A program made the translations under genes and the position numbers. This document shows positions 1-41,864 of a stretch of DNA of 41,864 nucleotides, piece by piece. The stretch comes from Saccharicrinis sp. GTDB lineage: Bacteria; Bacteroidota; Bacteroidia; Bacteroidales; Marinilabiliaceae. The stretch's first letter is position 1; each line of letters starts with the position of its first letter. The notes below the pieces were generated by a model. The model did no database searches and was not told where the DNA came from. It worked only from the letters and a program-made list of their open reading frames with translations. Where the stretch lies: the NCBI GenBank assembly GCA_024635555.1, contig JAGXIO010000209.1, positions 1 to 41,864 on the forward strand, in the 5' to 3' direction.

Positions 1-54
1 GCGTTCTATTACTTGCTCAAACTCGATGTTGTTTCTAGTAGTTGTATTTGCCAT
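1..54 (-). CDS. N-terminal fragment of probable IS110-type transposase (runs off left edge)
   Basis: An ATG at 54..52 opens a frame that stays open to the window edge and reads MANTTTRNNIEFEQVIER (18 residues). I recall that Bacteroidota IS110-family transposases begin with a short polar leader followed by a segment like F-x-x-V-[IV]-E-R just before the GCGIDVHK start of the DEDD catalytic domain. This fragment ends exactly where that motif would begin. The diagnostic catalytic residues lie outside the window, so the family call is inference from 18 residues. It could also be an unrelated small protein. The non-coding DNA behind it (55-232) is internally repeated, which would fit the end of an insertion sequence. 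Confidence 0.35.
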   Translation of the reverse strand, partial: MANTTTRNNIEFEQVIER

Positions 55-92
55 ATCTAATGTTTTGCACTAAGTTCCGAATTTCTACTAAT

Positions 93-232
93 AATCATCC
101 CCCTTTGTGTCAATTTACCTTGTCATGGGTGTTTCATGTGTTTATAATTTATTTTTTTGCCACATGGAACTCGCCATTACAATCATTCCCCCTTTGTGTG
201 AGGACACTCTCATGGCTCGTTTCATATGTTTA
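93..232. repeat. Two imperfect direct repeats of about 52 bp upstream of the edge transposase
   Basis: Units at 93-144 and 181-232 start 88 bp apart. Both contain AATCAT-(T)CCCCCTTTGTGT, and about 30 bp further on TCATGG-n-TTTCAT-n-TGTTTA, so roughly 36 of 52 positions agree in blocks. They lie in the non-coding DNA immediately 5' of the probable transposase start at 54. In IS110-type elements this end encodes the bridge RNA, so the repeat may be part of that RNA or of the element end. The rest of 233-387 is AT-rich and shows nothing I recognise. Confidence 0.45.
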
Positions 233-390
233 AAAGTATGTGAGAATAAAAATTAATGACTTCAAATATAATAAGAAATGCTTCAAAGGACTTAAAATCA
301 TCATCAATTACCTTAAAGTATCTTATCACATAAATCAAAAATCCTATTGATAAATCCAGGAAAGGGTGAATTACAAAAAGTGCAGCCAAA

Positions 391-419
391 AAAAAAGGAA
401 CCCTATCCGGATTCCTTTT
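391..419 (-). terminator. Rho-independent terminator of the M23 peptidase gene
   Basis: Arms AAAAGGAA (393-400) and TTCCTTTT (412-419) form a stem, extendable by two C-G pairs, with an A-rich stretch at 388-396 that becomes a U-run in the minus-strand transcript. It lies 22 bp past the stop of the M23 gene at 442. Confidence 0.75.
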
Positions 420-441
420 AAACTATCATCTGTACTTATAT

Positions 442-1416
442 CTATTCCATACAAAAATCTATACTTTGCGATTGTGCTACTACCGCTTTATATTCTTGTG
501 GACTTAAATCGTTAAAAAAATATTTTACCGGATCCACCTCTACCCCATTTACGTGAACTTCGTAATGCAGGTGCGGTCCTCCTGAAAGACCGGTACTTCC
601 CACTTCACCAATTACTTGACCGCGTTTTACTTGTTCGCCTATTTTAACAATTTGATTGTTCATATGGGCGTATAGAGTTACCAGTCCAAAACCATGGTCA
701 ATCTCCACCATCTTGCCAAAACTATCTGAATATCTTACGCTTTTAACCCTACCGTTGGCCGAAGCATAAATTTCGGTACCCGTATTGGCCACCAAATCGA
801 TTCCGTTATGAGGTCGCCATCGGTTTAAAATAGGATGAAATCTATGTGGTGAAAAACCGGAACCAATACGTTTTAAATCCCAGTTGGCAACTGGTATGAT
901 AGCAGGCAAATGTTGTAATCTATCCCTATTTGCCAGGCTCTTTTTAAAAAGATCTTTATAGGAGCTTTCCTGAACGTTCATCTTAGCAACCAGCATGTCC
1001 AAGCTTTTAAACGATTCTATAATCTCTTCGGGTGTATTTGCACCTTCTAAATCCTCGTATTTATTGGTACCTCCTGTACCTGCCTGTCTAATAGAACTGT
1101 TTAAGGCATTCTGGCCTAACATGGTTCTGTACAAGCTGTCATCTAAAGTAACCAAATTTTGCAGCGTGCTGCTTGCTTCATCGATTCTTTTATTCAACAA
1201 CTTCTGATTAGTTTTCAGCTTGCTTATAATTTGTGATTGTACTTTTTCTTTGGGAGTTGAATAGGTTCCAAACGCCATTACACTAAAAGTAGCAATACCT
1301 AACACTGCACCTGCCAACATATAAGGTATAAACCGTTTAGCTCTCTTTTTAAAGCTTGTATCAACGGCAACATACATTAAAGTTTCCGGATTAAATACGT
1401 ATTTCTCTTTTGCCAT
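442..1416 (-). CDS. Membrane-anchored M23-family peptidoglycan endopeptidase
   Basis: The 324-residue protein has a short cytoplasmic N-terminus, one transmembrane segment at about residues 29-50, a helical, probably coiled-coil stalk at about 55-170, and a C-terminal LytM/M23 metallopeptidase domain at about 185-300. The zinc-site pattern is complete: H203-x3-D207 in RPHNGID, H251 in LYAH, and H282/H284 in the HLH motif. It is therefore expected to be an active cell-wall hydrolase facing the periplasm, cutting peptide cross-links, although some stalked M23 proteins act only as amidase activators. The gene stands alone with its own terminator. The nearest good promoter match lies about 290 bp upstream (1711-1741), which implies a long leader. 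The ATG at 1416 starts the only reading that keeps the membrane anchor. Confidence 0.9.
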   Translation of the reverse strand: MAKEKYVFNPETLMYVAVDTSFKKRAKRFIPYMLAGAVLGIATFSVMAFGTYSTPKEKVQSQIISKLKTNQKLLNKRIDEASSTLQNLVTLDDSLYRTMLGQNALNSSIRQAGTGGTNKYEDLEGANTPEEIIESFKSLDMLVAKMNVQESSYKDLFKKSLANRDRLQHLPAIIPVANWDLKRIGSGFSPHRFHPILNRWRPHNGIDLVANTGTEIYASANGRVKSVRYSDSFGKMVEIDHGFGLVTLYAHMNNQIVKIGEQVKRGQVIGEVGSTGLSGGPHLHYEVHVNGVEVDPVKYFFNDLSPQEYKAVVAQSQSIDFCME

Positions 1417-1710
1417 AGCTGGTATTTTTAATGCTTATTCTGCCAAAGGGCAAAAAATATTTATAGATATTATTCTAAACCCTAAGGTATTGTTGAACTC
1501 AACATTTTGTTTGTTTGCAATCACAATAAAAACCTCTAGTCAAACATTTTTATTTGATACGAACACCAAATAAAATAGTTACACAAAGATTAAATATAGT
1601 CGTAAAATTGATGCTATATGCGGCTTATAGAGATGTCGGTATATTTACTAAACGATTCTCAAAACCCAAAACAGCAGAAATTGCCATCCGCATTTTTTAT
1701 ACATTGGCCA

Positions 1711-1741
1711 CAAATATATAATAGTTTATCATTTTAGACAA
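1711..1741 (-). promoter_or_regulatory. Candidate Bacteroidota promoter upstream of the M23 gene
   Basis: On the minus strand TTG (1741..1739) is followed after 20 bp by TATATTTG (1718..1711), which fits the Bacteroidota TTG-N19-21-TAnnTTTG pattern. The predicted transcript would carry a leader of about 290 nt before the ATG at 1416. The remainder of the 1417-1836 spacer is AT-rich with nothing else recognised apart from the prfC -7 element. Confidence 0.35.
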
Positions 1742-1804
1742 CACTTTATTTATTAAAATTTCAATAAATAAAGCATGATAATCCGATAGTATTAATACAA
1801 TGAT

Positions 1805-1812
1805 TACATTTG
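1805..1812 (+). promoter_or_regulatory. -7 element of prfC
   Basis: TACATTTG matches TAnnTTTG and lies 24 bp before the ATG at 1837. No convincing -33 TTG is visible. The element overlaps the in-frame TTG at 1810, which argues against that codon being the real start. Confidence 0.55.
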
Positions 1813-1836
1813 CGCTCGTTTTTACAATATGATACT

Positions 1837-3414
1837 ATGGGCTTAATACAAGAGATACAACGCCGAAGAACCTTTGCCATTATTAGTCACCCCGATGCCG
1901 GTAAAACTACTCTGACAGAAAAACTGCTTCTTTTTGGTGGTGCCATCCACGTAGCAGGAGCTGTTAAATCGAACAAGATAAAAAAAACGGCTACTTCCGA
2001 TTTTATGGAGATAGAAAAACAGCGTGGTATATCGGTGGCTACCTCTGTAATGGGTTTTGAATATAAAGATCATAAAATAAACATATTGGATACGCCTGGC
2101 CATCAGGACTTTGCAGAGGATACCTTTAGAACCCTAACAGCCGTCGACAGTGTAATTATTGTGGTGGATGCCGCCAAAGGTGTCGAAAACCAAACGCGCA
2201 AACTAATGGAAGTATGCCGCATGCGCAAAACTCCCGTCATGGTTTTTATTAATAAGATGGACCGCCCTAGCAAGGACCCCTTTGACTTATTGGAAGAGGT
2301 AGAGGAAGAACTACAAATAAACGTACGCCCATTGAGTTGGCCCATTGGCAATGGCACTTCCTTTCAAGGTGTATACAATATCTTCGAGCAAAATATTAAC
2401 CTTTTTGAAGCCAATAAACAGACCGTACAAGAAGCCGTAGCTATTAACAATATAAATGATCCCGAACTGGAAAAAATCATAGGTAAAGCCCCGGCAGATT
2501 TGGTTCGTGAAGAGCTGGAACTGATGGAAGGTGTGTTTCCTGCATTTGATAATGCCACATACCTAAAAGGAGAGTTGGCACCGGTTTTTTTTGGGAGTGC
2601 ACTTAACAACTTTGGGGTCAACGAGCTTTTAAATTGTTTTGTACAAATAGCCCCAAAACCCCAACCATCGGTAACAAAAACCCGGACTATAGAACCTTCG
2701 GAAGATAAATTTACCGGTTTTGTGTTTAAAATCCATGCCAACATGGATCCCAATCATCGAAACCGTATTGCCTTTGTAAAAATATGTTCGGGCAAGTTTG
2801 AGCGAAACAAAAGCTACCTCCATGTACGCCAAGGGAAAAACTATAAGTTCTCAAGTCCCACGGCATTTATGGCCGAAAAAAAATCTATCATCGACGAAGC
2901 TTACCCCGGCGACATTGTTGGCTTGCCCGATTCAGGTAACTTTATAATTGGCGACACCATTACCGAAGGCGAAAAAATAAGTTTCAAAGGACTGCCAAGC
3001 TTTTCGCCCGAGCTTTTTAGGTATATTGAAAATGCCGACCCCATGAAAACCAAACAGCTGAACAAAGGGATAGATCAATTGATGGATGAAGGTGTGGCGC
3101 AGCTTTTTACCAGTCAGTTTAATGGACGCAAAATTATTGGAACCGTTGGGGCACTGCAGTTTGAAGTGATAGAGTATCGTTTAAATCACGAATACAATGC
3201 GAAGTGCCGATATGAGCACATCAACCTGTTTAAAGCTTGCTGGATAAGATCGAAAAATGCCGAAGAACTTGCAGATTTTAAATTACGCAAAACTCAATAT
3301 ATGGCCAAGGACAAGCAAGGAAGAGATGTGTTTTTAGCCGATTCGTCGTATATGTTAGAGCTTGCGCAGCAAAATTTTAAGGATATTGAGTTTCATTTTA
3401 CCAGCGAATTTTAA
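1837..3414 (+). CDS. prfC: Peptide chain release factor 3 (RF3 GTPase)
   Basis: This translational GTPase recycles RF1 and RF2 from the ribosome after termination. From the ATG at 1837 it is 525 residues, the usual RF3 length. The frame is open back to a TTG at 1810, but that codon lies inside the -7 promoter element. G-domain motifs are in order: HPDAGKTT (G1, near residue 18), RGISVATS (G2), DTPGHQDF (G3), NKMD (G4) and SWPIGNG at the G5 position. EF-Tu-like domain II and the RF3 C-terminal domain follow. The HPDAGKTT and KKTATSDFMEIE signatures separate it from EF-G and from TetM-like proteins. It is monocistronic, with a 303-bp spacer before rplS. Confidence 0.95.
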   Translation: MGLIQEIQRRRTFAIISHPDAGKTTLTEKLLLFGGAIHVAGAVKSNKIKKTATSDFMEIEKQRGISVATSVMGFEYKDHKINILDTPGHQDFAEDTFRTLTAVDSVIIVVDAAKGVENQTRKLMEVCRMRKTPVMVFINKMDRPSKDPFDLLEEVEEELQINVRPLSWPIGNGTSFQGVYNIFEQNINLFEANKQTVQEAVAINNINDPELEKIIGKAPADLVREELELMEGVFPAFDNATYLKGELAPVFFGSALNNFGVNELLNCFVQIAPKPQPSVTKTRTIEPSEDKFTGFVFKIHANMDPNHRNRIAFVKICSGKFERNKSYLHVRQGKNYKFSSPTAFMAEKKSIIDEAYPGDIVGLPDSGNFIIGDTITEGEKISFKGLPSFSPELFRYIENADPMKTKQLNKGIDQLMDEGVAQLFTSQFNGRKIIGTVGALQFEVIEYRLNHEYNAKCRYEHINLFKACWIRSKNAEELADFKLRKTQYMAKDKQGRDVFLADSSYMLELAQQNFKDIEFHFTSEF

Positions 3415-3589
3415 TTATTCAAAGCTTAAATATTGCAATCAATGATTACGCATCTTAAAAAAGCAGTGACTCATTGTGTTAGGGCAGAACATCACAGCCT
3501 ATGGGCAAGTAGAAGTTAAAACACAGAAACGTCAGACGGGGTGCTTATCAGTAAAACCTGTTTTAGCCTATAAAAAAGAAGGCTCCACA

Positions 3590-3621
3590 TTGTTAAAAAA
3601 CAAATCAAAATATTATCTTTG
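3590..3621 (+). promoter_or_regulatory. Promoter of rplS
   Basis: TTG (3590-3592), 21 bp, then TATCTTTG (3614-3621): a full match to the Bacteroidota sigma-ABfr pattern. It implies a leader of about 90 nt before the ATG at 3718. The spacer 3415-3589 has no recognisable gene or tRNA. Confidence 0.7.
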
Positions 3622-3717
3622 CGCCCGATTATAAACAATCTGCATGTAATCTCTTATTGAACAAGTGGTTCACGTAATATTGCATGTATTTGTTAAATGC
3701 AAAGATATTTTAAAAAA

Positions 3718-4071
3718 ATGGATTTAATTAAAATTGCCGAAGACGCATTTAAAACTGAAACAAAAGAAAAACCTTCTTTTGGAGCAGGTGACACCATCTC
3801 TGTATCGTACAAGATTAAAGAGGGAAACAAGGAGCGTATCCAGATTTTCAAAGGTGTAGTTATTCAGGTTAAAGGTACCGGTTCCACAAAAATGGTAACC
3901 GTAAGGAAAATGTCAGGAAACCAAGGGGTTGAAAGAATTTTCCCTATTGAGTCACCTTTTATCGAATCGATCGAGGTTAACCGTCACGGTAAAGTTCGTA
4001 GAAAACGTATTTACTATCTACGTGAACGTACCGGTAAAAAAGCCCGTATCAAAGAGAAAAGAAGAATTTAA
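3718..4071 (+). CDS. rplS: 50S ribosomal protein L19
   Basis: L19 is a structural protein of the large subunit at the 30S-50S interface. The 117-residue product from the ATG at 3718 begins MDLIKIAE, the start seen in other Bacteroidota L19 proteins. An in-frame ATG seven codons earlier (3697) would add MQRYFKK, which does not fit the family. Family landmarks are present: [43 protein letters not shown], and the basic tail ending [12 protein letters not shown]. It stands alone here, without trmD, rimM or rpsP beside it, between its own promoter and terminator, and carries a leader of about 90 nt. Confidence 0.97.
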
Positions 4072-4086
4072 AAACCTCTTCATATT

Positions 4087-4124
4087 AAAATCCCCTTTCA
4101 TATATATGTTCGGGGATTTTTTTA
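4087..4124 (+). terminator. Terminator of rplS, possibly bidirectional with serB
   Basis: AAAATCCCC (4087-4095) pairs with GGGGATTTT (4112-4120), followed by a T-run. It lies 15 bp after the rplS stop. The A's on the left arm would also give some U-run in the opposite direction. Confidence 0.85.
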
Positions 4125-4150
4125 TTAACAAGGGTCTTTTAGTTTAAATA

Positions 4151-4192
4151 GCCAGCGGCCACTAGCCATCAGCTATCCGCCAACCGCTACTT
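4151..4192. repeat. Six degenerate heptads of GCYANNN type between rplS and serB
   Basis: Read in 7-bp steps from 4151 the sequence is GCCAGCG, GCCACTA, GCCATCA, GCTATCC, GCCAACC, GCTACTT. Every unit starts GC[CT]A. The last unit overlaps the serB stop at 4187. This is one member of the 7-bp-period intergenic family seen at several places in this window. Confidence 0.6.
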
Positions 4193-5410
4193 ATTTATCT
4201 CCCTATCTCTAAAGCCCAGCATGTATAATATGGCATCAAGTCCTATGGTAGATATGGAGTTATCGGCACCCGCTTTCACTAGAGGTTTAGCGTGAAAAGC
4301 AATCCCCAAACCCGCCAATTGGAGCATGGGTAAATCATTGGATCCATCGCCTACGGCAATCACCTGATCCAGATGAATATCTTCTTTAAAAGCCAATAGT
4401 TTTAACAATTCAGCTTTGCGCTTACCATCAACAATATTGCCCACATGCTTACCGGTTAGCATGCCATCTTTAATTTCTAGCTCGTTGGAAAATACATAAT
4501 CAACACCTAATTTGGCCTTTAGGTAGTTGCCAAAATAACTAAATCCGCCAGATAGAATGGCCGTTTTATAACCATATTTGTTCAGGGTTTTCATCAATCG
4601 TTCGGCGCCTTCTGTAATGGGTAGATTTTCGGCCACCTCTTTCAGAGCCGACTCACTAAGACCTTCGAGCAAGGATACCCGTTGAATAAAACTCTCGTTA
4701 AAATCAATATTGCCGCACATGGCCTCTTCGGTAATCTTTTTAACCTGATCACCCACACCTGCCTTTTCTGCCAGTTCATCTATCACCTCGGTTTGTATAA
4801 GGGTAGAGTCCATGTCGAAGCATACCAAACGACGGTTTCTTCGAAATATATTGTCTTCCTGAAAAGCTATATCGACCCCAATTTTACCCGCGAGATCCAT
4901 AAAATCTTTCTTCATAAGCTCCATGTCTATGGGCAGACCTCTTACCGAAAACTCAACCACCGCTTTATTATGTTTCGAGTTTGTATTCAAATCAACTCTT
5001 CCCGATAAACGGGTGATGGTATCGATATTTAATTTTTGCGAAGAAATAATACGGGTAACTTTAGCCAAATGTTCGGCGGATATTTTACGTGCAAGTAAAG
5101 TAATGATATAACGTTCTTTACCTTGATGCGAAACCCACTCTGCATAGCGTTGCTCTGAGATAGGCGTAAACTTAATCTTAACCCCGATTTCGTAGGATTT
5201 GAATAGTAAATCCTTTAAAATAGGCGCCGACTCGTAGGCCTGCGGCACTTCAAACAATATGCCCAAGCCCAGGTTGTCGTGAATAACAGCCTGCCCAATA
5301 TCTAATATTTGAACGTTATACTGAGCTAATATCTCCGATAAAGAAGAGGTAAGTCCCGGCTTGTCGTCACCGGATATATTTACAAGAATGATTTCTCTAC
5401 TGTTTGGCAT
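4187..5410 (-). CDS. serB: Phosphoserine phosphatase with N-terminal ACT domains
   Basis: Catalyses the last step of serine synthesis, O-phosphoserine to serine plus phosphate. The 407-residue protein has two ACT-like regulatory domains at about residues 5-90 and 100-180, and a HAD phosphatase domain at about 190-395. The HAD motifs are intact: D199-M-D201-S-T (motif I, nucleophile and acid), LSGGFSYF (motif II region) and GDGSNDLPML (motif III). The ACT domains suggest allosteric control, probably by serine. A -7 element TACATTTG lies at 5444..5437. The gene is convergent with rplS and not in an obvious serine operon. The start at 5410 is supported by the ACT domain beginning at residue 6. 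Confidence 0.95.
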   Translation of the reverse strand: MPNSREIILVNISGDDKPGLTSSLSEILAQYNVQILDIGQAVIHDNLGLGILFEVPQAYESAPILKDLLFKSYEIGVKIKFTPISEQRYAEWVSHQGKERYIITLLARKISAEHLAKVTRIISSQKLNIDTITRLSGRVDLNTNSKHNKAVVEFSVRGLPIDMELMKKDFMDLAGKIGVDIAFQEDNIFRRNRRLVCFDMDSTLIQTEVIDELAEKAGVGDQVKKITEEAMCGNIDFNESFIQRVSLLEGLSESALKEVAENLPITEGAERLMKTLNKYGYKTAILSGGFSYFGNYLKAKLGVDYVFSNELEIKDGMLTGKHVGNIVDGKRKAELLKLLAFKEDIHLDQVIAVGDGSNDLPMLQLAGLGIAFHAKPLVKAGADNSISTIGLDAILYMLGFRDREINK

Positions 5411-5436
5411 GTTTTAAAATAAATAGGTACAGAAGG

Positions 5437-5444
5437 CAAATGTA
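5437..5444 (-). promoter_or_regulatory. -7 element of serB
   Basis: Minus-strand TACATTTG matches TAnnTTTG, 26 bp before the serB ATG at 5410. No good -33 TTG at the expected distance. Confidence 0.5.
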
Positions 5445-5548
5445 ACAAATCATTGTATATCCCGGGTTTTTCAAATCTGGATATGATGACATATTTCATT
5501 TTTTTTAACATTGATTCAAAAATTGTTCATTATGAATTACCGCATCAA

Positions 5549-5567
5549 GCTATAAGCTAGCAGTTAC
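5549..5567. repeat. Short GCTANNA heptad run at the 3' end of the DUF3820 gene
   Basis: GCTATAA (5549), GCTAGCA (5556) and GTTAC (5563) run straight into the stop codon of the minus-strand gene. Too short to stand alone, but the word matches the GCYANNN heptads at 4151-4192. Confidence 0.35.
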
Positions 5568-5779
5568 ATTTTTCTGATTTCGCGAAGTAAATACTCCAAT
5601 CCGTTGAGTTTAATTTCGTACAAGGTAGACAATAACATGCCCAGCCTACCCGCAGGAAACCCCTTTTGCTGGTACCAAGCCAAATAAAACTCTGGAATAT
5701 CGCACATTACGGTGCCTTTGTACTTACCATAGGGCATCCGAGTTTTAACCAACTCAAGTAAAATGCTTTTATCTATCAT
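5564..5779 (-). CDS. DUF3820 family small protein
   Basis: The 71-residue protein belongs to the DUF3820 family by its pattern MPYGKYKG, a DIPEFYLAWYQQKGFP core, and a tail like LYEIKLNGLEYLL. Proteins of this family have no firmly established biochemical role. Some are annotated as quorum-sensing-regulated virulence factors. No signal peptide or membrane segment is seen, so it is expected in the cytoplasm. A -7 element TATCTTTG lies at 5844..5837. It is divergent from the DUF255 gene that starts at 5927. Confidence 0.85.
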   Translation of the reverse strand: MIDKSILLELVKTRMPYGKYKGTVMCDIPEFYLAWYQQKGFPAGRLGMLLSTLYEIKLNGLEYLLREIRKM

Positions 5780-5836
5780 GGTTAGATGTCAATAAATTTA
5801 AGTTCGCTATAAAATAATCCATTTTAATATGGTCGC

Positions 5837-5844
5837 CAAAGATA
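5837..5844 (-). promoter_or_regulatory. -7 element of the DUF3820 gene
   Basis: Minus-strand TATCTTTG matches TAnnTTTG, 57 bp before the ATG at 5779. Confidence 0.45.
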
Positions 5845-5926
5845 TCTTTTTCTTTTCAAATTGAACAGATTGCATTAAACTTTACAAAGCGTTTAGCTGT
5901 TAGTGACATATTAAACTCTACCAAGA

Positions 5927-7945
5927 ATGAATACAAAAAACAACACAAACGCCCTCATTACTGAGACTAGCCCTTATTTACTAATGCATGCCCATAATCC
6001 TGTGCACTGGTTCCCTTGGGGACGTGAGGCGTTGGATATGGCCAAAGAACAAAATAAATTAATAGTGATATCCATTGGTTATGCGGCCTGCCATTGGTGC
6101 CATGTGATGGAACACGAAAGCTTTAGCGACAAAGAAGTGGCTGGGGTAATGAATGAGAATTTTATTTCGATTAAAATAGATAGAGAGGAACGCCCCGACC
6201 TAGACCAACTGTTTATGGATGTGGCGCACTTAACAACAGGGAAGGGAGGCTGGCCTTTAAATATTATTGCTTTGCCCAACGGGAAGCCTATTTTTGCAGG
6301 TACGTATTTTCAGAAAAGACAATGGACTAACTTATTGAGCGAAATATATGGGCTTTTTAAAAAATCACCCGACAAATTGAAACATCTGGCCAACGAAATT
6401 AGGCAGGGAATAGAACGAATGGACTTTATTGGATTGGTCAAGGATTCGGTGTTGTTTACTGCCCAAATGATGGACACCACAATTGATTCATGGAAACACA
6501 ATTTTGACTTTGAATGGGGCGGAAATAAAGGAGCTCCCAAATTTCCAATGCCGGTAGAATATAATTTCCTCCTATCTTACCTGTTCAAATATTCGGATGA
6601 TGAGGTGGGTAAATACATAAACCTATCGTTGACTAGAATGGCCTGGGGAGGTATTTACGATACAGTAGGAGGTGGATTTTCAAGGTATTCGGTAGATGCT
6701 TATTGGAAAATACCACATTTTGAAAAAATGTTGTATGACCAAGGCCAATTACTCGAGGTATATGCCAATGCCTATCAGCTCACGCAAAATCCTTTATTTA
6801 AAGATGTGATAGAGCAAACCGTATCCTTCGTAAACCGAGAGTTAAAGTCGCCCAAAGGTGGTTATTATGCCTCTTTAGATGCAGATAGCGAAGGGGTAGA
6901 AGGAAAGTTTTATGTGTGGACTAAAAATGAAATAGATGTTTTGCTTGGGTCCGACGCCGCACAGTTCTGCTTTTTTTACAACATCACAGATGAGGGCAAT
7001 TGGGAAGAAGGAAACAATGTGCTGTTTCAAACCATTTCGGAGGAAGAATTTTGTGCACAACATGCTTTGCAAATTGATTCTTTAAAAGTATTAATAAAAA
7101 AAGGTAAAAACCTGCTGTTTGAGGAACGCAGCAAAAGAATCCGCCCTAGGCTTGATGATAAAATACTGACCGCATGGAACGCCATTACAATTAAAGGTTT
7201 GATACATGCCTATAGAGCCACCGGAAACAAATCGTATTTACAGGATGCCATTGATGCTTCCACATTTTTAAAAGAAAAAGCCATTAAAGAAGATGGTGGA
7301 TTATGGCGGAGCCTAAAAGGAGAGCAAGGAACTATCAATGCTTTTTTAGACGATTATGCCTTATTAATAGATGCATGGATTGATTTGTACCAAGTTACTT
7401 TCGACGACCAATGGCTCCTAAAGGCTCGCGCTTTGTGCGAATATGCTACTTGCCACTTCTTTAACGAAGACAACCAATTGTTTTATTACACATCGGTGTT
7501 AGACGATCCGTTATTGATTCGCAAATCAGAGCTATCCGATAATGTAATACCTGCATCAAACTCTATAATGGCCTTAAACCTCTTTCGCCTTAGTAAGTAT
7601 TTTTTAAATAAAGAGGCTTATCAAACTGCCCTACAAATGCTAAAAAATCTATCGGGGAAAATAGATGATTATGGCAAGTACTACGCCAACTGGCAGCGAT
7701 TGAAACTCTATTTTATACATGAGAACTACGAATTGGTAATTTCGGGTGAGGGAAAAGAAAAGGCACGCGATGAATTTTTAACAGACTTTAACCCCTATAT
7801 TTTTATTGCCGGACAAAGTGATGCTATTCCTGTAGCAAAAGATAAATACAGCAAAAACCTTACGTTTTATCTTTGCAAGAATAATACGTGCAGCCTGCCT
7901 ATAAGCTCAATTTTAGGGCTTAAAAAAATGATGCGCGAAGGGTAG
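5927..7945 (+). CDS. DUF255 / YyaL-type thioredoxin-domain protein (SSP411 family)
   Basis: The 672-residue protein has an N-terminal thioredoxin-like domain (about residues 8-165) with the active-site-like motif C55-H-W-C58 inside the family signature around [10 protein letters not shown] and [13 protein letters not shown] long C-terminal region with an (alpha/alpha)6-barrel appearance follows, of the kind seen in glycosidases and epimerases. Length and order match YyaL and the eukaryotic SPATA20 family. The function is not established. A role in redox chemistry or sugar handling is only inferred from the fold. No signal peptide is seen. It stands alone between the divergent DUF3820 gene and a long heptad-repeat spacer. 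Confidence 0.9.
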
Positions 7946-8140
7946 TTTTGGAGCGTAGGGCGTGGAGCTTGGGGCAAGGAGCTTGGGGCAAGCAAGTGAA
8001 GCGTAAAGAAAAAAAAGAGATAAGAAAAGGAAATAAGGGAAATAAAAAACAAATTTGCCCCTTGCCCCTTGCACAACATACTCCTTGCTCCTTGCCCCAC
8101 GCCCCTTGCGCCCTACTCTTTACCCTTGCTCCCCGCAAAA
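7946..8140. repeat. Heptad-repeat spacer with two facing (inverted) arms
   Basis: Immediately after the DUF255 stop, 7-bp units run from 7946: TTTTGGA, GCGTAGG, GCGTGGA, GCTTGGG, GCAAGGA, GCTTGGG, GCAAGCA. A purine-rich linker at about 8000-8050 follows, then the complementary type of unit (8055-8136, words like TTGCCCC and CTCCTTG). The two halves pair: TGGGGCAAGGAGC (7970-7982) is the exact complement of GCTCCTTGCCCCA (8087-8099), and GTAGGGCG (7955-7962) that of CGCCCTAC (8109-8116). A transcript would fold into one long imperfect hairpin. Open frames across it are artefacts of the repeat. The rest of the spacer to 8304 holds the pyrG -7 element only. Confidence 0.75.
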
Positions 8141-8245
8141 AGAATCGATGCATCATCAAACCGAAAAAAAATAATTCGGAGGAAACACCAAACTTTAAAC
8201 ACTGAATCCGGCTATCTCATTTCTTTTTATTTACCCATTAATTTT

Positions 8246-8253
8246 TACCTTTG
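8246..8253 (+). promoter_or_regulatory. -7 element of pyrG-yidC
   Basis: TACCTTTG matches TAnnTTTG, 51 bp before the GTG start at 8305. It lies downstream of the heptad spacer, so pyrG is probably transcribed independently of the DUF255 gene. Confidence 0.55.
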
Positions 8254-8292
8254 TGCTTTATTTTTTCTGGAAGATTTTTAGGTTTAATTTAA

Positions 8293-9906
<1,614 letters not shown>

Positions 9907-9946
9907 ATAATTACGAATATATTTATATCAAGAAATAATATTTAAA

Positions 9947-11806
9947 ATGGATAAGAATTCCGTTACGGGTATGCTACTCATAGCCCTAATTTTAGGACTA
10001 TTTTGGTGGATGAATAAACCCAACGAACAAGAATTGGAGGCGTTAAGACTGCGTCGCGACTCAATAGCCACAGTAGAAGCTGTGGAATCACAAAAAGCTG
10101 CAATACAAGCCGAGGTAAACAGTGCCGCCCTTGCCGCACAAGTGCAATCAACACCCGACACCACCCTCCAAAAACAAAACATTGATAAGTTTGGCGCTTT
10201 TGCCGATGCGATGGAAGGGGAAAATGAATTTCACACCCTTGAAAACAAATTGTTAAAAGTTAAGTTTTCGAGCCAAGGAGGTAAAATATATTCGGTAGAG
10301 TTAAAGAATTATACCAATTTCAACGACGAACCGGTCGTACTTTTTGACGGTGACAAAAACGTTTTTGGTTTTAACTTTTTTCATAACAACCGTATATTAA
10401 ATACCAACAACCTAAACTTTACCGTTGATAAGGAAGCCATCACAGATTCAACCATACGTTTTAAACTGGAATTGGGTGCCGATCAGTTTATGGCCTTTGA
10501 ATATAAGTTGTTGCCAAATATGCATATGGTGGATTTTAATATCGTACAAAACAATGTAGATGATATTATACAATCCAACAGAGGTGGTTTTGATTTGGAT
10601 TGGAAAATGGATGTGATAGCCCAAGAAAAAGGCCGCTCCTTCGAAATTCAATATTCCGGTGTGTATTTTAAGTACGACCAGGACGTAGTGGATGAAATAT
10701 CAGGTAAATCAGGCGATGAAGATTTCAGAACCCCTTTGAAGTGGATTGCTTTTAAAGATCAGTTTTTTTCTTCGATATTGATTGCCAAGGACAAATTTAG
10801 CGCAGGAAAAGTCAATTTGAATGTATATCCAGAAGAGGACAATTCGCCCATATTGAGCACAAATACTGCTTCGTTGGTTATTCCTCATGCCGGAGGGATG
10901 CAGAACGAAAAAGCCTTTCAGTTTTACTTTGGGCCTAACAAATATAAAACCCTTAAAAAATTTAAAGGTCTCGATTTAGAAGAAATTATTCCTTTGGGTT
11001 GGGGTATTTTTGGATGGATAAACAGGTTTGCCATCATACCCATATTTAACTGGTTAGAGGGCGGTATTGCCAATTATGGATTAATAATCCTCTTACTCAC
11101 CCTCATAATTAAATTGGCATTGTTCCCATTGACGTATAAATCGTATATGTCGACAGCCAAAATGAAGGTGCTTAAACCGCAGATAGAAGAAATAAACAAA
11201 AAAATACCTGCTGATAAGGCAATGGAGCGACAAAAAGCTACCATGGCACTGTATGGTAAGGCTGGCGTAAGCCCCTTGGGAGGATGCTTGCCAATGATGT
11301 TGCAGATGCCCATCCTATTTGCCATGTTCCGCTTTTTCCCGGCATCCATCGAGCTTAGACACGAGAGCTTTTTGTGGGCATCGGATTTGTCGAGTTACGA
11401 TTCTATTTGGGATCTTCCTTTTACTATCCCATTCTATGGTGCGCACGTTAGTTTGTTTACTTTGTTGATGTCTGTCACCAACATCGTTTATACCAGAATG
11501 AACCAAGAGATGACAGCATCTACAAGTCAGATGCCGGGTATGAAAGCAATGATGTACATGATGCCCGTAATGTTTTTGGTATTCTTTAACAACTACGCTT
11601 CGGGCTTAAGTTACTACTACTTTGTATCTACCTTGATAACCATATTACAAACCTTACTGATTAGACGATTTGTGGATGAAAAGGCTATTTTAGCCAAGCT
11701 CACCGCCAATCAGAAGAAACCTAAAAAGAAATCAGGTTTTCAGGCACGTATTGAGGAAATGTCCAAGCAACAACAATTGCAGCAAAAAAATAAGAAAAAG
11801 AGCTAA
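9947..11806 (+). CDS. yidC: Membrane protein insertase YidC
   Basis: Inserts and folds inner-membrane proteins, with or without SecYEG. The 619-residue protein has the long Gram-negative architecture: an N-terminal transmembrane segment (about residues 7-23, with WWMNKPNEQE just after), a periplasmic beta-sandwich domain (about 85-345), and a conserved five-helix insertase core (about 360-590) including GLIILLLTLIIK, the amphipathic MKVLKPQIEEINKK loop and the GLSYYYFVS helix. The tail is Lys-rich (PKKKSG and KNKKKS), as expected for ribosome contact. It lies 40 bp after pyrG, and a strong terminator follows at 11843. Confidence 0.97.
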   Translation: MDKNSVTGMLLIALILGLFWWMNKPNEQELEALRLRRDSIATVEAVESQKAAIQAEVNSAALAAQVQSTPDTTLQKQNIDKFGAFADAMEGENEFHTLENKLLKVKFSSQGGKIYSVELKNYTNFNDEPVVLFDGDKNVFGFNFFHNNRILNTNNLNFTVDKEAITDSTIRFKLELGADQFMAFEYKLLPNMHMVDFNIVQNNVDDIIQSNRGGFDLDWKMDVIAQEKGRSFEIQYSGVYFKYDQDVVDEISGKSGDEDFRTPLKWIAFKDQFFSSILIAKDKFSAGKVNLNVYPEEDNSPILSTNTASLVIPHAGGMQNEKAFQFYFGPNKYKTLKKFKGLDLEEIIPLGWGIFGWINRFAIIPIFNWLEGGIANYGLIILLLTLIIKLALFPLTYKSYMSTAKMKVLKPQIEEINKKIPADKAMERQKATMALYGKAGVSPLGGCLPMMLQMPILFAMFRFFPASIELRHESFLWASDLSSYDSIWDLPFTIPFYGAHVSLFTLLMSVTNIVYTRMNQEMTASTSQMPGMKAMMYMMPVMFLVFFNNYASGLSYYYFVSTLITILQTLLIRRFVDEKAILAKLTANQKKPKKKSGFQARIEEMSKQQQLQQKNKKKS

Positions 11807-11842
11807 GTTTTGGTTTTGTCCAACATATACATTACATGATAC

Positions 11843-11873
11843 AAAAAGGAGAGCCAGCGGGTTCTCCTTTTTT
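11843..11873 (+). terminator. Terminator of pyrG-yidC
   Basis: AAAAAGGAGA (11843-11852) pairs perfectly with TCTCCTTTTT (11863-11872) around a 10-nt loop, followed by T's. It sits 36 bp past the yidC stop. Confidence 0.9.
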
Positions 11874-11919
11874 AATGTTCGGGGCAAAAGGGATTAAAAG
11901 AGTTTGCAACAATAAATAA

Positions 11920-11951
11920 TTGGCATTGAGTTATCTTATTAGCTAACTTTG
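11920..11951 (+). promoter_or_regulatory. Promoter of the HigB/HigA-like locus; predicts a leaderless mRNA
   Basis: TTG (11920-11922), 21 bp, TAACTTTG (11944-11951). Only 4 bp separate the -7 element from the ATG at 11956. With normal Bacteroidota spacing the transcript would begin at or next to the start codon. Confidence 0.6.
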
Positions 11952-11955
11952 TGCC

Positions 11956-12258
11956 ATGGGTGAGAAAAATATTAGGAGCATATTTTATTATAAGCATTTC
12001 TACCTTGACTTTTTTGAGACTTTAAACTATGAAGTGAAACGAAAGTTTAACTGGACACTTAAATTAATTTCAACTATTGACAGAGTTCCAATAAAGTATT
12101 TTAAGCACATCGAAGATTCTACCGGATTATTTGAAATTCGTGTTGAATTCGGGAGTAATATTTACAGAGTTTTTAGCTTTTTTGACAAAGGAGAACTCAT
12201 TGTGCTGGTAAATGGGTTTCAAAAAAAAGTCACAAAAGACTCCATAAAAAGAGATTGA
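11956..12258 (+). CDS. HigB/RelE-type (Gp49-like) toxin with frameshifted C-terminus
   Basis: The 100-residue product matches the phage Gp49/HigB-like toxin family: a strand-helix core with FEIRVEFGSNIYRVFSFFDKGELIVLVNGFQKK. Toxins of this type cleave mRNA on the ribosome. After NGFQKK an A8 tract (12221-12228) puts the frame one base off. With seven A's it would read KSQKTP, but then meets TAA (12245-12247), and the usual tail (EIEKAEKLKKQYFDEKK) is recognisable only in that other frame further on. The expected C-terminal helix of about 20-25 residues is therefore lost or altered. It may still fold, but the locus looks to be decaying. The antitoxin gene follows and is also shifted. Confidence 0.75.
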   Translation: MGEKNIRSIFYYKHFYLDFFETLNYEVKRKFNWTLKLISTIDRVPIKYFKHIEDSTGLFEIRVEFGSNIYRVFSFFDKGELIVLVNGFQKKVTKDSIKRD

Positions 12259-12290
12259 AAAGGCAGAAAAACTTAAAAAACAATATTTTG

Positions 12291-12594
12291 ATGAAAAAAA
12301 ACAGAAGTTAACAATTTAACCTCATTCGATACGCACCTTGACGAACAATATGGAAAACTAGGTGCAACTGAAAGAGAAAAGTTTGAGGAAGGATTCGAAG
12401 CGTTTAGACTTGGTGTAATGATTCAGGAACTTAGAAAAGAAAGTGGATTAACCCAAGAACAACTCGCAAATAAATGTGAAACCACTAAAACTTATATTTC
12501 CCGAATCGAAAATCATGCCTCTGATATTAGATTATCAACTTTAATGAGGATAATTCGAGAGGGCTTTGGACGTCAATTGAAATTTAGTGTTTAA
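12291..12594 (+). pseudogene. HigA/Xre-type antitoxin, frameshifted at an A8 tract after the start codon
   Basis: The ATG at 12291 is followed by eight A's (12294-12301) and reads M-K-K-N-R-S-stop. With seven A's it reads MKKTEVNNLTSFDTHLDEQY and continues as one frame to TAA at 12592-12594. That frame holds a classical HTH_3 domain: IQELRKESGLTQEQLANKC, then KTYISRIENHASDIRLSTLMRII. The protein would be about 99 residues, a normal antitoxin downstream of a Gp49-type toxin. Three explanations remain open: true mutation, slippage at the A-run restoring some full-length protein, or a homopolymer sequencing error. An internal ATG at 12418 could give a 58-residue HTH-only protein. Confidence 0.75.
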
Positions 12595-12607
12595 ATTTCA
12601 ACAACCA

Positions 12608-12858
12608 TCAATCATACTGCACAATCGCTTCCTGATGCATCCGTTTTAACGCTTCAATCAAAGAAACCGGACTGCAAACTTTTACACCACTGCCTTGGCT
12701 CAAATTGTATGTGCTCGGCTATACAATCACTTAAACTATAGAATTTCAGATTCTACTTTTAAATAATCCAAAATCTCATCAAAGGAAGCAGGACGCTTCC
12801 TTAGTTTATTGATGATGAGACTGTACCTGACTATGGATTCTCTTTTTTTTATTTACAT
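12608..12858 (-). pseudogene. Collapsed WYL-domain transcriptional regulator (N- and C-terminal scraps only)
   Basis: Two minus-strand scraps face the same way. The first (about 12858..12736) reads KRESIVRYSLIINKLRKRPA, then SFDEILDYLKVESEIL and a stop. This is the N-terminal winged-helix start of a Bacteroidota WYL regulator. The second (about 12723..12608) reads NLSQGSGVKVCSPVSLIEAL, then KRMHQEAIVQYD and a stop, the typical C-terminal end after the WYL domain. Intact members are about 300-340 residues, so around 260 residues are missing between the scraps. An ATG just before the first scrap (12858..12856) runs directly into TAA, so even the start is damaged. This accounts for the otherwise empty spacer 12595-12976. 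Confidence 0.6.
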
Positions 12859-12976
12859 CAATGGAAATGCCATAAAACTTTATTATCCCTTTAATGCAAA
12901 AAAGAAAAATGAGAGAAAGAATATACTAATCGATTGTATATTGGGGTACTAGTCCCCTTACTTATGGGCATAAGCT

Positions 12977-13573
12977 TTAAAAAATAAAAACCAGACCGGT
13001 AGAGAATTTAATAATTGAATGCGAGTAATCCAGTCCGTAATTAAAATTGGCATCCATATTCCACATCACATTACCAAAATTTATCATTAACCCTGCGGTA
13101 GAAGACAAATAGTCAATACTTTCATCCCCGCTTGGAGCACTGTAATCTTGTGAACCAAAACCAGTGCTCAGCCTCAAAATATTGGAAACAATCATACCTC
13201 CTTCAATCTGATAAAAGGTATTATAACTGCTACTTTCCAAATCAACAACATTAATATTTTGGATGGAGAGAATTTCATCAAGCGTAAACTTATTAGAATA
13301 ACCGCCAGTTCCAAAAATGCCAATGGAGTTGCCATTGCCACTCATAGACGAATATCCCAAAAATGCATTTAACTGAAAATTAATCCGTTTACTATTGAAC
13401 TCCTCATAACTATCTGACTGCTGACCCTGAAAATAATTGATGGAAGGTCCAAGATGCAATACTATTCCAGTTCTGGGTTGATTTTGGACAGATAATCCTT
13501 GTTCTTGCGCATAACTAAAAAAAGATGCTGAGGAAAACAAAACAACCCATACTATTTTTAAATCTATCTTCAT
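12977..13573 (-). CDS. Secreted or outer membrane barrel-like protein, function unknown
   Basis: The 198-residue protein begins with a signal peptide (about residues 1-22, hydrophobic WVVLFSSASFFSYA followed by QEQG). The mature part is rich in alternating Gly, Ser, Tyr and Asn strands and ends in FSTGLVFIF with a terminal Phe, typical of small outer membrane beta-barrels. I do not recognise a named family. Its start shares position 13573 with the end of the preceding gene, so the two are translationally coupled. It is the last gene of a three-gene minus-strand cluster (15040..12977). Confidence 0.7.
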   Translation of the reverse strand: MKIDLKIVWVVLFSSASFFSYAQEQGLSVQNQPRTGIVLHLGPSINYFQGQQSDSYEEFNSKRINFQLNAFLGYSSMSGNGNSIGIFGTGGYSNKFTLDEILSIQNINVVDLESSSYNTFYQIEGGMIVSNILRLSTGFGSQDYSAPSGDESIDYLSSTAGLMINFGNVMWNMDANFNYGLDYSHSIIKFSTGLVFIF

Positions 13574-14451
13574 TATCTACCAATTTTAAATACCCCCCCC
13601 ACTTGCAACATCGTAAGTCCCGTTCCGGCCTCTATAAAAGCATTAAATGATTCAACAATTCGAATATCCACTCCACCCCGCAAAGGGATGCCAAAACTGC
13701 CACTGCGAGCTCCCCCTTGAACAAGAATTGATCGTTCATCATCGGTAAAAGTAACCGTTCCTTCTGTTCGTACATTGGAGTTGGTGAAAGATATGCCAGC
13801 TAACACATAAGGCCTGAATAGTTTCACATCAAACCCATACTTACCAATTAACGCGACTGAAAACAATGTTTCCCTGATAGTTCGATCCGTTTGAAGCTGA
13901 TCGTATTCACTAAAACTCTTATCAGAATACTTAAAACCTGCATATCCCATAGCTAAACCTACATCTATACTACTATTTACAGGGAAGAGATATGAAATAT
14001 GAATAGAAGGAAAACTAAATTCACTCTGATATTCATCCACCTCTTTAACCCTTGAATAGTTCCTGACGATGCCAACTCCTATACGCACCTCACCTGCCTG
14101 CGCCGACGAACGCCATAAACCTAAAGCCAACGAATCCCTTACGGAAGGTTTGGCCTGCCCCTCACGAAACATATTTTCCTGCGGAATCAAATACTCCGTT
14201 AGCTGATTGCGGTAGCTAATGGCATACACTTCACTTTTAAACAACTCGTATATAGGACCATCGGGAATATCCGTGCGTTTATATCGTATCAAATGCATAT
14301 TAACCTCCACCACTTTGCCATAAATAATATCTCCATTATTCATAACCATTACGTCAAAAGCAGCGGCAGGAACACCCGTATCCTGTGCGTAAGATGTTTG
14401 TGCTTTCCCTGCCAACAAGGCAAGAAATATCCAGAAGTAAATCTTTTGCAT
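13573..14451 (-). CDS. Outer membrane beta-barrel protein with N-terminal small-strand domain
   Basis: The 292-residue protein has a signal peptide (about residues 1-22, ending ...TSYAQD). A compact N-terminal domain (about 33-85) of the pattern D-x-M-x-x-NGDIIYGKV-x-EV, then IRYK, is common at the front of Bacteroidota outer membrane proteins. After it (about 110-292) come amphipathic strands ending in GGVFKIGR, consistent with an 8- to 10-strand barrel. No ligand can be deduced. The gene overlaps the next barrel gene by one base and follows the lipoprotein gene by 13 bp, so all three are probably one transcript. Confidence 0.7.
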   Translation of the reverse strand: MQKIYFWIFLALLAGKAQTSYAQDTGVPAAAFDVMVMNNGDIIYGKVVEVNMHLIRYKRTDIPDGPIYELFKSEVYAISYRNQLTEYLIPQENMFREGQAKPSVRDSLALGLWRSSAQAGEVRIGVGIVRNYSRVKEVDEYQSEFSFPSIHISYLFPVNSSIDVGLAMGYAGFKYSDKSFSEYDQLQTDRTIRETLFSVALIGKYGFDVKLFRPYVLAGISFTNSNVRTEGTVTFTDDERSILVQGGARSGSFGIPLRGGVDIRIVESFNAFIEAGTGLTMLQVGGVFKIGR

Positions 14452-14464
14452 ATAAGTATAATTA

Positions 14465-15040
14465 TTAGTATTCTATATCTTTAAATTGCGCATTAAAAAT
14501 CCGAAATTGAGGCTCCGCAGAATCTTCAAAGCAAAGGTTGGCGCTAAGCGTACCCGCAATAAGTTTTTCTTCTTTGTTCTGCCTATCAATATCAAAGTAG
14601 GCATCATTAGCGCTATCTGCACATAATTCGGCCATGGAATAGACGGTTTGATTACCCCGCCCCTTAGTCAATATCATTGAAATCTGATGCAATCCCCCAT
14701 TGCGTTGATGGTAATCTGTTGAATACAAGTGACGCATATCCACCTCATCGCCGATGTCGAGCGTAATGGACAACTCAAAATCATCACCTTTCGGTGATAC
14801 ACCTTCAAATACAAGGTAATACCTTCTGAATAAAACAGTCACATCCGTTTCTCCTGAAAACTCTTTGACAACGGATTGTCCGGGATAGAATTTAAAACTA
14901 TTGCTGCGCCAGGTTTGATTATCACCTTCTACATTGAAAGTAAATATACCAGTTCGTTCAATTGAAATGGTTTCAATGTCGGTACCGCACCCCGGAAGCA
15001 TAAGTACCAAAATAAATAGCAGTGTAAAAATTCTCATCAT
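14465..15040 (-). CDS. Predicted lipoprotein, first gene of an envelope cluster
   Basis: The 191-residue protein starts with a lipoprotein signal peptide whose lipobox LPGC puts the lipidated Cys at about residue 18. The mature protein is mostly predicted beta-strand and ends with ANLCFEDSAEPQFRIFNAQF, resembling the C-terminal strand of Bacteroidota surface lipoproteins in which a final N-x-x-F-K-D-I segment closes a beta-sandwich. I do not know a function. Two barrel genes follow on the same strand. Lipoprotein plus barrels suggests a small outer membrane assembly. No clear TAnnTTTG element was found upstream. Confidence 0.65.
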   Translation of the reverse strand: MMRIFTLLFILVLMLPGCGTDIETISIERTGIFTFNVEGDNQTWRSNSFKFYPGQSVVKEFSGETDVTVLFRRYYLVFEGVSPKGDDFELSITLDIGDEVDMRHLYSTDYHQRNGGLHQISMILTKGRGNQTVYSMAELCADSANDAYFDIDRQNKEEKLIAGTLSANLCFEDSAEPQFRIFNAQFKDIEY

Positions 15041-15336
15041 GTGTTAGGGTATATTAATGATAGTGCAACTATATAACTACTTTGAGCAAAAAGTATGTGT
15101 TAATAAACAAACACATAACTCAACCAAATGTTTTATGAATTTACTACAACACTCTAATATAATCATTTCTATTGACAATACCAAATCTACAAAACACAAT
15201 GCTGATTCAGCCTATATTTCACTTTGTAAAGTTTACGATAAATATTCAATCACCTACAAATTATCATTATAGTTGTCATGTTTACATTATAGTATATATA
15301 TTAATTAACATTTATCGCATTTGTTGTTTATAAATC
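15041..15336. other. Non-coding spacer with a short inverted repeat
   Basis: This AT-rich spacer of about 296 bp separates the lipoprotein start (15040) from the MscS gene end (15337). TATGTGTT (15094-15101) and AACACATA (15110-15117) form an 8-bp inverted repeat, about 55 bp upstream of the lipoprotein start, that could be an operator. CATTATAG is repeated near 15265-15295. A 71-codon plus-strand frame here has no protein-like features and is not called. Confidence 0.4.
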
Positions 15337-17214
15337 TTACTCTTTCTTATCCGCGTTAACCTCCACATTAAAATGCGGCGCCTTATAATCTTTGGGCAGA
15401 TAATCGGCCGGAATGGTGGACTTATTACCATCGCGGGCGGCACGGTAATGGGGCGACATGATTTCAATTCCACGTTCGTTAAAAACATCTTGTATATTTT
15501 GATGTAAATAAGAATACACCAGAGCCTGTTTACTGGCTTCTTTGGTAAAAGCATTGAGTTGATAGGCCACATAAAAATCTTCGAGGGCGGTTTGTAATAC
15601 AAAGGGATGCGGCTCTTTAGAAATCATATCCGTACGCAATGCTGCATCAATCAAGGCCTGATGGACTTCCTTCCATGGTAAGTCGTAGCCAATGGTTACG
15701 CTGGTATAAACAATTAGTCCATGGTCGTTGGCCTCAATGGTATAGTTAGTGGTATTGCCCGACAGTACGGCAGCATTTGGAATAGTAATTATTTCGTTTT
15801 TAATGGTACGCACCCTAGTCACCAACAGCGTCTTTTCAATCACATCGCCCGTAACCTCCCCAATTTTTATCCTGTCGCCAATCTTAAATGGCCTCATATA
15901 GGTAATAACTAGTCCGGCTACCATATTAGCAATGGCCGATGACGAACCCAAAGAAAACAAGACGCCAATAAATACGGAAACACCTTTGAATATATCGGAA
16001 TCGGAATTAGGCAGCAAAGGAAATATAAGTACAAACATAAAGGCATACAGCAAAAACTTTACGATGCTGAAGGTTGGCATGGCCCAATCGGAATGAAAAC
16101 CGCTTATCCTTAATTTTTCGCCATGTATCTCTGTAAATATGTATTTTACAAAACGGATAAAATACCGCATCACAAAATAAATAACCAAAATACTAACCAG
16201 ATTGGGCAGATAATTCCATACCGAGCTCAACACCCCTTTAAAAGGCGACCATACCAATTGAAAAAGTGCATCGGCCCAATTGCGCGAAAAAGGAAATATG
16301 CTAAAGATGATGGGCAGGGTAATATATATCAGTAAAATAAAAATAAAACCTCGGAATACTTTAAGCAAAAACTGTACAACAGTCAACTCTTGGTTTGCTG
16401 TTAAGAAGGTGTAATTATTATACGACAAATCTCTGAGCCATGTATCCTTGTTTTGGATAATCAAATTCAATAAGCGCAAGTACCCTTTGCCTATGAGCCA
16501 AAAGATAAACCAGGCCAACACAATAACCAGTATAACCAATCCAATACGTAGCAAAAGTCTTAACAAGCTATTTTCTTTCTTGGCCAGAAATATGGATTCT
16601 TTGATGGTATCCTTAAATTGGATAGCCAGGTCAAGCATATTTTTATCGTACCACAATGCGTCTGTTTCGGAAATGCTCATTATGATGGTTTCGCCCGAAA
16701 CAATATCATAGGTATTTTCCGATTCAACCACTTCTATCGATTCAATGTTAAGAAAATCATCTTCGTACAGATTTTTTATTTTCTTGGAGATATTGCCGGC
16801 ACGCTCCTTAGGTGTGGAGGCACCTATTTTTGAATACACCACAAACAAGGTATCCTCCATTACGCCAATCACCGGAAAACCTGTAGCTGTATTTCGCAAC
16901 GAATCTATCCGTGCCCTTTTTCCTGTAATACGCACTTTCTCCTGATCTTCAATTGTTTTTAGCTGCTGCAGCAACTCTCCTTTTTGAATATTGTCGGTGG
17001 TCTTTAGGGAAGTTAATTGAAACTCTAATTCGGCTTTTTTTATGGAGTCGGCCAGGCGGTGCTGCTCAATCTCGGCAAGACGTAAACTGTAATTTTGCAG
17101 CAATACAGCGTTTGCCGAATCTCGGTTCATAATTATACTATCTGTCTGACCTTTTATAGGGTTAATGCAAAGTACAAATATGATAACGATAAATAATCTC
17201 ATATACGATTTCAT
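15337..17214 (-). CDS. Large MscS-family mechanosensitive channel with periplasmic coiled coil
   Basis: The 625-residue protein has a signal peptide (about residues 1-22), then a helical Glu/Lys/Gln-rich region (about 28-105) likely to be coiled coil, then several transmembrane helices (about 218-245, 285-310, 330-355 and 385-410). The MscS pore and beta domain follow (about 415-500), with LGSSSAIANMVAGLVITYM as pore helix and PFKIGDRIKI...GDVIEKTLLVTRVRT and IPNAAVLSG after it. It should open under membrane tension to release osmolytes. The long N-terminal part resembles MscK/YbdG-like enlarged members. A second, short MscS gene lies 57 bp upstream on the same strand. Confidence 0.9.
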   Translation of the reverse strand: MKSYMRLFIVIIFVLCINPIKGQTDSIIMNRDSANAVLLQNYSLRLAEIEQHRLADSIKKAELEFQLTSLKTTDNIQKGELLQQLKTIEDQEKVRITGKRARIDSLRNTATGFPVIGVMEDTLFVVYSKIGASTPKERAGNISKKIKNLYEDDFLNIESIEVVESENTYDIVSGETIIMSISETDALWYDKNMLDLAIQFKDTIKESIFLAKKENSLLRLLLRIGLVILVIVLAWFIFWLIGKGYLRLLNLIIQNKDTWLRDLSYNNYTFLTANQELTVVQFLLKVFRGFIFILLIYITLPIIFSIFPFSRNWADALFQLVWSPFKGVLSSVWNYLPNLVSILVIYFVMRYFIRFVKYIFTEIHGEKLRISGFHSDWAMPTFSIVKFLLYAFMFVLIFPLLPNSDSDIFKGVSVFIGVLFSLGSSSAIANMVAGLVITYMRPFKIGDRIKIGEVTGDVIEKTLLVTRVRTIKNEIITIPNAAVLSGNTTNYTIEANDHGLIVYTSVTIGYDLPWKEVHQALIDAALRTDMISKEPHPFVLQTALEDFYVAYQLNAFTKEASKQALVYSYLHQNIQDVFNERGIEIMSPHYRAARDGNKSTIPADYLPKDYKAPHFNVEVNADKKE

Positions 17215-17271
17215 GTCAATTCAAATTAGGGTAAGCAAAACGAGCGGAAAAATAAACTGCAATAGTAACCC

Positions 17272-18189
17272 TTACTTTCTTTTTTCCTCCGCCCCCATCT
17301 TTGATTTAAAATCGGGCGACTCGACCAATTGAAAGGTGGTAGAAGCAAACTTAATTTGGCCTCCGGTGGTATCCATAGCTTCAAGTATGCGGGTAAATAA
17401 TTCGGTTTTGGTGGTGCGCCTTTTTTTGTAATTAACGATATAACGTAAGGTGAATTCAACCCAATTATCATTGGCAACCAGAGATACCATGGATTCCGTT
17501 TGAGCGTCTTCTAACTTGTATTTCCTTTGTAATCCAGCCCATTCCTCCTTCGAATGCTGACTCAGGTCGCCGGCCACCTCTTTGCCCATCTGTTCCAATA
17601 TTTCTTTTACCAGATTGTAATTACTACCAAATTGTATTGGAATTTTAATTTCGTCCCATAAAAATGGGAACTGCCCGGAATAATTAAACACAGGCGCTTT
17701 AAAAACAAAACTATTGGCTACAAGCACTATTCTTCCATTATACAGATCACCATCTACCCACTCCCCGATTTCCATAATAGTGGTGCGTATAACGCCAATA
17801 TCCATCACATCACCTTTAATACCGCCCAACTGTACACGATCGCCTGTTTTATAAAATCCCCCAAACATAATGGCTACCCATCCGGCAAACGAAACAATAA
17901 TTTCTTGCATGGCAAATGCTATGCCTGCCCCGGCAACCCCCAAAGCAACAGTTACCCCGCCCATCCTGTCGCTAAAAACAATGGCCAACAACAAAACAGT
18001 TAACACATAACCTATGAAATTACTTATTTTTTTTGCCTTGTAGCGGTTGTCGTTATCTTTTATCTTGGTGAACAAATTGCGTTGAATAGCTTTGAGAACA
18101 AACCAAATAATAGCCGTACCAATGGCAATAATTGCAATTTTTCCCATGGTGGGATTGAATAATATTTCATTAATCTGTTCTTCCATCAT
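17272..18189 (-). CDS. Small MscS-family mechanosensitive channel
   Basis: The 305-residue protein has a short N-terminus, three transmembrane segments (about residues 15-35, 55-75 and 80-115) and the MscS pore/beta domain: VALGVAGAGIAFAMQEIIVS, then VAIMFGGFYKTGDRVQLGGI, then VANSFVF. The pore-helix Gly/Ala pattern is preserved. A cytoplasmic alpha/beta region follows and ends in a charged tail. Its ATG (18189) lies only three bases after the stop of the RES toxin gene (18193), so translation is probably coupled to the toxin-antitoxin operon. The larger MscS gene follows after 57 bp. Confidence 0.9.
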   Translation of the reverse strand: MMEEQINEILFNPTMGKIAIIAIGTAIIWFVLKAIQRNLFTKIKDNDNRYKAKKISNFIGYVLTVLLLAIVFSDRMGGVTVALGVAGAGIAFAMQEIIVSFAGWVAIMFGGFYKTGDRVQLGGIKGDVMDIGVIRTTIMEIGEWVDGDLYNGRIVLVANSFVFKAPVFNYSGQFPFLWDEIKIPIQFGSNYNLVKEILEQMGKEVAGDLSQHSKEEWAGLQRKYKLEDAQTESMVSLVANDNWVEFTLRYIVNYKKRRTTKTELFTRILEAMDTTGGQIKFASTTFQLVESPDFKSKMGAEEKRK

Positions 18190-18192
18190 CTT

Positions 18193-18654
18193 TTATTCGT
18201 TTGTTATCAAACTTTTATCCCAAAAATATTCTTCAATCCTAACTAACTTTACATGCTGCATAAAATTGGGATGTACTGTGTTTATGATGTAGTTGTATTC
18301 GAAAGGAATTACCGCCGAAGGTACTTTTAGCAATAATGCTTCTTTACTGTTGTACCAATCACTACCTATTTTTTGAAGATCCGTGTAGGCTTCAAATCGC
18401 CTCCAGTTGTTTGGCAATCCCTTTGTTTTAATAGTTTTCACCAATTCATCTGAGTCAGGAACAGATATAACCATCACTTTATAGTTAATATCAGGCTTTA
18501 TAAAATTCCGATGAACAACCTGTTCAAGTGTTGATAATGATCTTGTTGAACCGGCATAAATAACATATTCCCCTCTCCTATTCCATCTATTTGAGGTTCC
18601 GGAAGATGTCAGTTGTTTGCAAAACTCCTCTGATGATATTCTAAATAACTCCAT
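18193..18654 (-). CDS. RES-domain toxin (NAD+-degrading type)
   Basis: The 153-residue protein fits the RES family: R5 in LFRIS, RWNRRGEYVIYAGSTRSLST with the R-W-N and Y-A-G-S segments, a downstream NWR, and a late KVPSAVIP loop followed by NP-like HPNF. RES toxins such as MbcT and Res degrade NAD+, by phosphorolysis or hydrolysis, and are neutralised by Xre/MbcA-type antitoxins. The key residues I can place are present, so it should be active. It lies three bases after its antitoxin gene in the usual order antitoxin-toxin, and directly before an MscS gene. Confidence 0.88.
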   Translation of the reverse strand: MELFRISSEEFCKQLTSSGTSNRWNRRGEYVIYAGSTRSLSTLEQVVHRNFIKPDINYKVMVISVPDSDELVKTIKTKGLPNNWRRFEAYTDLQKIGSDWYNSKEALLLKVPSAVIPFEYNYIINTVHPNFMQHVKLVRIEEYFWDKSLITNE

Positions 18655-18657
18655 CGG

Positions 18658-19116
18658 TTAAATGTTATCTCCATATTCCATAGCTGTTAATCTATCGTCT
18701 ATAAACCGAATTCCGGTAATGGTATTCAAATATTCAATGGGAGCTTTACTATTAAAATAATAATTTTCCTTTTTCAACCATTCGTCGAACTTCTGCATAG
18801 AAGAAAAAACCTTTTTGCCATGCTGAATTACTGACAGAAGTAGTAAGACATGCTCTTTTATTGTAGCATTAATTTCTTGCTGTGGTTTTTTATACAAACG
18901 GAATGTTTTAACACTTATATTTAACCACTTGGAGAGTACTTCGTCATTAAATTGAGTGCTTTCCTTGAGCGTTTGCACATATTCCCAATTAACCTTTTTG
19001 CTTTGCAGGTAAAGCAAAATATCGGTATCGTTTACACTATTGGGAATACCTTTTAGAATGTGTTTATGTTTTGCTTCTTGCGTAATCATATCATCACAAA
19101 TTTTAATTGGCTCCAC
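18658..19116 (-). CDS. Xre/MbcA/ParS-type antitoxin of the RES toxin
   Basis: The 152-residue protein has the expected two parts: a helix-turn-helix-like region in the middle (about residues 40-85, FNDEVLSKWLNISVKTFRLY) and a C-terminal DUF2384 toxin-binding domain (about 95-150) with FDEWLKKENYYFNSKAPIEY, then LNTITG. It should bind and block the RES toxin and repress its own promoter. A -7 element TAACTTTG and a duplicated TTACCTTTA motif lie just upstream (19127-19162). The gene is intact. Confidence 0.88.
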   Translation of the reverse strand: MEPIKICDDMITQEAKHKHILKGIPNSVNDTDILLYLQSKKVNWEYVQTLKESTQFNDEVLSKWLNISVKTFRLYKKPQQEINATIKEHVLLLLSVIQHGKKVFSSMQKFDEWLKKENYYFNSKAPIEYLNTITGIRFIDDRLTAMEYGDNI

Positions 19117-19126
19117 TAAATATAGG

Positions 19127-19162
19127 CAAAGTTACCTTTAATGTCAAGTAATATTACCTTTA
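19127..19162 (-). promoter_or_regulatory. Promoter and candidate autoregulatory operator of xre-res
   Basis: Minus-strand TAACTTTG (19134..19127) lies 10 bp before the antitoxin ATG. On the plus strand TTACCTTTA occurs at 19132-19140 and again at 19154-19162, start to start 22 bp, about two helical turns. The first copy overlaps the -7 element. This is what an Xre repressor site would look like, but binding is inferred. Confidence 0.5.
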
Positions 19163-19163
19163 G

Positions 19164-19202
19164 ATAACTTATTGGATGTCTGGAAGTCATCCAATAAGTT
19201 AT
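19164..19202. repeat. Perfect 15-bp inverted repeat between the copper receptor and xre-res
   Basis: ATAACTTATTGGATG (19164-19178) and its exact complement (19188-19202) are separated by 9 bp. It starts two bases after the TTACCTTTA repeat and 12 bp beyond the receptor stop (19214). There is no U-run in either direction, so it may be a factor-dependent end of the receptor transcript, an RNA-stabilising hairpin, or part of the toxin-antitoxin control region. Confidence 0.7.
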
Positions 19203-19213
19203 TAAAAAGATAT

Positions 19214-21481
19214 CTAAAAACTCAAACTGACCGAGGCGAACACATTTCGCCCTTGGGCAAAAATTGGGTCGGCAGTTCCGCGTACCGACCGGCTCAGGTG
19301 CTCGTAATAGTTCACATTAAACAAGTTGTTTACCCCAGCACTCAAACTCACCGCATCCAAAAACCGATAGGATAACTTTACATCCAACAGTGAAAAGGAA
19401 GGGGTACGCGATTCGCCATATTCGTGCGAAATGCGCGACTGCTCCATTACATGGCGGAAGGTGGCCTCGGGCAATAACCTACCACGCAGATAAACGCCGC
19501 GTAGCTTATATCTTAAATCGAGCGGGGCTATTTCGGGCAGGGGTTCGTTTCGCTCCAAATCCTTGGCAAAAGTATAGGCCACGGCCATTTGATGCTGCAA
19601 ACCGATGCCAAGCTCTTGCGTCCAGGTAAATTCAAAACCCGTTTTAAAGGCCTCATCCAGATTGACGTAAGTGCGCACCCCTGGACTAGTGCCGATTACC
19701 GGATTTAAACTTGGATCGATAAACGACGAAATGAAATTTTGCATATAAGATGCAAATATGTCCATATTAACCGAAGTTTTCTCCATGGACCAATCAAAAG
19801 TGATGTCTACCTGATTGTTCACCTCTGCATCCAATTGCGGGTTACCTACCATCTCGTAGGGATCCTGACCTACCGGGAAATAATTGATAAAGCGCTCCGT
19901 TAAACCCGCACTGCGTTGCGCCCGTCCGAGCCACAAACCAAGCGTTATGCCACCATCATACTTATGCGAAGCACCCAAGCTAACACTGGGATTAAATTGC
20001 GTTTGTTTCGTATTAGGAAAACGTTGCAAAAAATTGGCATCCGCATCGTCCACATCGGCACTATTTACCTCTACCCTACCCGACAAAACAAACTGAAGTT
20101 CACCGGCATCCATCTGATACTCGCCAAACATACCCACCTTATCAATATGTCCTTTTTGCCAGGCATTGTCGCCTAATGTTGTGCCTTTGTTAGGTCCCAT
20201 TAAAAACTCCCTATTACGGGTGCCTTCTGCACCTTCTGCCCGCCAGTCGGCTCCGGCAAAAAGCGTTGCTTTTTCAAATTGCCAAAACCCTTCGGAACGT
20301 GCGCCATAATTATACGTTTTGGCAGGTGTTTTGGAATTCATCATGCGAGGCTCAAAAGGCTTTAACAAGTTATCCATCAAGTGATCAACAAAAGAAGCAA
20401 ATACTGTGGTACTCCACGATTTAAGCTGTTTATTTTGGATATTAATTTGATGATGGGCATTGAGCATCCAGGTATCGTCCTTTCGCAAATCCATGGGCAA
20501 AGCTGCAAAATCAACATCGCGCGCCACATTATAGGTGGATGCCACCCTTAGCTGCTGATTTTTATTCAGTTTAAAGCCCAGATTGGCACCAAAGCTGCCC
20601 CGCTCAAAATCGGATTGAACCTTTTGTCCGTTCCCGGTCTCGTAATCATTGCCCTGCGCCCAGGCTCCAAAAAAGCTAACATCATATGCTTTGCCGCTCA
20701 TACCTATCTGTCCTTCGCCGGTAAACACCTCGCCATTATCCTCGTAACCCGAGGACACCCGTCCGTATGTATCCGCCTCATCTGTAAAACGCAAGCGTGT
20801 AGGCACAAAGTTGATGGTTGCCCCAAAGCCTGTTCCATAGCGTAAAGCATGCGGCCCTTTAAGCACCTCTATCCTATCTATCATATTGGGTGCCATCTGG
20901 CTACTTGGCGGATCCATCCTGTTAGGGCAAGCCGCCGTTGCGCTCTGTGCACCGTTTAAAACAATATTGATTTGATCGTATTTAAAACCTCGGAAAACTG
21001 GGTCGAAACCATAGTTACCGCTCTTGCGGATGCTGTTGAGCATGGGCGTTTGGTTAAGAATATCGGCCGCATCATGAGCCATCCTGTCTTGGTATGCCAG
21101 CTTCATTCCGGCCGAAGGTTTTTGACCCGACCTTAATGCCAATACTGTTATTGGATAGATACTTTGCGATATGCTTTTTCGATGATATATTTTTTGGCGG
21201 ATGATTTGAGCTACTTCCTCAGCACTCCATTCCCAAGCTCCATAATTTATGTGAGAAAGGGCCATATTAATACCTTCCTCATAATTAAATTCAAGCGTCC
21301 CATTATCATCAGACAAACCCGATTGATTCCCATATCTAAAACTTGCCCCTTGTATGGCTTCGTCGCTACTCTCGTCTAGTAAGCGAATCTGATGTTTACT
21401 TTGTCCCAATGCATCTAACCCAAGTGCAAAACAAAAAATACTGCATAGCAGTAGCTGAGCAATTAGTTTTTTAATTGTCAT
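19214..21481 (-). CDS. TonB-dependent outer membrane receptor, OprC-like (copper)
   Basis: From the ATG at 21481 the protein is 755 residues: signal peptide (1-26), a short CarboxypepD_reg-like domain (about 30-100), a plug domain (about 115-235) and a 22-strand barrel ending in FASVSLSF. The frame is open to 21646, but those 55 extra residues precede the signal peptide and are rejected. In the plug, AACPNRMDPPSSQ gives C185-x3-M189. In the Pseudomonas copper receptor OprC, Cys and Met in the same CxxxM arrangement before DPPT bind copper. Copper is therefore a better guess than siderophore or haem, but the His/Met ligands of the barrel were not located. A CNGKC protein is encoded upstream on the same strand. 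Confidence 0.8.
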   Translation of the reverse strand: MTIKKLIAQLLLCSIFCFALGLDALGQSKHQIRLLDESSDEAIQGASFRYGNQSGLSDDNGTLEFNYEEGINMALSHINYGAWEWSAEEVAQIIRQKIYHRKSISQSIYPITVLALRSGQKPSAGMKLAYQDRMAHDAADILNQTPMLNSIRKSGNYGFDPVFRGFKYDQINIVLNGAQSATAACPNRMDPPSSQMAPNMIDRIEVLKGPHALRYGTGFGATINFVPTRLRFTDEADTYGRVSSGYEDNGEVFTGEGQIGMSGKAYDVSFFGAWAQGNDYETGNGQKVQSDFERGSFGANLGFKLNKNQQLRVASTYNVARDVDFAALPMDLRKDDTWMLNAHHQINIQNKQLKSWSTTVFASFVDHLMDNLLKPFEPRMMNSKTPAKTYNYGARSEGFWQFEKATLFAGADWRAEGAEGTRNREFLMGPNKGTTLGDNAWQKGHIDKVGMFGEYQMDAGELQFVLSGRVEVNSADVDDADANFLQRFPNTKQTQFNPSVSLGASHKYDGGITLGLWLGRAQRSAGLTERFINYFPVGQDPYEMVGNPQLDAEVNNQVDITFDWSMEKTSVNMDIFASYMQNFISSFIDPSLNPVIGTSPGVRTYVNLDEAFKTGFEFTWTQELGIGLQHQMAVAYTFAKDLERNEPLPEIAPLDLRYKLRGVYLRGRLLPEATFRHVMEQSRISHEYGESRTPSFSLLDVKLSYRFLDAVSLSAGVNNLFNVNYYEHLSRSVRGTADPIFAQGRNVFASVSLSF

Positions 21482-21539
21482 TTTTTTAATAATTGACGGT
21501 TGAATATTGTTACTTATAAAATTAAGTGTCAAGATATGA

Positions 21540-21558
21540 CCTGTCTGCCACAGACAGG
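21540..21558. repeat. Palindrome CCTGTCTG-CCA-CAGACAGG between the CNGKC gene and the receptor
   Basis: A perfect 8-bp inverted repeat with a 3-bp loop. Imperfect outer pairing (GATA on the left, TATC on the right) extends it. It lies in the 94-bp gap between the two genes. I recall palindromes of CCTGTCTGCC type as scattered intergenic repeats in Bacteroidota genomes, so this could be one of those or an intra-operon processing hairpin. Confidence 0.5.
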
Positions 21559-21575
21559 GTATCAAGATATAAGTA

Positions 21576-21965
21576 TCAAATAATTTGGGGTGGACGAAGT
21601 AGTTCGTTGATGTAAAATGATTTTTTGAAAGAGGGGTAAAAAGCAAAGCCGTCTTTATTTTCTTCTCCTTGTGGCTGTGTACATAGGAAATCGCCTGTGG
21701 GGAGGTGAAAACTTGATAGGCTATTTTCTTTTAGCGTTGTAGATGTTTTATTATGCTTATCCTCCTCGGTCTGTTTCAATTGTTTTTTCAGATGGCATTT
21801 ACCATTACAGGTGCTTTGGGGAACATCTTTATTAATGCAAAGTACCTTGGCAATGAAATCCTGTTGTATCTTAAAATCCACCACAATCCATACCCTTAAC
21901 ATAGTTGGCATCAGAAAAATAAGAATGGTCAATATGGATATGATTGGCTTCAAGGTTTTATGCAT
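21576..21965 (-). CDS. Small CNGKC-motif membrane protein, partner of the copper receptor
   Basis: The 129-residue protein has one hydrophobic segment (about residues 8-30) and then C43, followed by the motif C53-N-G-K-C57-H58-L. The rest is hydrophilic, Lys/Glu/Gln-rich and probably disordered. Three Cys and one His in a small exported or anchored protein beside an OprC-like receptor suggest a metal-handling role, but no function is established. I recall similar CNGKCHL proteins next to TonB receptors in Bacteroidota. It precedes the receptor by 94 bp on the same strand and is probably the first gene of a two-gene unit. Confidence 0.65.
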   Translation of the reverse strand: MHKTLKPIISILTILIFLMPTMLRVWIVVDFKIQQDFIAKVLCINKDVPQSTCNGKCHLKKQLKQTEEDKHNKTSTTLKENSLSSFHLPTGDFLCTQPQGEENKDGFAFYPSFKKSFYINELLRPPQII

Positions 21966-22278
21966 AAAAAAAACATGCTTGTTTATGACGTAACAATATA
22001 CAAAAAAACCAACTGCACCTTCTGCGTTATATCCGCAACATATTACTTTTGGTAAATTCAGTTTGATTTATAGCTGCTTTCGCAGATGCAGCATCACTAA
22101 TAGGCGTTTGCAAGCCATAACTATCGTTAAGATAATGATGTTGTGTTAGGTTTAGTACAAGAATAGTAGCCGACTGCGGGTTTCCAAACTCTCAAAACCA
22201 CTAGTATTTCTGCGAGTTTCAACCCGTGAATTTACTAAAATACGGCAATTCATTATGAGCGCGTATTTGCTGGCATTT
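21966..22278. other. Non-coding spacer with a hairpin
   Basis: No gene is visible. CGGGTT-n3-AAACTC (22177-22191) pairs with GAGTTT-n-AACCCG (22214-22226), a 12-bp stem with a small bulge and a 22-nt loop. It lies 53 bp past the stop of the barrel gene on the minus strand. No U-run follows. The sequence TGTTAGGTTT (about 22144-22153) recalls the core of integron attC sites but has no matching partner. Confidence 0.4.
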
Positions 22279-22995
22279 TTATATTTTTATCCTAATTCCA
22301 AATCTCCAATTTTCCGGATTGAAATTTATCCCCCAGTTTGAATTGCTTGTTGCCCAATCCGTCATAGAATATTCTATACCACCTAATCCAAGATAAAAAC
22401 CAAAATTTGAAGTAATAAAATATGTCAACTCAGGAAATAATTTAGCACTAAAAAAATCAACATCAGAGTTCCCCTCATACCCTTCAACATAGTCTGAAAA
22501 ATATGAATTATTTAATTCCACATAAGTATCAGTTGGATTATAGACACGCCCAACGATTAAGCTATTATAATCAGACTTAAGCTTACCATAGCTAAATTTC
22601 AAATTAGTATTAATGTAAAGTTTATTAATAATTGGGTAATAATATCCTAAATAGATATTTGGCAAGAATACATTAGATTTTATATTCATGACTTCTGTTT
22701 GAACAAACTTATTAATCATCAATTCAGCTGTTCTGGATTCTTTATTACAATAGTAGTCAAGTCCAACCCCCGCTATAAATCTATCTGTTATAAAATAACC
22801 AACGGATGTCCCAAGGCTTAAATCTTTTATCTGTGCCACGTTTTGATTTGTTGTCACTCCATTTCCTGTGGTCGTTTTCATATAGTTTCCATCAACCGAA
22901 AAAACAATATTCCCTTTGTCAATCTGCGAAAACAGTTCTAGGGTTGAGAAAGCGATTAAAATTATCAACACATTTTTCTTCATAGAATTTTTCAT
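22279..22995 (-). CDS. Outer membrane beta-barrel protein, AT-rich
   Basis: The 238-residue protein has a signal peptide (about residues 1-23, ending LELFSQ) and a mature region of amphipathic strands (VDGNYMKTT, LSLGTSVGYFITDRFIAGVG, ...) ending NWRFGIRIKI, typical of OmpW/OprF-like eight-stranded barrels. The pattern VGYFITDRFIAG-x-GL is common in Bacteroidota porin-like proteins. The ligand is unknown. The gene looks more AT-rich than its neighbours, and the spacers on both sides are long and unusual, so it may have been acquired. The start could be the ATG at 22995 or the one four codons later. Confidence 0.7.
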   Translation of the reverse strand: MKNSMKKNVLIILIAFSTLELFSQIDKGNIVFSVDGNYMKTTTGNGVTTNQNVAQIKDLSLGTSVGYFITDRFIAGVGLDYYCNKESRTAELMINKFVQTEVMNIKSNVFLPNIYLGYYYPIINKLYINTNLKFSYGKLKSDYNSLIVGRVYNPTDTYVELNNSYFSDYVEGYEGNSDVDFFSAKLFPELTYFITSNFGFYLGLGGIEYSMTDWATSNSNWGINFNPENWRFGIRIKI

Positions 22996-23384
22996 TACAT
23001 GTTAGTGGTTTGTATTTATTTTCAATATGTTCTCTTATTTACAATTTTCAACTTCTCAATTTTCCAACTTTCATCAGTTTTAATCCATTCATAAATCTCT
23101 TCTCTTTTCAACAACCCTATACCACTTGCCTTTATTTCGACTTTTATATACAATTATTTTAGCTGTTAAATATAACTTATTGATGGAGTTTTACCATACA
23201 AAAAGAGCAGGTTGTAACAAGTGTAAAGAAAGTAATTTTTATGCGAACCGGCACTTGTAACATTTTAGTACTTGTCCAAATAACAAAGTAGCAAGAGGTG
23301 TATAATCTATTATTTTAGTATTTTCGTGTTATGCTATATTTTAGGTACTAATATTGAATTCTCTACTCATCAAACATTTTAATT
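22996..23384. other. Divergent non-coding spacer
   Basis: This 389-bp spacer lies between the barrel gene (minus) and the alpha/beta hydrolase (plus). At 23042-23075 words such as CAATTTT, CAACTTC, TCAATTT and TCCAACT recur every 7-8 bp, a weak relative of the heptad tracts. No good TAnnTTTG element was found for either gene, and nothing else was recognised. Confidence 0.3.
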
Positions 23385-24299
23385 ATGCAAAAACTATTTT
23401 CAATTATCTTCATCACCTTTTTTTGTGCTGCAACTATCTCAGCACAAAAAGTGATTCCACTTTGGGAACAAGGACAAATACCCAACTACAAAAAATCGGA
23501 TGGCCAGGAAAAATACCCTGAAAGAAATATTTTTTATATTGAGAACGTGCAAGAACCCACGCTGGAACTATATACCCCCTCCGAGCGAAATGCCAATGGA
23601 ATGGCCGTGTTAATATGTCCGGGTGGTGGATACCATGGATTGGCCTACGATTGGGAAGGAACAGATTATGCCAAATGGTTTAACAGCATGGGCATTACTG
23701 CTTTTATTTTGAAATACCGAATACCAACAGCCGAGTCGGTAATTATAAGTTATAAAGCACCCATGCAGGATGCTCAAAGAGCCATACGTTATATCCGTAC
23801 GAATGCTGACAAATACCACTTAAATACCAACAAAATAGGTATTATCGGTTCTTCGGCCGGAGGACATTTGGCCTCTTCGCTGGGCACACATTATAACGAG
23901 GATTTTTACGTGGGGAAAGACCCCCAGGACACCATCAGTTGCCGCCCCGATTTTATGATGCTCATTTACCCTGTTATCAGTATGCAAGATAACATAACCC
24001 ACGGCGGCTCTCGTAAAAATCTATTGGGTGAAAATCCCACACAGGAATTAATACACAAATTTTCCAACGACGAACAGGTTGACGAAAATACACCACCTGC
24101 ATTTATCCTTCACTCGGGCGACGACCCTGCCGTGCCCGTAGAAAATTCAATAAGAATGTATCAAGCTCTGGTAAAAAACAAAGTTGAAGCTACAATGCAT
24201 ATCTATCCTAAAGGTGGGCATGGCTTCAGTTTGGGTATCAACAATAAAAATGCACCTAACTGGACTCCCGTAGCACAAGAATGGCTGGAGGGGCTTTGA
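23385..24299 (+). CDS. Secreted alpha/beta hydrolase (acetyl-xylan-esterase-like)
   Basis: The 304-residue protein has a signal peptide (1-20, ending TISAQK) and an alpha/beta hydrolase domain of the BD-FAE/Aes type. CPGGGYHGL (79-86) forms the oxyanion loop, S157 in GSSAGG is the nucleophile, D246 or D247 in HSGDDPAVP is the acid, and H279 in KGGHGF is the base. Close relatives are annotated as esterases of plant cell-wall sugars or misannotated as xylanase XynB. Activity on acetylated or feruloylated sugars is inference. No polysaccharide-utilisation genes surround it. A 23-heptad repeat tract begins at the base after its stop codon, followed by a shared terminator. Confidence 0.85.
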   Translation: MQKLFSIIFITFFCAATISAQKVIPLWEQGQIPNYKKSDGQEKYPERNIFYIENVQEPTLELYTPSERNANGMAVLICPGGGYHGLAYDWEGTDYAKWFNSMGITAFILKYRIPTAESVIISYKAPMQDAQRAIRYIRTNADKYHLNTNKIGIIGSSAGGHLASSLGTHYNEDFYVGKDPQDTISCRPDFMMLIYPVISMQDNITHGGSRKNLLGENPTQELIHKFSNDEQVDENTPPAFILHSGDDPAVPVENSIRMYQALVKNKVEATMHIYPKGGHGFSLGINNKNAPNWTPVAQEWLEGL

Positions 24300-24460
24300 G
24301 CAAGGAGTAAGGGGCAGAGACCAGGGAGCGTGGGGCAGGGAGCGTGGGGCGGAGAGCGGAGAGCGGGGAGCGAAGAGCGGAAAATGAAAATGATGATTAT
24401 AGGATTAAAAAGATGAATGGATTAGTTAATTAGTGACTTGGGGACTGAGGACTGATTACT
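24300..24460. repeat. 23-unit heptad tract between the hydrolase and gyrB
   Basis: The tract starts at the base after the stop codon and keeps one 7-bp register for 161 bp. The first twelve units (24300-24383) are GCNNRGA-like: GCAAGGA, GTAAGGG, GCAGAGA, ... GCGTGGG, GCAGGGA, GCGTGGG, GCGGAGA twice, GCGGGGA, GCGAAGA, GCGGAAA. After six AT-rich, unclear units the last units (24419-24460) are GGATTAG, TTAATTA, GTGACTT, GGGGACT, GAGGACT, GATTACT, still in register (24433 minus 24300 is 133, or 19 times 7). Confidence 0.8.
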
Positions 24461-24476
24461 TTTCATTAACGCATAA

Positions 24477-24510
24477 AAAAACCGTCTCCAAATAAATAGA
24501 GACGGTTTTT
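24477..24510. terminator. Bidirectional terminator for the hydrolase and gyrB
   Basis: AAAACCGTCTC (24477-24487) pairs with GAGACGGTTTT (24499-24509) around an 11-nt loop. A's before and T's after make it work in both directions, between two convergent genes. Confidence 0.92.
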
Positions 24511-24529
24511 ATTATATGATATGCACAAG

Positions 24530-26509
<1,980 letters not shown>

Positions 26510-26585
26510 CTATAATAGATTTCTTATATGAAAACTTTTAATTATGGTGATTTTAAATGGCAGAGAATGCCCTTTGAAAAACATA

Positions 26586-26593
26586 CAAATATA
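26586..26593 (-). promoter_or_regulatory. -7 element of gyrB
   Basis: Minus-strand TATATTTG matches TAnnTTTG, 76 bp before the gyrB ATG. No TTG at the usual -33 distance. The remaining spacer 26594-26803 shows nothing recognisable. Confidence 0.45.
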
Positions 26594-26803
26594 GCAAAAA
26601 TAACGGCAACGCGAAGTGATTTTTAGCCATTTTTACAACTTGACTAATCTACTGATAATATGTATGTTACAGCATCAAAAAGCAGCACAGGTGGGATAAG
26701 TTTGATATCCTATAAATGGATTACATTATTAGAGGCGTTAAGTGCTTGAAGCTTCGGCATGCATTTGGACTATTTTTACAGTTTTTTTTAAACCTCCCCC
26801 GTA

Positions 26804-27068
26804 TTATTTTTCGTAAAACATAAGACTAAGTTCTTCCAGCTTTAGAAAACCTCTGTCGGCTGTCATCAAAGGTATATCCAAATAGATTGAACTTGCAGCC
26901 ACAATACAATCTGGCAATTTAATAGCGTTATTACGTCGTAAGCGAATAACTTCCTTTTTTATTGCATCATTAGATTGTTTTATGGTGCAATATTTCTGCC
27001 AATGAGCGATCACCATCCAAAAGATAGATGGCAATATTGGTATCGATAAGTATCCTATTCCCATTCAT
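26804..27068 (-). pseudogene. VapC-type PIN-domain toxin with internal deletion and frameshift
   Basis: The start (ATG at 27068) reads MNGNRILIDTNIAIYLLDGD, then RSLAEILHHKTI and a stop, the first strand and helix of a PIN nuclease with the LIDTN aspartate. A second frame then continues as KQSNDAIKKEVIRLRRNNAI, KLPDCIVAASSIYLDIPLMT and ADRGFLKLEEL, the C-terminal half with the PDxxVAA and TADRGF acidic sites. About 40 residues between them, including the central acidic residue, are missing, and the frame changes at the junction. An intact VapC is about 125-135 residues. The toxin is therefore dead, while the antitoxin gene overlapping its start is intact. Confidence 0.8.
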
Positions 27069-27231
27069 CCCTCATCCTTTTTTGAAATTCGAGTGCATCT
27101 ACTTCAAATTTCACTTTACCGCAATATTTGAAAGCATCAAATCCCAAACGAGATTTTCTTTTTTCTTGTAGCTTTTCAAATGAGGTTTTAATTTCTTCGC
27201 TACTTGCTCCCTTTTTTATTTTTGTAACCAT
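27055..27231 (-). CDS. VapB-like antitoxin (58 residues), left without a working toxin
   Basis: The ATG at 27231 opens a 58-residue frame: MVTKIKKGASSEEIKTSFEK, then LQEKRKSRLGFDAFKYCG, then KVKFEVDALEFQKRMRDEWE. It fits the small antitoxins that pair with Bacteroidota PIN toxins: a short basic DNA-binding start and an acidic, Trp-ended toxin-binding tail. It overlaps the vapC start by 14 bp, the usual arrangement. A -7 element TAACTTTG lies at 27261..27254. Because the toxin is broken, the protein may now only repress its own promoter or neutralise related toxins elsewhere. Confidence 0.75.
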   Translation of the reverse strand: MVTKIKKGASSEEIKTSFEKLQEKRKSRLGFDAFKYCGKVKFEVDALEFQKRMRDEWE

Positions 27232-27253
27232 AACTAAATCTGTTTACTTTATC

Positions 27254-27261
27254 CAAAGTTA
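27254..27261 (-). promoter_or_regulatory. -7 element of the vapBC remnant
   Basis: Minus-strand TAACTTTG, 22 bp before the antitoxin ATG. The same eight bases serve the HigB-like and Xre-RES loci. Confidence 0.5.
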
Positions 27262-27286
27262 CAATTTATTGCTCTTATTATTCACT

Positions 27287-29044
27287 TTAAAACGAATATC
27301 CAACACCAGCCCTGATATTTAGTCCTTGCGAGGGATAGCCGTTCCATTGATAGTATTTGTTGATGAGCACGTTATTGACGTTTGCGAACATAGTCCATTT
27401 GGAGCTCAGGTAATAGTTAACCCCCAAGTTTAAATCGATAACGCCTTTAAGCTCTTTGGTGCTGCCATCTGTCACGTCAAGTGCATATCTTTTGCCAATC
27501 GAATACACTCCTAGATTCACCCACAAATCGTTAAAAACTTCGTAATTGCCAGTTACCCCAAGCTCCAGTTCTGGTTTGTGCCATGCGTACTGCAAATTAT
27601 CCATGTCCCAGCCGTTGTACTTTCCTTTTAACAGGAGGTTAAACTTGGTCGAGGGTTCGTATTTCAGTTCGCCCGACAGTTGCAAAAGCCTACCATCGTC
27701 GTAAACCACATCAAAAATGTTGTTTTGATGTACTTCCCTTGGCAAAACTAAGGTGTCCGCCCTATTCACAAAAAAGTGCTCATTGTCGAAATTAGAGTAA
27801 TCCAGGCGTGCCGTAAAACTGGTCTGCGAGCTAAAGTTGCCTCGCAACCCAGCAAACAGATGAATACCATGAAAGCTGTTTTTTACATATTGATCGGCAC
27901 TCACATACCTGTTTTCGCGCTGTATTTTTTCGTAATTGTTTACAATGTAATCGCCCTTGAGTCCACCAAAAGCCGTAACCACACCTTCGGCAATCACCAG
28001 GTCGGCTTCAACGTGTGGTGCTATATTAAAATCGCCATCCTGTCCGCCTACCTGCGAAAACACATCCATACCAATTTTCAGATTGGCTCCTTCCCACTGA
28101 AATCCCACTGCGGGGGAAAGGTTGATGACGGTCATCTTTCTGTCTAGAAACTGATACATGGGAGATGCTGAATCGGGCACCGATGTAACATAGTGCTCAA
28201 AACCAGCCATTACATCCAGAAACATATTGTTGATAGGAGCTCGCATTTTACCGTTCAGCCCAAAACTGTTTTCTTTTACACCTGTAACATTACCAAAAGT
28301 GCCAAAGGTAAAGTTGGCATCAAAGGGCACAGATGAATTATCGAGTACCTTGTTGTTGAGGCCTATGCTTAGGTCAAAGGAACTTAGGCGTTGCCTCTCT
28401 TCCGCCATTAAATCGGCTCCGGGAGTAAAAGTGCCTGAATAGGGTTCAATATAATCCAACTCACCTTGAATATTTTTAAAGCCATAATAATTATAGATGT
28501 TATGCAAAAAATCGGCATCTATGGATAGGGTATAATCTTTCCAAAACCTACGGAAATAAAGCGATGCCCAGGTATCATGAAAAGGCGAATCTACCTTGGT
28601 ATTGTCTTCGAGCTTAACATTTCCGCCCGATGTAAGATGGCCCAGACTAAGTCCAACAGCATAATCCTCGGAGCGCAACACGTTGTAATACAATTCGCCA
28701 AACACGGTCACATAATTTCCCAGTCCACCTTTTACGTATGATTTATCGAGCACAGTTTTACGTTCCGGCGTTAAACTGGCAGCCGTAATAGGCTCCACGG
28801 CCAAGCCCGAGGAGAGGGCTTTTGAAAGAATAGTATAGGAAAAATTAGGATTAAACGAAGCTTCGTCCACTTCGCTTACAGGAAGTTGGTTGATTTTAAA
28901 AGCGTCGGATATAATAGGGTTATATTCTCTTACTACCTTTACATCTTTGTTTAATTCCTGCCCTGTTGCAGTTATTGCGCAAAAAAATAGCGTGATAAGT
29001 AAAAGGACTTTATTTATATTCTTCATTTCCATCGTGTTAATCAA
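27287..29044 (-). CDS. TonB-receptor-like outer membrane beta-barrel protein
   Basis: The protein is up to 585 residues. A signal peptide begins at the Met at residue 7 (MKNINKVLLLITLFFCAITA), so the true start may be 29026. The mature part begins with a short conserved segment (ELNKDVKVVREYNPIISDAF) followed by about 500 residues of long amphipathic strands ending GLNIRAGVGYSF, a barrel comparable in size to TonB receptors but without a plug domain. It follows the large TPR gene by 17 bp. The pairing of TPR protein and plugless barrel recurs in Bacteroidota, and its job is not known to me. The YNPIISDA segment may be a docking motif. Confidence 0.75.
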   Translation of the reverse strand: MINTMEMKNINKVLLLITLFFCAITATGQELNKDVKVVREYNPIISDAFKINQLPVSEVDEASFNPNFSYTILSKALSSGLAVEPITAASLTPERKTVLDKSYVKGGLGNYVTVFGELYYNVLRSEDYAVGLSLGHLTSGGNVKLEDNTKVDSPFHDTWASLYFRRFWKDYTLSIDADFLHNIYNYYGFKNIQGELDYIEPYSGTFTPGADLMAEERQRLSSFDLSIGLNNKVLDNSSVPFDANFTFGTFGNVTGVKENSFGLNGKMRAPINNMFLDVMAGFEHYVTSVPDSASPMYQFLDRKMTVINLSPAVGFQWEGANLKIGMDVFSQVGGQDGDFNIAPHVEADLVIAEGVVTAFGGLKGDYIVNNYEKIQRENRYVSADQYVKNSFHGIHLFAGLRGNFSSQTSFTARLDYSNFDNEHFFVNRADTLVLPREVHQNNIFDVVYDDGRLLQLSGELKYEPSTKFNLLLKGKYNGWDMDNLQYAWHKPELELGVTGNYEVFNDLWVNLGVYSIGKRYALDVTDGSTKELKGVIDLNLGVNYYLSSKWTMFANVNNVLINKYYQWNGYPSQGLNIRAGVGYSF

Positions 29045-29061
29045 AGTAATAATTTGCTTGG

Positions 29062-32000
29062 TTACGGTTGTATTTTTAAAGAGTCGGCAGATTCGGCAGC
29101 GGTTGAAACCGCCATTTTTTTCTGTATGATGGCCAGCCTCTTTTGAACCATAGATTTTATGTCGTCGTCGCCGGTATAGTTTTCGGCAATACTTTGTAAA
29201 TACTGCTTGGCCTGGAAATTCTCATCTCTATCCATATATATATCCGACAATACGATAAAACTACGCGCCAGCCAATATTGATGTGAAGTACCTTTGTTGG
29301 CAAAATCGAACACCTCATCTTCGGCTTTTTTAGTTTCGCGCAAATCGTAATAATGTTTCGCCACAATATATTTAGCTTCGGCACCTTCGGCACTTTGCGT
29401 ATTTTTGGCCAGCACCTTATACTCTTTCAGGGCATTTTCTGTATCCCCCTTCAACATATGGGCACCCGCTTTAATGTATTGTGCTTCGCGAACTATTTCG
29501 CCTGCAGCTTTTGAGTCGCTGATAATTGTTTGTGCAGCATCAATGCAGTTATCGGCATCTTTTAACTGGAAATAACTACGCAAAACACCTATTTGTGCTT
29601 CCATTTTATTTTCCTGTATCTCCGCCACTTGCTCTAGCCTCTGGAAATTTCCCAATGCAGCCTGGTAGTTTTTCATTCCATAATTAATCTCACCGGAACG
29701 AATAAGCGCATCTTCGGTAAAAATATTTTTACCTCGGGTGGTTACTTCCTGGTATGCCTTTAAAGCCTCACTTTTATCGCCCTTTTTATATAAACAGTCG
29801 GCCATATAATAATTGGCATTGAGCACAAACATTCCCTGCGGATAGTTTTGTAGATACTTTTTGAAATTACTTACGGCTATATCGCATTTAGACTCCATGT
29901 AATATCTTTCGGCTGAAACATAACTCAACGAGTCTTGCTCACGGGCATCAATCTGTGCAAAACTACCCAAAGTGTTGGTGTACCTCACATATCCATCCAA
30001 ATCGCTCCTGTCCATATAAATATTACGGATGCCCAACAAAGATTCGTTGGCCTCCTGAGTTCCCGGAAATTCGTTGATAACCCGTTTGTAAAAGGCCATG
30101 GAGTTGTCGTAATCGGTAGCATTGTAATACACCAAACCCAGCTGCAACATGGCTTTTTTTGAAAAACTGCTGCTTGGGTGTTTTTCTTTAATGGTTTTAA
30201 ATTGTTTAATGGCATTATCCAAATCGTTGAGAGCCACATACGACCTGCCCATTTCGTACAGTGCATCATCCACATAAGCGGAGTTGGGGTATTTGTTTAT
30301 CAAACGGTTAAGCTCTGCAATTTTATCCTTATGTTGCTTCACAATTCCCAGTGAAATACCTTTTTGGAACATGGCATAATCGGGCGATCCATCGGCAAAA
30401 CCACTTGCTTGTTCATAAGAACTCATGGCCTGCGTAAAATCGCGCTCTACAAAATAACAGTCGCCAATACGGTTATAAGCATCCCCAATGGTTGGAGCAT
30501 CCTGGTTCAACTCCATTTTTACATATTTACGCCACCAAGAGCGTGCTTTATCGTAATTTTTGCCCTTAAACTCGGCATAACCAATATTATAATGCGCCAT
30601 GGCGAAATATGGCGTCTCATAACTACCCGGCATCAATATAAAACTGTTATAATCTTTGGCTGCTTCTGTATATTGATTTAAACGATATTTGGCCTCGCCA
30701 CGCCAGTAGTATGCCTTTACTTTCAGTTGGCTATCGTAACTCTGATATTGCAGACTATAATCAAAAAAGCTAACCGCCTCATCGAACTTTAAATTGGTAA
30801 ACAAGTCGATGGCATGATAATAGGCCACCCTTTGAATAGCCTTGTAAATGCCGGCATTCTTAATTTTTATTTTTTCCAACGCCTCAAGCGCCTGCTTATA
30901 GTTTTTGGTGGACAAAAATACTTTGCCCAGATAATCGTAGGCCAAGTCTATTTTATCGCTCTGCGGAAACATCTCGATAAAACTCATGAACGAGTTTATA
31001 ATTTCGTTGAAGGGCGAATAGGATAGCTCATAATTGAGTTTGATGGTGTTAAACAGCGCATCTTCTTGGATATCCTTGTCGAAATCTAATTTAGAGGCGG
31101 CCTCAAATGCAACCCGAGCCCGCTTTCTATCCTTTAGTTTAAGATGACAGTCGGCCAAATGATAATAGGCATTTTGAGCCATTTTATCGTTAGCTGAAGT
31201 AACCATGCTCAGGTATTCTGCCGCCTTATCATAGTTTTTTTGATAGTAATAGGCAAATCCCAGATGGTAATAATCTTCGCGGCGAGCTTTATCCGACAGC
31301 TCAATTGTTTTTTCGAAATAGGTGATGGATGTGGCGTAATCCTTTTTGGCAAAATAAGATTCGCCCACAATGCGTGCCATATCCGCCTTACGTTTTCGAC
31401 TCCCTTCCTCCATCATAGGCAACGCATAGGAAATAGCTGCATCGTAATCGCCCTTTAAATAATGTATTTGGGCAATATAAAACGGCACCACTTTTTCAAA
31501 TGCTTGCACATTGGCCAAACGCTCAAAACTCTTTAAAGCCGTTTCGTAGTTTTCTTTTTGGTATTGAATGTGTGCGTAATAGTAATTGGATGCTTCATAA
31601 TACTTACTATCAATGTCTTTTAAATCGTAAAAATAACCATTGGCCACGTCATATTCTTCCTCCATAAAATGACAATAACCCATTTTAAATTTAAAGGCGA
31701 GCCTAGTTTCTTTATCCAGCTTACGTTCATTTACATCTTTAAACTCGCGCAATGCCTGACGGAACTTTTTATTGTTCATTTGTATGTCGCCCAAATGAAA
31801 ATGAGCAAACGCCGTTTTATTACTTTCGGGATGTTCCAGCACAAACTGCTCAAACAAATATTGCGCATCGCCGTTCTCCAACTCTTTGGCGCACAAAGCC
31901 CTATAATAATAAGCTTCCGAAATCAGGTTTGATTCGGCACGCACGGAATTGGCGATAAATTTCTCGAACTGTTCACGAGCCGATCCAAATTTATTAAGAT

Positions 32001-32127
32001 GATAGAGTTCCATGGCTTGGTCAAAGTCCTTCTCGGGCTGTTTAAACCCTATGGATTGCTGTGAAAAAACGCTTATGCTTATCAACAGAGCAATAATCGT
32101 TACAGAAAGGTTATTCGTATTTATCAT
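29062..32127 (-). CDS. Large periplasmic TPR-repeat protein
   Basis: The 1021-residue protein has a signal peptide (about residues 1-23) and then TPR-like helical hairpins almost to the end, for example AYYHLADCHLKLKDRKRARV, AHYNIGYAEFKGKNYDKARS and DALYEMGRSYVALNDLDNAI. Spacing is about 34-38 residues, giving more than 20 repeats. Such solenoids are protein-binding scaffolds. Related Bacteroidota proteins include gliding and secretion factors such as SprE/PorW and YfiO/BamD-like lipoproteins, but this one has no lipobox and I cannot assign it. It is co-directional with the barrel gene 17 bp downstream, so the barrel is a likely partner. Confidence 0.8.
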   Translation of the reverse strand: MINTNNLSVTIIALLISISVFSQQSIGFKQPEKDFDQAMELYHLNKFGSAREQFEKFIANSVRAESNLISEAYYYRALCAKELENGDAQYLFEQFVLEHPESNKTAFAHFHLGDIQMNNKKFRQALREFKDVNERKLDKETRLAFKFKMGYCHFMEEEYDVANGYFYDLKDIDSKYYEASNYYYAHIQYQKENYETALKSFERLANVQAFEKVVPFYIAQIHYLKGDYDAAISYALPMMEEGSRKRKADMARIVGESYFAKKDYATSITYFEKTIELSDKARREDYYHLGFAYYYQKNYDKAAEYLSMVTSANDKMAQNAYYHLADCHLKLKDRKRARVAFEAASKLDFDKDIQEDALFNTIKLNYELSYSPFNEIINSFMSFIEMFPQSDKIDLAYDYLGKVFLSTKNYKQALEALEKIKIKNAGIYKAIQRVAYYHAIDLFTNLKFDEAVSFFDYSLQYQSYDSQLKVKAYYWRGEAKYRLNQYTEAAKDYNSFILMPGSYETPYFAMAHYNIGYAEFKGKNYDKARSWWRKYVKMELNQDAPTIGDAYNRIGDCYFVERDFTQAMSSYEQASGFADGSPDYAMFQKGISLGIVKQHKDKIAELNRLINKYPNSAYVDDALYEMGRSYVALNDLDNAIKQFKTIKEKHPSSSFSKKAMLQLGLVYYNATDYDNSMAFYKRVINEFPGTQEANESLLGIRNIYMDRSDLDGYVRYTNTLGSFAQIDAREQDSLSYVSAERYYMESKCDIAVSNFKKYLQNYPQGMFVLNANYYMADCLYKKGDKSEALKAYQEVTTRGKNIFTEDALIRSGEINYGMKNYQAALGNFQRLEQVAEIQENKMEAQIGVLRSYFQLKDADNCIDAAQTIISDSKAAGEIVREAQYIKAGAHMLKGDTENALKEYKVLAKNTQSAEGAEAKYIVAKHYYDLRETKKAEDEVFDFANKGTSHQYWLARSFIVLSDIYMDRDENFQAKQYLQSIAENYTGDDDIKSMVQKRLAIIQKKMAVSTAAESADSLKIQP

Positions 32128-32429
32128 TCAATAAAACATTTTATTTCTGAAAAAATCCAAAAAAAGGTATCTCCTGATTTCGGGGCATAAAGATAAAAAA
32201 TTTAAGCTGATATTGCATTTGTCAGTTTCCTTCTTTAGGGTAGCAACTATTTGTTGCAAGAGACAACAACTAAGCCAATAAATGTTGTTTTAAACAATTA
32301 AATGTCAACTTGTACTAACGCTCAAATATGCCGTTATTTGCATCTACCTGTTCAAACGTAAGTATATCACAATTTATTTTTTTATTTTCACACCATAATT
32401 ACCAGCCACATATAAATAATTGCAAAAAA
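32128..32429. other. Divergent spacer between the TPR gene and ftsE
   Basis: This AT-rich spacer is about 300 bp. On the minus strand TATCTTTA (32194..32187), a near match to TAnnTTTG, is 60 bp upstream of the TPR start. AACAAC (32264-32272 region) and GTTGTT (32283-32290 region) form a weak inverted repeat. No other feature was seen. Confidence 0.3.
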
Positions 32430-33146
32430 ATGAGCAAAAAGGATTTTGTAAGCATCGAAAATAAGCAAAACAATGTTGTGGAGCTTAAAAATGCCGTCAT
32501 CCGTCACCAGGAAAACATTGTGCTGAAGGATGTTAACGTAGAAATAGCCAAGGGCGAATTTGTATATTTGATAGGCAAAGTGGGAAGCGGTAAATCTAGT
32601 TTGCTCAAAGCCCTCTACGCCGAAGTTCCCATTACCGAAGGGTATGTTTTTGCCGTTGGATATGATTTGGGCAAGATAAAATCGAAGCAAATACCATTTT
32701 TGAGAAGAAAGATGGGCATTATATTTCAGGATTTCCAGTTATTGAGCGACCGCTCGGTGTATGAAAACCTGAGTTTTGTGCTAAAAGCTACCGCCTGGAA
32801 AAATAAAAAAGCGATGGACATCCGTATCCGCGATGTATTAACCCAAGTGGAAATGGTACACAAGGGCTATAAAATGCCCCACCAACTTTCGGGCGGAGAG
32901 CAACAGCGTATTGGCATTGCCCGTGCCCTTTTAAATGAGCCTGATTTAATTTTAGCCGACGAACCCACCGGAAATCTGGATCCGGAAACCACCAATACCC
33001 TTATGCAGTTACTACTCAAAATTTCGGAAAGTGGTAAAACGGTAATTATGGCCACCCACAACTACGGCATGGTGGATAAGTACAAAGGACGAATTTTAAA
33101 ATGCGAGGACGCCCGCTTGAAAGAAGATAGCAGCGTTGAAGTATAG
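32430..33146 (+). CDS. ftsE: Cell-division ATP-binding protein FtsE
   Basis: ABC-type ATPase that, with FtsX, controls peptidoglycan hydrolases at the division site. From the ATG at 32430 it is 238 residues. The frame is open to 32328, but those 34 residues have no family match. Motifs: Walker [10 protein letters not shown]-loop IIFQDFQLL, signature LSGGEQQR, Walker [10 protein letters not shown] and the H-loop ATHNYG. The short C-terminal end after the nucleotide-binding domain and the RQ(H)NIVLKDV-type start favour FtsE over transporter ATPases such as LolD. ftsX is not adjacent, which is usual in Bacteroidota. A remnant antitoxin frame starts directly at its stop. Confidence 0.85.
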
Positions 33147-33209
33147 ATGGAAGCCATAAGAAACGGGCGTGTTTTCTATGCCAGTGATTTGATAATTTTG
33201 TATCTTTGA
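33147..33209 (+). pseudogene. C-terminal scrap of a second ParD-like antitoxin
   Basis: The ATG directly after the ftsE stop reads MEAIRNGRVFYASDLIILYL and a stop. The core NGR-V-x-x-ASDL matches NGR-I-x-N-ASDL at the C-terminus of the intact antitoxin 250 bp downstream. At DNA level AAACGGGCG and ATGCCAGTGATTTGA occur in both (33161 and 33411 regions). It looks like the remnant of a duplicated antitoxin or a recombination scar. Its last codons overlap the -7 element of the intact module. Confidence 0.6.
33201..33208 (+). promoter_or_regulatory. -7 element of the ParDE-like module
   Basis: TATCTTTG, 17 bp before the antitoxin ATG at 33226. It lies inside the antitoxin scrap. Confidence 0.55.
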
Positions 33210-33225
33210 ATTAAAGTTGATTAAA

Positions 33226-33468
33226 ATGGATATACAGTCAAGAAAAATAGAGTTTCTATCAGAGTTTCTCAAAGTGCAAAACGAAGACGTTATTTTACGT
33301 CTGGAAAAAATATTGTATAATGAGAAAAAAAAACCATTAAATGACCAATTTGAACCAATGACGATTCAAGAATTTAATTCACGAATTGACAAATCAATGG
33401 AAGATTCAAAAAACGGGCGCATTACCAATGCCAGTGATTTGAAAAGCAAAATAGAGAAATGGACTTAG
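33226..33468 (+). CDS. Antitoxin of a ParE/RelE-type module
   Basis: From the ATG at 33226 it is 80 residues. A TTG three codons earlier is possible but follows the -7 element too closely. The sequence is mostly helical: IEFLSEFLKVQNEDVILRLE, a Pro-containing linker, and an acidic tail MTIQEFNSRIDKSMEDSKNG followed by RITNASDLKSKIEKW. This fits the small Bacteroidota antitoxins (DUF2683-like) found before ParE/RelE toxins: an N-terminal DNA-binding half and a C-terminal toxin wrap. It overlaps the toxin gene by 10 bp, so translation is coupled. It appears intact. Confidence 0.8.
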   Translation: MDIQSRKIEFLSEFLKVQNEDVILRLEKILYNEKKKPLNDQFEPMTIQEFNSRIDKSMEDSKNGRITNASDLKSKIEKWT

Positions 33469-33779
33469 ATATATTTTGGACGGAATTTGCAGAGAACGAA
33501 CTCCATAAAATATTCAGATACTATCTCAAAAAAGCGGGTTATCGAATCGCTATAAAGCTTGTAAACGGAATATACAATAGACCGTTTAAATTAAAAACTC
33601 ATCCCGAGATTGGTCAAATCGAAGAATTACTTAAAAATAGAAAAGTAGAATTTCGTTATTTGCTTTACAAAAACAATTATAAAGTTATTTATTGGGTAAA
33701 TACAGAGGAAAATCGAATAGAAATCATTGATGTTTTCGATGTTAGGCAGTATCCACAAAAAATACGTAGGTCTCAATAG
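33459..33779 (+). CDS. ParE/RelE-superfamily toxin
   Basis: The 106-residue protein has the fold order of ParE/RelE toxins: two N-terminal helices (FAENELHKIFRYYLKKAGYR, then AIKLVNGIYN), the turn KLKTHPEIGQIEELL, and the strands EFRYLLYKNNYKVIYWVN and IEIIDVFDVRQYPQKI. R-x-L and the D-V-x-x-x-R-x-P-x-K end are typical of ParE members that act on gyrase, but RelE-type mRNA cleavage cannot be excluded. It is intact and overlaps its antitoxin by 10 bp. It is convergent with the amidohydrolase-like gene, with only about 50 bp between them and no obvious terminator. Confidence 0.85.
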   Translation: MDLDIFWTEFAENELHKIFRYYLKKAGYRIAIKLVNGIYNRPFKLKTHPEIGQIEELLKNRKVEFRYLLYKNNYKVIYWVNTEENRIEIIDVFDVRQYPQKIRRSQ

Positions 33780-33832
33780 TATTGAGAAATAAAATGAGGT
33801 TTTTGTTGGACTCAGCAAATTCCCATCACCTC

Positions 33833-35173
33833 CTATATCTCTGGTGCCGAGCGGTACACATAGCTACCATCGGAATGTTTAGGGTAAAACGATTCGCCAT
33901 TGTACATCATACGGCCTTTGGCAAAAACAAAATCCGGACGACCTCTGAGCTTATATGGTTTAAAGTTTTGATGATCGGAGGAAAGTATAGAACAATACAG
34001 GTTTCTATCGAAGGTAGGATTCCATATTACAAAGTCGGCATCCGAACCGGGCTGTAATACCCCTTTTCGTGGCCATAAGCCCATTATTTTGGCCGGACGT
34101 GCCGATACAACATCCACCATATCCAATATATTTATCTTTCCCTCACAAACCCCAACAGTAAATAACATGCTCAGATAGTTACGCAAGTAAAAAAACTTAT
34201 CCGGCCTGTTATATGCCAAGCCCTCCTCCACTCCTTCTTCCATGGTTAAGTTGTAGGAAGGAGGGTTTATTAAATATCTTTTATTCTTCACCAATTCCCA
34301 AACCTCTTCCACGCTAATATGGTTGCAACTATTAGATGGAGCTGTTTGCAACTGATTATTTTGATTGGTAAGTGCTGTTTTATCAGATATGTCAATAGAA
34401 AACGGAATGCTGGCACTAACAAAAAAATCTCCCCCCCAATCAATACCCTCCTTTATCAGCCTTAGTTCCTCTTTAAACTCAACATTCAAAAACATAAGAG
34501 GACACTTATATTTAAGACCCATTTGAACCAATTCAGACAAAGCCTCCAGATGTTGTTTAAAAACGATTGGTGCACTAAGCATAATTGTGTCAAGTCCACT
34601 TTTACCGGCCTCACGAATTGCCAAATCGCATATTACAAGCAATCGATGATTCGAAGCCATGCGTAACGTGGATTCAAGAGCCTTTGCATTCGCCTTGTCC
34701 CAGATGGATATATTTATCAGTACCGTAGATATGCCTTCGTGTATGTAACTATAATCAAGCGCAGTGGCCATGCTTTTTTTAACATCGCTAAACGACAAAT
34801 GAAAGGCGTAATCTATTAAATTATTGCGCGCCTTTTGTTTTGCCTTATGTATATTATACAAATTATTTTTATTGTAAACATTCTCCACTGCATCAAGCAT
34901 GGTGGTGGTTCCGTTATATATTTCGGCCTGGTTCAATTTATTTAATTCTTCCTTAGTTTTATCATTGTCGCTTAAAAATAAAAAATGACGATTCATATCC
35001 ACCGCACCCGGTAGTACATATTTTCCAGTAGCATCAATTACCGGGGTTTCGCTATTGGGACGGATTAAATTCTGACCTATCTGTAGAACTTTGCTACCAC
35101 CTACCAAGATGTCTTCGGTTATAATTGCCGACTCTTTTACGACGAAACCATTTTTTATAACGATATAATTCAT
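33833..35173 (-). CDS. Amidohydrolase-fold protein (dihydropyrimidinase/dihydroorotase-like) lacking metal ligands
   Basis: The 446-residue protein has the layout of dihydroorotase and dihydropyrimidinase: an N-terminal strand domain, the hinge DATGKYVLPGAVDM, a TIM barrel and the C-terminal GVLQPGSDADFVIWNP. The first metal motif, normally D-x-H-x-H, reads D59-M-N61-R-H63. The later segments that should supply His ligands read LLVICDLA and PLMFLNVEF, and I see no carboxylated-Lys motif of the usual form. It is probably not a zinc hydrolase. It may be a structural or regulatory relative, as with inactive PyrC-like subunits and animal CRMPs. No pyrimidine genes are adjacent. Confidence 0.8.
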   Translation of the reverse strand: MNYIVIKNGFVVKESAIITEDILVGGSKVLQIGQNLIRPNSETPVIDATGKYVLPGAVDMNRHFLFLSDNDKTKEELNKLNQAEIYNGTTTMLDAVENVYNKNNLYNIHKAKQKARNNLIDYAFHLSFSDVKKSMATALDYSYIHEGISTVLINISIWDKANAKALESTLRMASNHRLLVICDLAIREAGKSGLDTIMLSAPIVFKQHLEALSELVQMGLKYKCPLMFLNVEFKEELRLIKEGIDWGGDFFVSASIPFSIDISDKTALTNQNNQLQTAPSNSCNHISVEEVWELVKNKRYLINPPSYNLTMEEGVEEGLAYNRPDKFFYLRNYLSMLFTVGVCEGKINILDMVDVVSARPAKIMGLWPRKGVLQPGSDADFVIWNPTFDRNLYCSILSSDHQNFKPYKLRGRPDFVFAKGRMMYNGESFYPKHSDGSYVYRSAPEI

Positions 35174-35365
35174 TGCAGAGCCATTTTTAAAGATATATTA
35201 TTTCACAAAGCCATTTTTAAATGGATTAAATAAGCTTTGCTCCATCCCTTAAAATTACATCAAATATCTATATTTTACAAAACAAAAAATAATTATTTTT
35301 TGAGCACTATCATACCCTATTGCTAAACTTATTATTGAATGTTGAATATTTCGTATATTTTTACT

Positions 35366-35449
35366 GCGGAGAGTGTGAAGCGGAGAGTGTGAAGCGTGGA
35401 GCGTGGAGCAGAGAGCGGAGAGCGTGGAGCGAACAGCGAACATCGGAAA
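35366..35449. repeat. 12-unit heptad tract between divergent genes
   Basis: Units of 7 bp in one register: GCGGAGA, GTGTGAA, GCGGAGA, GTGTGAA, GCGTGGA twice, GCAGAGA, GCGGAGA, GCGTGGA, GCGAACA twice, TCGGAAA. The same GCNNRGA word type is seen at 7946 and 24300. Unlike those, this tract lies between two gene starts (35173 minus, 35534 plus). The rest of the 360-bp spacer is AT-rich without a clear promoter. Confidence 0.8.
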
Positions 35450-35533
35450 GAATATAGGGAGAGTGCAGTGCTAATGGATTTTGGCTGCCCTTTTATTTTT
35501 GCTTTTCGAGGGATAATCATAAAATAAACAAGG

Positions 35534-36082
35534 ATGAAACAGACTGATCTTTCAAAATACGATAACAGTTGGTATAAACCAGGCGGGGCTATAAAACGAG
35601 TACTCTGGTATTTTGCCAATGCTATTTTTTTAATTTGCCCTTTGAATCCTTCGTCGGGGATTAAAAAAATAATATTAAAAATGTTTGGGGCAAAAATTGG
35701 TGCAGGGGTGGTCATTAAACCAGGGGTAAACATCAAATATCCTTGGAAACTGAGTATCGACGAAAATAGCTGGATTGGCGAGAAGGTATGGATAGATAAT
35801 CTGGATCAAGTAACCATAGGCAAAAACTGTTGCCTCTCGCAGGGCGCGATACTGTTGTGCGGAAACCATAATTACAAAAAAGAGACTTTTGATTTGATAA
35901 TAGGCCCAATAATTATTGAAGATGGCGTTTGGATTGGTGCCGGAGCGATGCTAACACCTCATGCGCTATGCAAAACACATGCAGTACTGTCGGTGCAATC
36001 GGTGGGTTCAGGAACATTGGAGTCTTATTCTATTTATCGCGGCAATCCGGCTTTAAAAATTAAGGACAGGGTAATAGAATAG
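35534..36082 (+). CDS. WcaF-like hexapeptide-repeat acetyltransferase
   Basis: The 182-residue protein has a short N-terminal extension (NSWYKPG, then a hydrophobic stretch WYFANAIFLICPLNP) and a left-handed beta-helix of hexapeptide repeats (about residues 55-170): FGAKIGAGVVIKPGVNIKYP, then SWIGEKVWIDNLDQVTIGKN, and IIIEDGVWIGAGAMLTPHA. The last coil and YRGNPALKIKDR close the domain. The catalytic His is probably in GNHNYKKETFD. WcaF-type enzymes acetylate sugars of extracellular polysaccharides. No exopolysaccharide cluster is visible nearby, so the substrate is open. Confidence 0.85.
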   Translation: MKQTDLSKYDNSWYKPGGAIKRVLWYFANAIFLICPLNPSSGIKKIILKMFGAKIGAGVVIKPGVNIKYPWKLSIDENSWIGEKVWIDNLDQVTIGKNCCLSQGAILLCGNHNYKKETFDLIIGPIIIEDGVWIGAGAMLTPHALCKTHAVLSVQSVGSGTLESYSIYRGNPALKIKDRVIE

Positions 36083-36129
36083 AAAGCAAGCACAATCAAA
36101 GACACATCGCTCACAAATAATACAGAATT

Positions 36130-36849
36130 ATGGAACAAAAACAAAAAACATATTTTAATTGGAGTTCGGGAAAAGATGCCGCATTTGCACTTTATCTATT
36201 AAAGAAAGATAAATCGCTTAACATAGGTAAACTGCTTACTTCTATTAATACCGATCATAACAAGGTATCCATGCATGGCGTACGACGAGATTTGTTAGAA
36301 AAACAAGCAGAATCGATTGGACTTTCACTCGATACAGTTGAGTTGTCCGAAGAACTAAGCATGGAAGATTATAATTTGAAAATGCAAAAAGCTGTTTTCA
36401 AGTTGAAATCAGAAGGATATACAAGTAGCGGCTTTGGTGATATATTTCTTGAAGATCTTCGCACATACAGAGAAGAACAATTGAAAACCCTAAACATCTC
36501 TTGTCTATTCCCATTATGGAAGAAAGACACAAAAGAGCTTATACATGAATTTTTAGCACTTGGATTCAAAGCGATAGTCATTTGTATTAAATCGGATCTA
36601 CTTGATACTTCATTTCTTGGGCGCGTGATTGATGAGCGTTTCATAAGCGACTTACCTTCAAATGTTGACCCCTGCGGCGAAAATGGAGAGTTCCATACCT
36701 TTTGTTTCGATGGCCCTATTTTCACCAAACCAATTCCGTTTTTAGTTGGCGAGAAGATATTTAGAGAGTATCAAAATCCTAAGCAGGATGATGATTTAGA
36801 GGCTAGTGACAATATCGGTTTCTGGTTTTGTGACCTGTTACCTTGTTAA
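36130..36849 (+). CDS. Diphthine-ammonia-ligase-like ATP pyrophosphatase (PP-loop)
   Basis: The 239-residue protein has the PP-loop SSGKDA at residues 12-17 and the family marker GENGEFHTF at 183-191, both diagnostic of the MJ0570/Dph6 family (PF01902). In eukaryotes and archaea Dph6 amidates diphthine on EF-2. Bacteria have no diphthamide, so the bacterial substrate is unknown and the name should be read as fold, not function. It follows the acetyltransferase gene by 47 bp on the same strand and may be co-transcribed. No signal peptide is seen. Confidence 0.85.
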   Translation: MEQKQKTYFNWSSGKDAAFALYLLKKDKSLNIGKLLTSINTDHNKVSMHGVRRDLLEKQAESIGLSLDTVELSEELSMEDYNLKMQKAVFKLKSEGYTSSGFGDIFLEDLRTYREEQLKTLNISCLFPLWKKDTKELIHEFLALGFKAIVICIKSDLLDTSFLGRVIDERFISDLPSNVDPCGENGEFHTFCFDGPIFTKPIPFLVGEKIFREYQNPKQDDDLEASDNIGFWFCDLLPC

Positions 36850-36869
36850 TAAATAAACTCGCATAAAAT

Positions 36870-37691
36870 TCAATGACGTAACATCCTCCCAAACATCCTT
36901 TTATCACTTACAACCACAAAATAATACGGGCTTAGCTCATCCTTCATTTCCATGCTGGCATGGTATATTCCCCTATACTTCTTCTTATTTTCTTCAAACA
37001 ATACTCGGCCGTTTTTGTCTAAAATTTTTATTTGCAGATTTCTACTTTCTTCAAACGTCAGCGATATATCCACTATTTTAAGCTGTTCCCCATTCTTACT
37101 TGTCACTTTAAATTGAACTTTCGTATCCGTGGTTGTTAGGGCTGGTGCGGTAATTATTTTTGAGGGTATGCCTCCCTTTATCAATATATCGGCATCGGAA
37201 ATAACAATTTCTTGAACGGGTTTATCTCTCGGATTGGTTTCAACTGTTTTTAACAGCTTGGTATTTTGTTCTATCACAATATGCCTATCCTGCTCGGACT
37301 GTCCAGTTTCAATCAACTCTTTAACTCGGTTATTGATGCTGGCTGGTTTATGAAGCGCAAAAACAGAATCGCTGATACCATTAAAATCCAGATTTAAACC
37401 TGGATTAAAATTAAGATAGCTGCCCAAGGAGTCCACATCAAAAGCTATTACGCTAATACGCATCACCATGTTTGTATCAAGAATAGAAAAAATACTGTCC
37501 AATTTTTGATATATGATACCTATATCCTTTTCATAAAACAGGGTGCTATAATAACTGCTTGGTACAGATAAATCCTTTCTGGTGTTTTTTAAAGAAAAAT
37601 GAGTTTCTGTGATTTGCGCATTCATAGACAAAGAAATGAGTATAGCTGCCAACATCTTTATACTTCCTCTTATTATTTTAAGCGGTTTCAT
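36870..37691 (-). CDS. Secreted protein of unknown function
   Basis: The 273-residue protein has an N-terminal signal sequence. The hydrophobic core is MLAAILISLSMNAQ, so the start may be the ATG at 37691 or the one 12 codons later (37655). The mature part reads as two pieces: an alpha/beta region (about 30-150) and a C-terminal beta-sandwich-like region with LQIKILDKNGRVLFEENKKK and SPYYFVVVSDK, similar to type IX secretion sorting domains in style but without the usual final motif. It is divergent from the histidine kinase gene 180 bp away and may be regulated by it. Confidence 0.6.
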   Translation of the reverse strand: MKPLKIIRGSIKMLAAILISLSMNAQITETHFSLKNTRKDLSVPSSYYSTLFYEKDIGIIYQKLDSIFSILDTNMVMRISVIAFDVDSLGSYLNFNPGLNLDFNGISDSVFALHKPASINNRVKELIETGQSEQDRHIVIEQNTKLLKTVETNPRDKPVQEIVISDADILIKGGIPSKIITAPALTTTDTKVQFKVTSKNGEQLKIVDISLTFEESRNLQIKILDKNGRVLFEENKKKYRGIYHASMEMKDELSPYYFVVVSDKRMFGRMLRH

Positions 37692-37871
37692 ATTTTTCAG
37701 ATTTTGTTTTTATAGGTAAGTGAGCAAAACTATCAACTCATTCTTAAACACCAGGCAACCAACTATCTTACAAGGGTTAACATCGGGTTAAAATGAGTTA
37801 AGGAATAGTTAAAGTAAAAGCCGATACGATTAAAAATATTTATCTTTACTTAGCAAACCTGTTACAATACA

Positions 37872-39521
37872 ATGAGCTTGTTTGAAGATACAAAGAAAAT
37901 GAAGAATAAATCGTTTACGGGACTGGTAATTTTAATGGGGTTTTCGCTATTGGGGATTATTATAGTTCAATTTTTTTGGATGAATAATGCCATAAAAGTA
38001 CGTCAGGAAAAATTTGATGCTTCCATTTACGATGCGCTGCAAGCTACCGTGCATCGAATTCAGCGCGAAAGAGCAGCCAGTAATTTCATTGAACGTTTGA
38101 TTCCCTCGCAGGGTTTAAATAACACACGAGCCGAAAATACGGAAAAGCCTCTCCCCCATTTCCCTGTTGTTAGGGCAAAACAAAACAGGCAATCACCGAG
38201 CGACATCCTAACGGACCGCTACAAAGCCATCTCTCCTCTTAACCAAGGTCGTTTTAAGGGTTATATAGAAATTCAAAGTAACGGAAAATCTCAGCAAGTA
38301 ATCATATCAGAGCGCAACATCAATTTTAACGACAACAAGGAGGCATACCGAGCCGAAAAATTGATAAAACAATGGCAAGATTCTGTCAAGCGTGCGCTAT
38401 CAGCAAGTGGCAACACTAATCCGCTTAGTATATTAAACCAATTTAGCTACGAAATAGAAATGCGCTCGTCCGATGTGGGTAATAGGATAGATACCGATAA
38501 CCTGACACGAATTCTTGATTACGAACTGAATATGCGGGGCATTGATTTAAAATATGAATATGCCATCGTTAACCGGAACGATGGAGCACTAACCAAGCTT
38601 GTTTCCAACCACTATAAACGCGAAAAAAGCGACTTTGGTTTTGTGGTGAACCTATTTCCCGACGATTTTTTCAGAAATTGGTCACCCCTGGCACTAGATG
38701 TATATTTCCCTAAACAAGATATTTTTATCTACAAATCCTTACACCTGCTCTTGGGTTCGTCATTTTTATTTACCCTTTTTATAGTATTCACCTTTTATTT
38801 TACCCTTCGCACCATTCTTAACCAAAAAAAACTGTCCGAAATAAAATCGGATTTCATTAACAATATGACCCACGAGTTCAAAACACCTATTGCCACTATA
38901 AATTTGGCTACCGACAATATTGCCAGCCCCATGATTATAAACAAGCCCGAGCACATATCTCCTTTTTTAAAAATAATTAAGGAGGAGAACAAACGCATGA
39001 ACAACCAAGTAGAACGGGTCCTTCAAATGTCGTTGATTGAGAAAAGGGACTTTCAGTTGGTACCGGTTAAAACAGACTTACACCACCTGATAAATGAAGC
39101 AGTGGTGAATATGCAACTTTTGGCTGAACAAAAACAAGCGAAAATAAAAACAAATTTGCAAGCAACCGTAACCACGTTTAATGTGGACGAAGTTCATTTT
39201 ACAAATGTAATTATGAATTTGCTGGAGAATGCCTTAAAATATAGTGATGAAAATCCTATTATTGAAATATCAACCCTGAACACCAAAATGGGTATAGAAA
39301 TTAGTGTGATGGACAATGGAATTGGGATGACCAAAGAGCAACAGACTAAAGCGTTCGATAAGTTTTTTAGAGCCACCAAAGGAAATATCCATAACGTAAA
39401 AGGTTTTGGTTTGGGACTAAGTTATGTAAAAGCGATTGTGGAAGAACATAATGGCAATATTTTAGTGAAAAGCAAATTGGGCGAAGGATCTACATTCAAA
39501 TTATTTTTGCCTTTCAGCTAA
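37872..39521 (+). CDS. Sensor histidine kinase
   Basis: The 549-residue protein has transmembrane segments near residues 17-36 and 292-318, enclosing a periplasmic sensor domain of about 255 residues with no family I recognise. HisKA follows (about 325-390), with the phospho-acceptor H334 in NNMTHEFKTP, then the HATPase_c domain (N box NLLENALKYS, G1 DNGIGM, F box FDKFFR, G2 GFGLGLSYVK). All boxes are intact. The partner response regulator starts 90 bp downstream. The start may be 37872 or the internal Met 11 codons later (37902), which keeps the first membrane helix. Confidence 0.92.
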   Translation: MSLFEDTKKMKNKSFTGLVILMGFSLLGIIIVQFFWMNNAIKVRQEKFDASIYDALQATVHRIQRERAASNFIERLIPSQGLNNTRAENTEKPLPHFPVVRAKQNRQSPSDILTDRYKAISPLNQGRFKGYIEIQSNGKSQQVIISERNINFNDNKEAYRAEKLIKQWQDSVKRALSASGNTNPLSILNQFSYEIEMRSSDVGNRIDTDNLTRILDYELNMRGIDLKYEYAIVNRNDGALTKLVSNHYKREKSDFGFVVNLFPDDFFRNWSPLALDVYFPKQDIFIYKSLHLLLGSSFLFTLFIVFTFYFTLRTILNQKKLSEIKSDFINNMTHEFKTPIATINLATDNIASPMIINKPEHISPFLKIIKEENKRMNNQVERVLQMSLIEKRDFQLVPVKTDLHHLINEAVVNMQLLAEQKQAKIKTNLQATVTTFNVDEVHFTNVIMNLLENALKYSDENPIIEISTLNTKMGIEISVMDNGIGMTKEQQTKAFDKFFRATKGNIHNVKGFGLGLSYVKAIVEEHNGNILVKSKLGEGSTFKLFLPFS

Positions 39522-39611
39522 GCGGGTAATCATAAATTACCATAATCTAAAAAAGACCTACATTTTGGGTAAAAAATTATAATTTAGCACTTTACAATAA
39601 ATACATTTAAT

Positions 39612-40307
39612 ATGAGCGATAAAAAAAAGGTTTTTATGGTTGAAGACGACCAAAACTTTGGTACCGTTATGAAATCCTACCTCGAAATAAACGGTTTTGC
39701 CGTAACCTGGGTGAAAGATGGAGCCAATGCCCTCAAAACCTTTTTAACAGGCCATTTTGATATTTGCATCCTTGATGTAATGCTTCCTCATGTGGACGGC
39801 TTTACCATAGGGCGCGAAATAAAAGCCAAGGAAGAAGACATCCCTATGATTTTTTTAACGGCTAAAACACTTAAAGACGATGTATTACAAGGCTTTGGTA
39901 TTGGTGCCGATGATTATGTGACCAAGCCTTTTGACTCGGAAATTTTAATTGCTAAAATAAATGCCATCCTCAACCGGAGAGCCAACAGAGATGATGAAAA
40001 CACCCAGACACATTTTCAGCTGGGACGTATTGAGTTTAACTTTGAGCTGCGCACACTTACCTCACCAGGCAATATTGAGCAGCTCTCGCCAAAAGAAGCC
40101 GAGCTATTAAGGATGCTCGCCCAATATATAAACAGGGTGATGCCGCGCGAAAAAGCCCTCGATAAAATATGGGGCGAAAACAACTATTTCACCACCCGTA
40201 GCATGGATGTTTATATCACCAAACTACGTAAATACCTGCGCGCAGATTCCCGAATAGAGATAGTAAATATTCATGGTAGTGGGTATTTGCTCAAATTTGA
40301 AGAGTAG
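39612..40307 (+). CDS. OmpR-family response regulator
   Basis: The 231-residue protein has a receiver domain (about residues 5-120) with the acidic pocket E11/D12/D13, phospho-acceptor D55 in CILDVMLP, T83 in FLTAK and K105 in TKPFD, and a winged-helix DNA-binding domain (about 132-230) with LSPKEAELLRMLA and SMDVYITKLRKYL. It is the cognate partner of the histidine kinase 90 bp upstream by position and type. Targets are unknown. The divergent secreted-protein gene at 36870 is a candidate. A 24-unit heptad tract starts at the base after its stop codon. Confidence 0.93.
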   Translation: MSDKKKVFMVEDDQNFGTVMKSYLEINGFAVTWVKDGANALKTFLTGHFDICILDVMLPHVDGFTIGREIKAKEEDIPMIFLTAKTLKDDVLQGFGIGADDYVTKPFDSEILIAKINAILNRRANRDDENTQTHFQLGRIEFNFELRTLTSPGNIEQLSPKEAELLRMLAQYINRVMPREKALDKIWGENNYFTTRSMDVYITKLRKYLRADSRIEIVNIHGSGYLLKFEE

Positions 40308-40475
40308 GTAGCTGATGGCTGTTAGCGGTTTGCTTATATGGCAAGTGAGGATTGGTGATTGGTAGTGATGAGGGTTTGAAGTTTAAAGTTTAGGGTAAGG
40401 AGCGTGGGTTGTAAAGACCGACAGAGAAACTGATAACTGTTTACTGTTTACTGTTTACTGATAACTGTTTACTGA
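40308..40475. repeat. 24-unit heptad tract filling the spacer after the response regulator
   Basis: From the base after the stop codon the spacer is exactly 24 times 7 bp, ending three bases before the stop of the convergent gene at 40479. Word type changes along the tract without losing register: GTAGCTG, ATGGCTG, TTAGCGG at the start; GATTGGT twice at 40350; GAAGTTT, AAAGTTT at 40378; GGAGCGT at 40399; and a clear array TAACTGT, TTACTGT, TTACTGT, TTACTGA, TAACTGT, TTACTGA at 40434-40475. Confidence 0.8.
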
Positions 40476-40478
40476 AAA

Positions 40479-41372
40479 TCATTCCTCAACAGCAACAATA
40501 TTTTCCATACGGCTATTCATATCCGAACTTAAACCCATAATTTTAAAAATCTTGGTTATACGCAAACTACTATTGAACAAAGGAATTCGATATCTTCCAC
40601 TCAGCATGTAAGCTTTATTGCCTTGCACCAATATTTCAACGGGCATCGAAGTTATACAATCTACCCCCATTAAATCTATCATTTGCTTATCGAGATTATT
40701 CTTACCATTAAAAGAAACACCAAAAACGGTAATCTCCTTGTCATGAAAAGCCAATTCGTAAACAAGTTGGCTTTTGGCTAAGCCTTTTAATAGATTATTC
40801 TTAATGGTGGCCACCGCTTCTAAATATTCATCAAATTCATTGAGTTCAATCACATCTTCGTAACGAGGCATGGTAGGCAAAAACTGATAATCCTTTAATT
40901 CTTCATTGGGAATATCCCTTCCATAATACTCCATTTTGGTTAGTAAAGGCAGCAAAGCATTTTTAACCAAAGAATCGGTTAAGGAAGTCATTTCTAGTGC
41001 TTCGTCCTTATTAGTACCTCTACCAAAATAAGCCTGGTTAACATAGTAGGGATTCAGAAGAGTTATATTGGTTGTGGTACCTTTACTTATAAATCCAATT
41101 TTTAGCATGGCACCAAAAGCACCTTTGTCTGCCACACTTGTAGCCATACTGGTTAGCTCATCGCATGTAAAAACAATAACTCCTAAATTTTTATTGCCAT
41201 CGGGATGATACATTCCCAACACTTCAAAATCCGACTTCAACAGTAATTTTGTTACCTCAGCCGTTAAAACGCCCATCGTTTTATTCGATTCGCCCATCCA
41301 ATAATAAGGCTGGATAGCCTTTATTGACAAAACAAATACTATCAGAACTATGGTAGTAAAAAACCTCTTCAT
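40479..41372 (-). CDS. Exported protein of unknown function
   Basis: The 297-residue protein has a signal peptide (about residues 1-19, FFTTIVLIVFVLSIKA). The mature protein is mixed alpha/beta, with VLTAEVTKLLLKSDFEVLGM and YHPDGNKNLGVIVFTCDEL near the front, resembling the general style of DUF302-like or small-molecule-binding domains. I do not assign a family. No lipobox or membrane helix appears beyond the signal. It stands alone, convergent with the response regulator gene across the heptad spacer, and about 130 bp from recQ. Confidence 0.6.
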   Translation of the reverse strand: MKRFFTTIVLIVFVLSIKAIQPYYWMGESNKTMGVLTAEVTKLLLKSDFEVLGMYHPDGNKNLGVIVFTCDELTSMATSVADKGAFGAMLKIGFISKGTTTNITLLNPYYVNQAYFGRGTNKDEALEMTSLTDSLVKNALLPLLTKMEYYGRDIPNEELKDYQFLPTMPRYEDVIELNEFDEYLEAVATIKNNLLKGLAKSQLVYELAFHDKEITVFGVSFNGKNNLDKQMIDLMGVDCITSMPVEILVQGNKAYMLSGRYRIPLFNSSLRITKIFKIMGLSSDMNSRMENIVAVEE

Positions 41373-41500
41373 GCTTGCTAAAGCTAAATTTTACCTAAAT
41401 TAGGGCTGCAAGATAACAAAGAAATTTAATATTAACAATTTTTAACATGTTGGAATTAAAAACTTCTACCTAGTGTTAACCATTACGTTCAGAACAGAAG

Positions 41501-41863
41501 CTAATTTCCCACTTCACTTAAAAACTTAACCCTTACCAGTCGTATATTTTCTTCCGAATATTCATCTTCGCCCAATTCCTTGAGGGCACTTGCAATATCG
41601 TCGGTCTGAGCCTCTTCCTTAAAATAATCAAATATATCATCTTTACGATCCTCGTCCATCACCTCATCAATATAATAATCAATATTAACACGGGTTCCTG
41701 AGTAAACTATAGATTCTATTTCGGTCATCAATTCACTCATTTCCAAACCTCTTGATTTGGCAATATCGTCCAAAGGTATCATCCTGTCGATACTCTGAAT
41801 AATGGCTATTTTATTTTTCGATTTGTTGGCCACTGTTTTCACAACCAAATCCACCGGACGTTC
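41501..41863 (-). CDS. recQ: RecQ helicase, C-terminal part (5' end beyond window)
   Basis: The minus-strand frame is open to the right edge and enters the window as ERPVDLVVKTVANKSKNK. This matches the end of the HRDC domain and the HTH_40 region of Bacteroidota RecQ helicases, continuing with IIQSIDRMIPLDDIAKSRGL, an acidic stretch (IDYYIDEVMDEDRKDDIFDYF), and the end IRLVRVKFLSEVGN. RecQ unwinds DNA 3' to 5' in recombination and repair. The helicase motifs themselves lie outside the window, so the call rests on about 120 C-terminal residues that I recognise well. A GTG at 41854 is internal, not a start. Confidence 0.85.
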   Translation of the reverse strand, partial: ERPVDLVVKTVANKSKNKIAIIQSIDRMIPLDDIAKSRGLEMSELMTEIESIVYSGTRVNIDYYIDEVMDEDRKDDIFDYFKEEAQTDDIASALKELGEDEYSEENIRLVRVKFLSEVGN

Positions 41864-41864
41864 A

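Follow-up and report, generated by a model that had tools for sequence, protein, structure and literature searches.

The tract analysed here lies at positions 40308 – 40475 of a 41,864-nucleotide stretch of a Saccharicrinis sp. draft genome (contig JAGXIO010000209.1; the window), between two convergent genes. To its left is an OmpR-type response regulator of 231 aa (39612 – 40307, plus strand; Pfam Response_reg and Trans_reg_C), and to its right an ORF of 297 aa (40479 – 41372, minus strand) that matched no Pfam family at E 0.001. The tract starts directly after the response-regulator stop codon (40305 – 40307) and ends 3 bp short of the stop codon of the next gene (40479 – 40481, minus strand), both as given in the initial annotation; it is thus flanked by two stop codons and lies outside genes.

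The 7-bp period of the tract was confirmed. Identity at lag 7 was 0.54 (z 7.4 against 500 dinucleotide shuffles) and 0.23 – 0.31 at lags 5, 6, 8 and 9, with multiples of the period also raised (lag 14, 0.46, z 5.3; lag 21, 0.41, z 3.3; lag 28, z 2.5). The description of the tract as 24 units in one register that never slips was overstated. By block, lag-7 identity was 0.62 (40308 – 40335), 0.43 (40336 – 40349), 0.57 (40350 – 40370), 0.62 (40371 – 40398), 0.24 (40399 – 40426) and 0.81 (40427 – 40475); since the fifth block is aperiodic, the tract is two heptad arms around a non-periodic middle and not 24 units. A segment scan divided it in two as well (40303 – 40396 and 40428 – 40474). Adjacent units agreed at 0 – 7 of 7 bases, with words changing along the length; 6 of 23 adjacent pairs matched at just 0 – 2 of 7, and in part of the tract a common register is undefinable because the words there do not match.

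The left arm (40308 – 40398, plus strand; lag-7 identity 0.43 – 0.62 by block) consists of drifting words such as GTAGCTG, ATGGCTG, GGCTGAT, GATTGGT and AAAGTTT; GGAGCGT is also among the left-arm types. Read away from the response-regulator gene, its plus strand is rich in G and poor in C. The right arm (40427 – 40475, minus strand) carries ACTGATA/ACTGTTT heptads on the plus strand; read outward from the minus-strand gene it is CAGTAAACAGTTATCAG, with words of the type CAGTAAA/CAGTTAT. Outward base counts were G 42, C 8, AG 12 and CT 3 for 40308 – 40419 (plus strand); for 40420 – 40475 they were AG 7 and CT 2, yet G 8 and C 10, and the right arm is not G-rich. The middle stretch (40399 – 40426), with lag-7 identity at background, is a possible junction between the two arms.

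Folding of 40308 – 40478 (plus strand) gave z -0.41, with 68/200 shuffles equally stable. This leaves the RNA fold proposed for the tract unsupported, and an RNA hairpin was rejected as its function. Rfam 15 gave no match at gathering score in the window. A role of the edge words as stop-codon caps (ACTGATA carries stops) was dropped by reasoning, since other edge words have stops on both strands or none.

Four other tracts named in the initial annotation were likewise heptad (lag-7 identity 0.53 – 0.66). One, at 7949 – 8136, has complementary arms (GGAGC/GGGGC left, GCCCC/GCTCC right) that would form a long hairpin; folding of 7946 – 8140 gave z -4.2, with 0/200 shuffles equally good. Two are GAGC-type tracts on the plus strand: one lies between convergent genes (24298 – 24390, by segment scan), in a spacer that also holds a terminator-like inverted repeat with a T-run at ~24475 – 24510 (by reading), and one lies in a divergent spacer (35366 – 35449). 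The fourth is a short GCCANNN tract (4151 – 4189, minus strand) at the right edge of a convergent spacer, entering the end of the called ORF by 3 bases.

Period-7 DNA was then counted in a sample of 18% of the source genome (G000; 5,325,806 bases in 259 contigs), made up of set A (566,735 bases, taken by contig index) and set B (387,211 bases, chosen partly from own-genome matches to the tract). A simple six-frame rule served to call ORFs, which leaves start sites approximate. In the noncoding DNA of set A (93 kb, threshold 16), 16 tracts were found at lag 7 and 16 at lag 14, as against 0 – 3 at the remaining lags 4 – 13, 6 at lag 15, 5 at lag 16 and 0 – 0.4 in shuffles; set B gave 20 at lag 7, 20 at lag 14 and 10 at lag 15. 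These counts bear out the suggested genome-wide class of intergenic DNA with period 7, which goes beyond a few microsatellites. The share of spacer DNA involved was small: heptad tracts made up ~2% of noncoding bases in set A (1,812/93,004), and mean noncoding lag-7 identity was barely raised (0.294 against 0.288 – 0.289 at lags 6 and 8 in set A; 0.305 against 0.287 – 0.289 in set B) because tracts are a small fraction of spacers. Coding DNA of contigs C1 – C20 had no lag-7 excess (0.2617, against 0.2583 – 0.2614 at lags 4, 5 and 8).

Several words recurred by eye between spacers of the source genome (ACTGATA/ACTGTTT, GGAGCGT/GGGGCAT, GCTATCA/GCCATTA, TTTAAAG/TTTAGGG and TAATCTC), and a search of that genome with the tract returned 21 further matches, all to query positions 118 – 168 (40425 – 40475). 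Some tracts of this genome have a period of 8, or of 15, which fits alternating 7 and 8; 15-nt tracts at L062, L040, L053 and L069 (e.g., TCTCTTATCTAATAG) may be built of such alternating steps. One 9-kb region of contig C38 (L059:4203-13239) holds five dense heptad tracts, several with inverted arms, and has almost no syntenic match in the congener G005.

Across the phylum, ACTG repeated four times at period 7 was present in 116/296 genomes, at period 6 in 25 and at period 8 in 12; in the source genome, matches at periods 7, 8 and 6 numbered 122, 0 and 0 (overlapping matches included). The reversed word GTCA occurred at period 7 in about a quarter of phylum genomes (read from the listing), which makes the period more general than the word. 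Within one genus (g99), period-8 ACTG arrays outnumbered period-7 arrays in G082 and G172, and G164 and G183 had only period 7; unit length may therefore be lineage-specific. An exact 25-mer of this vocabulary was found in at least 118 stretches of named genomes, of which 80 loci were kept (the named loci; several are from the same species, and the two arms of one spacer were counted separately). Among the matches listed, the hosts were Bacteroidota, many Cyanobacteria, and metagenome bins of other phyla (a Thiotrichaceae bacterium, Anaerolineae, Pirellulales, Victivallales and Gracilibacteria); all matches outside Bacteroidota and Cyanobacteria were metagenome bins, where binning errors are possible. 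ACTG/CAGT arrays lay in spacers in 126/157 cases at the named loci (31 at locus ends, 0 inside ORFs), in 19/20 cases in the source genome (1 inside an ORF) and in 9/11 cases in congeners (1 inside an ORF, 1 at an end). An origin by chance or assembly artefact could be entertained for a draft of 259 contigs, and is extremely improbable given the z score of the tract, the excess in the genome sample and like arrays in other assemblies, isolate genomes among them.

The convergent pair of response regulator and 297-aa gene was found in seven congeners; in an eighth (G001) the 297-aa protein had no match. At this locus the tract is restricted to the source species and its closest relative, G005, where the response regulator is 93% identical and the spacer is similar in length and also heptad (lag-7 identity 0.47; best lag-7 segment 31.4, against 31.9 in the source genome). 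The other six congeners with the gene pair have spacers of 8 – 84 bp without a heptad tract (scores ≤6.1, two of these spacers being too small to score). By eye, the right end TTTACTGATAACTGTTTACTGA is common to the two heptad spacers, most left-arm words differ, and the G005 spacer has a period-8 patch (GATTAAAT). In a global alignment that included some flank, 0.76 of ungapped columns matched, with 11 gaps of 1 – 5 bases and none of 7. Changes of length and of words were seen between these congeneric species; gain or loss of whole units was not directly seen, as there was no 7-base gap. Among 42 orthologous spacers of the two genomes, 37 were tract-free in both, 3 had a tract in both, 1 in the source genome only and 1 in G005 only; further spacers were too diverged to serve as insertion tests. 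The window tracts at 35366 and 24300 were present in G005 in changed form, and the former was not seen in congener G006.

An informative gain was in a divergent spacer of L077, where the best lag-7 segment scored 40.1 in G005 and 4.2 – 7.2 in the source genome and seven other congeners, which have no heptad segment. The G005 spacer has ~100 new bases in two arms of unlike word families. The left arm has CAGT words (lag-7 identity 0.62); the right arm, read inward from the right flank, has TTTTGGG, GTTGGGG, TTTAGAG, TTCAAAG and TTTAAAG (lag-7 identity 0.67). Both arms have the G-rich strand running inward (G 10, C 5; G 18, C 1). As the insert is internal to the spacer and abuts no gene, their polarity follows the flanks. 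The window tract shares this two-armed plan, and the comparison of relatives suggests that repeats were added from both sides of the spacer. The G004 version of the same spacer (L385) has a period-9 segment (score 17.1) of AAAGTT-like words in place of the G005 heptads, the remaining genomes having neither. G005 also carries a dispersed repeat of ~155 bases (L075:1976-2130; six near-full-length copies with 82 – 99% identity, and partial ones), which looks like a small mobile element.

Edge polarity was also found in other spacers. At the named loci, ACTG arrays lay nearer the right gene in 105/123 spacer cases and nearer the left in 17/123 (median 8 bases against 155 bases), whatever the gene strands, after exclusion of 31/157 arrays that sat at locus ends and of 3 from long spacers; the counts were 15 against 3 of 18 in the source genome and 9 against 0 of 9 in congeners. 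Within 160 bases of the 25-mer, CAGTNNNCAGT occurred on the left only at 35 of 74 named loci, on the right at 0 and on neither side at 39 (6/80 loci close to a locus end were dropped). Control cores were found at 0 – 3 loci per side; CTGA, whose sequence overlaps ACTGA, was the exception, with 9 on the left and 14 on the right. Independently of the 25-mer, three CAGT units followed by three ACTG units occurred at 26 places (14 genomes) and the opposite order at 2 (2 genomes) (198 phylum genomes each; overlaps merged by hand to distinct places).

The rule is wider than ACTG, since tracts without ACTG/CAGT pairs have a polarity too. Read outward, G exceeded C in 63 and fell below it in 26 of 91 such tracts of the source genome and congeners, and in 42 and 17 of 61 at the named loci; AG exceeded CT in 54 against 32 and in 38 against 15. 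The folded AG/CT skew of heptad spacers was 1.41 in the source genome, 1.65 in congeners and 1.60 at the named loci, compared with 1.03 – 1.07 in their other spacers; a family sample of 20 stretches held only 3 heptad spacers of at least 80 bases, with a skew of 1.03, which did not differ from the 1.07 of its 90 other spacers. By core, ACTG was right-sided (67:7 at the named loci, 12:2 in the source genome, 7:0 in congeners) and TAGA left-sided (10:3 in the source genome); CTGA and AACT had no side preference in the source genome (3:4 and 3:3). Whole tracts at the named loci were not enriched in G relative to other spacer DNA (0.172 in both).

Units resemble near neighbours most. Between distances of 7 and 56 nt, the excess of identity above off-register lags dropped from 0.37 to 0.07 in the source genome (27 tracts), from 0.38 to 0.07 in congeners (21 tracts) and from 0.44 to 0.20 at the named loci (68 tracts); all tracts had been selected by lag-7 score. 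Transitions made up 45.5% of mismatches at lag 7 and 21.7 – 34.6% at lags 5, 6, 8 and 9 (52 tracts). The decay and the transition excess are as predicted by repeated local copying with errors, and decay with distance is not expected of a lattice of selected sites; the statement that slippage or copying cannot explain changing words is accordingly unsupported. Column patterns in the source genome fitted stepwise copying of each unit from its predecessor with uniform error (n = 40). A fixed tetranucleotide core, seen by eye in that genome as TCTANNN and TAGANNN, was rejected, as both column variance and contiguity agreed with this copying chain (mean percentiles 0.46 and 0.49; 40/41 windows).

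Plain replication slippage, in which chance 7-mer duplicates give arrays that grow and mutate and spacer deletion leaves them abutting genes, would account for the decay, the transition excess and the changing length and words. A 2007 survey found heptanucleotides to be the most abundant class of long simple repeat in most of its genomes, and slippage was proposed for them (Mrazek 2007, as summarised in the part of PMC4679880 considered here). Slippage, however, gives no single polarity at both edges, and it leaves unexplained both the inverted arrangement of CAGTNNNCAGT and of CAGT and ACTG units and the G005 insert with its two unrelated word families; nor does the G000 – G005 spacer alignment contain a gap of 7. 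We regard slippage on its own as a somewhat unlikely origin.

Outside the source genome a fixed core may exist. At 20 chosen loci of G136, G171, G206 and G250, exact ACTG cores recurred while adjacent triplets matched at 0.26 overall (0.16 – 0.40 by genome, near chance), the core rate being inflated because these loci were selected by exact cores. Exact cores beside near-random triplets go beyond what copying alone would leave. In a less biased count, the first unit past the gene-ward end kept 3 of 4 core letters in 19/32 arrays (mean 2.22 core letters, background 1.01). A short two-armed array shared by Marinifilum breve and a Labilibaculum MAG (L244/L245), lying between a stop and the next start, was 96% identical with flanks at 73 – 80%, 25 of its 57 bases being fixed by the search; purifying selection on this copy is possible. 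The occurrence of the same 25-mer in distant phyla is likewise not predicted by a copier neutral to words.

These cores and this conserved array favour a selected element, i.e. binding sites or RNA hairpins at gene boundaries that act in termination, message-end protection or translation, as do the strong hairpins of some spacers (7946 – 8140 among them) and the placement of arrays near genes. Among the 61 arrays no more than 40 nt from the 3' end of a gene, 37 begin 0 – 4 nt past the stop codon and 11 overlap it; within 40 nt of a gene start, 30/43 end 2 – 12 nt before the start. Arrays at the named loci were nevertheless spread over convergent, tandem and divergent spacers (22, 80 and 21 of 123) about as in the background (46, 184 and 66 of 296), so that a role linked to transcription is not evident and was rejected; the source genome leaves some room for one, with 0/18 arrays in divergent spacers against a background of 79/439. 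For the tract itself, a fold no better than shuffles and its absence from six of seven congeners with the gene pair also speak against a selected element, which we judge improbable. At this spacer the data lend no support to selection for a hairpin or a binding array; arrays elsewhere may be under such selection. At four loci of G206 and G250 (L327, minus strand; L330, plus; L331, both; L335, minus), the array can be taken to start with the TAG stop codon itself, TAGTNNG preceding CAGT, which looks as though the stop had arisen from a CAGT unit.

A REP- or MITE-like mobile hairpin, its heptad arms spread by a transposase or by horizontal transfer, would fit the fixed CAGT...ACTG polarity, the insertion in G005 and the recurrence of one 25-mer across phyla. 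REP/BIME and MITE families consist of dispersed near-identical copies, and here only the right-arm words recur in the source genome. The four listed G206 loci have triplets that bear no relation to one another, unlike transposed copies; loops vary in length and sequence, and the arms of the G005 insert belong to two families; a mobile element is very unlikely.

Among known heptads, the STRR repeats of cyanobacteria consist of 7-nt tandem units, and the P6b stem of the cyanobacterial tRNA-Leu intron carries degenerate heptads that pair across its arms. Both are cyanobacterial and are likened to the present arrays by their 7-nt tandem units and not by their words. Closer relatives are in print, and the proposal of an undescribed system does not hold for the class (PMC4679880, PMC4692102). 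In the part of their report considered here, Rehm et al. (2015; PMC4692102) described intergenic heptads in Xanthomonas (GGGAATC) and Nostoc 7120 (GGGGA(C/T)T) that are mostly intergenic (89, 93 and 68%), with degenerate Xanthomonas units (GGGANTN), and mentioned a report of Calothrix heptanucleotide repeats. Both show the same edge polarity, Xanthomonas arrays having mean distances of 28 and 160 nt to their two neighbouring ORFs; inverted pairs number 70 and 75 in Xanthomonas and are few in Nostoc, array length and sequence vary between close Xanthomonas species, divergent spacers are under-represented, and function was reported as unknown. The present arrays resemble these in unit length, mostly intergenic position, edge polarity and, for Xanthomonas, distances, as far as that part of the report goes. 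They differ in that each of those genomes uses one G-rich word with quadruplex potential, whereas here, in Bacteroidota, there is a mosaic of many words, mostly without G-tracts (PMC4692102, same part). Such gene-edge heptads read outward on the coding strand downstream of a gene and on the non-coding strand upstream of it. The window tract has this outward polarity, its right arm reading CAGT outward though not G-rich, and no quadruplex word, with just three GGG (40372, 40393 and 40406) and none in the right arm.

MacGregor (2015; PMC4679880, in the portion considered here) reported direct TAACTGA repeats, mostly intergenic, in Beggiatoaceae, Cyanobacteria and five Bacteroidetes. Two of these Bacteroidetes have long TAACTGA arrays in spacers that hold other heptads, and their close relatives have shorter spacers without obvious repeats. 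In the BOGUAY genome TAACTGA lies mostly a few nt upstream of start codons and related heptamers are rare, and translational regulation was proposed. From that portion, these arrays are like the present ones in being ACTG-based heptads and mostly intergenic; they are unlike the window tract in consisting of exact TAACTGA, mostly before start codons, whereas no tandem pair (TAACTGATAACTGA) occurs in 40308 – 40478 and the tract lies between two stop codons. Nor are its units identical or near-identical, as in long simple sequence repeats (Mrazek 2007, as cited in PMC4679880). With a tandem 7-nt period and a position outside genes, the tract belongs among intergenic heptanucleotide repeat arrays; since single-word arrays are published, the kind is known and the present case is its multi-word form. 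No multi-word mosaic or word-independent edge polarity was found in the literature located, subscription papers being mostly outside its scope and absence unproven. Nor was a single polarity rule spanning many words and phyla, a fall in unit similarity with distance, or an insertion of two word families seen in that literature.

The tract looks like the product of iterated error-prone 7-nt copying rather than of conserved function. We tentatively read it, at a probability of roughly 0.45, as filler laid down by such copying in arms that grew inward from both spacer edges and were then joined. An error-prone process would repeatedly copy the preceding 7 nt of the tract, which would let the words drift while the step stays at ~7. 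Each of the two arms would grow inward from one spacer edge, i.e. from one of the two ends of a break or gap, the extended 3' strand being the AG-containing strand, often G-rich and C-poor; the arms would then be joined. What is observed is the period, the decay with unit distance, the restriction to two sister species at this locus, the change of words, the edge position and the polarity; growth at DNA ends, slippage-like copying and a spacer here free of selection for function are what we infer. The end-extension step draws mainly on one insertion, that of G005, and this insertion abuts no gene but is internal to its spacer. Against end joining, L198 and L263 have a terminator-like inverted repeat between their heptad arms, as if the arms flanked an old spacer. 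Against a G-rich-strand rule stand the right arm in the window (G 8, C 10) and whole tracts at the named loci, whose G content (0.172) equals that of other spacer DNA.

The single-word arrays of Xanthomonas, Nostoc and Beggiatoaceae and the mosaic described here may belong to a single phenomenon, in which the nearest spacer edge sets the strand polarity of a 7-nt array regardless of gene direction there. Independence from the direction of transcription speaks for DNA synthesis or repair and not for regulation. With such a rule, the long-standing question of why heptanucleotide repeats abound in bacterial spacers becomes testable. A more specific conjecture, to which we give little credence at present, is a telomere-like repair synthesis in Bacteroidota, and perhaps in cyanobacteria and xanthomonads, in which heptads would be added at both 3' ends of a break before the ends are joined. 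The strands so made would contain AG and often be poor in C, and each unit would be an imperfect copy of its predecessor. If so, many gene spacers would be scars, and the G005 insert, with its CAGT-word arm and an arm reading TTTTGGGGTTGGGGTTTAGAGTTCAAAGTTTAAAGTTTGGG, would be a recent one.
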